64,000 nt of DNA from Runella sp. CRIBMP. GTDB taxonomy: Bacteria; Bacteroidota; Bacteroidia; Cytophagales; Spirosomataceae. Location of the stretch: the NCBI RefSeq assembly GCF_009905605.1, contig NZ_JAAAKZ010000017.1:1-64000 (forward strand). The letters run 5' to 3'. Shown here piece by piece: positions 1 to 64,000 of this stretch. Each line of letters starts with the position of its first letter. Positions within the stretch are counted from its first letter, which is position 1. The notes beneath the pieces were generated by a model, which was not told the DNA's origin, did no database searches, and saw only the letters and a program-made list of their open reading frames with translations. The position numbers and the translations under genes are program-made.

Positions 1-58
1 TTAAGCCCCGCTCCGCCGATGATACTGAGATAAAACTTGGAAAAGTAGGTAGCCGCCA
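1..58 (+). rRNA. rrf: 5S ribosomal RNA, 3' end only (partial)
   Basis: The first ~58 bases read like the 3' half of a bacterial 5S rRNA: a TTAAGCCCCG segment, then CGCCGATGATACTG, and a 3' strand ending GTAGGTAGCCGCCAC. A rho-independent terminator follows within 20 bases. The 5' part lies outside the window, so an rRNA operon on the plus strand must end here. The exact mature 3' end is approximate. Confidence 0.85.
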
Positions 59-72
59 CAATATTAAAAAAG

Positions 73-101
73 AAAGAGCTCGCTGAAAGGCGGGCTCTTT
101 T
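73..101 (+). terminator. rRNA operon terminator
   Basis: An 11-bp stem (73-83 with 90-100, one G-T pair) closes a TGAAAG loop and runs into T residues. It sits 15 bases after the 5S rRNA end and most likely ends the rrn transcript. Confidence 0.85.
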
Positions 102-131
102 GCGTTAATACAACCTGAATAAATAATTTAT

Positions 132-155
132 AAAAAAAGCCCAGTAAATGGGCTT
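132..155 (-). terminator. terminator of the DUF2795 gene
   Basis: A 7-bp stem AAGCCCA/TGGGCTT around GTAAA. Read on the minus strand it is followed by a U-run (the A-run at 132-138). It lies just beyond the stop codon at 166. Confidence 0.75.
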
Positions 156-165
156 CTTCTAATCA

Positions 166-393
166 TTAATATTCATCTTCGTTAAAGAAGAAATCGTCCT
201 TTGTAGGATAATCAGGCCATATTTCCTCAATACTTTCATAAGGTTGGCCATCATCTTCTAGTTCCTGCAGGTTTTCGACGACTTCCAGAGGAGCTCCCGT
301 GCGAATCGCAAAATCAATTAATTCGTCCTTTGTGGCGGGCCAAGGCGCATCCTCCAAATAAGAGGCTAATTCCAGTGTCCAATACATACTCAA
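166..393 (-). CDS. DUF2795 family small acidic protein
   Basis: A 75-residue, strongly acidic protein opening MYWTLELASYLEDAPWPATK and ending in a cluster of D/E and F residues. This matches the short DUF2795 proteins that are widespread in Bacteroidota. The family has a small helical fold and no assigned biochemical role. A purine-rich AAAGGAAT lies 5-12 bases before the ATG, and the next Met two codons later is an equally possible start. It is monocistronic, between the rrn terminator and nuoC, with its own terminator. Confidence 0.8.
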   Translation of the reverse strand: MSMYWTLELASYLEDAPWPATKDELIDFAIRTGAPLEVVENLQELEDDGQPYESIEEIWPDYPTKDDFFFNEDEY

Positions 394-527
394 TTCCTTT
401 TATTAGTTCTAAAATAAGGTTTAAAAACCAAGCAAACTTGCCAATCCAACGCTTTTTTTGTTGAATTTGTTGCGAAGGATAGCATTTTTTTTGGTTATGT
501 CAAGAAAAATTTTCAACTCATTGATTA

Positions 528-1025
528 TTAGTACTTTACTTTTATTCCATGGTATGAGTCTTGCTCTTCATAATCTTTTCGGAGGGGATGACCTTCCCAA
601 TCTTTTGGAAGTAGAATTCGACGCAAATCAGGATGATTTTCAAAGCTAATTCCGATTAAATCAAATGCCTCGCGTTCATGCCAATCAGCTGTTTTCCAAA
701 TACTAGATAAGCTGGAGATAGAAGGTGGTTGACCATCAATTTGCCTTGGAAGAATCACTTTCAAAGTTAGATTCCTTTGATAGGGAATTGAAGTCAAATG
801 GTAAATTACTTCCATTGAGCCTTTTTCTGGACCATTATCAATTCCCGTCAGGCAAGCCATAAAGTCAAAGTACAGTAACTCATCTTCATGTAAAAATTGA
901 CAAATGTCCAAAAGTAAATTTGCGGGAATCTGTATTATGGGTTGAGCAGTTTTTTCGTTTACAACCAGAATCGCATCTGTGTTAAATTTACTTTTTAATC
1001 TCTCTACTATATCATGTGTGGTCAT
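528..1025 (-). CDS. nuoC: NADH-quinone oxidoreductase subunit C
   Basis: A 165-residue peripheral-arm subunit of respiratory complex I (30 kDa type), which helps bridge the iron-sulfur N module to the quinone-binding region. The family signature is visible near residues 113-151: ADWHEREAFDLIGI, then HPDLRRILLP and GHPLRKDY. A longer reading from 1079 would overlap nuoB by 50 bases. The ATG at 1025 gives the normal length and lies 4 bases after the nuoB stop, indicating translational coupling. No other nuo gene follows. Confidence 0.9.
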   Translation of the reverse strand: MTTHDIVERLKSKFNTDAILVVNEKTAQPIIQIPANLLLDICQFLHEDELLYFDFMACLTGIDNGPEKGSMEVIYHLTSIPYQRNLTLKVILPRQIDGQPPSISSLSSIWKTADWHEREAFDLIGISFENHPDLRRILLPKDWEGHPLRKDYEEQDSYHGIKVKY

Positions 1026-1029
1026 GTGA

Positions 1030-1572
1030 TCAGGTGGTATGGTTTTCGGCCTCCAACTCCAAGAGTAGCGTGGGGGCAATTGGATGTTCCTGACGGATTT
1101 TTTCCTGCAATTTTAAAAAACCTCCAATTAATGCTTCTGGGCGCGGCGGGCATCCAGGCACGTAAACGTCTACTGGAATGATTCTATCTATTCCTTTTAC
1201 AACGTGGTAGCCATGTTCCCAGTAAGGACCTCCGCAATTTGAACAGCTCCCCATGGAGATTACGTAGCGCGGTTCTGGCATTTGTTCATATAAACGGCGA
1301 ATCCTATCTGCCATTTTGAAGGTAACGGTTCCAGCAACAATCATTACATCTGATTGACGAGGAGAAGGGCGGGGGAATATCCCAAATCTTTCAAGGTCAT
1401 AGTTTGAGGCGTAGGAAGCCATCATTTCAATGGCGCAGCAAGCTAAGCCAAATCCCATTGGCCACAGCGATGATAATCTTGACCAGTTGAGTAAATCCTC
1501 AACACTCGTAAGGATTATACCACCTTCACCCGTTTTTAATCTGTTTTCCTGAAAATCTATTGCTTGCGACAT
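1030..1572 (-). CDS. nuoB: NADH-quinone oxidoreductase subunit B
   Basis: The complex I subunit that carries the terminal [4Fe-4S] cluster N2, the last electron carrier before quinone. All four ligands are visible: the tandem C45-C46 in [11 protein letters not shown]110 in [11 protein letters not shown] and C141 in [11 protein letters not shown]. At 180 residues it is full length. It precedes nuoC directly, but nuoA, which usually comes first, is absent; the upstream gene is a KdsC-like phosphatase 12 bases away. Confidence 0.95.
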
Positions 1573-1584
1573 GTGTGATAAACG

Positions 1585-2301
1585 CTAGATTGTTTGTGAT
1601 TCAAATTTTCCATCCGACAACGTAAAAAAAGAAGTTTCAATCAATTGCCGTTGGGAAAGGTATTGGTCATACTCTGGATAAAAACGTAGCCTATTGGTAA
1701 TCGTTTGATCATGTATTTGGGAAAGTCCCAGCAAGAGTTCACACCCTTCTCGAACCGCAAAAGCACCACCAGCCTGTCCAGTGATGTAGTCGACAAGGTT
1801 ATGGTCGATAACGTATTTTTGAAACAGAGGATTGCCACCGTGCCGAACCATGATGCGGATGCCGCACTGCTCGGCAATGGATAAATCCAAGGCATCGTCA
1901 AAAAAGAAGGCTATTTCTTCTGGTTTGAGATGATGGATTGCCATAAAATGTTCAAGAGCGGCAATTTTATGTTTGATACGAAAATAGCAGGAATCGTAGT
2001 GCTCTCTTTTGGCCAGCTGAAAAGACATGGTATTCCGCTCTCCCGAAATTACGGCAGTGTATGGCATCTTGGACTGAGACATCCACCAACCAAAACGAAG
2101 TAAGTTAATTCCCATTGAATCTACTTCACTGAAGTTGCTGGTTCCGTGTTCATTTTTTGTACCGTCGTTGAATACGCCGTCCCAGTCAAAAATAAAGGCT
2201 TTTATTTTTTTTGATTTTTCGGCAAAAAGCTCCGTAGGAATAATAAACTCCCCTCCCAATTTGGTGAAAATGGTAGAAGTATTTTGAATCGTATCGGTCA
2301 T
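1585..2301 (-). CDS. KdsC-like HAD phosphatase
   Basis: A 238-residue haloacid-dehalogenase superfamily protein. Motif I is FDWDG with the nucleophile D39 and acid D41, and a motif IV-like FFFDDALD lies near residue 142. The short cap and the C-terminal GAFAVREGCELLLGL resemble KdsC-type phosphatases, which remove phosphate from KDO-8-phosphate or related sugar acids. A ~30-residue N-terminal extension and a ~50-residue C-terminal tail make it longer than KdsC (~170), so the substrate is uncertain. It lies 12 bases upstream of nuoB and may share its transcript. Confidence 0.7.
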   Translation of the reverse strand: MTDTIQNTSTIFTKLGGEFIIPTELFAEKSKKIKAFIFDWDGVFNDGTKNEHGTSNFSEVDSMGINLLRFGWWMSQSKMPYTAVISGERNTMSFQLAKREHYDSCYFRIKHKIAALEHFMAIHHLKPEEIAFFFDDALDLSIAEQCGIRIMVRHGGNPLFQKYVIDHNLVDYITGQAGGAFAVREGCELLLGLSQIHDQTITNRLRFYPEYDQYLSQRQLIETSFFTLSDGKFESQTI

Positions 2302-2380
2302 TCCCTTTTTTATTGATTAGCGTAAAAATAGGGAAATCCTCTCAAGGAAGGTGAGAATAAAGAAAGATAATTGGGGGCTA

Positions 2381-2416
2381 ACTTAAAACGACTGCCCTAA
2401 AGCAGTCGTTTTAAGT
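2381..2416 (-). terminator. terminator of the DUF1800-DUF1501 operon
   Basis: A perfect 15-bp stem (2381-2395 with 2402-2416) with a CCTAAA loop, reaching into the DUF1501 stop codon. Its A/T-rich outer arms would supply the U-run on the minus strand. Confidence 0.75.
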
Positions 2417-3618
2417 TAGAAGAGTGGTAGTTTGTTGAATTTTTGAGTAAGAATCTTGGTAGAATCTGTGTGAAGCCAATCATCTAATAATGTTGCGTAT
2501 ATTTCTCGGAAATCAATGCTGTATTTTAAGTCTCCGTTATCTAAGTTTGTTAAATCAGGAGCTTCGTTTAAAATAGAGCGGGTACGTTTCGGCCCCCCGA
2601 TTAAAAATACATTATTGGCAGTTCCATGATCCGTACCGCTACTCGCATTTTGCTTTACTCGTCGGCCAAATTCACTGAATGTCAAAACCATAACATCATC
2701 AAGGCGGCTATTGGCTTTCATATCATTGACAAAAACATTTACCGCTTCAGCATATTGGCGAAGAAGGCGGTCTTGTTGGTCATTTTGGCGTATGTGGGTA
2801 TCAAAACCAGACAAAGAAACGTAATACACGCTTGTGCTTACGCCAGATGTAATAAGTTCAGCAATGGTATTAAGACTTTTCCCTAATTCAGTGGTGGGAT
2901 ACATCATTCGAGATTTATTGACTTTTGCTTTTGTATGAACATATTCGGCAGACGACACAGTTTCGGCCAGCGTTTTATAGAGATACGCAACATTGTCATG
3001 GTTATCTGCTGCAGGAATATCGGTCAATGTTTTGACAAACGTACTTTGCGTTTGTCGGTATAACTTCTCAGGGTTTTGCAACGATAATCCATTGACTTGC
3101 TGCCCTTTTAAAGCTAAACTTAATGTATCGTCAATTTCAAGAGCTTGGTGCGGGAGGCAGGATTGGCCAATGCATTGAGCATCCAAATAACGACCAATCC
3201 AACCGCTGGATAGATATTCTTCCGAACTGCTTCCCGTTTGCCAAATATCCATTGAGCGAAAATGAGAGCGGTCAGGATTGGGATAGCCTACATTATTGAT
3301 GACAGAAACCAGTCCATTGTCATATAATTCTTTGATTTTTTCGAGTGCTGGATTAAAAGCAATTTCATCGTTGAGTCGCAGCACATTGTTTTGATTGATG
3401 GCGATGGAGGGGCGCTCTCGGTAGTAAATATCATTCCGAAACGGAACTACCGTATTAAGGCCGTCATTGCCGCCAGAGAGTTGAATAACCACCAGAATTT
3501 TATCGTTGAGCGGTTTTTGTCCAAAGTGTTTTTGCTCATACGCTTTTAAAAACTGAGGAATTAAAAGCGAACCAGCAGTTGTAAAAGCCGTTTTTTTGAG
3601 AAATGTGCGACGTTTCAT
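2416..3618 (-). CDS. DUF1501 family exported protein
   Basis: A 400-residue protein with a twin-arginine-like leader (MKRRTFLKKTA, then a hydrophobic stretch), suggesting folded export by Tat. DUF1501 hallmarks are GGNDGLNTVVPF near residue 50, FSEFGRRV near 315 and GTDHGTANNVFLIGG near 328; the family has an alkaline phosphatase/sulfatase-like fold of unknown substrate. It lies 28 bases downstream of a DUF1800 gene, the standard partner in Bacteroidota and Planctomycetes, and both share one terminator. Confidence 0.9.
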   Translation of the reverse strand: MKRRTFLKKTAFTTAGSLLIPQFLKAYEQKHFGQKPLNDKILVVIQLSGGNDGLNTVVPFRNDIYYRERPSIAINQNNVLRLNDEIAFNPALEKIKELYDNGLVSVINNVGYPNPDRSHFRSMDIWQTGSSSEEYLSSGWIGRYLDAQCIGQSCLPHQALEIDDTLSLALKGQQVNGLSLQNPEKLYRQTQSTFVKTLTDIPAADNHDNVAYLYKTLAETVSSAEYVHTKAKVNKSRMMYPTTELGKSLNTIAELITSGVSTSVYYVSLSGFDTHIRQNDQQDRLLRQYAEAVNVFVNDMKANSRLDDVMVLTFSEFGRRVKQNASSGTDHGTANNVFLIGGPKRTRSILNEAPDLTNLDNGDLKYSIDFREIYATLLDDWLHTDSTKILTQKFNKLPLF

Positions 3619-3646
3619 TATTGAAATACTATTTATGAAAAACGGG

Positions 3647-5083
3647 TTAGCAAACTTGATATTCGAGTGTACTCATTAAAGAAATGCAAAGTTGTTTTAC
3701 CGTCTCTGTGCGTTCGGGTGCCGAAACCTTATTTTCAATGCGTTTTATGGTTGCATCATTAATTGGTACCTGTAACAAATAAGATGCCAAGGTTTTGCAA
3801 AGAACAGAGTCAGGAATTGATTCGAACGAATGGGCAAAATCCTGCCAGTTTATATTGATTTCAAACTTATTCTTGCGGACTAATTTTTCCTCATTGACAT
3901 CTCCACTTTCTTTTACGCTGATATTTATGGTTTCGTTGCGAAAGAGTACACTAGGGAGTTGCAACCGCGAAAGTAAACTGGAACTATCAATCCAAGCTTT
4001 TCCGCCAGGCCAACCAGCTACATTGGGGGGATTAAAAAGAACTTGGCCTAATATTTTTTGGGTGTATAATACGGGCGTCTTATCCACAAAATTGAGGTTG
4101 AAAGTTCGTTGTAAACCAGACAGATATTCTACAGGAGATTTAATTTGTGCACCGATGTTTATTGAATGGTAAAACCAGTCAGAAGTAAAAACGTATTGCA
4201 TTAAGTCGGCAATGTCGTACTGGCTATGATAAAAACGTTTTGCCATTGCCGTGACGTGAGCATCGTCTACTTTTTCATTGACAAATGCGCGATAAATTTT
4301 AGTCGAAATGTGTAGAGCTGTTTTAGGATTTGCGAGGAGCATTTCGATTACGTCTTCTCCTATGTAATTCCCAGATTTGCCAAAGATGGTTTTGAGGCCA
4401 TCGTCATGAAAGTTTTCTCTAAAAACGAATTCACCGTTGATGTTAAAGCCCCATCCTGTAAAAGCCCGCGCTGCTTCTTTAATATCCTGTTCGGTGTATT
4501 GCCCTCGCCCTAGCGTAAATAGTTCCATCACTTCTCGGGCAAAATTTTCATTAGGGCTATGCTTTCTGTTTTGCTGATTGTTTAAAAACTGCAGCATTGC
4601 TGCGTCTTTTGAAACAGCCATCAACAAGTCTCCGAATTTGCCAAGTGCATGGGTGCGTAAGGTGTTATTTTGTTGTTGAATGAAGCTAACTGCTCTGCTG
4701 CGGCAGGCGAAATGGTTGTGCCAAAAAAGAGCCATTTTCTCTCGAAATGCATAAGCTCCATTTCCCATTTGAGCGACCCACGCATCATTGAGACTGCTAA
4801 TGCTTTCACGGCGTTCTTGGGCCATGAGTTTAAGCTTGTCGCGGAGGTCTTCACGGGAGCCTCCTGCATTTTGTTTAACAGCCTGCCGCATATTTTTTAA
4901 ATCCTGAGCAGGAGCATTGGAGACCTGTGTCAACAGTTTTATGTTGCTGCTATCTCTAAATAAACTTTTAACAAGTTGAAGTCTTGACATTGATATCGCT
5001 TTTTTTACTTCACTTGGTGAAGCTCCGAAGCCAGCTCTCCAAAATAGGTGTTGAATAGTGCGTTGGTGTTGGATAGCGTCCAT
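3647..5083 (-). CDS. DUF1800 family protein
   Basis: A 478-residue all-helical protein matching DUF1800: HNHFACR near residue 124, NENFAREVMELFTLG near 178, AARAFTGWGF near 203 and NPPNVAGWPGGKAWIDS near 353. No function is established. It nearly always precedes a DUF1501 gene, as here. No cleavable signal peptide is evident at the ATG, so it may be cytoplasmic or use a non-classical route. Confidence 0.9.
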   Translation of the reverse strand: MDAIQHQRTIQHLFWRAGFGASPSEVKKAISMSRLQLVKSLFRDSSNIKLLTQVSNAPAQDLKNMRQAVKQNAGGSREDLRDKLKLMAQERRESISSLNDAWVAQMGNGAYAFREKMALFWHNHFACRSRAVSFIQQQNNTLRTHALGKFGDLLMAVSKDAAMLQFLNNQQNRKHSPNENFAREVMELFTLGRGQYTEQDIKEAARAFTGWGFNINGEFVFRENFHDDGLKTIFGKSGNYIGEDVIEMLLANPKTALHISTKIYRAFVNEKVDDAHVTAMAKRFYHSQYDIADLMQYVFTSDWFYHSINIGAQIKSPVEYLSGLQRTFNLNFVDKTPVLYTQKILGQVLFNPPNVAGWPGGKAWIDSSSLLSRLQLPSVLFRNETINISVKESGDVNEEKLVRKNKFEININWQDFAHSFESIPDSVLCKTLASYLLQVPINDATIKRIENKVSAPERTETVKQLCISLMSTLEYQVC

Positions 5084-5171
5084 GCAGATGAATGGTGTTG
5101 AGCGTTTGCGTAAGTTTTCAGGCAGCTTTAAAGCTTAGATGGACGGTGAGGAGCAAAAGTTTAATGAAGGG

Positions 5172-5214
5172 CAAAAAAATACCCCTACCGAGTATTGCAT
5201 CGGCAGGGGTATTT
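5172..5214 (-). terminator. terminator after the sodium:solute symporter
   Basis: A GC-rich stem (ACCCCTACCGA with TCGGCAGGGGT, one mismatch), extended by AAT/ATT, in the gap between the symporter stop and the DUF1800 start. A/T tracts on both sides allow termination in either direction. Confidence 0.75.
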
Positions 5215-5233
5215 TAAAAAAAAGTAAGATTAA

Positions 5234-6847
5234 TTACCAGAATACGGTATAAAGTATTGCGATAATTGCACAAATAACTGCGGTGCCGATGGCAAAGGTT
5301 CCTTTGATTTTGAACATGGAGGAATCAATTGCTAAACCTTTACTGCTAGGCTGCCAAAGTCCTAGTACAACCATTACTGCCACGCAGATTAGGAATACGA
5401 TTCCCATTCTGTCTAAGAACGGAACCAAGGTCCAGTCAGTACCAGGTAGCCAGTTGTTGTGCATCGAGAAGGCAATAAGAAAGCCACCGACAATTGCAAA
5501 GAGGGCTCCCGCAGAATTGGTTTTTTTCCAGAAAAAGCCCAGAATAAAAGCGGCAAATACACCTGGAGAAACAAGCCCTGTCATTTCCTGAATAAACTGG
5601 AAACCTCCCTTTTTGTCAATGCCCATGTAAGGAGAAATAATAATTGCTAAAATCATGGCAACAACAATCGTTACCCGTCCAATCCAAACAAGTTTCTTTT
5701 CATCAGCATCTTGGCCGATGTATTTTTTATAAATATCAAGGGTAAAAATGGTTGAAATACTGTTTGCTTTTCCTGCCAAAGAAGCTACAATTGCCGCCGT
5801 TAAGGCCGCAAAAGAAAGACCTTTAAGTCCAACTGGCAGCAAATTTAGTAATACTGGATAGGCACGGTCCTGATTGAGTTCGCCACCTTCAAGCATTTCC
5901 ATTTGAAACAAGCCTTTTTGATATAAGGTATAAGCGGCAATTCCTGGTAGTACCACAATGACAGGCATTAAAAGTTTTAAAAACGCGGCAAAAAGAATTC
6001 CTTCACGTGCTGTTTTGAGATCAGCACCGAGCGCACGTTGCGTGATATATTGATTGCAACCCCAGTAATTCAGGTTGACAATCCACATTCCTCCAATGAG
6101 TACCGTCAAACCAGGCAACGCCATGTAGTGCGGGTTGCCTTCTTGGAAAATCATATGGAAGTGATCTTCCGACTTCTCAAGCATGGTACCGAAAGCACTG
6201 GTAATTCCCTCTACGCCAAACTCTTGAGAAACCAAATCCATGGCTAGGTAGGTGGTTGCTAATCCCCCCAAAATGAGGAAAAATACCTGAATAACGTCGG
6301 TATATCCAATTACTTTCATTCCACCTACCGTAATGATAACGGCAAAAATGGCCAGTCCAATCATACATACCGTAAAATCAATTCCCGAAATGGTAGAAAC
6401 TGCAAGCGCCCCTAAAAACAGGATAGAGGTTAAATTAACTAAAACGTACAAAAACAGCCAAAAAATGGCCATAATTAAGCTAACGGTTGTATTATAACGT
6501 TGATTCAGGAATTGTGGCATCGTAAAAATACGATTCTTCAAATAGATAGGCATAAAGAAAATACCCACCACTAACAGTGTGGCGGCAGCCATCCATTCAT
6601 AGGTTGCAATGGCCAATCCCATTGAAAAACCATTGCCCGACATCCCAATGAATTGTTCAGCCGAGATATTAGAGGCAATTAAGGATGCGCCGATTGCCCA
6701 CCAGGTAAGCGAGCCTTCAGCCAGAAAGAAATCAGTTGTACTAGCTTCTTTGGTTTTTTTTCGTTGATAAATCCAATAGCCGTAGCCAGCGACCACTATG
6801 AAGTAAAAAAGAAATACTAGATAGTCTAAGGTTTGAAGTTTTTGCAT
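5234..6847 (-). CDS. sodium:solute symporter (SSS/SGLT family)
   Basis: A 537-residue inner-membrane transporter with roughly 14 hydrophobic segments and the SSS pattern: GYWIYQRKK after helix 1, then TDFFLAEGSLTWWAIGASLIASNISAEQFIG near residues 39-70. It resembles the sodium/sugar (vSGLT-like) branch, but the substrate cannot be set from sequence alone. It is transcribed alone, with a strong terminator downstream and purU about 95 bases upstream. Confidence 0.85.
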   Translation of the reverse strand: MQKLQTLDYLVFLFYFIVVAGYGYWIYQRKKTKEASTTDFFLAEGSLTWWAIGASLIASNISAEQFIGMSGNGFSMGLAIATYEWMAAATLLVVGIFFMPIYLKNRIFTMPQFLNQRYNTTVSLIMAIFWLFLYVLVNLTSILFLGALAVSTISGIDFTVCMIGLAIFAVIITVGGMKVIGYTDVIQVFFLILGGLATTYLAMDLVSQEFGVEGITSAFGTMLEKSEDHFHMIFQEGNPHYMALPGLTVLIGGMWIVNLNYWGCNQYITQRALGADLKTAREGILFAAFLKLLMPVIVVLPGIAAYTLYQKGLFQMEMLEGGELNQDRAYPVLLNLLPVGLKGLSFAALTAAIVASLAGKANSISTIFTLDIYKKYIGQDADEKKLVWIGRVTIVVAMILAIIISPYMGIDKKGGFQFIQEMTGLVSPGVFAAFILGFFWKKTNSAGALFAIVGGFLIAFSMHNNWLPGTDWTLVPFLDRMGIVFLICVAVMVVLGLWQPSSKGLAIDSSMFKIKGTFAIGTAVICAIIAILYTVFW

Positions 6848-6942
6848 GTCTTCCAGAAAGGTTAGTATGAGGGTTAAAAAACGGGGTGCAAGATACTTAA
6901 ATGTGTATAAAAAAATAGGAAAAATACCATTTTAGTAATAAT

Positions 6943-7770
6943 CTACAATATAACGGTACGATTGCCGTGGATAAAGACGCGGTCATTGAATACCAACTTT
7001 AAGGCTTTAGACAGTACAGATTTTTCGGTATCTTTTCCCAAAGTAGCCATATCTAGCGCCGATAGGCGGTGATCTACTTCCTTTACATCCTGTGCAATAA
7101 TCGGTCCCTCGTCAAGGTTATCATTGACAAAATGGGCCGTTGCTCCAATGATTTTGACGCCTCGTTCATATGCTTGACGATAAGGGTTGGCTCCAATAAA
7201 AGCGGGAAGAAAGGAATGATGAATATTTACAATTCGATGGGGGTAGTGTTGTACAAAATCTGTGGTCAGAATGCGCATATATTTAGCTAAAACTAGATAC
7301 TCAGGTTTGTAAATATCAAGGGTTCTTAGAATCGCCTCTTCATGTTCGTTACGCGTTTTGTGTTCGTGAGAAATGAAATGAAAAGGAATGCCAAATTTGC
7401 TGACCAAAGGTTGTAAAGTATTGTAATTGCTTATCACAGCTTGGATTGTGGCATCCAGTTCGTCAAAAGCATACCTTATGAGCAATTCGCCCAAACAGTC
7501 ATGCTCTTTTGTTACAAACACCACAATGTCTTTCTTTTTTTTGGGATTGAGACGTAAGTTAATGCCAGTAGGTAGTGTACTGTACAGGTCGTTAATTATT
7601 TTTTCAGGATCACCTTCGCCTTCAAATTCGGTTCTCATAAAAAACTGTTTGGAAGGACTTACGTATTCATCCTGACTGATAATATTTTGGTTATGATTAT
7701 ACAGTACATGGGTTACGTTATAAATAAGCCCTTTATTATCAGGACCGTTCATAAGTAGAATATGCTTCAT
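6943..7770 (-). CDS. purU: formyltetrahydrofolate deformylase
   Basis: Hydrolyses 10-formyl-THF to formate and THF, balancing one-carbon pools and feeding formate to purine synthesis. Residues 1-75 form an ACT-type regulatory domain (LMNGPDNKGLIYNVTHVL). Residues 80-275 are a formyltransferase-fold hydrolase with N182 and H184 in IVNIHHSFLPAF and D220 in NDNLDEGPIIAQDV, the triad positions shared with PurN. At 275 residues the length is typical. No purine gene is adjacent. Confidence 0.92.
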   Translation of the reverse strand: MKHILLMNGPDNKGLIYNVTHVLYNHNQNIISQDEYVSPSKQFFMRTEFEGEGDPEKIINDLYSTLPTGINLRLNPKKKKDIVVFVTKEHDCLGELLIRYAFDELDATIQAVISNYNTLQPLVSKFGIPFHFISHEHKTRNEHEEAILRTLDIYKPEYLVLAKYMRILTTDFVQHYPHRIVNIHHSFLPAFIGANPYRQAYERGVKIIGATAHFVNDNLDEGPIIAQDVKEVDHRLSALDMATLGKDTEKSVLSKALKLVFNDRVFIHGNRTVIL

Positions 7771-7791
7771 ATTTCAATAGTTTTGTATACG

Positions 7792-7827
7792 TAAAAAGCG
7801 GTTTATATTGCTATATAACCGCTTTTC
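7792..7827 (-). terminator. terminator after the DUF6089 gene
   Basis: AAAAAGCGGTT pairs with AACCGCTTTT around an A/T loop, with T/A tracts on both flanks. It lies between the DUF6089 stop and the purU start on the minus strand. Confidence 0.7.
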
Positions 7828-7856
7828 TGAAAAATCTAAAATAGTATTTTATGTTC

Positions 7857-8714
7857 CTAATAGTAACATCTTAGCTTTCGGCGCTCGGCGCGTCGGGCTT
7901 GGGTACCGAGTAAATACTCAGCCCTAAACGATAAAAATCCGTAAGAGTCTTTTACTTTAGGATTTCCTCGTTGATTTCCAGGCTCATTTTGTGGAGAATA
8001 CCCAGACGGCAGATTGGTTAATTCGGGTCTCCTATCCGACAAAGCCAGTGCTAGTTCAGACATTCCTCCTGGATTAGGATAATTTGTACTGACGTCATCC
8101 AAATAATCTGAATTTGCAAAATTATCACTAAGCTCAACGGCAAAATTCCAACGGTCGTCGTGTTTCCAAGAAACTCCCACCCCAATCACAGCAATACGCA
8201 CGTTACGTTTGTAAGCTACTCCTTCAGTCATTAGCGGCGGTAAACTATGCCAATTGCCCTGATAATTTGCTTTAGGATTAATTCTTGTCATGCCTATCCC
8301 CCCCAATAAATAAGGTTTTAATAGGCGTTCGTCGTTATAACGGAATGCGTCAATTTGCAATCCTATATATCCAGCCGGGTTATCAGAACGAAAGGAAAGA
8401 TTATTGTACCAAATTGGGCCACCCGCCTGTTTTCCCGAAATACGATATATATCCACTTCTCCCCGTAAAGCAATGCGCTCGGCTAGTCTATAACTCACCC
8501 CCAGTGCTAAATGAGGCTGGATAAACCTCAAATCAGTTTTGGCACGCATGTCTCCCATATAATAAGATATGCCGCCTCCCGCAAAAACTTTAATTACGCC
8601 AAACGCTGGAACATTCCGGCGAACAGGGCTAGAACGCCTCGATTGAGCACTGGCGTCTGCACAGAAGAAAATAGCTAAGAGGGTGAAAGCCACTCTAATA
8701 CATACATTTGTCAT
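7857..8714 (-). CDS. DUF6089-like outer-membrane protein
   Basis: A 285-residue protein with a signal peptide cleaved after ADASAQ. The rest alternates aromatic and glycine residues as in an 8- to 10-stranded beta-barrel. The GGISYYMGDMRAK start and an ELSDNFANSDYLDDVSTNY segment near residue 200 match the DUF6089 family found in Bacteroidota, of unknown function. The last ~25 residues are Arg-rich (TQARRAERRKLRCYY), which is unusual for a barrel end. Confidence 0.7.
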   Translation of the reverse strand: MTNVCIRVAFTLLAIFFCADASAQSRRSSPVRRNVPAFGVIKVFAGGGISYYMGDMRAKTDLRFIQPHLALGVSYRLAERIALRGEVDIYRISGKQAGGPIWYNNLSFRSDNPAGYIGLQIDAFRYNDERLLKPYLLGGIGMTRINPKANYQGNWHSLPPLMTEGVAYKRNVRIAVIGVGVSWKHDDRWNFAVELSDNFANSDYLDDVSTNYPNPGGMSELALALSDRRPELTNLPSGYSPQNEPGNQRGNPKVKDSYGFLSFRAEYLLGTQARRAERRKLRCYY

Positions 8715-8852
8715 AGTTTACGGGTTGTTCCTCGTATAGCCTACTAACGAAAACTGTGCCAACAGTTATACATTGAACAATTGAATTGTTAAGGTATAAA
8801 GCTGCCAAAAATAAAGGATTAAAATTATCTTCTGAAATTTTTAAAGTATAGC

Positions 8853-8883
8853 TTGCTTTTCAAGAATAAAATTCAGACCTTTG
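8853..8883 (+). promoter_or_regulatory. promoter P1, in front of a candidate small RNA
   Basis: A TTG at 8853-8855, exactly 20 bases, then GACCTTTG at 8876-8883. This fits the Bacteroidota -33/-7 layout, with the first T of TAnnTTTG replaced by G. Spacing and flanks (CAGAC-TTTGC) are nearly the same as in the promoter at 9068-9098. Transcription should begin near 8890. Confidence 0.6.
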
Positions 8884-8889
8884 CGAGCC

Positions 8890-9036
8890 TTTAAAAAAGA
8901 CACTTTTAAAGTTTCAATCGACATAGATTGGATGAAGGTCCGAAAGGAAACCACATCTGGATTCATAACTTAGGCTAAGTAGCAATTACTTTTCCACAGT
9001 AAAATGAGGTCAGATGTTTATCATCTGACCTTTTTT
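8890..9036 (+). ncRNA. candidate structured RNA or leader ahead of rplC
   Basis: The 432 bases between 8715 and 9146 contain no convincing protein gene. Instead a promoter (8853-8883) leads into ~145 bases ending in a strong terminator. Visible structure: GGTCC-GAAA-GG-AA-ACC (8937-8952), a tetraloop hairpin with an AA bulge; ACTTA/TAAGT (8968-8980), which shares bases with and so excludes AAGTA/TACTT (8977-8991); and ACATCTG at 8953-8959, complementary to CAGATGT in the 5' arm of the terminator. It could be a stand-alone sRNA or an attenuator whose antiterminator competes with the terminator. I do not recognise the RNA family. Confidence 0.55.
9007..9036 (+). terminator. terminator of the candidate RNA
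   Basis: A perfect 10-bp stem, AGGTCAGATG with CATCTGACCT, loop TTTAT, then six Ts. It lies between two promoters, ahead of rplC. Confidence 0.85.
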
Positions 9037-9067
9037 GTTGAAGTGAAAAATAAAAAAAGTAAAATAG

Positions 9068-9098
9068 TTGGATTGCTGAAATTAATTTCAGACTTTTG
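9068..9098 (+). promoter_or_regulatory. promoter P2 of the ribosomal protein operon
   Basis: A TTG at 9068-9070, a 20-base spacer, and GACTTTTG at 9091-9098, the same layout as P1. The predicted start is near 9105, leaving a ~40-base leader before the rplC ATG at 9147. Confidence 0.65.
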
Positions 9099-9146
9099 CA
9101 GTCCGTTTTGTAAAATAAATTTTATAACCTGCTGTAAATCAAAAAG

Positions 9147-9767
9147 ATGTCTGGTTTAATAGGAAAAAAAATCGGGATGACTAGTGTGTACAGTGCGGAC
9201 GGGCAGGCTCTGGCATGTACGGTAATTGAAGCTGGTCCTTGTGTTGTTACGCAAGTCAAAACCGACGAAACTGATGGATACAAGGCTGTCCAGCTCGGTT
9301 TCGGAGAAAAGAAAGAAAAGCATACGACTCAACCGCTCGTGGGTCATTTTAAGAAGGCAGGTACTACGCCAAAGCGCAAATTGGTTGAATTTAAGGAGTT
9401 CGAAGAAGAACTTAACCTTGGTCAAGCATTGTCAGTAGCAGATGTATTTGGTGAAGGAGACTTCGTTGATGTGGTAGGTACTGCCAAAGGACGTGGTTTT
9501 CAAGGTGTAGTAAAACGTCACGGTTTCGCAGGGGTAGGCGGCCAAACACACGGTCAGCACAACCGCCAACGTCACCCGGGTTCAATTGGTGCATGTTCAT
9601 TCCCTTCTCGAGTATTCAAAGGGATTCGTATGGCAGGACGCATGGGGAATAACCGCGTTAAGGTTCAAAACCTTAAAGTGTTGAAAGTAATTCCTGAGCA
9701 GAATCTCGTTGTTATTAGTGGTTCGGTGCCAGGTGCGAAAAATTCGTTTGTAATCATCGAAAAGTAG
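9147..9767 (+). CDS. rplC: 50S ribosomal protein L3
   Basis: A 206-residue 23S rRNA-binding protein that starts 50S assembly near the peptidyl-transferase centre. It opens [14 protein letters not shown] and has the typical loop [20 protein letters not shown] near residues 131-150, which carries the glutamine that is methylated in many bacteria. It is the first gene of the cluster here; rpsJ, usually before it, is absent. Confidence 0.97.
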
Positions 9768-9798
9768 TTAAGGCGAACCGTTCAATCCGATCAAGACA

Positions 9799-10428
9799 AT
9801 GGAACTTTCAGTATTAGATATAAAAGGACAAGATACGGGCAAAAAAGTAGCCCTTGCCGAAACAGTATTCGGCATTGAGCCAAATCAGCACGTAGTGTAT
9901 TTAGACGTAAAGCAATATCTTGCTAACCAACGTCAGGGTACGCACAAATCAAAAGAGCGCGCAGAGGTTTCGTACTCTACAAGAAAAATTAAGCGTCAAA
10001 AAGGAACTGGAGGCGCCCGTGCAGGGTCAATCAAATCGCCTTTGTTCGTGGGTGGTGGTCGAGTATTTGGACCAAGACCTCGTGACTACAGCTTCAAACT
10101 TAATAAGAAAGTGAAAGTATTGGCGCGTAAGTCAGTTCTTTCGACAAAAGCGAAGGCAAATGGTATCTCAATTGTAGAAGATTTCACTTTTGAAGGTCCT
10201 AAAACCAAGCAGTATCTTTCTTTCTTGAGTGCTTTCTCTTTAACAAATAAGAAAACACTTCTTATTCTGCCCAACCACGACGATAACGTATTTTTGTCTG
10301 GCCGCAATATTCCAAAGGTAAACATCACTACGGTTGACTCTGTAAATACTTACGATCTCATCAATGCTGAAGTATTGTTGATTAGTGAGACTGCAGTGTC
10401 GAAGTTAGAAAATCTCTTGAACAAGTAA
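9799..10428 (+). CDS. rplD: 50S ribosomal protein L4
   Basis: A 209-residue protein with a long loop lining the peptide exit tunnel. The loop is visible as KIKRQKGTGGARAGS followed by GGGRVFGPRPRDYS (residues ~63-98). In E. coli L4 also represses the S10 operon; no comparable leader structure is obvious here. It ends 4 bases before rplW. Confidence 0.97.
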   Translation: MELSVLDIKGQDTGKKVALAETVFGIEPNQHVVYLDVKQYLANQRQGTHKSKERAEVSYSTRKIKRQKGTGGARAGSIKSPLFVGGGRVFGPRPRDYSFKLNKKVKVLARKSVLSTKAKANGISIVEDFTFEGPKTKQYLSFLSAFSLTNKKTLLILPNHDDNVFLSGRNIPKVNITTVDSVNTYDLINAEVLLISETAVSKLENLLNK

Positions 10429-10432
10429 GACA

Positions 10433-10723
10433 ATGAGTGTACTCAAGCGACCGATATTGACCGAAAAAGCTACTGCGCTCAGCAATTTGGGCAAGTATGT
10501 ATTTGAAGTGTCTAAAACTGCCAATAAAATTGAAATTGCAAACGCCATCGAAAAAGTGTATGGTGTTAAGGTAGCAAGTGTAGATACCATGCGTTCAATC
10601 GGCAGAAAAAAATCAAGAATGTCACGAGGTAAAGCAATTAGTGGTATTACTTCAACGTACAAGAAAGCCATCGTGACTCTAAAAGCAGGCGAAATAATTG
10701 ATATTTATTCAGATATCGCCTAA
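10433..10723 (+). CDS. rplW: 50S ribosomal protein L23
   Basis: A 96-residue protein at the tunnel exit that docks trigger factor and SRP. It opens MSVLKRPILTEKATAL, with the AIEKVYGVKVASVDTM core. The length is normal. ATG follows rplD after 4 bases. Confidence 0.96.
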   Translation: MSVLKRPILTEKATALSNLGKYVFEVSKTANKIEIANAIEKVYGVKVASVDTMRSIGRKKSRMSRGKAISGITSTYKKAIVTLKAGEIIDIYSDIA

Positions 10724-10759
10724 ATAAATCGTTGAAGTAGCAAATAACTGAAAAAAACA

Positions 10760-11584
10760 ATGGCAGTCATTAAGCTAAAACCAACAACTCCCGGTCAGCG
10801 CTTTCGTACGGCTCCGTCGTTTGATGAAATCACAACCGACAAGCCTGAGAAAAGCTTGTTGGCCCCTATTAAAAAGACAGGTGGACGTAACAACCAAGGT
10901 CGTCGTACAGCTCGTTATATTGGTGGTGGTCACAAGCGCATGTACCGTATTATCGACTTCAAACGTGACAAGTTTGATGTTGAAGCAACAGTAGTATCAG
11001 TCGAATACGATCCTAACCGTTCTTCTCGTATTGCATTGGTTGAATACCAAGATGGAGAAAAACGTTATATCCTTGCCCCGCAGGGTATTAAAGTAGGACA
11101 AACTGTTGTGTCAGGAACTAGTGTAGCACCTGAAGTAGGTAACGCACTTCCTTTAAGTTCAATGCCGATTGGTACAATTGTTCACAATGTAGAATTACAT
11201 CCTGGTAAAGGAGGACAATTGGTACGCAGCGCTGGTACTTATGCCCAATTAGTAGCTCGTGATGGTAAATATGCAGTATTGCGTATGCCATCAAGCGAAA
11301 TGCGCATGATACTTTCAACGTGTATTGCTACGGTAGGTTCAGTATCTAACGCTGACCACATGAACGTAAGCCTCGGAAAAGCAGGCCGTAAGCGTTGGTT
11401 GGGTATTCGTCCACGAGTTCGTGGGGTTGCGATGAACCCAGTCGATCACCCTATGGGTGGTGGTGAAGGTCGTGCATCAGGAGGTCACCCTCGTTCTCGT
11501 ACGGGCTTATACGCTAAAGGTAAAAAGACACGTACTCCGAAAAAGTATTCAAACCGTTTGATTATTAGCAAACGTAAAAAATAA
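10760..11584 (+). CDS. rplB: 50S ribosomal protein L2
   Basis: A 274-residue protein needed for subunit association and peptidyl transfer. The N-terminal OB region holds [19 protein letters not shown] (~43-61). The C-terminal KOW-like part contains [19 protein letters not shown], with the conserved histidine of the active-site neighbourhood (~220-238), and a basic tail. Full length. Confidence 0.97.
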
Positions 11585-11594
11585 TCGAAGATAA

Positions 11595-11873
11595 ATGGGA
11601 CGTTCGATAAAAAAAGGACCGTACATTGATTTCCGCCTTCAGACCAAAATTGATGTAATGAATGGTGCCGGCAAGAAATCAGTTATCAAGACTTGGTCAA
11701 GACGCAGTACAATCTCCCCAGATTTTATTGGTCATACTTTTGCAGTACACAATGGAAATAAGTTCATCCCTGTGTACGTAACCGAAAACATGGTCGGGCA
11801 CAAATTGGGTGAGTTTTCCCCAACACGTAATTTCCGGGGGCACATTGCCAAAAAAGATAAAGGCAAAAGATAG
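11595..11873 (+). CDS. rpsS: 30S ribosomal protein S19
   Basis: A 92-residue protein of the 30S head that contacts S13 and the A-site finger. Signatures are [13 protein letters not shown] at the N-terminus and [17 protein letters not shown] near the C-terminus. Followed by a 77-base gap carrying a heptad-periodic inverted repeat before rplV. Confidence 0.97.
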
Positions 11874-11874
11874 A

Positions 11875-11937
11875 ATAGTCAATAGTTGTTCAGTCAATAG
11901 CCATTTGACCTAATGACTGACACTAACCACTAACGAC
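11875..11937 (+). repeat. heptad-periodic inverted repeat before rplV
   Basis: TCAGTCAATAG (11890-11900) pairs with CTAATGACTGA (11910-11920), 10 of 11, across a 9-base loop. The right arm continues in a 7-base phase: CTAATGA, CTGACAC, TAACCAC, TAACGAC. The element fills the rpsS-rplV gap. Similar 7-base phasing precedes rpmJ, rpsK and the PiT gene. Confidence 0.5.
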
Positions 11938-11950
11938 GCACAACAAGAAA

Positions 11951-12316
11951 ATGGAAGCAAGAGCTATATTAAGAAACGTACCCACTTCACCTCGTAAAAT
12001 GCGGCTTGTAGCTGATATGATTAGAGGGCAGAAAGTGAGCCGTGCGCTGGCAATTTTGCAATATCAACCGCAGGGTGCCGCTCCAGTTTTGAAAAAAGTA
12101 TTGATGTCGGCTGTTGCCAACTGGCAGCAACGAAACGAAGATGCTAAACTCGAAGATGCTGAATTGTACGTAAAAACAATTTTTGTTGATTGTGGCGCAA
12201 TGTTGAAGCGTCTGCGTCCAGCACCTCAGGGTCGTGCTTACCGTGTTCGTAAACGCTCTAACCACATCACAATTGTGGTAGATGATGCAGCAGAAGTAAT
12301 CCAACAAGAAGCCTAA
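11951..12316 (+). CDS. rplV: 50S ribosomal protein L22
   Basis: A 121-residue protein whose beta-hairpin lines the exit tunnel beside L4 and affects macrolide sensitivity. It shows [16 protein letters not shown] near the start and [20 protein letters not shown] at the hairpin (~90-109). Length is normal. Confidence 0.96.
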
Positions 12317-12330
12317 AATTTCAATAACGA

Positions 12331-13185
12331 ATGGGACAGAAAGTTAATCCTATAGGTCTGCGACTCGGTATCGTCCGTGGTTGGGATTCAAGCTGGTACG
12401 GAGGACGTGAGTTTGCCGACAAGCTGATTGAAGACGAGCAGATCCGCAAATATATTTCCGCTCGTATTCCTAAAGGTGCTATCTCCAAAGTAGTCATTGA
12501 ACGTACTTTGAAGCGTATCACCCTTACAATTCACACGGCTCGTCCAGGAATTGTAATCGGTAAAGGCGGAAATGAGGTCGACAAGATTAAGGAAGAGTTA
12601 AAGAAGATTACGGGTAAAGATATCCAAATCAACATCTACGAAATTAAGCGTCCTGAAATCGATGCTAAATTGGTGGGAGAGTCTATAGCTCAACAATTAG
12701 AAAATCGTATCTCATATCGTCGTGCAATGAAGCAAGCGATATCGTCTGCGATGCGTGTAGGTGCTCAAGGAATCAAAGTTCGTGTATCTGGTCGTCTGGG
12801 TGGTGCTGAAATGGCCCGTACAGAAGAATATAAAGAAGGACGCGTGCCTCTGCATACACTCCGTGCAGATATTGATTATGCAATTTCAGAAGCGCTTACC
12901 GTATATGGAAAAATCGGTATCAAGGTATGGGTTTTCAAAGGTGAAATCTTCGGAAAGCGTGATTTATCTCCAATAAGTGGTGGTGCTGCTTCGGCAGAAC
13001 GTGCTGGTGGTAATGATCGTGGAGGAGACCGTGGAGATCGTCGCCGAGGTGGTGATGGAGACCGTCGCCGAGGTGGTGGCGGAGATCGTGACGGAGGTGG
13101 AGACCGCCGCGGAGCCGGAAACGGTCCTGGTGCTGGAAACGGCCCTGGTAAAGGCCGCAACAATAACCGTAATAAGAAAAAGTAA
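12331..13185 (+). CDS. rpsC: 30S ribosomal protein S3 with Gly/Arg/Asp-rich tail
   Basis: Binds mRNA at the entry tunnel; helicase-like site of the 30S. Residues 1-~215 are a normal S3: [22 protein letters not shown]-domain motif [19 protein letters not shown] and [15 protein letters not shown]. Residues 221-284 (12991-13182) are a low-complexity tail of RGG/GDR repeats with alternating R and D, ending in basic N/K. Typical S3 is ~210-250 residues, so the tail is an addition. Disordered RGG-like tails often bind RNA; its role here is unknown. Confidence 0.95.
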
Positions 13186-13233
13186 TTATCGAAAGCAACG
13201 GGTCTTTATTGACTCCGAAAATACTGCTGAACC

Positions 13234-13668
13234 ATGTTACAACCGAAAAGAACCAAGTTCCGCAAACAACAGAAAAGTAAAGGGTCTGAAAAAGGGATGG
13301 CCACTCGTGGCCACCAGATCGCTTTCGGTACGTTTGCCATCAAAACGCTTGAACCAGGCTGGATTACAGCCAGACAGATTGAAGCGGCTCGTATTTCTGT
13401 AACGCGTGCTATGAAGCGTGAAGGTCAGGTTTGGATTCGAATTTTTCCTGACAAACCTATTACCAAAAAACCCCTAGAAGTTCGTATGGGTAAAGGTAAA
13501 GGTGCTCCCGAATATTGGGTAGCTCCCGTTAAGGCAGGAACGATTCTATTTGAAGCTACAGGAGTATCACTCGAACTCGCAAGTGAAGCACTTCGGTTAG
13601 CCGCTCAAAAGTTACCTGTTAAGACTAAATTCGTAGTTCGTCGCGATCATCAAGAAGAAGCAGAATAA
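13234..13668 (+). CDS. rplP: 50S ribosomal protein L16
   Basis: A 144-residue protein by the A- and P-site tRNA elbows. It opens [20 protein letters not shown] and has [20 protein letters not shown] and [16 protein letters not shown], including the arginine-containing loop region hydroxylated in some bacteria. Normal length. Confidence 0.97.
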
Positions 13669-13679
13669 GCATTAGTCAA

Positions 13680-13880
13680 ATGAAAAATAGTGAAATCAAA
13701 GCGCTGACGGTAGAGCAATTGAAGCAAACCCTTGTTGAGGAGCAGGATCGTCTACTCAAGTTGAAGTTTGCTCACGCCGTATCTCCGATTGAAAATCCGA
13801 TGCGTATTCGTAATACGCGCCGTCTGATTGCAAGGTTGATGACGGAGTTGTCGGCTAAGGATAAAGCCGCAAGCGCGTAA
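13680..13880 (+). CDS. rpmC: 50S ribosomal protein L29
   Basis: A 66-residue two-helix protein at the tunnel exit, with VEQLKQTLVEEQDRLLKLKF and NPMRIRNTRRLIARLMTEL. It sits in the standard place between rplP and rpsQ. Confidence 0.95.
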   Translation: MKNSEIKALTVEQLKQTLVEEQDRLLKLKFAHAVSPIENPMRIRNTRRLIARLMTELSAKDKAASA

Positions 13881-13919
13881 TAATGGTCAGGAGACCCCAA
13901 TTGCAAAATAACCGACACA

Positions 13920-14204
13920 ATGGAGGCAGCAGCACAAACAACTACAACTGTAGAAAGAAATTTACGCAAAGTCAGAGTTGGCCGCGTGGTAAGCAGCAAG
14001 ATGGAAAAATCTTGTGTTGTCGCGGTAGAGCGTAAAGTTAAGCACCCAAAATACGGTAAGTTTATGAAAAAAACTACCAAACTGATGGTGCATGACGAAA
14101 ACAATGAGTGTGGAGTAGGAGATACCATTCGCGTAATGGAAACCCGCCCGCTCAGTAAGAACAAGCGTTGGAGATTAGTCGAAATCATTGAAAAAGCGAA
14201 ATAA
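13920..14204 (+). CDS. rpsQ: 30S ribosomal protein S17
   Basis: A 94-residue OB-fold early 16S rRNA binder. It shows [33 protein letters not shown] and [21 protein letters not shown] Thr-rich 12-residue N-terminal leader precedes the core. Two bases separate its stop from the rplN start. Confidence 0.96.
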
Positions 14205-14206
14205 CA

Positions 14207-14575
14207 ATGGTACAGCAAGAATCAAGACTGTCTGTGGCCGATAACAGTGGCGCAAAAGAAGTACTAGTTATCCGTGTATTAGGCGGAACTGGGAAACGAT
14301 ACGCCTCAATCGGAGACAAAGTAGTAGTGACAGTTAAGCAGGCAATTCCTTCAGGTAACGTAAAGAAAGGTACAGTTTCAAAAGCTGTAGTTGTTCGTAC
14401 CAAAAAAGAAATCCGTCGCAAAGACGGCTCTTATATTCGATTTGAAGACAATGCCGTCGTATTACTCAACAACCAAGATGAACCTCGCGGTACTCGTATC
14501 TTCGGTCCTGTTGCTCGTGAATTGCGCGAGAAAAATTTTATGAAAATTGTTTCATTGGCACCTGAAGTATTGTAG
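14207..14575 (+). CDS. rplN: 50S ribosomal protein L14
   Basis: A 122-residue protein at the subunit interface that contacts 16S helix 14 and is the docking site of the silencing factor RsfS. It opens [19 protein letters not shown] and has [19 protein letters not shown] near the end. Normal length. Confidence 0.97.
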
Positions 14576-14580
14576 AAGCA

Positions 14581-14934
14581 ATGGAAAGAAAATACAACAA
14601 ACAACCCAAATTACACATTCGTACCGGTGACACGGTGAAGGTAATTGCTGGTAACTCTAAAGGCCAGTCGGGTAAAGTCACCAAAGTATTGGTAGAGAAG
14701 CAACGCGCTATCGTGGAAGGGGTCAATTTGATCACGAAACACATAAAGCCAACAGCCGCCAATCCGCAAGGTGAACTGAAGAAAACAGAAGGTTCAATTC
14801 ATATCAGTAATCTGATGCTTGTTGATCCTGCGACTGGACAACCTACTCGTATCGGCCGTAGAGCCAATGAAGAAGGTAAGTTGCAACGTTACTCGAAAGA
14901 ATCAGGGAAGTTTATTGCTGATCCTTCAAAGTAA
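14581..14934 (+). CDS. rplX: 50S ribosomal protein L24
   Basis: A 117-residue KOW-domain protein that nucleates 50S assembly: HIRTGDTVKVIAGNSKGQSG, then VNLITKHIKPTAANPQGE. The C-terminal ~15 residues form a lysine/serine tail slightly longer than in E. coli. Confidence 0.96.
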   Translation: MERKYNKQPKLHIRTGDTVKVIAGNSKGQSGKVTKVLVEKQRAIVEGVNLITKHIKPTAANPQGELKKTEGSIHISNLMLVDPATGQPTRIGRRANEEGKLQRYSKESGKFIADPSK

Positions 14935-14984
14935 GTAGTTTGATGAATGGGTAAAACCATCCATTAAAAACTCTAATAAATAAC

Positions 14985-15003
14985 TGTGGGTCGGAAATCC
15001 ACA
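14985..15003 (+). other. small hairpin before rplE
   Basis: TGTGG/CCACA closing a 9-base loop, followed by nine As, in the 83-base rplX-rplE gap. It lies 14 bases before the rplE ATG and may affect translation or processing; no family is recognised. Confidence 0.3.
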
Positions 15004-15017
15004 AAAAAAAATCAAAA

Positions 15018-15572
15018 ATGGCAACTCCGAGATTAAAAGAAAAATACACAAAGGACGTCGTTAAGCATTTGCAAGACAAGTTCCAGTATAAATCGGTAAT
15101 GCAAGTACCTCGTTTGTCGAAAATTGTTATCAACAAAGGAATTGGTGCAGCGGTAGCTGATAAGAAGTTAATTGATCAGGGGCTTGAAGAGATTACTATT
15201 ATTGCTGGTCAAAAAGCAGTACCTACTATCTCTAAGAAAGCGATTTCAAACTTTAAGTTGCGTGAAAAAATGCCAATCGGCGTTAAAGTTACTCTACGCG
15301 GCGACCGCATGTTTGAATTCTTAGACCGGTTGACTTCTATTGCTCTACCTCGTGTACGTGATTTTCAAGGTATCAGCGACAAAGGTTTTGATGGACGTGG
15401 TAACTATACATTTGGCGTAAAAGAGCAAATTATCTTCCCTGAGATTCAGTTTGATAAAATCAACAAAATCTCTGGTATGGATATCACGTTCGTAACTACT
15501 GCCAATACTGACGAAGAAAGCTACGAATTGCTTAAATCGCTTGGTATGCCCTTTACTAAAGGTAAGAAATAA
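15018..15572 (+). CDS. rplE: 50S ribosomal protein L5
   Basis: A 184-residue protein that binds 5S rRNA in the central protuberance. It has [14 protein letters not shown] and [19 protein letters not shown], then [20 protein letters not shown] and the EIQFDKI motif near 140. Normal length. Confidence 0.97.
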
Positions 15573-15599
15573 GAATCCCTTTTTCAACGAAATAAGGAA

Positions 15600-15869
15600 A
15601 TGGCTAAAGAATCCGTAAAAGCAAGAGAATTGAAAAAACAAAAGCTGGTTGCTAAATATGCCTCCAAAAGAGCTGCATTGAAAGAAGCTGGCGATTGGGA
15701 AGGTTTAGACAAGCTGCCACGTAGTTCATCAGCAGTTCGTTTGCACAACCGTTGCCGTTTAACCGGACGTCCCCGTGGATACATGCGTAAGTTTGGTATT
15801 TGTCGGGTGGTATTCCGCGAAATGGCTTCGGCAGGAAAAATCCCTGGTGTTACCAAAGCCAGCTGGTAA
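15600..15869 (+). CDS. rpsN: 30S ribosomal protein S14, zinc-free form
   Basis: An 89-residue S14 needed for late head assembly. The C-terminal core [20 protein letters not shown] has single cysteines in place of the CxxC...CxxC ribbon, and the protein is longer than the ~61-residue zinc form. It is therefore the zinc-independent (C-) paralog. A promoter-like site follows before rpsH. Confidence 0.95.
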
Positions 15870-15875
15870 ATCTCT

Positions 15876-15906
15876 TTTGTTTTTTAAAATCAATTCCGTA
15901 ACTTTG
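15876..15906 (+). promoter_or_regulatory. internal promoter before rpsH
   Basis: TTTG at 15876-15879, a 19-base spacer and TAACTTTG at 15899-15906: a full match to the Bacteroidota TTTG/TAnnTTTG consensus. It lies inside the supercluster. A small hairpin (GCCCTT...AAGGGC, about 15908-15925) begins the resulting leader. Confidence 0.7.
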
Positions 15907-15946
15907 CAGCCCTTTTACGGAAGGGCCGCAACAAATCAGTAGAGAA

Positions 15947-16345
15947 ATGTTAACCGATCCCATAGCAGATTATCTGACGAGAATCAGAAACGCCATAAAG
16001 GCGAAGCACCGGGTTGTGGAGATACCTGCTTCTAATATCAAGAAGGAGATCACCAAGGTACTCTACGATAAAGGCTTTATCCAAAACTACAAGTTTGAAG
16101 ATAATGGCCCGCAGGGTATTATTAAGATTGCTTTAAAGTACAACCCAGTAACAAAGCAATCAGCAATTGTTGACTTGCAACGTGTAAGCAAGCCAGGTTT
16201 GCGTAAATATTCGGGAGCTACCGATATTCCACGCATTCTTAATGGTCTTGGAGTAGCGATTGTATCTACCTCTAAGGGGGTAATGACCGACAAAGAAGCG
16301 CGCGTGCTCAACGTGGGCGGAGAAGTATTGTGTTACGTTTACTGA
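15947..16345 (+). CDS. rpsH: 30S ribosomal protein S8
   Basis: A 132-residue central-domain protein; in E. coli it represses the spc operon. It opens [20 protein letters not shown] and ends in [20 protein letters not shown]. An exact consensus promoter in the preceding 77-base gap suggests a separate transcript can start here. Confidence 0.97.
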
Positions 16346-16364
16346 TAAAATTCACAGAAAGAAC

Positions 16365-16922
16365 ATGTCACGTATAGGAAAAAAGCCGATTACGCTACCA
16401 GCAAACGTCACAGTAAGTGTATCTGACGATAACGTTGTGACTGTGAAAGGTCCCAAAGGAACGTTAGCCCGTACTATTGACCGCGACATTAAGGTAGAAG
16501 TAGAAGGAAGCGAATTGACAGTCGTACGTCCGACTGAACAAAAGCGTCATAAAGCATTGCACGGTCTCTACCGTTCTCTCATCAGTAACATGGTGACGGG
16601 AGTGCATGAAGGCTACAAAGCTGAGCTGGAAATTGTTGGGGTAGGTTATAAGGCGTCCGTGAATAATAATATTCTTGAGATGAGCCTTGGCTATTCACAT
16701 GGTATTTATTTTGCAGTTCCTTCAGAAGTGAAGGTAACGGCAACAATGGAAAAAGGACAGAATCCAAAAGTTTTTTTAGAGTGTATCGACAAAGAACTTT
16801 TAGGCCAAATTGCCGCTAAAATCCGCTCGTTCCGTAAAGTAGAACCTTACAAAGGTAAGGGTATCCGCTTCATCGGAGAACAAATCAGACGTAAAGCTGG
16901 TAAAGCAGCAGCTAAGAAGTAA
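16365..16922 (+). CDS. rplF: 50S ribosomal protein L6
   Basis: A 185-residue two-domain protein near the factor-binding site. It opens MSRIGKKPITLP and has a C-terminal EPYKGKGIRFIGEQIRRKAG motif. Normal length. Confidence 0.97.
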   Translation: MSRIGKKPITLPANVTVSVSDDNVVTVKGPKGTLARTIDRDIKVEVEGSELTVVRPTEQKRHKALHGLYRSLISNMVTGVHEGYKAELEIVGVGYKASVNNNILEMSLGYSHGIYFAVPSEVKVTATMEKGQNPKVFLECIDKELLGQIAAKIRSFRKVEPYKGKGIRFIGEQIRRKAGKAAAKK

Positions 16923-16949
16923 TCAGTAATCTGAAAATTGTAATCAATC

Positions 16950-17306
16950 ATGGCTTTAGCAAGAAGCGACAGAAGACAGCGCATCAAGTACCGGATTCGG
17001 AAGAAAGTAGCTGGAACAACAGAAAAGCCTCGCCTTTCAGTATTTCGTTCAAATGCGCGCATTTATGCGCAGGTAATTGATGATACAAAAGGAGTAACTT
17101 TAGTCTCTGCTTCATCTATTGAGCTTGATACCACTAATAAAGCGAGTGTCAATGCAGAAGATGCGAAAAAAGTAGGCATTAAACTGGCTGAGAAAGCAAT
17201 TGCAGCTGGCGTTAGTTCAGTTGTATTTGATCGCAACGGTTATTTATATCACGGCAAAGTAAAAGCACTGGCAGACGGCGCCCGCGAAGGGGGTCTCAAA
17301 TTCTAA
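16950..17306 (+). CDS. rplR: 50S ribosomal protein L18
   Basis: A 118-residue protein that binds 5S rRNA with L5. It shows [20 protein letters not shown] and the C-terminal [20 protein letters not shown]. Normal length. Confidence 0.97.
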
Positions 17307-17312
17307 TAAGAT

Positions 17313-17828
17313 ATGTCAAACAGTATCAAACCTGTGAAATACAACGAGGCAGACCTGAAAGAAAAGGTTGTGGCTATCAACCGCGTTGCCAAAGTAGTAA
17401 AAGGTGGTCGTCGTTTTAGTTTCTCAGCAATTGTGGTCGTAGGTGACGGCAAAGGTGTAGTAGGTTACGGTTTAGGTAAAGCTAACGAAGTAACTGATGC
17501 TATTGCAAAAGGAATCGAGGACGCCAAGAAAAACCTTGTACAAGTTCCTCTCTTGAAAGGAACAGTCCCTCATGAAATGCACGGTAAATTTAGTGGAGGT
17601 CTGGTTTTTGTTAAGCCAGCCGCCCCTGGAACGGGTGTTATTGCAGGAGGTGCTATGCGTGCTGTTTTAGAAGCCGCTGGTATACACGACGTGTTAGCAA
17701 AATCTAAAGGATCATCAAATCCTCACAACGTAGTGAAGGCAACGATTGATGCACTCCTTAAGATGAGAGCTCCCCACCAAGTTGCATTCCAACGCGGAGT
17801 AAAGTTGGCCAAAGTATTTAATGGATAA
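17313..17828 (+). CDS. rpsE: 30S ribosomal protein S5
   Basis: A 171-residue decoding-fidelity protein. Its double-stranded RNA-binding-like N-domain has [20 protein letters not shown], and the C-domain has [19 protein letters not shown] and [16 protein letters not shown]. Normal length. Confidence 0.97.
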
Positions 17829-17840
17829 TCTTTTGGGAAA

Positions 17841-18020
17841 ATGGCAAAGGTAAGAGTAACACAAGTTAGAAGTAAGATTGGTAGGCCCGAAGATCAAAAG
17901 CGCACCTTAGCTGCTTTGGGATTAGGTAAAATCAGTCGCAGTATAGAGATTGAAATCAATCCTGCCATTTCTGGTATGATTCAGAAAGTAAATCATTTGG
18001 TGAAAGTCGAAGAGATCTAA
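17841..18020 (+). CDS. rpmD: 50S ribosomal protein L30
   Basis: A 59-residue gene in the standard rpsE-rpmD-rplO order. It reads MAKVRVTQVRSKIGRPEDQK, then TLAALGLGKISRSIEIE, a typical L30 with the GRP(E/K)xQ-TLxALGL signature. It starts 12 bases after the rpsE stop and ends 7 before rplO. Confidence 0.95.
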   Translation: MAKVRVTQVRSKIGRPEDQKRTLAALGLGKISRSIEIEINPAISGMIQKVNHLVKVEEI

Positions 18021-18027
18021 TTGGCAT

Positions 18028-18480
18028 ATGACAATGAATCTTAGCTCATTAAAACCAGCCTCAGGCTCGGTAAAAACAAAAAAACGCCTAGGTAGAGGGC
18101 ATGGCTCTGGAATGGGCGGTACATCTACGCGTGGACACAAAGGTGCTCAATCACGTTCAGGCTACAGCCAAAAAAGTCACTTCGAAGGAGGGCAAATGCC
18201 GCTCCAAAGACGTGTTCCAAAATTTGGTTTCAAAAACGTTAATCGCGTAGAGTACAAAGCACTCAACTTAGATTCCATTCAGGCATTGGTTGAAAAAACA
18301 AATGCTACTGTAATTGACATTGAAGTGTTGTACAACAACGGTTTAGTTTCAAAAACTGACTTAGTAAAGATTCTTAGCCGTGGCGAATTAAAAGTTGCCG
18401 TAGAATTGAAAGCTCATGCTTTTTCAAAAGCAGCAGCAGAGGCTATCGAAAAAGCAGGCGGTAAAGCCGTTACTTTGTAA
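18028..18480 (+). CDS. rplO: 50S ribosomal protein L15
   Basis: A 150-residue late-assembly protein. The N-terminal extended arm is KKRLGRGHGSGMGGTSTRGH followed by GAQSRSG, with GGQMPLQRRVPKFGFKN after it. The C-terminal domain is KGxxL-like. Normal length. Confidence 0.97.
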   Translation: MTMNLSSLKPASGSVKTKKRLGRGHGSGMGGTSTRGHKGAQSRSGYSQKSHFEGGQMPLQRRVPKFGFKNVNRVEYKALNLDSIQALVEKTNATVIDIEVLYNNGLVSKTDLVKILSRGELKVAVELKAHAFSKAAAEAIEKAGGKAVTL

Positions 18481-18540
18481 TCTTACCAAAGATTTTTTGT
18501 AACTTTACCTGATTTTTTCACGGGTAAATCTAACAAACGC

Positions 18541-19854
18541 ATGAAACGGTTTATACAGACCTTAAAAAATATCTTTTCAATTGAAGAGTTAAAGAATAGA
18601 ATTCTTTATACTCTCCTTTTGATTGCGGTTTATCGTCTTGGTTACTACATTGTTCTACCTGGAGTAGATAGTAGCAAACTTAATATCGATACATCAGGCT
18701 TATTAGGCTTGTTAGATACATTTTTGGGAGGCGCTTTCAGTAAGGCTTCAATCTTTGCTCTGGGTATCATGCCCTATATTTCTGCTTCTATTGCCATTCA
18801 ATTGTTAACAATGGCACTTCCGTATTTCCAAAAAATGCAGAAGGAAGGAGAATCTGGACGCAAGAAATTGAATCAGATTACGCGAGTATTAACCATTTTT
18901 GTTACAATTGCTCAGTCGGTAAGTTATTTGCAGACTACAATACCAACGGATGCACTTTTAATTACTCGAGCAGCTTTTACGATATCATCCGTTTTTATTT
19001 TAACAGCTGGTACAATTTTTTGTATGTGGTTAGGGGAGAGAATCACCGACCGCGGAATTGGAAATGGTACATCAATGCTGATCATGATTGGTATTGTATC
19101 TCGTTTTCCAAGAGCTATTTATCAGGAAGCTGTTTCAAGAGGTACAGGAGAAGCGTTAATTTTTGTTCTTGAAATTGTAGCACTCTTCTTAGTCGTAATG
19201 TTTGCAGTAGCTTTAACACAGGCAGTACGAAGAGTGCCTATTCAATATGCAAAGCAAGTAGTTGGGAATAAAGTGATGGGTGGTCAAAGACAGTATCTGC
19301 CACTTAAACTCAATACCTCTGGTGTGATGCCAATTATCTTTGCTCAGGCTTTAATGTTTATACCGTCATTGGTTGCAGGGTTATTTGCCGAAAAAAGTGA
19401 TTTCGCTAGCTCAATAGCTACTACTTTCAATGATTACACAACTTGGCAATACAACGGTCTTTTTGCAACCCTGATTATTGTATTTACTTTTTTCTACACT
19501 GCCATTGCAATTAGTCCTCAGCAAATTGCTGACGATATGAAAAGAGGAGGAGGGTTTATCCCAGGAGTTAAACCAGGGCTTTCCACTTCTGACTTTATTG
19601 CCACGGTATTAGATCGTATTACTTTACCTGGAGGTATACTTCTTGCGGTGGTTGCTATTCTGCCATCATTGGCAAGTATGACTGGAATGACGAGAGAATT
19701 TGCACAGTTTTTTGGAGGTACATCATTGCTGATTTTGGTTGGTGTTGTACTTGATACTTTGCAACAAGTAGAAAGTTACCTCCTCATGAAACGCTATGAA
19801 GGTTTAATGAAGTCTGGCCGAGTAAAAGGCCGTACTGAAACGGTAGCGGTATAA
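18541..19854 (+). CDS. secY: protein translocase subunit SecY
   Basis: The 437-residue channel of the Sec translocon, with ten membrane helices. Signatures are LGIMPYISASIAIQLL (helix 2 region), GNGTSMLIMIGIVSRFP (~170), the cytoplasmic loop VPIQYAKQ (~231-238) and a C-terminal MKRYEGLMKSGRVKGR. The 60-base gap after rplO holds a TAACTTTA resembling a weak -7 element. Its stop overlaps the map start (TAATG). Confidence 0.97.
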   Translation: MKRFIQTLKNIFSIEELKNRILYTLLLIAVYRLGYYIVLPGVDSSKLNIDTSGLLGLLDTFLGGAFSKASIFALGIMPYISASIAIQLLTMALPYFQKMQKEGESGRKKLNQITRVLTIFVTIAQSVSYLQTTIPTDALLITRAAFTISSVFILTAGTIFCMWLGERITDRGIGNGTSMLIMIGIVSRFPRAIYQEAVSRGTGEALIFVLEIVALFLVVMFAVALTQAVRRVPIQYAKQVVGNKVMGGQRQYLPLKLNTSGVMPIIFAQALMFIPSLVAGLFAEKSDFASSIATTFNDYTTWQYNGLFATLIIVFTFFYTAIAISPQQIADDMKRGGGFIPGVKPGLSTSDFIATVLDRITLPGGILLAVVAILPSLASMTGMTREFAQFFGGTSLLILVGVVLDTLQQVESYLLMKRYEGLMKSGRVKGRTETVAV

Positions 19855-20657
19855 TGACAAAAATGATTTTTCTTAAATCAGAAGAAGAAGTTTTACTGAT
19901 TAAAGAAAGTGCTCAAGTTTTGGGAAAAGCCCATGCCGAAGTGGCAAAATGGATAAAGCCTGGTATTACCACTAAGCAATTAGATAAAGTCGCTGAAGAG
20001 TTTATAAAAGACCATAAAGGTCAGCCTTCTTTCAAAGGGTATAATGGTTTTCCAGCATCACTCTGTATCTCACTAAATGATATTGTGGTACATGGTTTTC
20101 CAAGCCAATATCAATTGCGAGAAGGAGATGTAATCTCTATAGATTGTGGAGTTAAGTTAAATGGATTTCATAGTGACAGTGCATATACCTACCCAGTAGG
20201 AAATATAAGTTATGAAGTTATGAACCTTCTAAAGCGCACTAAACAGTCACTGTATTTAGGGATTGAGCAGGCAGTAGAAGGTAAAAGAGTAGGTGACATT
20301 GGCTATGTAATTCAATCATACGTTGAAAAATTTGGCTACGGTGTTGTTCGAGAGTTGGTTGGTCATGGTGTAGGCCGTAATTTACATGAAAGTCCTGAAG
20401 TACCAAATTATGGGAAACGAGGACAAGGACCTAAGTTACGGGAAGGAATTGTGATTGCGATTGAACCAATGATTACGTTAGGAAAAAGATCCGTTGTTCA
20501 GGAAAAAGACGGTTGGACTATCCGGACCACAGACCGAAAACCTGCTGCACATTTTGAGCACACTGTGTTGGTTCGTAAAGGCAAAGCAGAAATTTTAACG
20601 ACGTTTAAGTACATAGAAGAAGTAACTGAGAATACGACGTTAATGGTAAGCATCTAA
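19854..20657 (+). CDS. map: methionine aminopeptidase, type I
   Basis: Removes the initiator methionine from nascent proteins. The dinuclear metal ligands are visible: D in [13 protein letters not shown] in [13 protein letters not shown] in [13 protein letters not shown] in [10 protein letters not shown] and E in AHFEHTVLV. At 267 residues the length is typical. It starts inside the secY stop codon, so the two are probably translationally coupled. Confidence 0.95.
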
Positions 20658-20679
20658 TTCACTTACCGAAAAGCAGTAT

Positions 20680-20898
20680 ATGGCAAAACAAGGACTCATC
20701 GAAGTTGACGGAATTATAGTAGAAGCGCTCTCTAACGCTATGTTTCGAGTACAGCTGGAGAATAAACATGAGGTAATTGCTCATATCTCTGGTAAAATGC
20801 GAATGAACTACATTAAAATTTTGCAGGGTGACAGAGTTAAACTCGAAATGTCGCCTTACGACTTGTCAAAGGCTCGGATTATTTACCGATATAAATAG
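20680..20898 (+). CDS. infA: translation initiation factor IF-1
   Basis: A 72-residue OB-fold factor occupying the 30S A site during initiation: [20 protein letters not shown], then [20 protein letters not shown] and [15 protein letters not shown]. Full length. Confidence 0.97.
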
Positions 20899-20907
20899 TA
20901 GTAACTT

Positions 20908-21003
20908 GATTGTAGATTGTAGGTTAAAATAGGATAAAGGAGTTTAGTAGAATGAATTCCCGTCATGAGAGGCCGAAATCTTAAATCCAAAATCACATAC
21001 AAC
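20908..21003 (+). repeat. heptad-periodic repeat before rpmJ
   Basis: Left arm: GATTGTA, GATTGTA, GGTTAAA (20908-20928). Right arm: AAATCTT, AAATCCA, AAATCAC, ATACAAC (20976-21003), ending one base before the ATG. The arms are loosely inverted copies of each other. Confidence 0.5.
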
Positions 21004-21004
21004 A

Positions 21005-21121
21005 ATGAAAGTAAAAGCGTCTATTAAAAAGCGCAGTGCTGATTGTAAAGTTATTCGCCGAAAAGGTAAACTTTACGTTATCAATAAGAAAAATCCCAAG
21101 TACAAACAAAGACAAGGATAA
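21005..21121 (+). CDS. rpmJ: 50S ribosomal protein L36, zinc-free form
   Basis: A 38-residue protein in the standard infA-rpmJ-rpsM position: [20 protein letters not shown], then [16 protein letters not shown]. Only one cysteine (C14) remains and no histidine follows, so the zinc knuckle of the classical form is lost (C- paralog). It ends 9 bases before rpsM. Confidence 0.95.
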
Positions 21122-21130
21122 TTATAAGAT

Positions 21131-21508
21131 ATGGCACGTATTGCAGGTGTTGACATTCCAGACAAAAAACGCGGAGAAATCTCGTTGACTTACATCTACG
21201 GGATAGGCCGTAGCTCTGCTCGTAAAATTTTGGAGAAAGCTGGAATCAATTTTGACAAAAAAGTATCTGAATGGTCTGACGAAGAGTCCAATGCTGTTCG
21301 TGGAATCATTAACGGTGAATTTAATACCGAAGGTGCACTTCGTTCAGAAGTACAGCTAAGTATCAAACGGTTGATGGATATCGGTTGTTATCGTGGCTTG
21401 CGTCACCGTAAAGGATTACCTGTACGTGGCCAAAGAACAAAAAATAATAGCCGTACTCGTAAAGGTAAGCGTAAGACTGTAGCCAACAAGAAAAAAGCTA
21501 CTAAGTAG
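21131..21508 (+). CDS. rpsM: 30S ribosomal protein S13
   Basis: A 125-residue head protein contacting P-site tRNA and L5. It opens [19 protein letters not shown] and has [19 protein letters not shown] in the basic C-terminus. Normal length. Confidence 0.97.
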
Positions 21509-21516
21509 TAAGTAAA

Positions 21517-21609
21517 GTTATCCGTTATCTGTTTGTTAATGTGTGAACATCTGTAACAGATAACCATTAACAAACGGCTTTCCGAAGCGATAACAACTAA
21601 CGATTAACA
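21517..21609 (+). repeat. heptad-periodic inverted repeat with two alternative folds, before rpsK
   Basis: GTTTGTTAATG (21531-21541) pairs perfectly with CATTAACAAAC (21565-21575). GTTATCTGTT (21524-21533) pairs perfectly with AACAGATAAC (21555-21564). The first pairs share 21531-21533, so the two helices compete in part. Units are 7 bases: GTTATCC, GTTATCT, GTTTGTT; AACAGAT, AACCATT, AACAAAC; GATAACA, ACTAACG, ATTAACA. Confidence 0.55.
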
Positions 21610-21619
21610 TTACAAAAAA

Positions 21620-22015
21620 ATGGCTCAAAATAAGCGTAAAGATAAAGCTAAAAAGCGCGTTGTACAGGTGGAGCAGGTGGGTCAAGTTCACATTAGAGCT
21701 TCATTTAACAACATCATTATTTCGGTTACCAACATGTCTGGACAAGTGATTTCTTGGGCATCAGCTGGTAAAATGGGGTTCAAAGGCTCTAAGAAAAACA
21801 CTCCTTATGCCGCTCAAACTGCCGCTCAAAGCTGTGCTCAAGTTGCCTACGACCTTGGCATGCGTAAAGCAGAAGTCTTTGTAAAAGGCCCGGGTTCAGG
21901 TCGTGAATCAGCCATCCGTACCGTACAGAATGTCGGTATTGAGGTTACTACGATCAAAGATATTACTCCGCTGCCACACAATGGTTGCCGTCCCCCCAAA
22001 CGTAGAAGAGTTTAA
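21620..22015 (+). CDS. rpsK: 30S ribosomal protein S11
   Basis: A 131-residue platform protein: [38 protein letters not shown] motif and a C-terminal [18 protein letters not shown]. Normal length. Confidence 0.97.
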
Positions 22016-22034
22016 TTTTTAAGTTTTTATAAGG

Positions 22035-22087
22035 CCGTAAGGACAATCCGCAATTTGGACACTGGGGTTGCAGGATTGTTCCTACGG
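22035..22087 (+). promoter_or_regulatory. long hairpin between rpsK and rpsD
   Basis: CCGTAAGGACAATCC (22035-22049) pairs with GGATTGTTCCTACGG (22073-22087), 13 of 15. GCAA/TTGC extends the stem around a 14-base loop after one bulged A. No T-run follows, so it is not a simple terminator. It lies 32 bases before rpsD, whose product S4 is the alpha-operon autoregulator in E. coli. It could be an S4 site or an RNase III processing stem. Confidence 0.6.
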
Positions 22088-22118
22088 TAATTTTTGTGTT
22101 TAAATAAATCAAATTCAA

Positions 22119-22730
22119 ATGGCACGTTATACAGGTCCAAAGTCCAAAATTTCGCGTCGTTTTGGTGAGCCCATCATGGGTCCCAGCAAGGCGCTGAATA
22201 AGAAAAACTATCCTCCCGGCCAACATGGTCGCGGACGTCGCAGCAAGAAGTCTGAATATGCACTTCAATTGCAAGAAAAACAAAAGGTAAAATATACCTA
22301 CGGAATATTGGAACGCCAATTCCGTAATTTATTTCACCGTGCAGCTGTTCGTGAAGGTATTACTGGGGTAAACCTTTTAAAACTTTGCGAAGCCCGTCTT
22401 GATAACACCGTTTATCGTTTAGGGATTGCGCCTACTCGCCGTGCGGCTCGTCAATTAGTAAGCCACAAGCACATTACAATTGACGGAGAAGTAGTGAATG
22501 TTCCATCATTCTCATTGCGTCCTGGGCAAATCGTTGGTGTTCGTGAGAAATCAAAATCTCTTGAAGCAATCACCGAAAGCTTGGCGGCACGTACAGCTAC
22601 TGCAAAACGTTTCAATTGGCTTGAATGGGATAGCAGTTTGTTGGTTGGAAAGTTTGTTCAGTATCCAGAACGTGATCAGATTCCTGAGAACGTGAACGAG
22701 CAAGCAATCGTCGAATTGTACTCTAAATAG
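22119..22730 (+). CDS. rpsD: 30S ribosomal protein S4
   Basis: A 203-residue primary 16S rRNA binder that nucleates the 30S body. It opens [20 protein letters not shown] and has the S4 RNA-binding domain [20 protein letters not shown], then [18 protein letters not shown]. The zinc-binding cysteines of some S4 proteins are absent. A hairpin precedes it and a terminator-like stem follows. Confidence 0.97.
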
Positions 22731-22743
22731 TCTTAAATCATTA

Positions 22744-22789
22744 CAAAACCCATTTGATGTGGTGTTTCCATATCAGGGGTTTTGTTTTT
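22744..22789 (+). terminator. terminator or attenuator between rpsD and rpoA
   Basis: CAAAACCC (22744-22751) pairs with GGGTTTTG (22777-22784). An inner TGATGTGG/CCATATCA stem (one G-T) and a T-run follow the same fold. It should stop part of the transcription ahead of rpoA. A second small hairpin, GCGGT/ACCGC (22816-22830), lies before the rpoA ATG. Confidence 0.7.
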
Positions 22790-22860
22790 GTGTGTTTGGT
22801 AAAACATACTTTTTTGCGGTTAATTACCGCCCTTCGGACTCTAAAAAAACTGCTAATCCT

Positions 22861-23850
22861 ATGTCTATTTTAGCATTCCAAATGCCCGACAAAGTCGTAA
22901 TGGAAAAAGCCGACGACTTTCACGGGTTGTTTGAGTTCAAGCCACTGGAGAAAGGTTTCGGTGTAACCATCGGTAATGCGTTGCGTCGTATCCTACTTTC
23001 GTCGTTGGAAGGCTATGCCATCACCAGCGTCAGATTTCCCAGTGTGCTCCACGAATTCTCTTCGATTGAAGGAGTTGTGGAAGATGTTACCGAAATCGTG
23101 CTGAACCTCAAAATGGTTCGCTTTAAAAAGGTTTCGGAAATGGTTGATAACAAAATCACAGTAAGCGTTAAAAATCAATCGGTAGTGACTGCTGGCGACA
23201 TCGCCAAGTTTACGTCATCGTTCCAGGTTTTAAACCCTGATTTAGTTATTTGCCATATTGACGACCAGATGACATTTGAGATGGAAATCTTGATTGAAAA
23301 AGGTCGTGGTTATGTACCAGCTGATGAACCGCGTAATCAGGAGTTGCCAATCGGCCATATCCCTATTGATGCGATTTACACACCTATCAAAAATGTTAAG
23401 TACAGCGTTGAAAACACGCGCGTTGAGCAGAAAACTGACTACGAAAAATTGTTAATTGAAGTGACAACTGATGGGTCAATTCACCCAGAAGAAGCACTGA
23501 AAGGCGCAGCTTACATTTTGATTCAGCACTTTATGTTGTTCTCAGATCAAACTATGACGTTTGAGACTCAGAAAAACGACGAAGTAAGCGAGGTTGATGA
23601 AGAAATGTTGCGTATGCGTAAACTTCTGAAAACGCCTCTTGCTGACCTTGATTTGTCAGTTAGAGCTTACAACTGTCTCAAATCAGCTGATATCAAGACC
23701 TTGGGTGACCTTGTGAAACTTGAAGTAGCTGATATGATGAAGTTCCGTAATTTCGGTAAAAAATCACTTACAGAATTGGAACAACTTGTCGCTGAGAAAA
23801 ATCTGACATTCGGTATGGACGTTGTGAAGTACCGCTTGGATGAGGACTAA
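22861..23850 (+). CDS. rpoA: DNA-directed RNA polymerase subunit alpha
   Basis: A 329-residue subunit that nucleates polymerase assembly and contacts activators and UP elements. The N-terminal domain has [20 protein letters not shown] and [15 protein letters not shown]. The C-terminal domain (~250-320) has [20 protein letters not shown] and [14 protein letters not shown] frame extension reaching back to 22759 crosses the terminator hairpin and has no alpha-like sequence, so the ATG at 22861 ([12 protein letters not shown]) was chosen. Confidence 0.96.
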
Positions 23851-23857
23851 GTAATTA

Positions 23858-23908
23858 TTGGGCTTCGAAAGCTGATTTAGCAATAAATCACCGCCTTTCG
23901 AAGCCCAA
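23858..23908 (+). promoter_or_regulatory. two-tier hairpin between rpoA and rplQ
   Basis: A perfect 14-bp stem (23858-23871 with 23895-23908) encloses a second perfect 6-bp stem GATTTA/TAAATC with a GCAA tetraloop (23874-23889). No T-run follows. A processing site or a partial attenuator is plausible; read from the minus strand it also lacks a U-run. Confidence 0.6.
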
Positions 23909-23987
23909 ACTTTAAGTAAATTGTTTCACCGGTTAGTATTCTGAAGCGCGTGAACCGCCGCTCGAAGCTAATCACAAACTCAAACCA

Positions 23988-24755
23988 ATGAGACACGGTA
24001 AGAAAGACAATCATTTAGGACGTACCTCCTCACACCGCAGCGCTTTGTTGCGTAACATGGCGGCGTCTTTGATTTTACACAAACGCATTCAGACAACATT
24101 GGCAAAAGCAAAAGAACTGAAAAAGTACATTGAGCCAATTTTGACCCGTGCAAAAGAAGATAATACGCACAACCGTCGTATTGTGTTCTCTTACATTCCT
24201 GAGAAGGATGTAGTGAAAGAACTTTTCAGTACTGTAGCTGACAAAATCGCTGACCGTCCGGGTGGTTACACTCGTATTATCAAACTGGGTACCCGTCAAG
24301 GTGATGCCGCTGAAGTTTGTTTGATGGAATTGGTTGATTTCAACGAAACATTATTGACTGCTGCCGAAGAAAAAGCAACAAAAACACGTCGTAGCCGCCG
24401 CGGTGGTAAGAAAAGTGCTGATGCTGAGACCTCGGCCGTAGAAGTGAAAGAAGTAAAAGCAACTCCAGTTATTGAAGAAGCTCCAGTAGCAGAAGCTGAA
24501 ACTTCAAGCGCTGATGATTTGGAAGTTGTAGAGGGAATTGGACCGAAAATCGCCGAAGCTCTTGCAGATGCAGGTGTAACGACTTTTGCTCAATTGGCAG
24601 ACATGACTCCTGAAGCAATTCAGGAAATTGTATCGGCAGCTGGCATCGGTTCAAAAAGCCCCGCAACATGGCCTCAGCAAGCTGCCCTTGCACGTGATGG
24701 CAAATTTGATGAATTGAAAGCTTGGCAAGATGAATTGAACGGTGGCCAAGAATAA
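23988..24755 (+). CDS. rplQ: 50S ribosomal protein L17 fused to a helix-hairpin-helix domain
   Basis: Residues 1-~120 are a normal L17, opening [20 protein letters not shown], with [21 protein letters not shown] basic patch ([10 protein letters not shown]) and an Ala/Glu/Val-rich linker (~130-175) lead to a C-terminal domain (~178-222) reading [17 protein letters not shown] and then [17 protein letters not shown], a helix-hairpin-helix. L17 is normally ~115-130 residues. The extra domain could bind RNA or DNA. Similar extensions occur in some Bacteroidota ribosomal proteins, but the function is unknown. Last gene of the supercluster. Confidence 0.93.
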
Positions 24756-24802
24756 CTTTTCTCATATATACTTTAATAAAATGAAGAAAAGTTAAAATAT
24801 AG

Positions 24803-24836
24803 AAGGGGTTAAACGAAAGTTTAGCCCCTTTTTTTT
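24803..24836 (+). terminator. terminator of the ribosomal supercluster
   Basis: A 12-bp stem AAGGGGTTAAAC / GTTTAGCCCCTT (one G-T) with a GAAA tetraloop and eight Ts. It ends the operon after rplQ. Confidence 0.9.
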
Positions 24837-24844
24837 GAAATTTG
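24837..24844 (+). promoter_or_regulatory. possible -7 element of carA
   Basis: GAAATTTG followed by C, an approximate TAnnTTTG box ~51 bases before the carA ATG. The matching -33 region would lie inside the preceding terminator and has no clear TTTG, so support is weak. Confidence 0.35.
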
Positions 24845-24894
24845 CAAAATCAAATTAAAGTTGGCATGAAGAGGGGGAAAAAATAAGCTCTTTT

Positions 24895-26028
24895 ATGACA
24901 ACCGTAACCATACAATACCAATATAAAATGGGTTCTCAACAACCGGCACTCTTACTTCTTGAAGACGGAACAGCACTGAAAGGTTTAGCTCTCGGTAAAA
25001 TCGGTACCATGGGTGGTGAAATATGTTTCAACACTGGTATGACGGGTTATCAGGAAATCTATACTGATCCATCTTACTATGGTCAAATTGTAGTTAATAC
25101 AAATGCGCACATCGGCAATTATGGTGTACAATTAGAAAGTGAGGAAGAATCCAGCTCAATCAAAATAAGCGGGATGGTCTGTAATTCATTTTCGCAGATT
25201 TATTCTCGGAAAACAGCCGACTTATCGCTTCAATCATACTTCGAAAAAGCCAATATCGTTGGCATAAGCGAAGTGGATACCCGCCAGTTAGTACGTCATG
25301 TGCGACAAAAAGGAGTTATGAATGCGATTATTTCGTCCGAAATACTCGATGAGAAAAAATTAATGGAACACTTGAAAGAGGTTCCGAGCATGGATGGATT
25401 GGAGCTGTCGTCGTTGGTGAGTACGACCGAGCCCTATTTTATGGGCGATGAATCAACGGCTCAGTATCGTATAGCGGTGATGGATTATGGGGTAAAAAAA
25501 AGCATTTTGTTGAATTTAACCCAACGGGGATGTTTTTGTAAAGTGTTTCCTGCTAAAACCTCTTTTGAAGAGGTTATGGCATGGAATCCAGATGGATTTT
25601 TTATCTCAAATGGCCCCGGTGATCCTTCGGCAATGCCTTATGCAGTGAAGACCGTTCAACAGTTTTTGGACACCAATAAACCCCTTTTCGGTATCTGTTT
25701 AGGGCATCAAATTTTGGGTTTAGCCAGTGGAATTTCTACTTTTAAAATGCACCATGGTCACCGGGGGTTAAATCACCCTGTGAAAAACTTCCAAACAGGT
25801 CTGTGTGAAATAACCTCACAAAACCATGGTTTTGCGGTGAGCCCTGATGAAATCGAGGCGCATCCTGATGTAGAAGTAACCCACATCAATCTTAATGACA
25901 AAACCATAGAAGGAATTAAAAGAAAAGATAAGCCAGCATTTTCGGTGCAATATCACCCCGAAGCTTCGCCAGGCCCTCATGATTCACGTTATCTTTTCGA
26001 TGATTTTGTAAAATTGTTTGAAGCATAA
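24895..26028 (+). CDS. carA: carbamoyl-phosphate synthase small subunit
   Basis: The glutaminase subunit supplying ammonia to CarB for carbamoyl phosphate (pyrimidine and arginine synthesis). The N-terminal CPSase domain has GEICFNTGMTGYQEIYTDPS. The class I amidotransferase domain has the nucleophile C268 in GICLGHQILG, and H354/E356 in YHPEASPGPHD. An alternative start at 24928 (MGSQQPALLLLEDG) would give 366 residues; neither start has a clear ribosome-binding site. carB is not in the window, so the two subunits are unlinked. Confidence 0.95.
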   Translation: MTTVTIQYQYKMGSQQPALLLLEDGTALKGLALGKIGTMGGEICFNTGMTGYQEIYTDPSYYGQIVVNTNAHIGNYGVQLESEEESSSIKISGMVCNSFSQIYSRKTADLSLQSYFEKANIVGISEVDTRQLVRHVRQKGVMNAIISSEILDEKKLMEHLKEVPSMDGLELSSLVSTTEPYFMGDESTAQYRIAVMDYGVKKSILLNLTQRGCFCKVFPAKTSFEEVMAWNPDGFFISNGPGDPSAMPYAVKTVQQFLDTNKPLFGICLGHQILGLASGISTFKMHHGHRGLNHPVKNFQTGLCEITSQNHGFAVSPDEIEAHPDVEVTHINLNDKTIEGIKRKDKPAFSVQYHPEASPGPHDSRYLFDDFVKLFEA

Positions 26029-26047
26029 AAAAATATAAATAGTTAAA

Positions 26048-26086
26048 TTCAAAAAGCTTCTTGCCAATGGCAGGAAGCTTTTTGAA
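26048..26086 (+). terminator. terminator after carA
   Basis: TTCAAAAAGCTTC...GAAGCTTTTTGAA with an inner TGCC/GGCA and a short loop; the T-run is within the 3' arm. Nearly perfect stem. Confidence 0.8.
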
Positions 26087-26183
26087 TTTAAAAGGGGCTT
26101 TATAGCCGACTGGCAGTAATTCAGGCTTTGCTTTTGCTTTTGTAGGTGCATTTATGCTTTTAAACCTCTGACTATCTTAACGA

Positions 26184-27122
26184 ATGAAAAGTTACCTGTA
26201 TACGCTATCCATTATAGTGGCTGCAACACTGGCCATGATTTTTCCAGAATACTTCACCCAAGTCGGAGACTTTCAACTAAAAACACTCATTGTGCCTTTG
26301 CTCCAAATCATTATGTTTGGCATGGGTACAACCATGAGTCCTAAAGATTTTGAAGCCGTTGTAAAATCACCAAAAAGTGTAGTTATCGGACTAATTTGTC
26401 AGTTTACGATCATGCCACTCATTGGGTACACCTTAGCGACAAGTTTTAATTTCCCCCCTGAAATTGCCGCGGGCGTAATTCTGATAGGATGTTCACCCAG
26501 TGGCTTGGCCTCTAATGTAATGGCTTATATTGCCAAAGCTAACGTAGCATTGTCGCTTACCATTACTTCATGTGCGACTTTGTTGGCTCCTATTTTGACT
26601 CCATTGTTGATGAAATTATTGGGAGGCGCATTTATTGAAGTTGATTTCTTCAAAATGATGGTTGAAATTCTGAAAATTATCATATTACCCATTGGCGTGG
26701 GATTGATAGTCAATAAAGTGTTTAGAAATCAAGCTGCGTTTTTAAATAAGTACATGCCGCTGGTTTCTATGGCTGGTATTGCTCTGATTATTTGCATCAT
26801 TACGGCAGCAGGGCGCGAAAGTTTACTCAAAGTAGGGGGGGTATTGATTATCTGTACCTTAATCCATAATATAAGTGGCTATTTGTTGGGCTATTGGAGC
26901 GCACGAGTTTTAAAACTTCCCGAGCAGGATTGCCGCACCGTGGCGATTGAGGTAGGATTGCAAAATGGTGGATTAGCATCAGGCATTGCGTTACAAATGG
27001 GAAAAGTAGCTACCGTCGGCCTTGCGCCCGCACTTTTTGGCCCCATTATGAATATCACAGGCTCATTATTGGCGAGTTGGTGGAGTAAAAAGCCCACCAT
27101 TGATTCATCTCAAAATAAATAA
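26184..27122 (+). CDS. bile acid:sodium symporter (BASS) family transporter
   Basis: A 312-residue inner-membrane protein with 9-10 hydrophobic segments. BASS features are QIIMFGMGTTMSPKDFEAV near residue 41, GCSPSGLASNVMAYIAKAN near 103 and EVGLQNGGLASGIAL near 252. The family moves organic anions such as bile acids, keto acids or pantoate with sodium; the substrate here is unknown. An SDR gene follows after 12 bases, and a LysE exporter follows that, so the three look like one operon. Confidence 0.85.
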   Translation: MKSYLYTLSIIVAATLAMIFPEYFTQVGDFQLKTLIVPLLQIIMFGMGTTMSPKDFEAVVKSPKSVVIGLICQFTIMPLIGYTLATSFNFPPEIAAGVILIGCSPSGLASNVMAYIAKANVALSLTITSCATLLAPILTPLLMKLLGGAFIEVDFFKMMVEILKIIILPIGVGLIVNKVFRNQAAFLNKYMPLVSMAGIALIICIITAAGRESLLKVGGVLIICTLIHNISGYLLGYWSARVLKLPEQDCRTVAIEVGLQNGGLASGIALQMGKVATVGLAPALFGPIMNITGSLLASWWSKKPTIDSSQNK

Positions 27123-27134
27123 GTACAACGATTA

Positions 27135-27902
27135 ATGTTACAATTTAAAACTCAAGTTGCCATCGTAACTGGCGCAGGGCAAGGCATTGGACTGGAGATT
27201 GCGCGACAATTGGCGGAGCAGGGGGCGGCGGTTTTGCTCAATGATTTGGATGAAGAACTAGCCGAGAAAGCTGCTGGATTTATTAAAAAGTCGGGAGGAG
27301 AGTGCGTTGCTTACAGTGGCAATGCCGCAGATGTAGATTTTGTGCAGGCCATGGTGAATGAAGCTGTACGCGCGTTTGGAAAACTTACGATAATTGTTGC
27401 GAATGCGGGTATCACTACCTTCGGGGACTTTTTTGAATACACGCCCGAATCTTTACAAAAACTGTTAGATTTAAACCTCCGGGGTAGTTTCTTCTTAACA
27501 CAGGCTGCGGCGCGACAAATGCGCGCACAAGGAGAAGGAGGACGCATTTTGTTGATGTCGTCGGTAACGGGCCATCAAGCGCACCAATTTCTGGCAGCTT
27601 ATGGCATGACAAAAGCGGCGCTCGAAATGTTAGCTAAAAGTTTAGTTGTTGAACTTTCCCCTTACGGTATTACCATTAACGCCGTCGCTCCTGGAGCTAC
27701 CATGACCGAACGCACCGCTGAAGACCCCGAGTATGAAAAAACTTGGGGACGCATAACGCCAATCGGTCGGCCCGCCAAAGTGCAGGATATTGCAAATGCG
27801 GCGTTGTTTTTGGTTTCACCTCTAGCGGGGCATATAACGGGGCAATCGCTCGTGGTGGACGGAGGATGGACGGCCGTGAGCCCGTCGCCTTATGAAAGTT
27901 GA
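27135..27902 (+). CDS. SDR family NAD(P)-dependent oxidoreductase
   Basis: A 255-residue classical short-chain dehydrogenase: cofactor motif TGAGQGIG (12-19), NAG at 90-92, and catalytic S143, Y156 and K160 (YGMTK). An acidic residue at the end of the second strand (NDLD, ~36-39) suggests NAD preference. It resembles 3-oxoacyl-ACP reductase/glucose dehydrogenase-type SDRs, whose substrates cannot be told apart by sequence alone. Central gene of a transporter-SDR-exporter operon. Confidence 0.85.
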   Translation: MLQFKTQVAIVTGAGQGIGLEIARQLAEQGAAVLLNDLDEELAEKAAGFIKKSGGECVAYSGNAADVDFVQAMVNEAVRAFGKLTIIVANAGITTFGDFFEYTPESLQKLLDLNLRGSFFLTQAAARQMRAQGEGGRILLMSSVTGHQAHQFLAAYGMTKAALEMLAKSLVVELSPYGITINAVAPGATMTERTAEDPEYEKTWGRITPIGRPAKVQDIANAALFLVSPLAGHITGQSLVVDGGWTAVSPSPYES

Positions 27903-27934
27903 AACCACCGTAGGACATTGTGCGTTAAGGATGC

Positions 27935-28561
27935 ATGGAAAAAGCTCTTCTTATCCTTCTGACCACGGCAGGAATTAGTTTTGTAGGTTCGCTTCAATTA
28001 GGCCCCGTAAATCTTACGGTGATACATACGGTCTTGAAACGTCGCTTAAAGGCTGGATTACTGGTTGCGCTGGGAGGGTGTGTGCCCGAATTGATTTATT
28101 CCGCCGCCGCCGTATGGGCTGGAATGTGGTTGGAAAAACACCCCGATATTTGGCGACTGCTTGAATGGGCTTCTATTCCGATACTCGTTGCGATAGGAAT
28201 TGTACTTCTTCGGAGCGGTGGCCAAACCATGAATAAAGCGGAATCGTCTACGGTGCAGTCGGATGTATTAAAAGGCTTCTCTTTAGCGATTTTGAACCCT
28301 CAGCTCTTTCCGTATTGGCTGTTTATACTGGTGCAATTTCAAGGGTATGAACAACTAAAAGTTCATCTACCAAGTGAGCAGATTGCCTTTGTGATGGGAG
28401 CAGTTTTAGGGGCGGTAGGCTTATTGTTTGGAGTCGCCTATTTAACCAGCCGATACCGGGAAAAATTGCTTGGGAAGTTGGGAAGAATTAACCTTAATCA
28501 ATTACTGGGTTGGATATTTTTAGGAATGGCAGGTTTGCAGTTTTTTAAACTTATCCACTGA
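27935..28561 (+). CDS. LysE family translocator
   Basis: A 208-residue membrane protein with six hydrophobic segments. The LysE/RhtB signature is visible near the N-terminus (GSLQLGPVNLTVIHTVLKRR) and in GFSLAILNPQLFPYW near residue 111. The family exports amino acids or related small molecules. TTAAGG lies 5 bases before the ATG. Last gene of the operon. Confidence 0.8.
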   Translation: MEKALLILLTTAGISFVGSLQLGPVNLTVIHTVLKRRLKAGLLVALGGCVPELIYSAAAVWAGMWLEKHPDIWRLLEWASIPILVAIGIVLLRSGGQTMNKAESSTVQSDVLKGFSLAILNPQLFPYWLFILVQFQGYEQLKVHLPSEQIAFVMGAVLGAVGLLFGVAYLTSRYREKLLGKLGRINLNQLLGWIFLGMAGLQFFKLIH

Positions 28562-28564
28562 AAA

Positions 28565-28610
28565 AACAAAAAAGCGATAAACTGCCTGAGGCAACTTACC
28601 GCTTTTTTAT
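28565..28610. terminator. bidirectional terminator between LysE and L31 genes
   Basis: AAAAAAGCG...CGCTTTTTT with inner TAA/TTA and TGCC/GGCA pairs (three mismatches) and a TGA loop. A-run on the left and T-run on the right serve the two convergent genes. Confidence 0.75.
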
Positions 28611-28645
28611 TTCGATTTCCAATTAAATCAGGAAATGACGGATGA

Positions 28646-28888
28646 TTACTTCTTTCCGTATTTCTTGAAGAATTTATCAACACGACCTGTTGTGTCAATC
28701 AAAGTGTTTTTGCCAGTATAGAATGGATGAGATTCTGAACTAACTTCGACTTTGTAAACAGGATAGTTTTTGCCTTCGAAATCAATGGTTTCTTTGGTAG
28801 GAGCGCAAGAACGCGTGATGAATTTGTGATCGCTCGACAAATCCCAAAAAACTACCTCTCTGTAATCTGGATGAATGCCCTTTTTCAT
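28646..28888 (-). CDS. rpmE2: 50S ribosomal protein L31 type B
   Basis: An 80-residue type B L31, which bridges the subunits. It opens [20 protein letters not shown] and has [20 protein letters not shown]. The single cysteine (C28) shows it lacks the CxxC zinc site of type A. Type B paralogs commonly replace the zinc form under zinc limitation. Monocistronic; the consensus -7 at 28939-28946 lies about 50 bases upstream. Confidence 0.93.
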
Positions 28889-28938
28889 TTCTGTATCAAC
28901 TATTTATGATGTTACTGTGCTTTTTCTAAAACGGGACG

Positions 28939-28946
28939 CAAAGATA
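28939..28946 (-). promoter_or_regulatory. -7 element of rpmE2
   Basis: On the minus strand this reads TATCTTTG, an exact TAnnTTTG box followed by CG. A TTTTG lies 16 bases upstream, closer than usual. It is ~51 bases before the L31 ATG. Confidence 0.55.
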
Positions 28947-29117
28947 GTAACTTTTTGAAAATCAAAAAAGTATCTAAAAAAAGAAGTTAGAAAGTGGAAG
29001 TAGAAAGAAAAAGTAAAGTGTTCATTTACAGTGTGTTGTCGCTTTATTGTTTTTCGCCTAAAAAACACACAATCAGCATTCAGAAAATTGATAAATTGCA
29101 TCAAACAAATTAAAAAC

Positions 29118-31223
29118 ATGACGAATCCTAGTATTCATTACCGCGCGTGCAATTTATGCGAAGCTATTTGTGGATTAGAGATTGCTTACTCAGGCGCTGA
29201 AGTTTTGGCCATCAACGGGGATAAAAACGATCCGTTTAGCAAAGGTCATATTTGTCCTAAAGCATTGGCATTAAAGGATATATATGAAGACACTAACCGA
29301 CTTAAATTGCCATTAAAGCGTACCGAAACAGGGTGGGAAACAATAAGTTGGACGGAAGCTTTTGATGATATAGCGGCCAAACTAAAAGCAATTCAGGTGC
29401 GTGATGGCGATAACGCTGTTGCTATGTATGCCGGCAATCCGTCGGTCCATAATTCGGGGACATTCCTCTCTGGAACGGGGTTGATGCGGGCATTAAAGAC
29501 CCAAAATATATATTCTGCTACTTCTGTAGACCAGCTGCCTCATCATTTTGCGGCTTGGCAAATGTTCGGGCATCCCTTTCTGTTGCCTATTCCCGACATT
29601 GACCGTACTGATTTTTGGCTTATTATGGGCGCTAATCCCATTGCTTCTAATGGAAGTCTAATGACGGTTCCCGATGTGGCTAACCGACTAAAAGCCATCC
29701 AACAACGGGGTGGAAAAGTGGTAGTGATTGACCCGCGTTTTACCGAAACTGCCGCCAAAGCCGATGCCCATCATTTTATTCGCCCAGGTACAGATGTGTT
29801 TTTACTGTTGGCGATGTTGCAGGTTGTTTTTGATGAAGGCTTAGACAAAACACCCTCCTTTGTCACGGGATTGGATGAGTTAAGGGCACTGGTGGCTGAA
29901 TTTTTACCAGAAAAAGTAGAAGTGCAAACGGGCATCGCGGCTGATTCTATTCGAAACTTAACCCGGGCGTTTGCAAATGCTCCTTCAGCCGTTGTGTATG
30001 GACGCGTCGGGCTTTCAATGCAAGCATTTGGTGGGGCATGTCAATGGCTCTTAAATGCATTGAATGTAGTGACTGGCAATATTGACCGGGCTGGTACAGC
30101 CATGTTTACTCACCCTGCCGTTGATATATTGGCCAATACTAAAGGAGTTTATAATAAGTACAATCGTCATCGCAGCCGAGTTCGGGGTTTACCCGAATTC
30201 ATGGGTGAGCTTCCTGTATCCGTGCTTGCAGAAGAAATACTAACCGAAGGGCAGGGCCAAATAAAAGCACTAATTACCAGTTGTGGCAATCCAATCCTGT
30301 CAACACCCAATGGTCGGCAATTGGATAAAGCACTTGAACGACTGGAATTCATGGTCGCGATTGATATTTATATTAATGAAACCACCCGCCATGCAGATTA
30401 TATTTTACCACCCGCTACAGGCTTAGAGGTGGCACATTACGATTTGACATTCAACGCCTTGGCCGTTCGAAACGTTACACGTTTTTCGGAGCCCTTGTTT
30501 CCCAAAGCAGAAAATGGAAAATACGATTGGGAAATTTTTCAAGAATTATCGGCGCGGCTTTCAGAAGAAATTGGGGCCGTTCCTCAAGACCCGCACGTAA
30601 AAGTTGACTTGGGCCTGCGTTTTGGTGGGTATAATTTAAGCTTAGAACAGCTCCGTCAACATCCTCATGGATTGGATTTGGGACCGTTACGGCCTGATTT
30701 ACCAAATCGGTTATTGACGCAGGATAAAAAAATACATCTTGCTCCCGAGCTATTGGTAAAAGATATGAGCCGTATCAGGAAGGTTTGGCAAGAAAGTAAG
30801 ATAAATACGCACTTTGACTTGTTATTGACCAATCGTCGGCATTTACGTGATAACAACTCCTGGCTGCACAACTCGCATCGACTGGTAAAGGGCCGCAATC
30901 GGTGTACATTAATGATACATCCCGACGATGCTAGGCAACGTACTATTTCTGAGATGGATAGTGTAAAAATCAGTTCACGGGTAGGGGAGGTGACGGTTCC
31001 TGTCGAAATTACGGAGAAGGTAATGAAAGGCACCGTGAGTCTGCCTCACGGATACGGCCATGGGCGAGAGGGCGTCCAACTTTCGGTAGCGCAAACGCAC
31101 GCAGGAGTGAGTGTCAACGACTTGACGGATGACTTGGTCATTGATGAATTGACTGGCAATGCGGTTTTTGTGGGAGTGCCTGTCCGAGTGGAAGTTTTGG
31201 AAGGGATTGGAAATACTGTTTGA
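29118..31223 (+). CDS. molybdopterin-dependent oxidoreductase (DMSO reductase superfamily)
   Basis: A 701-residue cytoplasmic enzyme with no signal peptide. The [4Fe-4S] ligands are C11, C14, C18 and C46 (CNLCEAIC, then HICPKA). The molybdopterin domains follow (WTEAFDDIA, GANPIASNGSLMTVPDV, VIDPRFTETA, NETTRHADYILPP), and the C-terminal beta-barrel domain begins near 590. D138 (SATSVDQLPHH) falls where formate dehydrogenase and NapA have Sec/Cys. No electron-transfer subunit is adjacent, and the substrate is unknown. A frame extension back to 29031 is not enzyme-like; the ATG at 29118 was chosen. Confidence 0.88.
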   Translation: MTNPSIHYRACNLCEAICGLEIAYSGAEVLAINGDKNDPFSKGHICPKALALKDIYEDTNRLKLPLKRTETGWETISWTEAFDDIAAKLKAIQVRDGDNAVAMYAGNPSVHNSGTFLSGTGLMRALKTQNIYSATSVDQLPHHFAAWQMFGHPFLLPIPDIDRTDFWLIMGANPIASNGSLMTVPDVANRLKAIQQRGGKVVVIDPRFTETAAKADAHHFIRPGTDVFLLLAMLQVVFDEGLDKTPSFVTGLDELRALVAEFLPEKVEVQTGIAADSIRNLTRAFANAPSAVVYGRVGLSMQAFGGACQWLLNALNVVTGNIDRAGTAMFTHPAVDILANTKGVYNKYNRHRSRVRGLPEFMGELPVSVLAEEILTEGQGQIKALITSCGNPILSTPNGRQLDKALERLEFMVAIDIYINETTRHADYILPPATGLEVAHYDLTFNALAVRNVTRFSEPLFPKAENGKYDWEIFQELSARLSEEIGAVPQDPHVKVDLGLRFGGYNLSLEQLRQHPHGLDLGPLRPDLPNRLLTQDKKIHLAPELLVKDMSRIRKVWQESKINTHFDLLLTNRRHLRDNNSWLHNSHRLVKGRNRCTLMIHPDDARQRTISEMDSVKISSRVGEVTVPVEITEKVMKGTVSLPHGYGHGREGVQLSVAQTHAGVSVNDLTDDLVIDELTGNAVFVGVPVRVEVLEGIGNTV

Positions 31224-31280
31224 TAAGACTAATTTTGCCGCTGTGCAGTTCATAAAACGTTGAATTGCGGAATCTGATTT

Positions 31281-32024
31281 ATGTATAAAAACAAAAAAGT
31301 GATTGTTGTAATGCCTGCGTACAAGGCAGCGCTTACGCTCGAAAAAACGTATCTTGAAATACCTTTTGATTTGGTCGATGAGGTGATTTTGGTGGATGAT
31401 GCCAGTCCAGACAACACTGCTGAAGTGGCAGAGCGGCTTGGGATTAAACACGTCATTCGCCATGATAAAAATAAAGGTTATGGGGGCAACCAAAAAACCT
31501 GCTATTCTAAAGCACTTGAACTTGGGGGCGATATCGTTATCATGCTTCATCCTGATTATCAGTACACTCCCTTGCTACTTACGGCCATGATTTCAATCAT
31601 TGGTAATGATCTTTACCAAGTAGTATTTGGGTCAAGAATTTTGGGGAAAGGTGCGCTCAAAGGAGGAATGCCGATGTATAAATACATTGCTAATCGGTTT
31701 TTGACGCTTGCGCAAAATATTCTAATGAATCAAAAATTGTCGGAATACCACACGGGGTATCGTGCATTTTCTGGCGAAGTACTGCGAAATGTTCCTTTTA
31801 ATAAGTGCGATGATGATTTTGTCTTTGACAACGAAATGATTGCCCAAGTTTTCTGGAAAGGTTACGAAATTGCAGAAGTGACGTGTCCGACCAAGTATTT
31901 TGATGAAGCCTCTTCCATTAATTTTCAACGAAGTATGAAATATGGGTTAGGGGTTTTGAGAGTCTCTGGCCGTTATTGTTTGGCCAAGTTGGGCCTTTGG
32001 AAGTGGAGTTTACTGGAAGCCTAA
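31281..32024 (+). CDS. glycosyltransferase family 2 protein
   Basis: A 247-residue GT-A fold transferase: VIVVMPAYKAALTLEKTY at the start, the nucleotide-binding VDDASPDNTAEVA (~37-49), KNKGYGGNQKTC and a HPDYQY metal-site region (~95-100). It resembles dolichol/polyprenyl-phosphate mannose synthase-like enzymes, without the membrane anchor. The acceptor is unknown. Monocistronic; shares a bidirectional terminator with the redoxin gene. Confidence 0.85.
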   Translation: MYKNKKVIVVMPAYKAALTLEKTYLEIPFDLVDEVILVDDASPDNTAEVAERLGIKHVIRHDKNKGYGGNQKTCYSKALELGGDIVIMLHPDYQYTPLLLTAMISIIGNDLYQVVFGSRILGKGALKGGMPMYKYIANRFLTLAQNILMNQKLSEYHTGYRAFSGEVLRNVPFNKCDDDFVFDNEMIAQVFWKGYEIAEVTCPTKYFDEASSINFQRSMKYGLGVLRVSGRYCLAKLGLWKWSLLEA

Positions 32025-32060
32025 AATAAAAGGACCAACAAACGTTGGTCCTTTTATTTT
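32023..32060. terminator. bidirectional terminator between the GT2 and redoxin genes
   Basis: A perfect 17-bp stem (32023-32039 with 32044-32060) around AAAC, with A- and T-rich outer arms on both sides. It serves two convergent genes. Confidence 0.9.
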
Positions 32061-32077
32061 AGATGGTATCCGAAAAT

Positions 32078-32719
32078 TTAAGCGTCTTTCCACCCAATGG
32101 CGCAGCCAACGGCTTTTGTTTGGGTTACAACTACTGGCTTGCCCATCAGAATATTAGAGACGGCATCTTCCACGTATCTTTTGGTTACTCCAGCGGGATC
32201 TTGATAATTGTCGTCGATGGTTCCGATGTACTGTACCGTAAATTTACCACCATCGTTCCGTAGTATAAACACGTGAGGAGTACGGGTAGCGCCGAATGCT
32301 TTCGCGACCCCCTGTGTTTCGTCTTGTAAATAAGGAAATGTAAACCCTTTTTCCTGAGCGCGTTTTTTCATGTTGTCAAAGGAATTTTCTTCGTAATCGC
32401 CAGCATCGTTAGAGTTGATGGCTAATACCGGAAAGCCCTGCGCGGCGTATTTTTTATCCAGTCCGATGATACGCTCTTCATAGGCCTTCGAAAAAGGACA
32501 ATGATTGCTAGTAAACACCACAATTACGCCTTTTTTATCTTTGTAATTGGATAAAGAAACAACGTTGCCGTCTACGTTTTTAAGCTTGAAGTCGGCCACG
32601 GTTCCACCTATCGGATAGCCCGCAGGCGGGGTTTGAGTGCTCTCTTTTCGGAGTGCAGCGCTGACCAAAGTACCTAAGGTCAGGGTTATGATAAATGGTA
32701 CCCAAAATTTCTTTTTCAT
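32078..32719 (-). CDS. exported thioredoxin-like redoxin family protein
   Basis: A 213-residue protein with an N-terminal signal/anchor (MKKKFWVPFIITLTLGTLVS). The AhpC/TSA-like domain has VVFTSNHCPFSKAYEER (one cysteine, peroxiredoxin-like site ~76), INSNDAGDYEENSFDNM and GATRTPHVFIL. A second cysteine (C206) lies near the C-terminus. Such proteins usually act as peroxidases or thiol reductants in the periplasm; the electron donor is unknown. A TlpA-like gene lies 44 bases upstream on the same strand. Confidence 0.8.
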   Translation of the reverse strand: MKKKFWVPFIITLTLGTLVSAALRKESTQTPPAGYPIGGTVADFKLKNVDGNVVSLSNYKDKKGVIVVFTSNHCPFSKAYEERIIGLDKKYAAQGFPVLAINSNDAGDYEENSFDNMKKRAQEKGFTFPYLQDETQGVAKAFGATRTPHVFILRNDGGKFTVQYIGTIDDNYQDPAGVTKRYVEDAVSNILMGKPVVVTQTKAVGCAIGWKDA

Positions 32720-32763
32720 ATTAGTTATATTAACTGCTGTTTTGACCCTATTCGATTAAAAAG

Positions 32764-33270
32764 TCACAGAAAATCAGATAGTTCCTTCACCAAACGGTCA
32801 TAGTCTAATTTTTGTTCAAAAAAGACTTTTTTCTTTTTTTGATTGTTGACAATCAACGTTGCCGGAATCGCCCCCGACCATTCGGTGCTGATTTTATCAA
32901 TCCAATTGTTGGCGTCGGGTTCATTCAATAACCAAACTTTTCCAGTGAGTTGATGTTGACTTACAAACGGAATTACCCGCGCCGTTAAATCCTTTGCAAA
33001 ATCCATGCTAACCATGATTACTTTGACATTCCGGTCTTTGTAATTTTTTTGAACCTCTTCAAAGTGCGGCAATTCTGCCACGCAGGGTTTGCACCACGTT
33101 GCCCAGAAGTTGACAATGTATGTTGTATCAGACGACTGTGACAAAATGTTTTGGATTTCTTTCCATTTCACAACCGATACCTCCTGAGCCTGAACGAGTT
33201 GATGCCCAAAAAATAGCCAGGCGCCCAACAATCTAATGCTTTTTATCATTAGCCTATAGTGATTTACCAA
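32764..33270 (-). CDS. TlpA-like periplasmic thioredoxin
   Basis: A 168-residue exported thiol-disulfide protein. The thioredoxin motif is FWATWCKPC with C60 and C63, and the cis-Pro region is SGAIPATLIVN. The signal sequence fits best from M8 (MIKSIRLLGAWLFFGHQLVQ, cleavage after AQ), so the start may be 33249. Likely reduces or oxidises envelope proteins, for example in cytochrome c maturation. Probably co-transcribed with the redoxin downstream. Confidence 0.85.
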   Translation of the reverse strand: MVNHYRLMIKSIRLLGAWLFFGHQLVQAQEVSVVKWKEIQNILSQSSDTTYIVNFWATWCKPCVAELPHFEEVQKNYKDRNVKVIMVSMDFAKDLTARVIPFVSQHQLTGKVWLLNEPDANNWIDKISTEWSGAIPATLIVNNQKKKKVFFEQKLDYDRLVKELSDFL

Positions 33271-33309
33271 TATAAATTTAACTCATTTAACGATAAGTTG
33301 TAACTTTCG

Positions 33310-33325
33310 GTGCTTTTAAAAGCAC
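33310..33325. promoter_or_regulatory. perfect palindrome in the tlpA/accC divergent gap
   Basis: GTGCTTTTAAAAGCAC is a perfect 16-bp palindrome directly after a TAACTTTC (33301-33308) that resembles a -7 element for the biotin carboxylase gene. It could be an operator. No partner regulator is encoded nearby. Confidence 0.4.
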
Positions 33326-33405
33326 AAAAGTTATTCATTGATTTAAGTAGGTTGTGTGTTTCTGGGCAACAGCCGATTTGAATTTATATAATCTAATGAT
33401 TTCCA

Positions 33406-34905
33406 ATGCCTTCTATAAAAAAAATCCTCGTTGCCAACCGTGGTGAAATTGCGTTGCGTGTGATGCGCACCGCCCGTGAAATGGGCATCAAAACAGTAGC
33501 CGTATATAGCGAGCCTGACCGTACGGCCTTGCATGTCAGATACGCCGATGAGTCGGTGTGTATTGGTCCGGCAGCCTCCTCAGAATCTTATTTGCGAGGC
33601 GACAAAATCATTGAGGTGTGTAAGCAGTTAGGAGTCGACGCAATTCATCCGGGATACGGATTTTTGTCGGAAAATGCCCGCTTTTCGCAGATGGTAAAAG
33701 ACGCAGGGCTCATTTTTATTGGCCCGTCGGCGGAGAGCATTGAGATTATGGGTGATAAATTATCGGCCAAACGAACTGTGGCAAAGTATAATATTCCGAT
33801 GGTGCCCGGCACGCCCGATGCGGTTGAAGACCGCGCTGAGGCTAAATTAATTGCGAATCAAATTGGTTATCCTGTCTTGATTAAGGCCAGTGCTGGTGGT
33901 GGTGGAAAAGGGATGCGGATTGTTGAAAATGAAGAAGAGTTTGATGAACAAATGGAGCGTGCCGTTAGTGAGGCGATTTCCTCGTTTGGCGATGGTGCCG
34001 TTTTTGTCGAAAAATACGTCGCATCGCCTCGTCACGTAGAAATTCAAGTGTTGGGGGACCAACACGGAAACATCATTCATTTATTTGAGCGTGAATGCTC
34101 GGTACAGCGCCGGCACCAGAAAGTGGTGGAAGAAGCACCTTCGTCCTGCCTGACGCCCGAAATCCGGGAAGCCATGGGTAAATGCGCTGTTGACGTGGCA
34201 CGTTCGTGCGGGTATTATGGTGCTGGAACGGTAGAATTTATTGTCGACGAAAAACTCAATTTCTATTTTTTGGAAATGAATACCCGTTTGCAGGTAGAAC
34301 ACCCCGTGTCGGAGATGATTACGGGCGTAGACTTGGTGCGGCAAATGATTTATATCGCGGAAGGAAAGGCCTTGGAAATCAAACAAGAAGATCTGAAAAT
34401 CAACGGCCACGCGATGGAAGTACGCGTGTATGCCGAAGACCCGACCAACAATTTTTTGCCAGATGTAGGCACTTTACATACCTACGTTCGTCCGCAGGGT
34501 AATGGTGTCCGAGTAGATGATGGGTTTGAGCAAGGCATGGCTATTCCGATTTACTACGACCCAATGATTGCAAAATTGATAACGTATGCGGCTACGCGTC
34601 AGGAGTCTATTGATAAGATGGTAAGGGCCATCGATGAGTACGAAATCACGGGCGTACAAACGACTTTGGGCTTCTGCCGATTTGTGATGTTACACGAAGC
34701 ATTTACTTCGGGTCAATTTGATACTCATTTTGTGAAGCACTATTTTACCCCAGATGTACTCAAAAAAGGCATCGATGAAGAGGAGGCCCAAATTGCGGCA
34801 GCGTTGGTGGGGTATTTGATGGAGCAGGCAAAGAAGCCAGCTAGTGGCAGCACGGGAGCGGCAGTACCCGTTAAAAGTAAGTGGAAAGCCAACCGAATGA
34901 ACTAA
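33406..34905 (+). CDS. accC: biotin carboxylase subunit (acyl-CoA carboxylase)
   Basis: ATP-dependent carboxylation of the biotin carrier protein, the first half of acetyl-/propionyl-CoA carboxylase. A 499-residue ATP-grasp enzyme: KILVANRGEIALRVMRTARE at the N-terminus, GGGGKGMR ATP loop (~165-172), HLFERECSVQRRHQKVVEEA (~226-245) and EMNTRLQVEHPVSEM (~288-302). The C-terminal ~30 residues are a low-complexity tail. No BCCP domain follows, and no accB or carboxyltransferase gene is adjacent. The length fits the PccA-like branch, so propionyl-CoA is possible. Confidence 0.9.
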   Translation: MPSIKKILVANRGEIALRVMRTAREMGIKTVAVYSEPDRTALHVRYADESVCIGPAASSESYLRGDKIIEVCKQLGVDAIHPGYGFLSENARFSQMVKDAGLIFIGPSAESIEIMGDKLSAKRTVAKYNIPMVPGTPDAVEDRAEAKLIANQIGYPVLIKASAGGGGKGMRIVENEEEFDEQMERAVSEAISSFGDGAVFVEKYVASPRHVEIQVLGDQHGNIIHLFERECSVQRRHQKVVEEAPSSCLTPEIREAMGKCAVDVARSCGYYGAGTVEFIVDEKLNFYFLEMNTRLQVEHPVSEMITGVDLVRQMIYIAEGKALEIKQEDLKINGHAMEVRVYAEDPTNNFLPDVGTLHTYVRPQGNGVRVDDGFEQGMAIPIYYDPMIAKLITYAATRQESIDKMVRAIDEYEITGVQTTLGFCRFVMLHEAFTSGQFDTHFVKHYFTPDVLKKGIDEEEAQIAAALVGYLMEQAKKPASGSTGAAVPVKSKWKANRMN

Positions 34906-34927
34906 CCGTAAAAGTATAGTACATTTT

Positions 34928-34971
34928 ATACGCCGCTAAAGACCGAAAAATTGGGCACTTTAGCGGTGTAT
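34928..34971. terminator. bidirectional terminator between accC and the DoxX-like gene
   Basis: ATACGCCGCTAAAG pairs with CTTTAGCGGTGTAT (one G-T) around a 16-base loop, between convergent genes. Confidence 0.7.
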
Positions 34972-34973
34972 TC

Positions 34974-35387
34974 TTAAAAGGCGTACAAAACAAACCCCGC
35001 CATTGTCATCAGAAAGTAAGGTACTAATGCCGCTGCTCCTGCATAATCCTGTGCTACTCGTTGTCCAAAAAACAAACATACCAACGATAACCCTCCTAAG
35101 CCCATGCCCGTAGCTGCAACACTGTTGCCCGCGTCGTGTCCAAGTAGCAGTAAAAGTAAGCCAACCAATGAGGTGACACCCGCCGATGTTTCGAGCAGGG
35201 TAATGACGGGCATCAGTAAACCAACGGTAGAAGCAAGGGGCGATTTTTTGAAATGGTCTTTAAAATAATCCAGATTTCCTTGATAATGAAAGACTTTGTC
35301 CAAGCCTGACTGGGTGAATAGAATTCCGTTAAACGCCGCAAAAAAGAGTTTAGAAAGTAGTAATACAGAAAATCCAAAAAGTTCCAT
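34974..35387 (-). CDS. DoxX-like four-helix membrane protein
   Basis: A 137-residue protein with four hydrophobic segments. Helix 1 ends NGILFTQSGLDKVFHYQGNL, followed by DHFKKSPLAS, which is DoxX/SURF4-like. The family includes quinol oxidase subunits and redox-linked membrane proteins; this one's role is unknown. Divergent from the His-rich cassette, sharing a ~118-base promoter region. Confidence 0.6.
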   Translation of the reverse strand: MELFGFSVLLLSKLFFAAFNGILFTQSGLDKVFHYQGNLDYFKDHFKKSPLASTVGLLMPVITLLETSAGVTSLVGLLLLLLGHDAGNSVAATGMGLGGLSLVCLFFGQRVAQDYAGAAALVPYFLMTMAGFVLYAF

Positions 35388-35505
35388 AGAAATTAATGTT
35401 GTAAGGGTGAGACGCGTGTAAATTTCGCGGTTTTTGGCAATTATTTTGTCGATTTAAACTTTTTATCAAATAACGTAGTTAAATTTACGAAATAACACCA
35501 TCTCC

Positions 35506-35886
35506 ATGCTCTTCAGTCAGCGCATACGAAAAACAATCGCCAATGGCATCTTGGTGCTTTTTGCCCTGATGCTCCTGAATGGCATTGTATTCCGGCACGC
35601 GCACAAACTGTCGAGCGGGAAAATAATTACCCACGCCCACCCTTACAAACCGTCCAATCCTAATACTCCTTTTCAGCCCAACGATCACACCAGCAATGAG
35701 ATTTTTTTGCTGGAGACGGTCACCAATGCGGTGTTTGTGGGATTGACCTTAACGGTAGCTTTGGCAAGCGTCAAAATTGGTCAGATTGTTTTTTCCCAAA
35801 ATCATTCCTTCTACTTATTAACGGCTTATCGTAAGCCATTCTTTGGCAATTTCTCTCATCGAGGCCCGCCTGCTCATCAGTGTTAA
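35506..35886 (+). CDS. His-rich small membrane protein of a TonB receptor cassette
   Basis: A 126-residue protein I do not recognise as a named family. One hydrophobic segment (~11-29) is followed by a histidine-rich loop (HAH at 31-33, HAHP at 43-46, H61), a second segment (~76-96), and an RGPP motif near the C-terminus with terminal C126. The loop looks able to bind a transition metal (inference). It lies 94 bases before a TonB receptor; an inverted repeat TGCAATA/TATTGCA fills that gap. Comparable small proteins with a C-terminal RGPP may accompany TonB receptors elsewhere. Confidence 0.65.
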   Translation: MLFSQRIRKTIANGILVLFALMLLNGIVFRHAHKLSSGKIITHAHPYKPSNPNTPFQPNDHTSNEIFLLETVTNAVFVGLTLTVALASVKIGQIVFSQNHSFYLLTAYRKPFFGNFSHRGPPAHQC

Positions 35887-35923
35887 TAATTTCATTTCTT
35901 TAATGGATTTCCATGTCAAAACC

Positions 35924-35954
35924 TGCAATATGGGCTTGATGTGAATGTATTGCA
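35924..35954. promoter_or_regulatory. inverted repeat TGCAATA...TATTGCA before the TonB receptor
   Basis: A perfect 7-bp inverted repeat with a 17-base spacer, ending 27 bases before the TonB receptor ATG. An operator or a leader hairpin is possible. Confidence 0.4.
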
Positions 35955-35980
35955 TCATTATTTATTTACACTGATTCTCA

Positions 35981-38275
35981 ATGAATAAACTATATGTATT
36001 GCTGGCATTTTTGCTGGTACAACTTTCTACGTATGCCCAAACAGGAAGTATAAGGGGTACGGTGACCGTAAAAGGAAAACCGCTTGAGTTTGCTACGGCA
36101 GCCCTCAAGGGTACACAATATGGTACTACCACCAATGAATTAGGGGTTTTTGAACTTAAAAATGTAAAGTACGGAACGTATCAGTTGGTTATATCGTCTA
36201 TCGGATACCGCAACATCACCAAGTCGGTGACGATTTCGGAAGCGAAGTTTTTTCAGGAGCTTACTCTTCAAACCGAAGAATTGGAAAATTCGCTCAGTGA
36301 GGTGGTGGTTACAGGGACCATGAAAGAAGTATCAAAGCTAGACAGTCCTGTTCCCGTTGAAATTTACACCCCTGTTTTTTTTAAGCGAAACCCAGTGCCA
36401 AACCTCTTTGAATCACTGCAAAACATCAACGGTATTCGCCCCCAGCTAAACTGTAATGTTTGCAACACTGGCGACATTCACATCAATGGCTTGGAAGGCC
36501 CTTACACCATGATTATGATTGACGGAATGCCCATCGTTTCGGGCTTGTCGACGGTGTATGGTTTGAGCGGAATTCCGAGTGCGCTTATTGAGCGGGTAGA
36601 AATCGTAAAAGGCCCTGCATCAACGCTGTATGGCTCCGAAGCGGTAGGTGGTTTGATAAATGTTATTACTAAAAAACCATCTTCTGCTCCTTTGGTGTCG
36701 GCTGATGTAATGGGAACTTCATGGTCTGAGTTTAATACTGATTTGGGGGTTAAATACCGAGTAGGTGAAAAAGTTCAATCATTGTTTGGTCTAAACTACT
36801 TTAATTTTCAGCAACCAACCGATAAAAACGGCGACGGATTTACGGATATTACCCTTCAAAACCGTATTTCATTATTCAATAAATTTAGTGTTGAACGTAA
36901 AGATAATCGTTTGTTTACGGTAGGTGCCCGCTACGTGTACGAAGACCGTTGGGGAGGTCAAACTCAATGGACCCCCAAATACCGAGGAAGTAATGAAGTA
37001 TACGGTGAAACGATTCAAACCAAACGATGGGAGGTGATAGGAGCGTATCAATTGCCTATCAAAGAGAAAATCACGTTTCAATTTTCGGCCAACGGCCACA
37101 ATCAGGATTCATATTACGGCACGACTCCCTTTAACGCGCTGCAAACGATTGCTTTCGGACAGTTGACGTGGGATAAGAAAGCGGGAGAAAATCACGATTT
37201 GCTAATTGGAACGGCCCTTCGCTACACACATTACGACGATAATACCCCTGCCACTGCTATTGATGGTCGGAATGCGCCTTCTGTTGTGAAACTACCTGGA
37301 ATATTTGCTCAAGATGAAATTTCACTGAATGCCAATAACAAATTGTTGTTGGGACTTCGCTATGACTACAACTCCATTCACGGAAGTATTCTGACGCCCC
37401 GTTTAAACTACAAATGGACCTCCACGGACAAGCGAAATGTATTGCGGGCGAGTTTTGGCAATGGCTACCGCGTAGCCAACGTATTTACCGAAGACCACGC
37501 TGCCCTGACAGGAGCGCGGCAGGTGGTATTTACGGAAGAATTGAAGCCCGAACGCTCGTGGAACGGTAACGTGAATTACGTTCGCAAATTCTTCCTGACA
37601 AACGGAAGCTTTATTGGCTTGGACGCCACGGCCTTTTATACTTATTTCAACAATCGTATTATTCCCGACTACTTAACCGACCCCAACAAAATCATTTACA
37701 GCAATTTAGCGGGTAACGCCGTGTCGCGCGGGATTTCGCTAAATGTGGATTTTTCTTTTGCTAACGGCCTGAAAGCCATGGCGGGCGCTACGGCTATGGA
37801 TGTATTCCAACGAGAGGATGACGGAAGTGGGGAGTTGGTAAAAATGACGCAATTGCTGACGGAGAAATTTACGGGTGTGTGGTCTGTTTCGTACTCTTTC
37901 CAGCGCATCGGTTTGTCGATTGATTATACTGGAAATCTCTATGGCCCGATGAAATTACCCGTCTTAGGGCCGATGGACCCGCGCCCAGCGTATTCTCCTT
38001 GGTGGAGCTTACAGAATATTCAAGTGACCAAGAAATTTAACAACGGGCTAGAAATTTATGGAGGTGTAAAAAATCTGCTGAACTTTACCCCGCTGCGCGA
38101 TGCCATTGCCCGGGCTTTTGACCCTTTTGATAAACAGGTGACTTTTGGTGCCGACGGGCAGGTGATTCCGACGCCCAATAACCCCAATGCGTTAACGTTT
38201 GACCCCACGTACGTATATGCACCCAACCAAGGCATTCGTACATTTTTGGGAATTAGATATAATTTATTCAAATGA
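35981..38275 (+). CDS. TonB-dependent receptor with carboxypeptidase-regulatory N-domain
   Basis: A 764-residue outer-membrane importer. Signal peptide 1-20 (LSTYAQ), a CarboxypepD_reg domain (22-~105, GSIRGTVTVKGKPLEFATA), then a plug with LSEVVVTGTMKE (TonB-box-like) and IERVEIVKGPASTLYGSEAV. The beta-barrel fills ~230-764 and ends in a C-terminal YNLFK. The plug holds C158 and C161 in NCNVCNTGDIHING, a CxxC that is unusual in this family. The stop overlaps the thioredoxin start by 4 bases, implying coupled translation. The substrate is unknown; a metal or metal complex is inferred from the neighbours. Confidence 0.9.
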   Translation: MNKLYVLLAFLLVQLSTYAQTGSIRGTVTVKGKPLEFATAALKGTQYGTTTNELGVFELKNVKYGTYQLVISSIGYRNITKSVTISEAKFFQELTLQTEELENSLSEVVVTGTMKEVSKLDSPVPVEIYTPVFFKRNPVPNLFESLQNINGIRPQLNCNVCNTGDIHINGLEGPYTMIMIDGMPIVSGLSTVYGLSGIPSALIERVEIVKGPASTLYGSEAVGGLINVITKKPSSAPLVSADVMGTSWSEFNTDLGVKYRVGEKVQSLFGLNYFNFQQPTDKNGDGFTDITLQNRISLFNKFSVERKDNRLFTVGARYVYEDRWGGQTQWTPKYRGSNEVYGETIQTKRWEVIGAYQLPIKEKITFQFSANGHNQDSYYGTTPFNALQTIAFGQLTWDKKAGENHDLLIGTALRYTHYDDNTPATAIDGRNAPSVVKLPGIFAQDEISLNANNKLLLGLRYDYNSIHGSILTPRLNYKWTSTDKRNVLRASFGNGYRVANVFTEDHAALTGARQVVFTEELKPERSWNGNVNYVRKFFLTNGSFIGLDATAFYTYFNNRIIPDYLTDPNKIIYSNLAGNAVSRGISLNVDFSFANGLKAMAGATAMDVFQREDDGSGELVKMTQLLTEKFTGVWSVSYSFQRIGLSIDYTGNLYGPMKLPVLGPMDPRPAYSPWWSLQNIQVTKKFNNGLEIYGGVKNLLNFTPLRDAIARAFDPFDKQVTFGADGQVIPTPNNPNALTFDPTYVYAPNQGIRTFLGIRYNLFK

Positions 38276-38736
38276 AAAAAGGCATTCTCATCTTGATTTT
38301 CGCTTGGTTTGGGCTTTATACCACTCAGGTAGAAGCCCAAACCCTGCAATGGACGTCATTTGAGAATCTAAATGACAGCCTGCGGAAAGAGCGCCGTCCT
38401 TTGCTGATTTTTATCCATACAGATTGGTGTAAGTATTGCAAAATGATGGAGTTGAAAACATTTACCGAACCCGAGCTTGTGAAGGTGTTAAACGCTCAAT
38501 TTTACTGTTTAGACCTTAATGCCGAAGATACCCGTACGATTCTGTTTTTAAATAAAAAGTATAAATTTAAACCCACGGGCGTCAATACTGGCGTGCATGA
38601 ATTGGCAGAACTACTCGGAACCGACAAAGGCCGGTTAACGTATCCTACGACGGTTTTCTTTGATCAACATCTGCAATTGCAAAATAGAATGGTAGGAGCC
38701 CTGGAAGCCAAACAGTTGCAGCAGCTTTTTGAATGA
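38272..38736 (+). CDS. exported thioredoxin-fold protein of the TonB cassette
   Basis: A 154-residue protein with a signal peptide (cleavage after VEAQ) and a CxxC active site, C53/C56 in HTDWCKYCKMMELKTF. A cis-Pro follows in LTYPTTVFFD. The WCKYC motif resembles DUF255/thioredoxin_7 proteins. The ATG overlaps the stop of the TonB receptor, so the two are made together. It may act on the CxxC in the receptor plug or on a metal-binding partner (inference). Confidence 0.8.
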   Translation: MKKGILILIFAWFGLYTTQVEAQTLQWTSFENLNDSLRKERRPLLIFIHTDWCKYCKMMELKTFTEPELVKVLNAQFYCLDLNAEDTRTILFLNKKYKFKPTGVNTGVHELAELLGTDKGRLTYPTTVFFDQHLQLQNRMVGALEAKQLQQLFE

Positions 38737-38777
38737 CTAGGCATTTTTACATGATTTTTGTCATTACATTCAACCAA

Positions 38778-38810
38778 GTCCGGCACCTATCTTGCCGGAC
38801 ATTTGTTTTT
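38778..38810 (+). terminator. terminator of the TonB receptor cassette
   Basis: A perfect 8-bp stem GTCCGGCA/TGCCGGAC with a CCTATCT loop, followed by ATTTGTTTTT. It ends 5 bases before the truncated hemoglobin ATG, so it may also act in that gene's leader. Confidence 0.75.
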
Positions 38811-38815
38811 ATACC

Positions 38816-39214
38816 ATGCCAAAACTATTAGAAACCCGTGAAGATGTAGAGCTGATGGTTAATCAGTTTTACCAAAAAATTCGTCAGGATGCTGAGCTTG
38901 GGTATATTTTTGAGGAGGTTGCACACATAGATTGGGAGCTGCATCTTCCCAAAATGTATGATTTTTGGGAAGGAATTTTGCTGGGAACGGCCAATTATAT
39001 GGGTCGACCTATGCCCCCTCATTTTCGCCTTACCACTAAGTATACACTTACGCCCGAGCACTTCGACCGTTGGCTTCATTTGTTTTTTGAAAATGTGGAC
39101 GCGTTGTTTGAAGGTGATATTGCTGCCGAAGCCAAGTACCGTGCTTACAGTATAGCAACAATTATGAACCAACGGGTTCAGCAGGTAAATGCGCAGATTT
39201 CGGAAGAAAATTGA
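38816..39214 (+). CDS. group III truncated hemoglobin
   Basis: A 132-residue heme protein of the 2-on-2 globin fold. Group III features are MYDFWEGILLGTANYMGRP and LTPEHFDRWLHLFFENVDAL, with the proximal histidine in the latter. Likely binds O2 or NO; its physiological partner is unknown. A longer reading from 38792 would begin inside the terminator hairpin, so the ATG at 38816 (MPKLLETREDVEL) was chosen. Confidence 0.85.
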   Translation: MPKLLETREDVELMVNQFYQKIRQDAELGYIFEEVAHIDWELHLPKMYDFWEGILLGTANYMGRPMPPHFRLTTKYTLTPEHFDRWLHLFFENVDALFEGDIAAEAKYRAYSIATIMNQRVQQVNAQISEEN

Positions 39215-39318
39215 TTTTGAAGGGGTTAGATAAAATGGTTTTTTTGGGGTTAATTGTAATGATGAAGTTTTTAAATGTACTTTTAGAAGAATATTGGTAG
39301 GTAACTAATTGGTATTCA

Positions 39319-39350
39319 TTGACTTTAATTGTATTTATTTTATACCTTTG
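39319..39350 (+). promoter_or_regulatory. promoter of the CBM48 protein gene
   Basis: TTG at 39319-39321, 21 bases, then TACCTTTG at 39343-39350, an exact TAnnTTTG. The ATG follows 30 bases later. Confidence 0.7.
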
Positions 39351-39379
39351 TGCTGCAAACCAAAACCAACAAAAACACT

Positions 39380-39691
39380 ATGGCTATTGCAAAGCAATTT
39401 TTGAAAAGCAAACCTGTCTGCAAAGTAACGTTCTCTCTGTCTGCTGATGTAGTGGCAGATGCTAAAGATGTAGCAGTAGTAGGCGAGTTTAATGACTGGG
39501 CTGCCGAAGCCGCTACTAAATTGAAGAAACAGAAAGATGGTTCATATAAAGCAACGCTCGAATTGGAAGCCGGAAAAGAATATGCTTTCCGTTATTTAAT
39601 CGACGGCGCTACCTGGACCAACGACGAAGCCGCTGATAAATATATCCCAAGCGGAGTATCTTACGAAGAGAACTCAGTAATCGTTCTGTAA
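39380..39691 (+). CDS. stand-alone CBM48 (glycogen-binding) protein
   Basis: A 103-residue protein made of one early-set/AMPK-type carbohydrate-binding domain: AVVGEFNDWAAEAATKLKK, DGSYKATLELEAGKEYAFRY and LIDGATWTNDEAADKY. In larger enzymes this module binds glycogen; here it stands alone, as in many Bacteroidota. The ATG at 39380 was chosen because a frame extension to 39329 would cross the consensus promoter. Confidence 0.85.
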   Translation: MAIAKQFLKSKPVCKVTFSLSADVVADAKDVAVVGEFNDWAAEAATKLKKQKDGSYKATLELEAGKEYAFRYLIDGATWTNDEAADKYIPSGVSYEENSVIVL

Positions 39692-39705
39692 GAAAAAACA
39701 CAGCC

Positions 39706-39746
39706 AAAACGCCTCTTTCTACCTTTAGAGAGAGGCGTTTTTTGTT
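39706..39746. terminator. bidirectional terminator between CBM48 and thioesterase genes
   Basis: AAAACGCCTCT pairs with AGAGGCGTTTT (perfect 11 bp), with inner TTCT/AGAG and T/A tracts on both sides. Confidence 0.85.
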
Positions 39747-40166
39747 TCATAGGTTGATAATGGCCATTGTTAAACGGCTGATACAAACCAGTTTGTTTTC
39801 TTCGTTCGTAATTCGGATTTCCCAGACGTGCGTCGTTCGACCGATGTGAAGAGGGGTAGATTTTCCGTATACCCACCCACTTTTTACCGCTCTAATATGA
39901 TTGGCATTAATGTCAAGCCCTACGGCTTGCTGCTTGGTGGTGTCGGGCAAGAGCAGGAATGACGAGAGGCTACCGAGGGTTTCGGCCAACACAACAGATG
40001 CCCCCCCGTGCAATATACCAAACGGTTGATGCGTACGGTGGTCAACGGGCATTCGCGCCACGAGATAATCCTCGCCGATTTCAAGGTATTCGATGCCTAA
40101 ATGGTCGCCAATGGTGTTTTTGTTCCATTGCTGAAGTTGTACGAGCGCAATATTTTTGTTGAACAT
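39747..40166 (-). CDS. hotdog-fold acyl-CoA thioesterase (PaaI/MenI-like)
   Basis: A 139-residue single hotdog domain: DHRTHQPFGILHGGASVVLA with the conserved HGG, then E61-type catalytic Glu in AETLGS. It matches the PaaI/DHNA-CoA (MenI/EntH) group, which hydrolyses aryl- or acyl-CoA esters. The substrate is uncertain; menaquinone synthesis is possible, but no men gene is adjacent. Confidence 0.85.
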   Translation of the reverse strand: MFNKNIALVQLQQWNKNTIGDHLGIEYLEIGEDYLVARMPVDHRTHQPFGILHGGASVVLAETLGSLSSFLLLPDTTKQQAVGLDINANHIRAVKSGWVYGKSTPLHIGRTTHVWEIRITNEENKLVCISRLTMAIINL

Positions 40167-40305
40167 CAGGAAAAGGGGTATTTTTGTAAACAGAATTTAA
40201 GTCGGGGGCGGGTCGTTTGATTTTAGAAAGTTGACTAACATTTTCTTTCTTCACAAAACTACAAAGAACCGTCAAACATACATTAAACTTAAAATTACCC
40301 ACAAA

Positions 40306-40941
40306 TTGTCTTCAAAAACTATTTATTTGATTCGCCACGGCGAAACAGATTATAATCGTCGCGGCGTAGTACAAGGAAGCGGCATTGATGCCCATCTTAA
40401 CGAACTTGGTGAAGCACAAGCAAAAGCGTTTTTTGAGGTATATCATGACATCAAATTTGATAAAGTATACACGTCAAAGTTGATCAGGACGGTACAAAGT
40501 GTACGCGGTTTTTTGGATAAGGGGCTGCCGCATGAGGCGTATGAGGGACTGAATGAGATTAGTTGGGGAATTAGAGAGGGGCGTACGCCCAACAGCATGG
40601 ACAATGACTATTATCGTTGGCTGGTGACTAGTTGGCAGCAAGGAAAAACCGATTTGCAGGCCGAAGGAGGAGAAAGCCCCGAAGATGTTCAAAAAAGGCA
40701 GTTGCCAGTCATTGACTTGATTCTAGCCCGCCCCGAAGAGAAAACGGTGCTGGTGGCCATGCACGGCCGGGCAATGAGGGTACTTTTAGCCACTATTTTT
40801 AATCGACCTTTGCACTTAATGGATGAGTTTCTGCACACTAATTTGGGCTTATATCTGTTGCATTACGATTACAATTCAAAAAGTTTTTCCCTCCAAAAAG
40901 AAAACGATATTGCTCATTTACAATCTCTCGAAACCCTCTAA
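40306..40941 (+). CDS. histidine phosphatase family protein
   Basis: A ~211-residue phosphoglycerate-mutase-like phosphatase. The RHGET catalytic motif ([14 protein letters not shown]) lies just after the start, with HGRA near the C-terminus. No ATG lies upstream in frame. The TTG at 40306 (read [12 protein letters not shown]) gives the family's usual N-terminus and was chosen over a TTG at 40231, which would add 25 atypical residues. Its substrate is unknown. pyrF follows after 2 bases, suggesting an operon. Confidence 0.75.
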
Positions 40942-40943
40942 TC

Positions 40944-41843
40944 ATGAATCGTACCCAACTGATTGAACAGATAAAACGAAAAAAATCATTCCTCTGTGTT
41001 GGCCTTGACCCTGATTTAAAAAAACTCCCCAAGCATATTCTCCGTGAGCCAGATGCCATTTTTGAGTTTAACAAACGACTCATTGACGCCACCGCCCCTT
41101 ATGCCGTAGCTTATAAACCCAACATTGCTTTTTATGAAGCCCTCGGCCCACGCGGTTGGAATAGTTTGCAGCGGACTTTAGGGTACATACCCAAGGATTG
41201 TTTTACCATTGCTGATGCCAAGCGGGGTGACATTGGCAATACATCTTCTCTCTACGCTCAGGCTTTTTTTGATAAAGGTTCTTCGGGAATGTCGTTTGAC
41301 AGCATTACGGTAGCTCCTTACATGGGGCGCGATTCGGTCATTCCATTTTTAGAATTTAAAGATAAATGGGTGATTTTGTTGGCCTTAACTTCCAACGAAG
41401 GCAGCGCTGATTTTCAAACCATGATGATGAACCCCAAGCTCTCTCGCAATGATGACGATGATTTTGGGCTTTCCAACAGTCAGGTGGTGCTGGATAATGA
41501 AAACGAATATTTGTTTGAGCGGGTCGTTCGGGTATCTCAACAGTGGGGGGGCAATGACCGCCTTATGTATGTTGTGGGGGCCACGCAGGCACCCATGCTG
41601 CAGCAAATCCGTAAGCTCGCGCCCGAGCATTTTTTGCTTATTCCAGGCGTAGGTGCGCAAGGGGGCAGCTTAGAAGAAGTATGTAAATACGGCATGACCA
41701 AAGAATGTGGATTGTTGGTCAATGCTTCTCGGAGCATTATTTACGCGTCTTCAGGGATTGATTTTGCCCAAAAGGCGGGCGAGGAGGCAAAACGAATGCA
41801 GCAGGAAATGGAGCAGCAATTACAAGCGTTTAAGATAATATAA
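40944..41843 (+). CDS. pyrF: orotidine 5'-phosphate decarboxylase (type 2)
   Basis: Converts OMP to UMP, the last step of de novo pyrimidine synthesis. A 299-residue type 2 enzyme: [19 protein letters not shown], the catalytic [11 protein letters not shown] (D and K, ~92-102), and [11 protein letters not shown] near 230. At 2 bases from the phosphatase stop it is probably in the same transcript. Confidence 0.95.
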
Positions 41844-41859
41844 GATAAGAGAATGGTTG

Positions 41860-42456
41860 TTATCTGTTGATTTTTAGTTTTTTAAATAGCCATTCCTTCT
41901 CTATTTCAACTACTTCGGCAGGTTGAATTGTGCCTAGTTTAATATTTTCAATGGCCCAACGGACCAAGCGGAGTGTGGGAAATCCCACGGCTGCGGTCAT
42001 GCGCCTCACTTGGCGGTTTTTTCCTTCATGAAGGGTAAGTGCTATCCAACTTGTCGGAATATTTTGGCGGACTCTAATCGGGGGAATGCGCTGTGGTAAA
42101 GGTGGTTCATTGACCAATAATTCTACCTTTGCGGGAAGCGTTTGGTGGGGCTTGCCATCTATCGAAATTTTTACCCCTTTTTGAAGTTCTTCAAGAGCGG
42201 TGTCTGTAATTTGTCCGTCTACCTGCACAAAGTAAGTCCGCTGATGTTTGAATTTTGGATTTAGCAGACGATTGTTGAGAAAAGTGTCGTTGGTTAACAA
42301 AAGCAGTCCTTCACTATCGGCATCTAACCGGCCGACGGGGTATACATCTTTGGAAAAATCAAAAGATAAATCTGCCAAAGTAGCCTTGTCGCCTTCTCGC
42401 GAAAACTGCGACATCATGCCAAAAGGCTTGTAAATGAGAAAATAACGGTATTTCAT
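41860..42456 (-). CDS. pseudouridine synthase, RluE/RsuA type
   Basis: A 198-residue rRNA pseudouridine synthase without an S4 domain: YFLIYKPFGMMSQFS, then the catalytic Asp in YPVGRLDADSEGLLLLTND (~40-58) and LTLHEGKNRQVRRM near 142. It most resembles RluE (23S U2457) but the target is inferred. Its ATG overlaps the RES toxin stop by 4 bases (ATGA), so it is translationally coupled to the toxin-antitoxin pair. Confidence 0.85.
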   Translation of the reverse strand: MKYRYFLIYKPFGMMSQFSREGDKATLADLSFDFSKDVYPVGRLDADSEGLLLLTNDTFLNNRLLNPKFKHQRTYFVQVDGQITDTALEELQKGVKISIDGKPHQTLPAKVELLVNEPPLPQRIPPIRVRQNIPTSWIALTLHEGKNRQVRRMTAAVGFPTLRLVRWAIENIKLGTIQPAEVVEIEKEWLFKKLKINR

Positions 42457-42926
42457 TTAAAAAGACGGCTATCGAAGGAGAATGGGACAATTTCTACAAC
42501 TTTTGCTTCTTTCATGCGGGGATGATTTGGATTGATAAGGTAGTTGAAGGACATTGGTACAATAACAGAAGGTAATGCGATCGTTAAATGCGTTTGTTGG
42601 GCAAACCAATTCTCCGTAAATTGTTGAGTAGCGGCTGATATATGAACATCGGCCCAGTTTTCAGGTAATAGTTCAGTATTCACCTGAAAAATAGAGTCTG
42701 ACGGGATTTCGATTGTTGCCAAAACGTGCTTAGGTAAGTCATCAAGGTAGATTTCTTCAATATGCACTAACGTTTCTAAAAGAGCTAATTCTGGAGAAGC
42801 AGAAGTGTAAACAACGGCATTGCCAATGGTGTTCCAACGACCCCCAAACAGTTCTGCGCCATATCCCGATAAAATGTTTTCAATGGAAGAAAACCTCGCT
42901 TTCTGAAGACGAAATACATGAATCAT
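42453..42926 (-). CDS. RES domain toxin
   Basis: A 157-residue RES-domain protein. The namesake residues are visible: R30 in FGGRWNTIG, E51 in ALLETLVHIEE and S120 in ALPSVIVP. RES toxins degrade NAD+ (phosphorolysis or glycohydrolysis). It follows the antitoxin by 2 bases and ends inside the start of the pseudouridine synthase. Confidence 0.9.
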   Translation of the reverse strand: MIHVFRLQKARFSSIENILSGYGAELFGGRWNTIGNAVVYTSASPELALLETLVHIEEIYLDDLPKHVLATIEIPSDSIFQVNTELLPENWADVHISAATQQFTENWFAQQTHLTIALPSVIVPMSFNYLINPNHPRMKEAKVVEIVPFSFDSRLFK

Positions 42927-42928
42927 TG

Positions 42929-43345
42929 TTAGATATACACGCTGTGTTCAATGCGTCCTAAGGCAGTTTCAACGATTTTCATACCAGTTATTGTATTGAG
43001 TAGGGCAAGTGGGGCTTCACCATACATAGTGCGCAGGGGTCGTCGCATCCAACGCTTAAACTTTTCCCGTTCTTCAAACACTTCTTCTCCGTATTGAAGT
43101 AATTTCTTTAACTGCAAAAGTCGGTCAGAGGCACTTACATCAAGGCGTGCTTCCTCTTTATATCGGTGATAGGTACGTTCCGAAAGGTTAAGGATTCGGG
43201 CCATTTCACGGTCGGTCAGGCCATAAACTTCTGCCAACGCATCGGCGTCGTCTTTGGTGAGACCTTCGCGGGTTTTTTGGATGAGCAAAAAAGGATCATC
43301 GAAGGTCAGCAGCATGAAGGTTGATTTTCTTGATGGCGCTATCAT
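42929..43345 (-). CDS. Xre/MbcA/ParS-type antitoxin (DUF2384)
   Basis: A 138-residue antitoxin. A helix-turn-helix-like N-terminal region (LTDREMARILNLSERTYHRY, ~43-62) precedes the DUF2384 toxin-binding domain (GEAPLALLNTITGMKIVETA, ~110-129). The C-terminal HSVYI tail likely plugs the RES active site, as in related pairs (inference). It should repress its own promoter; operator-like repeats lie upstream. The ATG at 43345 sits ~13 bases after the predicted start site, and a second Met at 43315 is possible. Confidence 0.9.
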   Translation of the reverse strand: MIAPSRKSTFMLLTFDDPFLLIQKTREGLTKDDADALAEVYGLTDREMARILNLSERTYHRYKEEARLDVSASDRLLQLKKLLQYGEEVFEEREKFKRWMRRPLRTMYGEAPLALLNTITGMKIVETALGRIEHSVYI

Positions 43346-43364
43346 GATAGTGTGCTATTTGACA

Positions 43365-43396
43365 CAAATATAAGTGACATTTGGCGTATAGTCAAA
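43365..43396 (-). promoter_or_regulatory. promoter of the toxin-antitoxin operon
   Basis: On the minus strand: TTTG at 43396-43393, 20 bases, then TATATTTG at 43372-43365, both exact Bacteroidota consensus boxes. The half-site GTCACTTAT (43378-43370) lies between them. Confidence 0.75.
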
Positions 43397-43409
43397 TTTG
43401 CTACCAAAA

Positions 43410-43439
43410 AGTCACCTATGAATTCTCTCATAAGTGACT
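43410..43439. promoter_or_regulatory. operator-like inverted repeat upstream of the toxin-antitoxin promoter
   Basis: AGTCACCTATGA pairs with TCATAAGTGACT, 11 of 12, with a 6-base centre. The ATAAGTGAC half recurs at 43370-43378 inside the promoter. It may be the antitoxin's operator, and may also form a weak terminator for the thiolase gene. Confidence 0.6.
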
Positions 43440-43461
43440 CATTAGCTAGGTAGAACGCTGG

Positions 43462-44643
43462 TTAAACCTTTTCAATGACGATCGCCGATGCCCCACCACC
43501 GCCGTTACAAATAGCGGCAAGGCCGTATTTGCCGCCTTTTTGGTTCAATACATTTTGGAGGGTGACTACAATACGCGCCCCCGAGCACCCTAATGGATGG
43601 CCTAGCGATACGGCGCCACCAAACACGTTGATTTTTTCATGTGCGATGCCCATTTCTTTCATAAATGCCATCGTCACTACGGCAAACGCCTCATTTACTT
43701 CAAAATAATCAATTTGATCGGTAGTGAGGCCCGCTCTTTTGAGGGCTTTGGGAGCCGCTACCGTGGGAGCGGTTGTAAACCATTCTGGCTCATGCTCGGC
43801 ATCGGCAAAGGAAACAATGCGGGCCAAAGGGGTAATGCCCAATTCGTTTACTTTTCGTTCGCTCATTAAGACCAGTGCTGCGGCACCGTCGTTGATGGTG
43901 GAGGAATTCGCCGCCGTTACGGTGCCGTCTTTGTTGAAGGCAGGTCGTAGTGTAGGAATTTTATCGAATTTAACGTTTTTGTACTCTTCGTCCTGTGCCA
44001 CAACGATGGCATCGCCTTTGCGCTGAGGTACTTCAACCGAAATCACTTCTTTATCAAAGTAGCCTGCCTGCCATGTTTCGGCGCTGCGTTGATAGGACGC
44101 GATGGTAAAGGCATCCTGCTCTTCGCGCGTGAAACCGTATTTGACGGCAGTAGCATCGGCGCATACGCCCATGGCCATCCCGCCGTAAGCATCGACCAAA
44201 CCATCCTTGGCGAGACCGTCGATAAAGGTGCCGTTGCCGTAGCCATAGCCGCCAAAACGGGCCTTGTCGAGATAAAAAGGAGCATTTGACATGCTTTCCA
44301 TACCACCAGCTACCACCACATCAGCTTGACCCAGTAAAATATCCTGTGCGCCCATCATCACAGATTTCATACCAGATGCGCATACTTTGTTGACGGTTGT
44401 GCAGGTAGCGTATTTGCTGAGGCCTCCCAAAATGGCCGCCTGACGCGCGGGAGCCTGCCCAAGGTTGGCGGATACCACGTTGCCCATGTACACGGCCTCT
44501 ATCAGTTGTGGGTCGAGGGGCAGAGATGATAGCGCGCCACGAATGGCTGCCGCGCCTAAATTCGTAGCTGAGAGACTAGATAATGTGCCACCGAAGCTAC
44601 CAATGGGTGTTCTTACGGCCGAAACAATGTAGACGGATTGCAT
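43462..44643 (-). CDS. acetyl-CoA C-acetyltransferase (thiolase)
   Basis: A 393-residue thiolase II: condenses two acetyl-CoA or cleaves acetoacetyl-CoA. The active-site residues are C88 (NKVCASGMKS), H349 (SLGHPLGCSG) and C379 (AICNGGGGAS). Length is typical. It is single, and its minus-strand promoter has TACCTTTG at 44718-44711. Which direction it favours (ketone-body, isoprenoid or beta-oxidation) cannot be told from the sequence. Confidence 0.92.
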   Translation of the reverse strand: MQSVYIVSAVRTPIGSFGGTLSSLSATNLGAAAIRGALSSLPLDPQLIEAVYMGNVVSANLGQAPARQAAILGGLSKYATCTTVNKVCASGMKSVMMGAQDILLGQADVVVAGGMESMSNAPFYLDKARFGGYGYGNGTFIDGLAKDGLVDAYGGMAMGVCADATAVKYGFTREEQDAFTIASYQRSAETWQAGYFDKEVISVEVPQRKGDAIVVAQDEEYKNVKFDKIPTLRPAFNKDGTVTAANSSTINDGAAALVLMSERKVNELGITPLARIVSFADAEHEPEWFTTAPTVAAPKALKRAGLTTDQIDYFEVNEAFAVVTMAFMKEMGIAHEKINVFGGAVSLGHPLGCSGARIVVTLQNVLNQKGGKYGLAAICNGGGGASAIVIEKV

Positions 44644-44710
44644 TAGAGTTGATGAGTTGAAGTGATTTTGGAATGAGTATTAATGCCTGATTTTTTTGAT
44701 AAGCAAGAAC

Positions 44711-44739
44711 CAAAGGTAAAGGTTTTTCAGTTTAGTCAA
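44711..44739 (-). promoter_or_regulatory. promoter of the thiolase gene
   Basis: On the minus strand: TTG at 44739-44737, 18 bases, then TACCTTTG at 44718-44711. It overlaps the DMT gene's 5' edge. Confidence 0.55.
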
Positions 44740-44740
44740 T

Positions 44741-45640
44741 ATGTCTAAAACATACTATTGGTTGGGGGCCGCAATGGTTTTTTTAGCGGCTTTTTGCTTT
44801 GCACTGAAAGGAATATTTATCAAATTGGCGTACCGTTATGAGATAGATACTATTTCACTTTTGACGCTTAGGATGGGGCTTTCGTTTCCTATTTATGCAT
44901 TTTTTGCCTTTCGCCTTACTGCACAAGAAACCAATGTTCGGTTTACCATAAAAGATTGGTTGTGGGTAGCAGGTTTGGGAATTACGGGGTATTATTTTTC
45001 AAGTTATTTTAATTTTTTGGCGTTTAATTACATCAGTGCAGGACTAGAACGAATCCTCTTGTTTACGTATCCTACGTTTGTATTGGTTATTAACGCCTTT
45101 TTTAGAAGAAAACGTGTAACCAAACTGCAAATGGCGGCCTTGGGCTTAACCTACTTTGGGATTTTGGTGGCATTTCTGCAAAACATTGAGCCGGGGCAGC
45201 AAAAAAACCTCATTTTAGGTGCTTTTTGGGTTACGTTGAGCGGGTTGGTGTATGCGTTTTATTTGGTAGGGGGTGATAAAATCATTCCCAAAGTAGGCTC
45301 ACAAAAATTTACGAGCTACGCAATGATTGCAGCCACCATTCCAACCATTTTACATTGTTATGTCGTCAACGGTCTCGAAATTTGGCACTATCCGCCGCAG
45401 GTATATTGGATTGGAATCACGATGGCCATTGTGGTTACGGTACTGCCTACGTTTGCGTTGGCGGAGGGAATCAAGCGGGTAGGAGCAGGAAATGCGTCTA
45501 TTATTGCCAGTATCGGTCCCATTTTTACGATTTTTCTGGCTACCACTATTTTAGACGAACAAATTACCGCACTTCAGATTTTCGGAACATTGCTGGTGCT
45601 TGTGGGTGTATTTCTGATAAGTTGGAAAGGTAAAAAGTGA
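44741..45640 (+). CDS. EamA/DMT family transporter
   Basis: A 299-residue inner-membrane protein with ten predicted helices in two EamA repeats: GIFIKLAYRYEIDTISLLTL at the first and ASIIASIGPIFTIFLATTIL at the second. The family exports metabolites or amino acids. Substrate unknown. The DUF2254 gene follows 89 bases later on the same strand. Confidence 0.8.
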   Translation: MSKTYYWLGAAMVFLAAFCFALKGIFIKLAYRYEIDTISLLTLRMGLSFPIYAFFAFRLTAQETNVRFTIKDWLWVAGLGITGYYFSSYFNFLAFNYISAGLERILLFTYPTFVLVINAFFRRKRVTKLQMAALGLTYFGILVAFLQNIEPGQQKNLILGAFWVTLSGLVYAFYLVGGDKIIPKVGSQKFTSYAMIAATIPTILHCYVVNGLEIWHYPPQVYWIGITMAIVVTVLPTFALAEGIKRVGAGNASIIASIGPIFTIFLATTILDEQITALQIFGTLLVLVGVFLISWKGKK

Positions 45641-45729
45641 ATTAGGAAAATGCTGATAATCGCCTAATTTTGACCTGATTTCATTTTATCGTACACTTCA
45701 ACATTGGAGTTGTTTTTTTTCTTAATCGT

Positions 45730-47112
45730 ATGTTTTTTCGCCGCATTTATCAATTTCATGAACGAATCAAGTCAAATTGGCTGTGGTTGGTTTTGACTTC
45801 TTATTTGATTACCGCTTTGTTGACGCTTGGCCTCCACGCTTGGCGACCAGGGGAGGCGGGAGTGCTTTTAGATGGGTTTTTGACGGCTCTGGCCGGCATT
45901 TTAACCACGATTGTAGTGACTACTTTTTCGTTTGTATTTGTGGCACTGCAATTGGCTTCGGTTCAGTTTTCACCGCGTATCATACGGTCTTTTTTTGAAT
46001 ATGATCAATTTAGCCGCTTTTTTCTGTGGTCATTTCTTGCGTGTGTAGCGTACTTGATGGGTTTACAATATTTTGGGTGGTCAGATGCGGCCCTGATCTA
46101 TCCCAAATTCGGGATTGTTGGTAGCTTTTACCTGATTATAATGGTGTTTCCGTTATTCATTCATCACATTATTGGCAACATCAACGCGTCCAGTATTACA
46201 CACAACATTGCCCTTCGAACCGTTCGAGAAATCGACGAATTGTACGAGGCACTACCGCCCCTGCCTGAAACAGAAACGGTGATTCGGATTAGGTCACCCA
46301 TCAGCGGGTACTTGGATTCTTTGCGGTATCAAAAGTTAGCCCAAATTTTTCCCGATGACCGTCATGTTAGAATGGACGTGCGTCCGCACATTGGCAGTTT
46401 TGTTATTCAAGGGGGAATTTTAGCCGAAATAAAGTGCCCTTCTGAGAAAAAATCCCTTTTTAAGGCATTAGAAAAAGAAATGTCGGCTTGTTTTGTGGTG
46501 GATAAATTTCGCAGTTATAAACAGGATATTCCCTTCGGAATCAGGCAATTGGTCGATATAGCCATTAAAGCCATCTCGCCAGCCGTCAATGACCCAACTA
46601 CTGCCCTAAACTGCCTTGATTATCTAGGAACAATCATCGAAAAAGCAGCGTTGAGTGAAACTGTCTCGAAAGAGGCAAAACTGTTGGCCGAGAAAAATAT
46701 TTTTATTCGGGAATTTAGCTTCGAACAACTCGTGGATTTGGCCTTCGATCAAATTTATTTTTGGGGAAGAGAGGATTACATCGTTGTGAGGCACATTATC
46801 AAGACCATCACTAATTTGGTGCCCTTTATGCCTACCTCTGACAGACTTTTGGTAATAGCCCATCAAGTAGATGATTTGGAATTGCAGTACCTCCATACCA
46901 TAACTCCAGATTCGTCAACAAAATATGCGGGTTCTTTTGCTAGGTGCGAACACCGAAATAGTCTTCGGGATCATTTGACGGAATTTTATGAGGCCGTCAT
47001 TAAACGAATCGAGCAGCTGGATGCCAAAGAAGAAAGGATTCAAAAGAAAGTGGCGGTATATAAGCGTTATCTGAAAGACTTAGATTCGAGCTGGGAAGAA
47101 GCGCGGTTTTGA
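45730..47112 (+). CDS. DUF2254 family membrane protein
   Basis: A 460-residue protein with four N-terminal membrane helices (~15-140) and a long cytoplasmic region. The family's core is visible in SPRIIRSFFEYDQFSRFFLW and AIKAISPAVNDPTTALNCLD (~280-299). Function unknown. It ends exactly at a strong bidirectional terminator. Confidence 0.8.
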   Translation: MFFRRIYQFHERIKSNWLWLVLTSYLITALLTLGLHAWRPGEAGVLLDGFLTALAGILTTIVVTTFSFVFVALQLASVQFSPRIIRSFFEYDQFSRFFLWSFLACVAYLMGLQYFGWSDAALIYPKFGIVGSFYLIIMVFPLFIHHIIGNINASSITHNIALRTVREIDELYEALPPLPETETVIRIRSPISGYLDSLRYQKLAQIFPDDRHVRMDVRPHIGSFVIQGGILAEIKCPSEKKSLFKALEKEMSACFVVDKFRSYKQDIPFGIRQLVDIAIKAISPAVNDPTTALNCLDYLGTIIEKAALSETVSKEAKLLAEKNIFIREFSFEQLVDLAFDQIYFWGREDYIVVRHIIKTITNLVPFMPTSDRLLVIAHQVDDLELQYLHTITPDSSTKYAGSFARCEHRNSLRDHLTEFYEAVIKRIEQLDAKEERIQKKVAVYKRYLKDLDSSWEEARF

Positions 47113-47158
47113 AAATAAAATGCTGAAGGCAGAAACAATGCCTTCAGCATTTTATTTT
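47112..47158. terminator. bidirectional terminator between DUF2254 and aldo/keto reductase genes
   Basis: A perfect 20-bp stem (47112-47131 with 47139-47158) around GAAACAA, flanked by A/T tracts, between convergent genes. Confidence 0.9.
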
Positions 47159-47162
47159 GCTC

Positions 47163-48134
47163 CTATTGACTCCAGCTGGTTGGTTCGCGGTCCCAGCGGT
47201 GGCCTTTGAGTATTTCGAGCAATTCTGCCTCTAATCCCGCGCCGTCAGAAGAGGCCATATTGGCTTCTACGTTACGAAGTTTGCGCATTCCTGGAATGGT
47301 GGTTGCCACATCGGGATTACTTAAAATAAACCGCAGCGCCATTTCTGGCATGGTCATCCCCGACGGAATCAGTGGCCGTAGCGCATCGGCGTGGTCGACG
47401 CTGGAGTTGAGGTTTTCGGGTACAAAATACGTAGCTCGCCAATCGTTCGAGGGGAATGTGGTTTCTTTGGTCATTGTTCCAGTGAGCGTACCTTCATCAA
47501 ATGGCACACGGGCAATCACGGCTACGTCCAACTCGCGGCATAACGGAAACAGATTGTCTTCGGGCGCTTGGTCAAAAATATTATAAATGACTTGCACCGA
47601 CGAAATAAGCCCTGTTTTGAGGGTGTTCAGTACATTATCGGGTTCCCAGCGATTTACACTGATGCCCCAGTGAAGTACTTTTCCGTCGCGGGTTAGTTGC
47701 TCAATCGCTTTTTGCCATTCTTCATGCTGTGCCCAATGGTCTTCCCATACGTGAAACTGCTGTAAATCAATGGTTTCAACGCCGAGATTCTGAAGGCTTT
47801 TTTCGGTGTACTCAATAATATGTGACGCTGGAAAGCATTCTTCCAACGGATATTCTGCTTTGGATGGCCATTTAAAGTTCTTGGGCGGGATTTTGGTGGC
47901 CACGTACAGACGTTGGTCTGGATGACGTTTTACTAGCTCGCCGAGGGTTCGTTCGCTTTGCCCAGCACCGTATCCCCAGGCGGTGTCAAAGAAATTACAG
48001 CCTAGTTCGACGGAGCGATTCAATGCCGCATTGTATTCATTTTCTTCGGAGCCAGTCCATCCTGCTAGCCCCCACATTCCGTAGCCGATTTCGCTTACCT
48101 GCCAATCAGTTCTTCCAAATCTTCTATATTGCAT
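47163..48134 (-). CDS. aldo/keto reductase
   Basis: A 323-residue TIM-barrel NADPH oxidoreductase. D50 and Y55 (FFDTAWGYGAGQSE) and K81 (VATKIPPKN) are catalytic; the usual active-site His is replaced around FHVWEDHW. It may act on small aldehydes or sugars. Divergent from the AsmA-like gene; the gap carries two pairs of repeats. Confidence 0.85.
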   Translation of the reverse strand: MQYRRFGRTDWQVSEIGYGMWGLAGWTGSEENEYNAALNRSVELGCNFFDTAWGYGAGQSERTLGELVKRHPDQRLYVATKIPPKNFKWPSKAEYPLEECFPASHIIEYTEKSLQNLGVETIDLQQFHVWEDHWAQHEEWQKAIEQLTRDGKVLHWGISVNRWEPDNVLNTLKTGLISSVQVIYNIFDQAPEDNLFPLCRELDVAVIARVPFDEGTLTGTMTKETTFPSNDWRATYFVPENLNSSVDHADALRPLIPSGMTMPEMALRFILSNPDVATTIPGMRKLRNVEANMASSDGAGLEAELLEILKGHRWDREPTSWSQ

Positions 48135-48150
48135 CGTGTTGGTATGATAT

Positions 48151-48194
48151 TTTTATGTAATAAAAGTAATGTATATTGTAGTATTACTTTTATA
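48151..48194. promoter_or_regulatory. nested palindromes in the aldo/keto reductase promoter
   Basis: TTTTAT-GTA-ATAAAA (48151-48165) overlaps ATAAAAGTAAT (48160-48170), which is inverted at 48183-48193 (ATTACTTTTAT). Such overlapping dyads suggest regulator binding or a terminator-like leader. Confidence 0.45.
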
Positions 48195-48210
48195 TAAAAA
48201 TGACTTTGGC

Positions 48211-48239
48211 GCAAAGTGACCATTTTAGTTTGCAAAGTG
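48211..48239. promoter_or_regulatory. direct repeat GCAAAGTG, 21 bp apart
   Basis: GCAAAGTG at 48211-48218 and 48232-48239, spaced exactly two helical turns. It sits between the divergent aldo/keto reductase and AsmA-like genes. The plus-strand -7 candidate TACGTTTG (48263-48270) lies downstream. Confidence 0.4.
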
Positions 48240-48297
48240 CTCGTTATCAATATCTTTTTATTTACGTTTGACAGTTTGTTATTTTTCGGTTTCAAGT

Positions 48298-50751
48298 ATG
48301 TCTTTTTCCAAAACAACTCAAATCATCCTTTCCTTATTCGGCGTGTTAGCGGTTGTGATGGGAGGTATGTTGACTTGGGCCTATCAATACCGCGACGACG
48401 CTTTTCAATACATTCTAAAAAAAGCAAATCAAGAGATTAATGGTCGGTTGACGGCCCGTGATTTTGGTTTTACGCCTTTTGCTAACGGAATTGGCTTCTC
48501 TTTCTCGCTTTTTGATGTTCATTTGCAAGATACGGCTTATGCAAGGCATCGTGCAGAATTTCTTTTTATTCAGCAACTTACGATTCAGGTAGATATGAAA
48601 AGTCTGTTTAAAAAAGAATTTCAGATTAAATCAATTTGTTTGAAAGAAGGTAAAATCAATATCCTTGTCGATAAAGAAGGGTACAGTAATCTCAGCGTTT
48701 TTCGTCCACGAGATAGCTTGTCAGTAGGCCAAAAGAGAGACTCTACATCCCTCAATAAAGTAATTGGAAATTTAAAGGATGTGTGCCTCAAAAATGTGTC
48801 CTTCTCTTTGGAAAATATCCGCAAAGACCAACACATTGCCTTAAAAGCCGAAGATTTGACCAATTACGTCAACCGAAGGGATACGCTTTGGGAGTTGGAG
48901 TTGAAAGGGAATGTCTATTTTGATGAAATGGCGTTCAATAAAAAGCGGGGTGCGTTTCTGAGCCATAAGCCCACCGAACTGGATATGAACATGACGTTTA
49001 GCTCTCAAACGTCCTTTTTGCGCATTTTTCCTTCCAAAGTCAAAGTCTATGACGATACATTTGAATTGAAAGGCAGCTTTGATTTTGCACCTCAAGGCCA
49101 CGCTCGCCTTGAAATTAAGACTGATACAATTCACGCGACGCGGGCATTGGCGATTATCCCCAAACGGTTAGCCGATACAATTAGTCGGTTTAATATTTTG
49201 CCCGTCGTAACTGCTACCGTCCAGTTGGATGCGCCGTTGTTTCAACGGGAAAACCCAACGGTGTCAATTGATTTTCAGACCAAAAGGTTTAATTATGAAA
49301 GCCCCATTGGCGCTATACTAAATGTATTGGCAACGGCCCATTTTACCAATCAGGCCAATCCTGCGCTGCCGGCAAGTGATCAAAACTCCCGCCTGATTGC
49401 CAAGCATATAACGGGTCAATTGTATGGAAATATCCCGTTGAACACTTTTTTTACGGTCACTGATTTTGAGGCACCCTTTCTGTCCATGGAGGGCAATTTT
49501 AAAGCAGATTTACCCCAATTAAATTCATTGTTTGACGAGCATTACTTTAAATTAAATGCAGGAAAAGCACTTATCAGTTATTGTTATACGGGCAAAATGA
49601 ACCCTATTTTTAACGAAAAAACCAATGAATTGAATGGGAAGTTGGACGGGAACGCCAAACTCGAAAATGCCGCTTTTACGTATTTTCCTCAACGAATGAA
49701 TTTTACCCGTATGTACAGCACTATCCGATTCAATGAAAAAACGGTCGATTTGTCCTACCTACATTTTAACCACCGGCGAAACAAAATTCGGATAAGTGGC
49801 AAAGTGACGGGGCTGTTGCCTTATGCGTTCAATTCGTCCGATAAAGTCAATGGATACATAGCTCTGTTTACGCCAGATTTGGGTTTGGATTGGATTCGAG
49901 ATTATAACAAAACACTTTCCAGAAAAAACAATAAACTTTTTACCAAATTGATTGCCAAAATCGCTTCACAGCTTGAATTGAAGGCGGTGGTGATGGCCAA
50001 AAAAGTGCATTATCGTAAGTTTGAAGCTACGAATGTAAAAGGGCACATCTATTTCAGCGAGAAATCAGTAAAATGTGAAAATGTAAGAATGAACGCCTTT
50101 GGCGGTGATTTTCAAGTCACTGGAGGGATTGAGGATTTTGATCGCCCGGTGCACCGCCTATATGCACGTGGAAATGTAAATCATGCAGATGTTCAAAAGG
50201 TTTTTTATGCATTTGAAAATTTTGGCCAGACCACCATTTCGGACCGTAATCTCAGCGGAAAAATCAGCACGGATTTCACTTACAGCAGTCAATTGACGAC
50301 TTCATTTAAGTTTGTACCAGCGAGTATGAAAGGGCGTCTTTCATTTGAGCTGTCCAATGGTGAACTGAATCATTTTGAACCAATTCAACGGATTCAAAAG
50401 ATATTTTTTAGAAAAAGAGATTTTGAAAACGTGCGGTTTGAGAACATCAAAAACCAGTTTATTCTACAGGGGCAAGAGCTAAATATGGAGCAAATGAAAA
50501 TCGAGTCCAGCGTGCTGACCTTTTTTGTGGGAGGCACCTACAGTTTCAGAGATAAAACGGACTTGTTGGTGCAGGTACCGCTAAGCAACCTGAAACGGAG
50601 CACCGATGATACCATAATGCATAACTTAAATGGAAATAATTTGGTCATAAGGGCTTTGGACGAAAAAGGGGAAATCAAATTGAAATATCAATTGGATTGG
50701 CGCAAGAAGCTAAGACGGGCCGACCGACCAGACTCGCCGCTCTTAAACTAA
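48298..50751 (+). CDS. AsmA-like protein
   Basis: An 817-residue protein with one N-terminal membrane helix (~8-28) and a long beta-rich periplasmic part. The start (FQYILKKANQEINGRLTARD), the repeated FHLQDT/AEF-type strands and the C-terminal SFELSNGELNHFEPIQRIQK are typical of AsmA/TamB-like proteins, thought to carry lipids between the membranes or act in outer-membrane assembly. A TTG at 48268 could add 10 residues but overlaps a promoter-like box; the ATG at 48298 was chosen. Single gene. Confidence 0.75.
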   Translation: MSFSKTTQIILSLFGVLAVVMGGMLTWAYQYRDDAFQYILKKANQEINGRLTARDFGFTPFANGIGFSFSLFDVHLQDTAYARHRAEFLFIQQLTIQVDMKSLFKKEFQIKSICLKEGKINILVDKEGYSNLSVFRPRDSLSVGQKRDSTSLNKVIGNLKDVCLKNVSFSLENIRKDQHIALKAEDLTNYVNRRDTLWELELKGNVYFDEMAFNKKRGAFLSHKPTELDMNMTFSSQTSFLRIFPSKVKVYDDTFELKGSFDFAPQGHARLEIKTDTIHATRALAIIPKRLADTISRFNILPVVTATVQLDAPLFQRENPTVSIDFQTKRFNYESPIGAILNVLATAHFTNQANPALPASDQNSRLIAKHITGQLYGNIPLNTFFTVTDFEAPFLSMEGNFKADLPQLNSLFDEHYFKLNAGKALISYCYTGKMNPIFNEKTNELNGKLDGNAKLENAAFTYFPQRMNFTRMYSTIRFNEKTVDLSYLHFNHRRNKIRISGKVTGLLPYAFNSSDKVNGYIALFTPDLGLDWIRDYNKTLSRKNNKLFTKLIAKIASQLELKAVVMAKKVHYRKFEATNVKGHIYFSEKSVKCENVRMNAFGGDFQVTGGIEDFDRPVHRLYARGNVNHADVQKVFYAFENFGQTTISDRNLSGKISTDFTYSSQLTTSFKFVPASMKGRLSFELSNGELNHFEPIQRIQKIFFRKRDFENVRFENIKNQFILQGQELNMEQMKIESSVLTFFVGGTYSFRDKTDLLVQVPLSNLKRSTDDTIMHNLNGNNLVIRALDEKGEIKLKYQLDWRKKLRRADRPDSPLLN

Positions 50752-50778
50752 GATAACCTTTATTTTTGAAAGATGGTG

Positions 50779-50795
50779 TTAACAATTTCTTAACA
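50779..50795 (+). promoter_or_regulatory. Pho-box-like direct repeat before the PiT gene
   Basis: TTAACA-ATTTC-TTAACA: two exact 6-base units spaced by 5, period 11. This equals the PhoP/PhoB arrangement known from Bacillus (TT(A/T/C)ACA repeats) and the 11-bp phase of the E. coli Pho box. It lies where the -33 element of the downstream promoter (-7 at 50816) should be. Confidence 0.6.
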
Positions 50796-50815
50796 TACGC
50801 CTCAAAAGTTTACTT

Positions 50816-50823
50816 TACCTTTG
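50816..50823 (+). promoter_or_regulatory. -7 element of the PiT gene
   Basis: TACCTTTG, an exact TAnnTTTG box. No TTTG lies 19-21 bases upstream; that position is taken by the second TTAACA, suggesting an activator-dependent promoter. Confidence 0.6.
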
Positions 50824-50900
50824 CCCTCAAAACCTAACTTAATAAACACATAAGTAGATAGTTTACATAGGTGTAAGCCTTTAAGTATCAAAAAGAAGGT

Positions 50901-50935
50901 GAAGAGTGAACTATAAACGATAAACTACGAACTCC
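50901..50935 (+). repeat. heptad-periodic leader before the PiT gene
   Basis: GAAGAGT, GAACTAT, AAACGAT, AAACTAC, GAACTCC: five units in exact 7-base phase, ending 2 bases before the ATG. The same phasing precedes rplV, rpmJ and rpsK. Confidence 0.45.
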
Positions 50936-50937
50936 CC

Positions 50938-52356
50938 ATGTTTGGCTTAGAAACAGACATTTTTATTCTTCTCTGTATTTGCATTTTATGCGCCTGTGCT
51001 TTTGAATTTGTCAATGGTTTTCATGATACCGCCAACGCCGTTGCTACCGTTATTTACACCAATTCCCTCAAACCCACAACCGCTGTTATCTGGTCGGGTT
51101 TTTGTAATTTTTTGGGTGTTATCTTGGGGGGGATTGCCGTGGCAATGGGAATTGTGAATCTTTTGCCCGTTGAGTTGCTCATTGACCAAAATGTATATCA
51201 CAGCATCGCAATGGTGCTTGCATTGCTATTGAGCGCCATCATCTGGAATTTTGGAACTTGGTATTTTGGATTGCCATCTTCGAGCTCGCATACGTTGATT
51301 GGCTCTATCTTGGGAGTCGGTTTGGCGTTTTCGGTGATGCCCGAAGCCACCGACGGTGCGGGCGTAAACTGGGGCAAGGCCACCGAAATCTTTGGGTCGT
51401 TGCTATTGTCGCCGCTGGTTGGGTTTAGTTTGGCCGTTATTCTCATGTTTGTTTTACGACGTGCCTTAAGTAAAGAAGCCCGCGAACAAGTATTTAGTGA
51501 ACCTAAGAAAAACCAAAAGCCGCCTTTGTGGATTCGAATTGTGCTGATTGTAACATGTACAGGGGTAAGTTTTTTCCATGGTAACAACGACGGACAGAAG
51601 GGAGTGGGGCTAGTTATGCTGATTTTGATTGGTATTGTACCCACCTATTTTGCACTTAACAATGAAGTAGACCCTAAGTCACTGAAGCAAAACTTGGTGA
51701 CTATCGAACAAACATTGGCGAAGATTGATACCACATTGCTAGGAATCGAAGAGAAAAAACAACTCTCAAAAATCAGAAGTAGCAGCAATGACCTGAATAC
51801 CTTAGTGGTGCACACCACAGAAGGGAAAATACGGCAGGATGAGCGCCTGAATGCGCGCCGTGATATATTGGTGATTAACAGCAATTTGAAAAAACTGACA
51901 GAAAGTGCTTCGGCCAACTTTAGTGAGCAGGATAAAGCGTCCATCAAAGAAAATACCGATGATAAAAAAGGGCTGCGGCGGTATACCGATTATGCACCTT
52001 TTTGGGTGGTATTGATGATTTCACTTTCGTTGGGTTTGGGTACGATGGTGGGTTGGAAACGTATTGTAGTGACCGTGGGCGAAAAAATCGGTAAGTCTCA
52101 CCTTACCTATGCGCAGGGCGCATCGGCAGAACTGGTAGCAGCCAGTACGATAGGCTTGGCATCTGGATTGGGACTTCCCGTGAGTACTACGCACATGCTC
52201 TCGTCGGGGATTGCGGGCACGATGGTGGCCAGCAAAGGAATCAAAAACCTGCAAGCTAAAACGGTTCGAAATATTTTGCTTGCGTGGGTTTTGACGTTAC
52301 CCGTTTCTATTTTTCTTTCGTTTACACTCTATGTATTTTTCCGCTGGATTTTATAA
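50938..52356 (+). CDS. PiT family inorganic phosphate transporter
   Basis: A 472-residue low-affinity phosphate (metal-phosphate) symporter. The duplicated PiT signatures are visible: FEFVNGFHDTANAVATVIYT (~23-42) and the second half SAELVAASTIGLASGLGLPV with STTHMLSSGI (~390-420). A hydrophilic central loop of ~110 residues (~240-350) separates the halves. The leader carries a Pho-box-like repeat and a heptad-periodic stretch; the ATG follows GAACTCCCC. Confidence 0.92.
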   Translation: MFGLETDIFILLCICILCACAFEFVNGFHDTANAVATVIYTNSLKPTTAVIWSGFCNFLGVILGGIAVAMGIVNLLPVELLIDQNVYHSIAMVLALLLSAIIWNFGTWYFGLPSSSSHTLIGSILGVGLAFSVMPEATDGAGVNWGKATEIFGSLLLSPLVGFSLAVILMFVLRRALSKEAREQVFSEPKKNQKPPLWIRIVLIVTCTGVSFFHGNNDGQKGVGLVMLILIGIVPTYFALNNEVDPKSLKQNLVTIEQTLAKIDTTLLGIEEKKQLSKIRSSSNDLNTLVVHTTEGKIRQDERLNARRDILVINSNLKKLTESASANFSEQDKASIKENTDDKKGLRRYTDYAPFWVVLMISLSLGLGTMVGWKRIVVTVGEKIGKSHLTYAQGASAELVAASTIGLASGLGLPVSTTHMLSSGIAGTMVASKGIKNLQAKTVRNILLAWVLTLPVSIFLSFTLYVFFRWIL

Positions 52357-52384
52357 CTCAAAAATACTGACGGAAATATCTTTT

Positions 52385-52422
52385 AAAAACCTGACGGAAT
52401 TTCGACTCCGTCAGGTTTTTTT
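52385..52422 (+). terminator. terminator after the PiT gene
   Basis: A perfect 14-bp stem AAAAACCTGACGGA/TCCGTCAGGTTTTT with an ATTTCGAC loop and further Ts. Confidence 0.9.
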
Positions 52423-52513
52423 ATGCAACATTTGAGCACTATTTCGCGTTAAAGTTTAGCAGAAATTAATCATTTTGCTAACTTAGCCGCTTACGCATCG
52501 CACCTGACTTATT

Positions 52514-54541
52514 ATGCAAAAGCATACATTCATATCCGGCTTGGCCTTTGTGGGTTTAATGGCCATTTTGACCGCGTGTAATTCTACACAATCTATTTTT
52601 AAACAGGGAGTTCGCAAGTTTGACAACGGTGAATACAGCCTGGCAATTAAGGATTTACAGACGGCAGTTACCGCTGGTTACGAACTTGGTCGTGCCAATT
52701 ATCTCATTGCTGAATCGTTTCGCATGTCGAATCGTTTTGAGTTGGCGGTTCCGTATTATCAAAAAGCCTTAGAAAACGGGATAACCAACCCAGAAGCTCC
52801 TTTTAATTATGCCTTTGCACTCAAAGCCGCTGGCAAATACGCTGAAGCTGCCGCTCAACTCGAAAAATACATCGCGAGCAACCCTACCAATAAAGTAGCA
52901 ACCGAAAAAGCAAACCGTGAGTTGTATACGCTCAAAGCTATTGACATTATCCAGCAGAAAAAGACCTTTTACCAAATCAAGAATTTGGAGAAACTCAATA
53001 CTGCTGGTGCGGAATTTTCGCCTTTCGTCAAAGATGAAGACTTGATTTTTGCCGCTACCCGCAAAGAGACCCAGTACAAAAACAACGGTATGCCAATGAC
53101 GGGGATTTATAAAGTAAAATTGGCGGAAAACTATGACGAAACAGGTGGAGAACCCGAAATATTCAGTCCTGCCTTATTTTTGGAAGGGGTCAATGAAGCC
53201 AACGTTACGTTTACCAAAGACGGAAAAACCGTTGTGTTTGCGCGAGGAAATACGGGTAAAAAGAAAGGAACGGCCGATGTAGATTTGTACCTGAGCCGCT
53301 TTGCGAGTAATAAATGGACCGAGCCGCGCCTGATTCCAGTCAGTGATTCAGCCGCTTGGGACGGAAGCCCTGCCTTTTCGCGCGACGGGCGGACTTTGTA
53401 TTTCTGTTCCAATCGTCCTGGTGGCGTAGGAGGAATTGATATTTATCGAGCCAATATGGATGCCTCTGGGCGTTTTAGTAAGCCCGTCAATATGGGTAAA
53501 GATATCAATACGCCTGGCGATGAGATGTTTCCGTACGTAGGCCCCGATGCGAAACTGTATTTCGCGTCTGATGGTCATCCGGGCTTAGGCAAACTGGATT
53601 TATTTGTGGCAACGCGTTCTCAAGGGGTAATTACCATCGAAAACCTCGGCGCTCCCATCAATTCCCGCTTTGACGATTTCGGGCTGGTCTATCTTGATGA
53701 AGATATGAAATATGGTTTCTTCTCCTCCAACCGAGTGGGTGGCAAAGGAGATGACGATATTTATGCCTTTGAAGACGAAAGCGTAGGATTGGATTCTACC
53801 CAAATTGCCGAGCTTGAAAAACTGCCTCTGGATGACCCTCGTCGTCGGACGGTTGGTAAGCCCGAGCCGCCTAAAATTGTTAATTATTATTTGGCAGGAA
53901 CCATTTCATCCAATGAAACACCAGCGGCGTTGCTCGATTCGGCCATTGTAAAAATATTTGAAATCAGTGCCGATAGCTTGGTAGGGCAAGGCGTTTCAAC
54001 AGGTGGCGGTGTATTTGGTACGTTTCCGCTGGAAGAAGGCAAGGATTATTCGTTGTTGATTGAAAAGCGGGGATATATCACTAAACGCGAGCCATTTACG
54101 ATGGCGGGCAAATCCATTCCGCAAATTTTCCGTAAGAAGCTGACGATGGATACCACGTTTTATGTAGCGCTGAAAATGGACCGTTTGGCGGTGAACAAAA
54201 CCTTCGTCCTAGAAAATATTTACTACGACTTGGATAAATTCAATATCCGTTCAGATGCGGCCATTGAACTGGACAAATTGGTTCAAATCCTGAAAGATAA
54301 CCCTACCGTAAGTATTGAGCTGAGTTCGCATACGGATGCGCGTGCTTCGGAGAGCTACAACAACAAACTGTCGCAAAATCGGGCACAATCGGCGGTAGAT
54401 TATATCGTGACGAAAGGAATTGAAAAAGAACGATTGATTGCCAAAGGTTACGGTGAGTCGCGGTTGATTATCAAGGAGGCCAAAACCGAAGAAGAACACC
54501 AGAAAAACCGCCGTACCGAGTTTACGATTTTGAGTTATTAA
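52514..54541 (+). CDS. PorE-like OmpA-family lipoprotein
   Basis: A 675-residue envelope protein. It has a lipoprotein signal (LTAC, C22), TPR repeats (~25-150), a PD40 beta-propeller (~160-430; SPFVKDEDLIFAATRK, SPAFSRDGRTLYFCSNRPGG, FGLVYLDEDMKYGFFSSNR), a carboxypeptidase-regulatory-like domain (~455-540) and a C-terminal OmpA peptidoglycan-binding domain (YYDLDKFNIRSDAAIELDKL, SHTDARASESYNNKLSQNRA). The domain order matches PorE of the type IX secretion system, though other OmpA lipoproteins share it. Single gene with its own terminator. Confidence 0.8.
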   Translation: MQKHTFISGLAFVGLMAILTACNSTQSIFKQGVRKFDNGEYSLAIKDLQTAVTAGYELGRANYLIAESFRMSNRFELAVPYYQKALENGITNPEAPFNYAFALKAAGKYAEAAAQLEKYIASNPTNKVATEKANRELYTLKAIDIIQQKKTFYQIKNLEKLNTAGAEFSPFVKDEDLIFAATRKETQYKNNGMPMTGIYKVKLAENYDETGGEPEIFSPALFLEGVNEANVTFTKDGKTVVFARGNTGKKKGTADVDLYLSRFASNKWTEPRLIPVSDSAAWDGSPAFSRDGRTLYFCSNRPGGVGGIDIYRANMDASGRFSKPVNMGKDINTPGDEMFPYVGPDAKLYFASDGHPGLGKLDLFVATRSQGVITIENLGAPINSRFDDFGLVYLDEDMKYGFFSSNRVGGKGDDDIYAFEDESVGLDSTQIAELEKLPLDDPRRRTVGKPEPPKIVNYYLAGTISSNETPAALLDSAIVKIFEISADSLVGQGVSTGGGVFGTFPLEEGKDYSLLIEKRGYITKREPFTMAGKSIPQIFRKKLTMDTTFYVALKMDRLAVNKTFVLENIYYDLDKFNIRSDAAIELDKLVQILKDNPTVSIELSSHTDARASESYNNKLSQNRAQSAVDYIVTKGIEKERLIAKGYGESRLIIKEAKTEEEHQKNRRTEFTILSY

Positions 54542-54569
54542 GAAAATGGAGTTTTAAGGAATTAATTGT

Positions 54570-54605
54570 GTAGCGACGCGCCATCATGCGTCGCTACTTT
54601 TTTTT
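54570..54605. terminator. terminator after the OmpA gene
   Basis: A perfect 10-bp stem GTAGCGACGC/GCGTCGCTAC around GCCATCAT, then eight Ts. It overlaps the stop codon of the convergent DUF1801 gene (54594). Confidence 0.85.
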
Positions 54606-55013
54606 ACGCGTTCCAAAAATGATTTTGGCGAAGGTTTTCTCGGGCTGTGTTTCATTAATCAGAATGGCTTCCTGCACAATTTCCAGAAAGGCATCTTCAA
54701 TAGCTCGGAATTCCTGAAGGTTGCGTACCGTTATCCCCCGAATTAGCTTGCGGCCTTTATCTTCCAGCAATCCCTGCTCGTTTGACAACAAAAACCCTTT
54801 TACAAAGCCAATTTCAACGCCTTTCGTTTTGTGTATTTTTCCAAAATAACAGACGTAGTCTAGGCAAATAAAAAAAATAGTATTGCTGTACATAAACTTT
54901 TCGCGCATTTTTGGGTGGGCGACCAGCAATAACTGCCGAATGTATTGGAGTACCTGTCGGATTTCGGGGGTTTGATTGGCAAAAAAATCGTCGATGTCTG
55001 AATACGTGGTCAT
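54594..55013 (-). CDS. DUF1801 domain protein
   Basis: A 139-residue protein matching DUF1801/YdhG: VLQYIRQLLLVAHPKMREKF, NTIFFICLDYVCYFGKIHK and IEIGFVKGFLLSN. Function unknown. The ATG at 55013 lies 4 bases after the ATPase stop; a frame start at 55052 overlaps it and was rejected. It closes the metal operon. Confidence 0.7.
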   Translation of the reverse strand: MTTYSDIDDFFANQTPEIRQVLQYIRQLLLVAHPKMREKFMYSNTIFFICLDYVCYFGKIHKTKGVEIGFVKGFLLSNEQGLLEDKGRKLIRGITVRNLQEFRAIEDAFLEIVQEAILINETQPEKTFAKIIFGTRKKK

Positions 55014-55017
55014 GCCT

Positions 55018-56967
55018 TTAGGAGAGGGTTTTGGATTGAATTCTGTAAGCATTCAAAATCGCCAATAACGCTACGCCTACGTCAGCAAAAACGGCTTCCC
55101 AGAGGTTGGCAACGCCGCCTGCACCCAGCGCCATAACGGCTATTTTTACACCCATTGCCAAGATAATGTTTTGCCAAACCACTTGTTTGGTGAGTTTGCC
55201 GATTTTAATGGCGGCCACAATGCGCGAAGGTTGGTCATTTTGAATCACAATATCAGCGGTTTCAATGGTGGCATCTGAGCCTAAGCCGCCCATGGCGATG
55301 CCCGCATCGGCAAGGGCCACAACGGGCGCATCGTTGACTCCATCGCCAACGAACGCGATGCGTTTGCCGGCGTTTTTGAGCTCCTGTACTTTTTGTACTT
55401 TATCTTCTGGAAGCAACTCTCCGTAGGCGGTTGAGATGTGAAGTTGGTCGGCTATTTTTTGAACCACTGCCGCTTTATCGCCCGAGAGCATAATGGTCTC
55501 AATACCCATTTTTTTTAATTCAGCTACGGTTTGGGCGGCATCTTCTTTTACTTCATCGGCAATGGTAAGATAACCAACATATTGATTATCAATACTAACA
55601 GCTACGATGGTGTCAACGATTTGTTCTAGCTCGGTGGGATAGGTAATGTTGAATTTTTGCAGAAGTTTAAGATTGCCGCACAGAACGTTTTTGCCAGCAA
55701 CGATTCCTTTTAAACCCTGTCCCGCTATTTCTTCTACCCGTTCAACGTGGTGTATTTGGGTTTGGTCAAGGGCATATTCGGCGATGGCTTTGGCAATAGG
55801 GTGTGTTGAAGCCTTTTCCAGCGCGGCTACTGTTTGAATAAATTCCTGTTCGTCAAGGCTTGTTTTTATTTCCTGAACCTTGAAAACCCCTCGGGTGAGG
55901 GTCCCCGTTTTATCAGAAACAACCGTGGTTAACTCGGTCATTACATCCAAAAAATTAGAGCCTTTAACCAAGATTCCATGACGAGAAGCCAGCCCGATTC
56001 CCCCAAAGTAGCCCAGTGGAATGGAGACCGTTAAGGCGCACGGGCAGGCAATCACCAAAAAAACCATGCCTCGGTATAGCCATTCTTTGAATTGATAGGT
56101 ATCCACAAAAAAGAAAGGAAGGAGAATCACCGATAATGCCAAAAAGAAAACAATGGGCGTATAAACTTTGGCAAAACGGCTGATAAACAGTTGGGTAGGG
56201 GCTTTTCGGGAGGTGGCGTCCTGCACCATAGACAAAATGCGCGAAAGCTTAGAGTCCTTGAAAGCGGTCGAAACCTGCATTTCAATAAGCCTCTCTAAGT
56301 TAATCATTCCTGCCAATACAGCATCGCCAGCGTGTTTGGTAGCGGGGCGAGATTCTCCCGTTAGGGCGGAGGTATTGAAAGTAGCTTTTTGAGTAAGTAG
56401 TGTACCATCAAGCGCAATTTTTTCGCCCGCTTTTACTATAATCATTTCCCCAACTGCCACGTCGGAAGGATGAATTACCTGATGATTTCCATTGCGTACA
56501 ACAGTAACTGAATCGGGACGAATATCCAATAAGGCTTTGATAGAACGTTTGGAACGATTTACCGCCAGACTTTGAAACAACTCGCCGATTTCATAAAAGA
56601 CCATTACGGCCACGCCTTCGCTGTATTCGCCAATGTAAAAAGCACCGAGTGTAGCGATTGACATTAAGGTAAATTCATTGAAAAAATCGCTGCGTTTTAA
56701 TGAGAGAAAAGCGCGTTCGAGGGTAGGATAACCCGCCAATAAGTAGGCCGCCACCATCAGGCCTATCTCTACGGGTTGAGTCAGTTCGTAGGATAACACA
56801 AATTTTAGCAGCAGAAAACCTATCAAAATAGTCAAGCTCAACCACAACCGCCAATAAATTTTCAGGAGACTTTCTTCAGGGGCTTTTGAGTGATTATGTT
56901 CGTGGGTAGGCTTATTGGCTTTTTCGGGAGCTTGTTGCGCCAAAGGTACACTATCGGTATTTTTCAT
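55018..56967 (-). CDS. heavy-metal P1B-type ATPase with His-rich N-terminus
   Basis: A 649-residue inner-membrane exporter. Visible: CPC metal-site motif (C308-P-C310, ACPCALTVS), DKTGT with phosphorylated D352, a THPIAKAIAEYAL HP-locus (~397) and GDGVNDAP (~560). The CPC motif and the absence of Cu-type features point to Zn/Cd/Co/Pb (ZntA/CadA-like). It has no CxxC metal-binding domain; the first 30 residues instead hold HEHNHS. Part of a minus-strand metal operon. Confidence 0.88.
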   Translation of the reverse strand: MKNTDSVPLAQQAPEKANKPTHEHNHSKAPEESLLKIYWRLWLSLTILIGFLLLKFVLSYELTQPVEIGLMVAAYLLAGYPTLERAFLSLKRSDFFNEFTLMSIATLGAFYIGEYSEGVAVMVFYEIGELFQSLAVNRSKRSIKALLDIRPDSVTVVRNGNHQVIHPSDVAVGEMIIVKAGEKIALDGTLLTQKATFNTSALTGESRPATKHAGDAVLAGMINLERLIEMQVSTAFKDSKLSRILSMVQDATSRKAPTQLFISRFAKVYTPIVFFLALSVILLPFFFVDTYQFKEWLYRGMVFLVIACPCALTVSIPLGYFGGIGLASRHGILVKGSNFLDVMTELTTVVSDKTGTLTRGVFKVQEIKTSLDEQEFIQTVAALEKASTHPIAKAIAEYALDQTQIHHVERVEEIAGQGLKGIVAGKNVLCGNLKLLQKFNITYPTELEQIVDTIVAVSIDNQYVGYLTIADEVKEDAAQTVAELKKMGIETIMLSGDKAAVVQKIADQLHISTAYGELLPEDKVQKVQELKNAGKRIAFVGDGVNDAPVVALADAGIAMGGLGSDATIETADIVIQNDQPSRIVAAIKIGKLTKQVVWQNIILAMGVKIAVMALGAGGVANLWEAVFADVGVALLAILNAYRIQSKTLS

Positions 56968-56982
56968 AAGAAATGCCTTTTT

Positions 56983-57606
56983 TTAGAACTCAATAAAGAA
57001 ATTTAAAATGGCTAACCCAATGAGTGTGAGACCAGTAATAAGATTCTCGTTGTGTTCAAACCAGTGCGCATTGACCAATCGTAAACCACGACTCGCTACC
57101 CAAACCATCAGAATCATTCCTGCCAACGTAACCACGTTGTAAATCAAAGCAACTAAACCCAACGCCTGCCAGCCCAGCGCGCCCGCACTCAGGAAGTAGG
57201 CGTTGATTTCCATGCAAGGCGATAAAAACATGCCCACACAAAGCGATAAAAGCAGGGTTTTGAACGATTTTCCATTAATGGCAGCAGGGTCAATGTGCTC
57301 GTGAGCGTGCGAATGGCGAATGTGTTGCATCAAGTACCAAAGGCCCAACATCAACAAAACCGCAGGAATAACGCTTTCGGCAAGCTCATGGTAGCTTTCT
57401 GATAATTCGTAGCCCGCATATCCGATGATAAGCCCCAAAATGCTTGTGCTGACGGTATGGGCCAAGCCCGCTAAACCCGTCACGGCCAGCGTGCGGCTTT
57501 CAGACCAATGTTCGGTTTTGCCGATGGTCACAAAAGGCAGCCAGTGGCTAGGAATTAGTGCGTGTAAAATGCTTAAAATCAAAGCGCCAAAGAGGATTTC
57601 ATTCAT
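56983..57606 (-). CDS. NicO/RcnA-like membrane protein with His-rich loop
   Basis: A 207-residue protein with six hydrophobic segments. HALIPSHW (~15-22) resembles the HAL-P-H motif of nickel/cobalt permeases, and a HIRHSHAHEH loop (~95-104) and SPCMEI (~129-134) could bind metal. Probably a metal efflux permease or a sensor-like partner of the ATPase; the family assignment is uncertain. Spaced 15 bases before the ATPase and 21 after the outer-membrane barrel. Confidence 0.6.
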   Translation of the reverse strand: MNEILFGALILSILHALIPSHWLPFVTIGKTEHWSESRTLAVTGLAGLAHTVSTSILGLIIGYAGYELSESYHELAESVIPAVLLMLGLWYLMQHIRHSHAHEHIDPAAINGKSFKTLLLSLCVGMFLSPCMEINAYFLSAGALGWQALGLVALIYNVVTLAGMILMVWVASRGLRLVNAHWFEHNENLITGLTLIGLAILNFFIEF

Positions 57607-57627
57607 GGTTGTTTAGCTTATTTCTGA

Positions 57628-60045
57628 TTAAAACTTGCGATTATATCCTAAGCGCACTACCTGCGTTTCGTAATAGTCAGTGCTTTGTAGTACAAAACCA
57701 TTTCCCGTAATTTTTTTTCTGATTTGCATAGTATTCAGTAGGTCGGTGGCGTTCAAAAAGATGTCACCTTTACCTTTTTGTACATTTTTCTTAATGCCTA
57801 AATCAAGAGAAAAGCGTTGTTCGATGCGCCCCTGCGGAATAAGGTCGGGGGCTAGATATACGGCACTGACCTGCACATCAAAGCCGTTTGACAAATGTGC
57901 CAGACTGTTGAGCTTCACGTTTCCAGATACGAGTTGCTGTTTATCGGCGGTATAGGTTGTGGGCACGGGATATTTGTTGATAACCGAAAATGCGTTAATC
58001 GTATTTTGATAAATATTCACACTTGCATTCAGCGAGACTGGTTTGGTAAGTTGCTGTTGCCATACCATTTCTATGCCGGTGTTGTAGCTTCGCCCAATGT
58101 TTTGAAAGATATTATACAGTAAAACACTCCCTGGCACCTGAGTGGCAATGCGTGTAATGGTACCGTCGGTAATGCGTTGGTACGCTGCGGCATAAAGGTT
58201 ACCGTTTAGCCAATTGGTTTTATACCCCATTTCAAAAGAACTTGTAAACTGAGGTTTGAGAGTTGGGTTGCCGACCTTTATCAGCTCAGGTTCATCGTAT
58301 TTGGGAAAAATGCGAATATCTACTTCATTGGGACGGTCTACGCGCCTGTTAAAAAAGAACGAAATTTTGTTTTTATCATTGAATTTATACGCCAGCCTCA
58401 GGTTTGGAAAAGGCTGTGTGTAGTTATAGCCGTCGCTTTTGTAGGTATTATGGTTGGGATTTACTTCGTAATTGACCTTTACGTACTCCACCCGAAGGCC
58501 ACTTTCCAATTCTATCTTATCGTTTTCAAACACATAATTTCCGTACAGGGCGGGAATGGTTTCGTAATAATTGGCCCAACCGCCGGCATTTACGTCCAAC
58601 GGTGAATTTTGACCTGGAAAGAATTGCATATTGACGGGAATACTCCGTCTTCTCAACTTGACGCCCGTTTCCAGCTTGCCCTGCCGAAGAGGGCGGACAT
58701 AGTCAACGTTGAAATCGGAAACTTGCTCATCCGAAAGCAATTTGAAGGAATCAGTGCCAGTAGATGCTGGAAGGGTGTTGGTGAAAAAGTATTTTTCGTC
58801 TTCGCGGTGAAACGTGTAATTATAATTGAAATTCAGCAAACGTCCTGGTTGTCTGAACTTATGAACAAATACCGCCGTGGCCATGGCCGTATATTTTACC
58901 TCATCTTCCAAAAACTGCCATAAACGATACCGATTGGAGAAATCGTCCTTAAAATAAGGGTTATCGCCGTTATCAAGGATCTTCTCACGGTTAAAAAGCC
59001 CCGAAACCGTCAGCGTATTGCTGGAATTGAAAGCGTAGTCTATTCCCGTTTTGACGGTGGCATAGGTGGTGGTTCGGTTGCGTTTGATTTGCTGAATGAC
59101 GTTTTCTCCCGTATCATAGGTGCGGGTAGAAAACTCATTTTTATTGAGCGTTTGGGTATAAAGCCAATCGCCCTGTAAGAATACATTGGCTTTGTGTTTG
59201 CGGTGATTGATGGAAAAGGAAGGATTCAGCTTAGGCGTATTCTGAAACTGGGGACGAATCGTAGGCAGGTTCTCTTTTCTAACCCATAAAGCGCCCAAGC
59301 CTGCCGCCAAGCCGACTTTGCCGTTCCAGCCGTATTGTTCATTCTTTTTGAAAATGATATTGATAATGCCCGCGTTGCCGTTGGCATCGTATTTGGCGGA
59401 GGGGTTGTTGATGATTTCGATTTTTTCAATAGCTGAAGCTGGCAAATTATCAAGCCCAGTTTGACTGCCAAAGCCCGTCAATGCCGTTTGTTTTCCATCA
59501 ATCAGCACCACTACTTTATCGGAGCCCCTGAGCTGAATTTTGCCTTCCTGGGAGGTGGTAATTCCAGGCAGATTGTTCATCATTTGTAACACTGAGCCGC
59601 TGGTTTGGCTGATATTATCAGCGGTCAAAAATGTTTTTTTATCCATTGTGCCCGCAATACCCTGTTGCTGCGCCACTACCTTTACTTCTTCAAGTGTCTG
59701 GCGGTCTTCAGGCAAGTCAATGGTGCCTAAATCTAAAAAATCGCTCAGTTGCCCCACCGATACCGTTTGTTTCGTGACCTGATACCCCACAAACGAAGCG
59801 GTCAATTTGTATTTACCTTTTTTGACGGAAGGCAGCGAAAAAATCCCTTCGTCATTGGTGATTGTGCCAACCACAAAAGCACTGTCTATGTCGGTTGTTA
59901 ATACAATATTTACAAATGGGAGCGCTGCTTTGGTTTGGGCATCTCTGATTTTGCCTGACAGAACAGTTCCTTTGGTTTGCGCCAAAAGTACAGATGTGCA
60001 AAATGTTAGAATAAAAAGCAAAATTGAGGAAGGTTTGCTAACCAT
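57628..60045 (-). CDS. TonB-receptor-like outer-membrane beta-barrel in the metal operon
   Basis: An 805-residue outer-membrane protein with a signal peptide (after VLLAQ), a carboxypeptidase-regulatory domain (~27-105, GTVLSGKIRDAQTKAALPFV), a plug (DNLPASAIEKIEIINNPSAK) and a large barrel of the OMP_b-brl_3 type. It lies 11 bases after the CzcA stop, inside the czc-like operon. Substrate unknown; it may import a metal complex or, less likely, act as an outer-membrane port for the RND system. Confidence 0.8.
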   Translation of the reverse strand: MVSKPSSILLFILTFCTSVLLAQTKGTVLSGKIRDAQTKAALPFVNIVLTTDIDSAFVVGTITNDEGIFSLPSVKKGKYKLTASFVGYQVTKQTVSVGQLSDFLDLGTIDLPEDRQTLEEVKVVAQQQGIAGTMDKKTFLTADNISQTSGSVLQMMNNLPGITTSQEGKIQLRGSDKVVVLIDGKQTALTGFGSQTGLDNLPASAIEKIEIINNPSAKYDANGNAGIINIIFKKNEQYGWNGKVGLAAGLGALWVRKENLPTIRPQFQNTPKLNPSFSINHRKHKANVFLQGDWLYTQTLNKNEFSTRTYDTGENVIQQIKRNRTTTYATVKTGIDYAFNSSNTLTVSGLFNREKILDNGDNPYFKDDFSNRYRLWQFLEDEVKYTAMATAVFVHKFRQPGRLLNFNYNYTFHREDEKYFFTNTLPASTGTDSFKLLSDEQVSDFNVDYVRPLRQGKLETGVKLRRRSIPVNMQFFPGQNSPLDVNAGGWANYYETIPALYGNYVFENDKIELESGLRVEYVKVNYEVNPNHNTYKSDGYNYTQPFPNLRLAYKFNDKNKISFFFNRRVDRPNEVDIRIFPKYDEPELIKVGNPTLKPQFTSSFEMGYKTNWLNGNLYAAAYQRITDGTITRIATQVPGSVLLYNIFQNIGRSYNTGIEMVWQQQLTKPVSLNASVNIYQNTINAFSVINKYPVPTTYTADKQQLVSGNVKLNSLAHLSNGFDVQVSAVYLAPDLIPQGRIEQRFSLDLGIKKNVQKGKGDIFLNATDLLNTMQIRKKITGNGFVLQSTDYYETQVVRLGYNRKF

Positions 60046-60056
60046 TATGATAGAAT

Positions 60057-63000
60057 TTAACTTAAAATATCTTGCTTGTTTTTTGAGGAAAAATAAGTTT
60101 GCAATGCTTTTTTACCAAACGTATAAAATACCACGGGCGTTACAATAATATCCAAGAATGTACTCGAAAGTAGCCCGCCCAGAATAACCGTTGCAACGGG
60201 GTAAAGAATTTCTTTACCCGCCGCTTGTGGGTCGAGCGTGAGCGGAACGAGCGCTAAGGCGGCTACTAGTGCCGTCATTAATACGGGGACAAGCCGTTCG
60301 AGAGAACCTCGGATAATCATGGGTTTGCTGAATGTCTCACCTTCTTTTTCCACCAAGTGAATGTAGTGGGAAATCATCATAATTCCATTTCGACTCGCGA
60401 TGCCCGTTAGTGTGATAAATCCAACCAGCGTAGCAACCGAAAAAGTGCCGCCCGTAAGCATTACCGCTACCACGCTGCCAATCAACGCCAGCGGAATATT
60501 GAGCATGATTTGCAATACGATGGCGATAGATTTGAAATGAGTATAAAGCACCAAAAAAATGGCCAAAATCGAGAAAATGGCTAAAAATATAATCAATTGC
60601 GAGGCCGACTCCTGGCTCTCAATCAGGCCAGAATACACAATAAAATAGCCTTGAGGCAACGACACTTTGCTCATTTTCTGCTTGATTTCTTCAACCGTAC
60701 TCCCCAAATCACGTCCGTGCACATTGGCCGAAACTACCATGCGCCGTTGGGTATTTTCGTGTACTACTTGATTGACAGTCATGGTTTGTTCAATATCCGC
60801 GATTTGATGAAGCGGAATAAGCTCTCCTTCGGGCGTGGAGATTTGGGTATTTCGGATGGCTTCTAAATTGCTGCGCTCGCGCTCGTTGGTACGAATCAGG
60901 ATGTCAAATGATTTTTGCCCTTCGTAGATTTGCCCCGTTATCTTTCCGTTATAAAATACTTCCAATTCTTCGGTGACTTTTCCCGCCTGTAATCCAAAAC
61001 GTTGCAGGTCATTGCGCCGTACCCGAATCAACAATTGGGGAACCAGCGTTTGGCGTTCGATGGCAAGGTCAGTGACGCCCTCTACCCCTTGCATGGTAGC
61101 CTGCACCTTCTGAGCCATGGAGCGCAGTTCGGCCAAATCGTTTCCGTAAATCTTCAACACAACCTGCGCCTGAACCCCCGACAGCAAATGCTCAATGCGG
61201 TGTGAAATCGGTTGCCCCACGCCCACGGAAACACCCTTTAAAATGCTCAGCTTTTTGCGAATATCGGCAATGATTTCGCTACGACTCCGCTCAATATCAG
61301 GCCGTATAGTAACATCAATTTCTGACCGACTCACGGGTTCAACGTGCTCGTCCAACTCGGCCCGACCTGTTCGACGGCTGGCGTATTCCACTTCGGGGAT
61401 TTGCAGCATCAGTTTTTCGGCCAGCGTCCCTATCTTATTGGATTCCTCAAGCGAAGTTCCCGTGGGGGCAATTAAATTAACGGTAAAAGCTCCTTCATTA
61501 AATGGCGGCAAAAACTCAGTTCCAAAAAAAGGAATCGTTCCTAAAGAAATTAAAATCAGCACAATAGCGGTGCCAATAATGGCCTTAGGCCGATTGAGCG
61601 ACCAATGAAGTATGTGCGTGTCTTTTGTTTTTAACCATCTCACCAAACGTGTGTCGGTCTCTGAGGCGGCTAGTGTTGAAATTCGATTCCAAAAACTTTT
61701 TGAGTGCTTACTGGCACTTTTTATTTTTAAAAAATAACTGCACAAGACGGGCGTAAGCGTGAGGGACACAAACAGCGAAGCGGTAATGGACGTAATGTAA
61801 GCAATGCCCAAAGGGGCAAAAATCCGCCCTTCGATGCCTTCCATGTAAAACAGCGGAATAAAAACCAGCACGACAATGACCGTGGCATAGACAATGGAAT
61901 TTCTAACCTCAGAACTGGCTTCGTACACCACGCGTAAGGTAGATTTGGGCGTATCGAGTTGCTGATTTTCGCGCAAACGCCTAAACACATTTTCGACATC
62001 GACGATGGCGTCATCTACCAATTCGCCAATGGCAATGGCCAAGCCCCCCAAGGTCAGGGTGTTGATAGACAAATCAAACGCTTTGAAAATCAGGGCGGTA
62101 ATGACCAATGATAATGGGATGGCTGTCAAGGTAATGACGGTGGTGCGGAGATTCATTAAGAACAAAAATAGCACAATGACGACCAAAATGAACCCATCGC
62201 GGAGCGCTTCCAAAACATTGTCAATGGATGCTTGAATGAACTTGCTTTGCTGAAAAATGGACGGATTTATCGTAATGTCTTTCGGAAGTGACCGTTGAAG
62301 TTCGCTACAGGCTTGTTCAATCTGTTTTGTGAGACCGACCGTATTCGCGCCCGGTTGTTTTTCTACCGCCAATATCACAGCGGGTTTTCCGTTGATGCTA
62401 CCGTCGCCTCGTTTGAAGGCAGAGCCAAATTTGACATCTGCCACCTGCGATAGCAGAATGGGCACACCGCCCTGACTTGTGACCACGGTATTGGCCAAGT
62501 CTTCCAACGATTGGGCGCGGCCAATGTTACGAATCAACACCTCGCTGCCGTATTCATAATAAAAGTTTCCCGACGTGTTTTGAGAAGCTTTTGAGAGCGC
62601 ATTTTCAACTTGGTCCAAACTTACCTTGTACTGCTTGAGCCGTTGACCAGAAACTTGTACTTGATACTGACGTCGCTCGCCACCAATCGGAATTACTTGA
62701 GATACGCCTTTGATACTCAATAACCTGCGCCGAATGCTGAAATCTGCCAACGTTCGAAGGTCGGCGGGATTGGTAGTATCGGCGCTCACGCCTACGTACA
62801 TAATCTGCCCCATGACGGAGCTGATGGGCCCCATGATGGGCGTGATTCCATTGGGGAGCTGCACCGTTTGGAGCTTTTCAGCCACCAGTTGACGAGCTTT
62901 GTAAATCTCAACATTCCAGTCAAACTCCACAAACACCATTCCCAATCCGATGGCAGAAGTGCTTCGGACAGTTTCTACGCCTGGAGCGCCGTTGAGGGCT

Positions 63001-63212
63001 GTTTCGACGGGCAATACCACCTGTGTTTCTATTTCTTCGGGTGCTAATCCATTGGATTCCAGAAAAACAGTCACCCTAGGGCGATTCAAATCGGGTAAAA
63101 CGTCGATGGGAAGTTGAAGACTTACGTACACGCCATAGACCAACAACATTGCTGATAATGCGATGACCAACAGACGGTTGTGTAACGAAAACTTAATGAT
63201 TCTGTCGAGCAT
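60057..63212 (-). CDS. CusA/CzcA family heavy-metal RND pump
   Basis: A 1051-residue inner-membrane proton/metal antiporter. The HME-RND landmarks are FSLHNRLLVIALSAMLLVYG (helix 1), VFVEFDWNVEIYKARQLVAE, AIAIGELVDDAIVDVENVFR (helix 4, with charged proton-path residues D-D) and VGFITLTGIASRNGIMMISH near the end. Two large periplasmic loops lie between. It exports divalent metals such as Zn, Co or Cd (or Cu) across the envelope. The adaptor gene ends 1 base before its start. Confidence 0.9.
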   Translation of the reverse strand: MLDRIIKFSLHNRLLVIALSAMLLVYGVYVSLQLPIDVLPDLNRPRVTVFLESNGLAPEEIETQVVLPVETALNGAPGVETVRSTSAIGLGMVFVEFDWNVEIYKARQLVAEKLQTVQLPNGITPIMGPISSVMGQIMYVGVSADTTNPADLRTLADFSIRRRLLSIKGVSQVIPIGGERRQYQVQVSGQRLKQYKVSLDQVENALSKASQNTSGNFYYEYGSEVLIRNIGRAQSLEDLANTVVTSQGGVPILLSQVADVKFGSAFKRGDGSINGKPAVILAVEKQPGANTVGLTKQIEQACSELQRSLPKDITINPSIFQQSKFIQASIDNVLEALRDGFILVVIVLFLFLMNLRTTVITLTAIPLSLVITALIFKAFDLSINTLTLGGLAIAIGELVDDAIVDVENVFRRLRENQQLDTPKSTLRVVYEASSEVRNSIVYATVIVVLVFIPLFYMEGIEGRIFAPLGIAYITSITASLFVSLTLTPVLCSYFLKIKSASKHSKSFWNRISTLAASETDTRLVRWLKTKDTHILHWSLNRPKAIIGTAIVLILISLGTIPFFGTEFLPPFNEGAFTVNLIAPTGTSLEESNKIGTLAEKLMLQIPEVEYASRRTGRAELDEHVEPVSRSEIDVTIRPDIERSRSEIIADIRKKLSILKGVSVGVGQPISHRIEHLLSGVQAQVVLKIYGNDLAELRSMAQKVQATMQGVEGVTDLAIERQTLVPQLLIRVRRNDLQRFGLQAGKVTEELEVFYNGKITGQIYEGQKSFDILIRTNERERSNLEAIRNTQISTPEGELIPLHQIADIEQTMTVNQVVHENTQRRMVVSANVHGRDLGSTVEEIKQKMSKVSLPQGYFIVYSGLIESQESASQLIIFLAIFSILAIFLVLYTHFKSIAIVLQIMLNIPLALIGSVVAVMLTGGTFSVATLVGFITLTGIASRNGIMMISHYIHLVEKEGETFSKPMIIRGSLERLVPVLMTALVAALALVPLTLDPQAAGKEILYPVATVILGGLLSSTFLDIIVTPVVFYTFGKKALQTYFSSKNKQDILS

Positions 63213-63213
63213 A

Positions 63214-64000
63214 TTACCGATTTATAAAGATCATTTTTAATTGATACGTCGAAGCCACCACTACTTTATCATCGTTGTTAATGCCTTTGGGAATGGTCGT
63301 AAAGTCGCCGTTGTTGGGACCAGTGGCCACGTATTGAATTCGGTAATTTTCTGGGGATTCTTTGATAAAAACGCAGGATTTACCATTGATTTGGCTCAGG
63401 GCTGAATTGGGTAAGGAGAGCGTATTTCCATTCGTTTTCCCCTGAATTCGAATCGACACAAACTCGCCAATTTTAAAATCATCAGTAGGATTTTCTACTT
63501 CAAAAAGTGCTTTTTGGGACTGATTGGCATTGACCGACTGCGCAGCGGATAATAGTCGCACGCGGGTTGTACGGTGTTGTCCTGCTTCGCGTTGACAGAT
63601 AACTTCGTAGCCCGTTGCCGAAAAGAGGCTCTCAGCATCGCGTTCAAATAGCTGTGCTTCCACGTATACTTTGGCTAAATTGGTCAGTTGAAAAACTGTA
63701 TCGCCCGTCCCAACGGTAGAGCCGATAGCGACACTAAAGGGCGATACCAGCCCGCTGATGGGCGCAACGAGCGGAAAGCGACGATGGGTACCTTTGCCGC
63801 CTTGTGCAATGTCGTTGAACACTTTGAGATTTTCCTGTGCTTTTTGCAAGCGTGCAGCGGCCTCTGATACCTCACGCTTGGCGGCAATGTCTTCGATTTT
63901 TTTGAGGCGGTCATATTCTCGTTGGGCCACAGAAAGCTCGGCTTCAAGGGTATTGCGCTCTACTTGGAGATTTATCAATGCTGTTGCGTCCAAAGTCTGT
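63214..64000 (-). CDS. CzcB/CusB-type periplasmic adaptor, partial
   Basis: The C-terminal ~262 residues of an efflux adaptor; the reading frame runs off the right edge without a start. It has an alpha-helical hairpin part (EYDRLKKIEDIAAKREVSEA), a lipoyl-like half (APISGLVSPFSVAIGSTVGT) and a beta-barrel domain ending in IFINR. It bridges the RND pump and an outer-membrane factor. Its stop touches the CzcA start. Confidence 0.85.
   Translation of the reverse strand, partial: QTLDATALINLQVERNTLEAELSVAQREYDRLKKIEDIAAKREVSEAAARLQKAQENLKVFNDIAQGGKGTHRRFPLVAPISGLVSPFSVAIGSTVGTGDTVFQLTNLAKVYVEAQLFERDAESLFSATGYEVICQREAGQHRTTRVRLLSAAQSVNANQSQKALFEVENPTDDFKIGEFVSIRIQGKTNGNTLSLPNSALSQINGKSCVFIKESPENYRIQYVATGPNNGDFTTIPKGINNDDKVVVASTYQLKMIFINR

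Follow-up and report, generated by a model that had tools for sequence, protein, structure and literature searches.

A TonB receptor family of Bacteroidota with a plug cysteine pair, an optional thioredoxin-fold neighbour and a His-rich partner, with indications of MntR-type control

A large, single-copy TonB receptor family, widespread in Bacteroidota, is linked here to metal control: the sequences strongly indicate that an MntR-type repressor regulates the family through a TTAG-N6-CTAA operator, and the genomic context suggests that the receptors take up Mn(II). The member studied here lies in a three-gene cassette of the window (the whole 64,000-nucleotide stretch of Runella sp. CRIBMP DNA that was analysed). 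We give even odds that this cassette serves to take up a divalent metal, free or chelated and most likely Mn(II), through the outer membrane, with a reductase (TRX) and a metal-binding protein (HIS). To our knowledge, the passage of Mn across the outer membrane of Gram-negative bacteria is poorly known. The features of the cassette are as follows.

35388-35505, + strand: intergenic region 5' of the cassette, without a TTAG-N6-CTAA box, one mismatch allowed.
35506-35886, + strand: HIS, 126 aa, His-rich two-helix membrane protein, as read from the ORF.
35587-35643, + strand: HIS residues 28-46, predicted beta-hairpin with H31, H33, H43 and H45 (AlphaFold2 model).
35981-38275, + strand: TonB receptor of the CNVC-plug type, 764 aa, with a CarboxypepD_reg-like domain, plug and beta-barrel.
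36452-36463, + strand: plug codons Cys158-Asn-Val-Cys161, both Cys kept in 241/241 receptor loci.
38272-38736, + strand: TRX, 154 aa, WCKYC, thioredoxin-fold with an export-type N-terminus.

The original prediction of three genes, namely HIS, a receptor with plug Cys158 and Cys161, and an overlapping WCKYC thioredoxin, was borne out; the receptor stop and the TRX start overlap by ATGA. The receptor is TonB-dependent (PF07715, 73.1 bits, cut-off 23.9; PF00593, 103.8 bits, cut-off 27), and both cysteines fall within the Pfam Plug match (residues 119-224), in agreement with the plug CxxC first proposed. Relatives were gathered as 242 loci, 80 from search patterns with cysteine codons and 162 from other searches; L236 (plug CAVC), for which ORF picking missed the receptor, was excluded from all counts, leaving 241, of which 225 are distinct over the last 400 residues, with Runella over-represented. 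Places left out were 1 of 70 in the order (G106, internal stops), 11 of 86 in the phylum and 47 of 82 in the family.

Both plug cysteines are kept in all 241 loci, including the 161 of 161 found by a whole-protein profile (itself made from receptors with CxxC, E cut-off 1e-120) and not by a cysteine-containing pattern. As a same-genome control, 20 regions around other TonB receptors were taken, and in 16 of these an ORF fitting the receptor profile was recovered; none of the 16 has a CxxC in the plug or ahead of it. The conservation together with this control places the plug CxxC beyond chance. The cysteine pair, C-x-x-C in the plug before an x-I-N-G strand, assigns the receptor to the CxxC-plug TonB-dependent receptors (CNVC/CQNC group), and CNVC plugs can be aligned with CQNC plugs position for position (15 CQNC-type rows, same columns). 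In the plug-region tree, 6 of 10 own paralogues lacked the anchor, the other outgroup rows were either long or badly aligned and the bootstrap was not settled; for this reason no single origin of CNVC and CQNC is claimed. A haem-receptor (HmuR-like) role was also considered as a possible reading of the CQNC type. Alignment to Cir and other solved receptors places the pair in the plug loop preceding a conserved I-x-G strand; in the receptor model, residues 151-174 score below 50 in pLDDT, which leaves the geometry of this loop unresolved there. A plasmid search for a proteobacterial relative matched 1393 records, all at <60% identity.

TRX is thioredoxin-fold (PF13899, Thioredoxin_7, 40.0 bits; PF13098, Thioredoxin_2, 39.8 bits; cut-offs 27), and it also matches Thioredox_DsbH of Pfam above cut-off and DsbD and DsbH of NCBIfam under cut-off. 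Across 20 aligned members C53, C56 and P125 are invariant and the active site is WCxYC or WCxFC; export, as first predicted, is consistent with the N-terminal sequence as judged by eye. The link between receptor and thioredoxin is recurrent and real: of 18 matches to the TRX profile that reach 150 bits in 194 genomes of the order, 16 stand beside a receptor of the CxxC-plug kind, although two of these, from G185, lie where the contig stops short of the plug. TRX is nevertheless an optional neighbour, being present downstream of the receptor in 86/241 loci (25 of the 86 with an ATGA-type start overlap) and absent there in 155/241. The expectation that the plug CxxC would be conserved only where the thioredoxin is adjacent thus failed, since the pair is kept either way, and the plug pair needs no adjacent thioredoxin. 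Of the dedicated redox partner originally envisaged, the recurrent link stands; exclusivity does not, with CxxC kept where TRX is missing and just 13 of the 70 receptor-bearing genomes of the order containing any TRX match that reaches 150 bits.

HIS carries HAH at 31-33, HAHP at 43-46 and a C-terminal RGPP at 119-122, and two hydrophobic stretches (19-residue windows, peaks at starts 10-14 and 66-78) fit the two-helix protein first described. No match to HIS was found in Pfam and none above cut-off in NCBIfam, and a fold search of its model against the PDB gave no match at E <=0.001. We define the family by H-x-H ... G ... H-x-H-P ... R[GA]PP together with a gene position ahead of a TonB receptor, which the window HIS fits; certain distant members deviate in motif. 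Among 20 HIS sequences H31, H43, H45 and P46 are invariant and H33 is kept in at least 90%. Residues 28-46 have a block pLDDT of 62-79 in the AlphaFold2 model, and the predicted hairpin with H31, H33, H43 and H45 is a candidate four-His metal site. The metal link proposed for HIS is supported by its neighbours; an exclusive tie to the CxxC receptor is not, as HIS is paired with receptors without plug cysteines in 9 of 18 places in the order.

The TTAG-N6-CTAA palindrome precedes 190 of the 210 receptors without HIS (window -300..+60 of the receptor start; about 2.5 expected in total from Markov samples), and occurs at 7 of 1100 background genes >1.5 kb away (window -250..+20). It is found in 72/74 loci with a divergent DtxR-type gene, in 8/10 with this gene placed otherwise, and in 110/126 with none adjacent. 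An MntR-type regulator frequently adjoins the receptor; a representative regulator contains the domains Fe_dep_repress, Fe_dep_repr_C and FeoA, and Glu stands at the BsMntR Glu99 position in 91/91 readable regulators (95 found, 4 of 95 without the motif; E-x-x-E-H spacing). This ligand position is Glu99 in MntR and Cys102 in DtxR (PMC4805248). In the Runella genome itself the sole PF02742 gene and an NRAMP-like gene are transcribed divergently, with a box between them; the exact box has 44 sites across this genome vs 274 for the reversed control pattern, which shows no general enrichment. Upstream of HIS the box is found in 12 of 31 HIS-bearing loci, Larkinella-type relatives among them, and none, exact or with one mismatch, in the intergenic region before the window cassette. 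Most of the Runella branch lacks this operator in front of the cassette, so that control of the cassette has probably changed there. The window promoter was also viewed by eye for a degenerate remnant of the box, on which we make no claim. Gene clusters recurring within 4 kb of the receptor (by representatives) are ZIP (19 loci), NRAMP (12) and ABC ATPase (11); the box was found upstream of the nearby ZIP in 1/19, of the ABC ATPase in 0/11 and of MerC in 0/9, a point against the uptake reading.

The closest published system is that of Stenotrophomonas maltophilia, in which a CQNC-TBDR and a periplasmic thioredoxin-fold protein (pTFP) form an MntR-controlled module responding to Mn and MntR (published 2026, PMC13217887). 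Both systems have a CxxC in mid-plug and a thioredoxin-fold gene directly downstream, and the MntR control of the module, with mntR and mntH nearby, resembles the context of the CNVC family; our comparison was made via Bacteroidota CQNC members and not with the Stenotrophomonas sequence. A dedicated reductase acting on plug thiols, offered as a new idea in the original prediction, had already been put forward in May 2026 for that pair, with pTFP as a possible reductase (PMC13217887). In contrast, the window receptor has CNVC and not the literal CQNC, making it a related type and not a member; pTFP has a CAPC active site and TRX has WCKYC; the CQNC-TBDR has an MntR box upstream, which the window cassette lacks and most of its relatives have; and the cassette has HIS in addition. 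CNVC receptors are wide in Bacteroidota, and the main text of PMC13217887 is without the string 'bacteroid'. MnoT of Burkholderia thailandensis, likened here by description only, is a TonB-dependent system for outer-membrane Mn uptake, as proposed for the cassette, but its partner is the secreted Mn-binding protein TseM (PMC13217887, PMC9334652). Selenoprotein TonB receptors of the FCYXU type (NF049945; CxxU, PMC13188914) also have a redox-type Cys/Sec pair, a likeness seen in the motif; they contain selenocysteine and are another family, and the window receptor scores 52.8 of 825 bits against NF049945, far under cut-off. PgMntR of Porphyromonas gingivalis is likewise a Bacteroidota DtxR-family regulator with FeoA that binds Mn and the promoter of a Mn transporter; it differs in its two FeoA domains and in having Cys108 in place of the ligand Glu of the regulators here (PMC4805248). 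A literature search found no description of the Bacteroidota CNVC branch, its operator or the HIS family.

In the proposed mechanism, substrate would be bound at a plug site including reduced Cys158 and Cys161, and the exported TRX would be an auxiliary reductase that maintains or restores the two cysteines as free thiols, with the periplasm, before the barrel is assembled or while it forms, as the likeliest place; membrane-anchored HIS would face the periplasm with its four-His hairpin and bind the metal or pass it on there. The redox step is conjectural and hard to fit to the structure: the plug loop is expected to face outward, where a periplasmic thioredoxin could not reach it once the receptor is folded. 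This difficulty, which comes from the alignment and the usual orientation of such loops, speaks for a plug CxxC that is a permanent structural disulfide or a redox-inert metal binder, with TRX as a general periplasmic thiol enzyme sometimes in the operon; so do the retention of CxxC in most loci with no TRX nearby and the absence of any TRX match reaching 150 bits from 57 of the order's 70 receptor genomes. We nevertheless consider that reading rather unlikely, as high-scoring TRX is nearly confined to receptor-adjacent sites, 25 of the 86 downstream copies have overlapping starts, no WCxxC protein was found near the 16 other receptors of the same genome (within the fetched stretch), and the Dsb-type matches of TRX are to reducing types.

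It is possible, though we do not favour it, that the substrate is Fe, Zn or Cu and that the DtxR-type regulator merely ties uptake to the metal state of the cell. The neighbouring ZIP and ABC transporters lack Mn specificity, Zn, Cu and Fe go well with thiol and imidazole ligands, no box precedes the window cassette, and the cysteine-free receptor that HIS also precedes, which we take to be ZnuD-like, has a box nearby in 5/9 loci (L262, L264, L265, L267, L273). Against this stand the Glu at the MntR ligand position in every readable regulator, the presence of an NRAMP gene next to the regulator in the Runella genome and, at 12 loci, in the vicinity of the receptor, and the Mn response of the CQNC relative (PMC13217887). 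Cysteine has been described as an unusual Mn(II) ligand (PMC4805248), which counts against the Mn reading. That the three genes are mere neighbours with no common function is very improbable: the complete trio is indeed confined to 19/241 CNVC loci, 16 of them from the Runella family, but it recurs in Sphingobacteriaceae (L028, L057, L072) and, with a CQNC-type receptor, in four further loci (L294, L370, L371, L378), and a TonB receptor lies directly 3' of HIS at 30 of 33 distinct places found.

A bolder and doubtful extension is a thiol-switched metal gate across Bacteroidota, in which the plug CxxC would cycle between a metal-binding dithiol and a disulfide, set by the reductase where present, and HIS would serve as a tethered four-His receiver of the ion. 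The redox step, if true, would be a new mode of TonB receptor control, and such a gate would put the entry of manganese under a further, new level of redox control. The analysis connects an MntR-type operator with a TonB receptor family that is widespread, and single-copy, in Bacteroidota, identifies a conserved plug cysteine pair ready for mutation, and brings out an undescribed His-rich partner family with a testable candidate metal site.

The cassette of Runella sp. CRIBMP is exactly as described in the original prediction: a His-rich two-helix membrane protein (HIS), a TonB-dependent receptor with a CxxC plug of the CNVC type, and an overlapping thioredoxin-fold WCKYC protein (TRX). The source genome is that of a 7.13 Mb Runella-like bacterium, and the best named match of the receptor in the genome scan is Runella aurantiaca (98%). 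Features of the cassette and its surroundings are as follows.

32078-32719 and 32764-33270, minus strand: two further thioredoxin-fold proteins, AhpC-TSA type, a few kb from the cassette
34974-35387, minus strand: small membrane protein 5' of the cassette; no Pfam match, DoxX-like by eye
35506-35886: HIS; no Pfam match, no NCBIfam match above cut-off
35981-38275: receptor; plug and barrel domains, C158 and C161 within the Pfam plug match
38272-38736: TRX; matches Thioredoxin_7 and Thioredoxin_2, ATGA overlap with the receptor stop
38816-39214, plus strand: truncated haemoglobin (PF01152), 3' of the cassette
39377-39691, plus strand: small CBM48/AMPK1_CBM-like protein, 3' of the cassette; relatives found 3' of the receptor in 27 loci

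The plug C-x-x-C was present in all of the best 120 of 7998 scored relatives (63-100% identity; 118 by pattern, two by reading). Because the search patterns of a first genome scan (80 loci) themselves included the cysteines, the scan was redone with a whole-protein profile, which matched at 1e-120 or better in 70/194 order, 86/395 phylum and 82/150 family genomes, with one copy per matching genome. Among the 242 loci gathered, the receptor ORF was usable for counts in 241; both cysteines are kept in 241/241, in 161/161 of the profile-search loci alone, and even in receptors scoring only about 500-700 bits, against about 1440 for the best. Twenty regions around other TonB receptors of the source genome served as a control, and in 16 of them a receptor ORF fitted the profile; 0/16 of these receptors have a CxxC in the plug or ahead of it, and 0/16 of the fetched stretches hold a WCxxC protein. 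One locus (L123, G239:C3) has an in-frame TAA inside the receptor match, which may reflect gene decay or a misassembly.

The pair had been expected to be tied to an adjacent TRX, which is not borne out: it is invariably kept, and TRX lies 3' of the receptor on the same strand in only 86/241 loci (58/160 profile-found loci with enough flank). At 1e-15 the TRX profile picks up many thioredoxins, in 125/194 order genomes; at 150 bits or more it gives 18 places in the order genomes, 16 of which adjoin a receptor of this kind (11 by CNVC receptors; three by receptors of the related CQNC type, in G188, G097 and G044; two in G185, next to receptor ends where the contig stops short of the plug). The other two are in G136 and G017. 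With a copy of at least 150 bits anywhere in only 13/70 receptor-bearing order genomes, TRX is a specialised yet optional partner.

In a HIS alignment of 20 rows, H31, H43, H45, P46, R119, P121 and P122 are present in all rows, and H33, G38, H61, E65 and G120 in at least 90%. The AlphaFold2 model (mean pLDDT 69.5, pTM 0.30) predicts a helix (2-24), a hairpin (28-34, 40-46) bearing all four histidines, and two further helices (63-95, 102-113); no solved fold matched it in a fold search. HIS occurs at 18 places in 15/194 order genomes: four before CNVC receptors, three before CQNC-type receptors, nine before receptors with a cysteine-free plug of S-K-P-x-x-R-G type, which we take to be ZnuD-like, and two with no receptor after. 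The phylum search listed 19 places in 18/395 genomes, four already counted in the order; 14 of the 15 further places precede CQNC-type receptors, and at the remaining one (L316) an RND adaptor-like gene comes next. HIS is followed by a TonB receptor at 30/33 distinct places found, with CNVC, CQNC and cysteine-free plugs alike, and thus partners several kinds of TonB receptor rather than only those with a thiol plug. The relatives without a receptor after them precede a c-type cytochrome-like protein (L266:1480-1866, L274:1480-1866) or the RND adaptor-like protein (L316:1492-1869). In L293 (G109:C263), HIS is succeeded by a receptor with a CSNC plug and then by one that resembles the cysteine-free type.

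A divergent DtxR/MntR-type gene lies upstream of 74/241 receptors; a representative carries Fe_dep_repress, Fe_dep_repr_C and FeoA domains. The palindrome TTAG-N6-CTAA (box), a putative operator for an MntR-type regulator, was sought from -300 to +60 of the receptor start and found in 72/74 receptors with the divergent regulator (expected 0.84), 8/10 with the regulator placed otherwise (0.12) and 110/126 with no adjacent regulator (1.54); as background, it occurs in -250 to +20 of 7/1100 genes more than 1.5 kb away. Where HIS stands between promoter and receptor, the box is before the receptor in 0/31 loci and before HIS in 12/31. It also lies just upstream of HIS and a cysteine-free receptor in L262, L264, L265, L267 and L273, which suggests that the regulon includes another type of receptor. 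Glu occupies the MntR ligand position in 91/91 readable regulator-type genes, the motif being missing in 4/95 (ligand residues of DtxR and MntR from the available text of PMC4805248). Gene clusters recurring within 4 kb of the receptor are, by representative, ZIP (19 loci), NRAMP (12) and ABC ATPase (11), with a box upstream of 6/12 NRAMP genes versus only 1/19 ZIP and 0/11 ABC genes. In the source genome the single PF02742 gene is divergent from an NRAMP-like gene, with a box in between. A MerC-family membrane protein is near the receptor in nine loci (L215:3579-3932 and eight others), and in 12 other loci the box-bearing intergenic region is shared with another DoxX-like protein. No box was found at the window cassette itself, the main result against direct transfer of the manganese assignment to the window, whose branch has probably left box-based control or replaced it.

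While the conservation of the pair and the associations of receptor with TRX, HIS with TonB receptors and operator with regulator can be read from sequence, we infer the metal, the roles of the pair and of HIS, and a reductase step by TRX. Profile alignment to Cir places the pair in the loop that leads into the conserved I-x-G strand, presumably an outward-facing plug apex. This location weakens the redox idea, since an enzyme in the periplasm could reach the pair only before barrel closure or during plug movement. The receptor model leaves residues 151-174 unresolved.

CNVC and CQNC plugs align without gaps around the cysteines. TRX is directly 3' in 4/16 HIS-CQNC loci with downstream sequence (L294, L370, L371 and L378, among L292-L294 and 13 others; L376 ends soon after the receptor). 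As far as the available text of PMC13217887 (2026) goes, Stenotrophomonas has a CQNC receptor with a thioredoxin-fold protein downstream, by mntR and mntH and with an MntR box, and its reporter was detected only with Mn and Fe both low. The central idea of the original prediction, put forward as new, is thus already in print for this related type. The likeness lies in the CxxC-plug receptor, the 3' thioredoxin-fold gene and the MntR box, of which most CNVC relatives have a putative counterpart, whereas the window cassette is without a box. The word 'bacteroid' is absent from the main text of that paper; neither 'CXXC' nor 'thioredoxin' occurs in the main text, as available, of PMC12914433 (copper receptor CrtA). 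A search of titles and abstract starts (literature on Bacteroidota or plug CxxC) found no publication on the Bacteroidota CNVC receptor family, and the HIS partner family was not found in print.

The cassette is a real, recurrent system. Its receptor, from a widespread family with CxxC plugs, most likely serves manganese, or a related metal, at the outer membrane, together with two accessory proteins; judged by the available text of PMC13217887, the system is a new variant of the kind described there.
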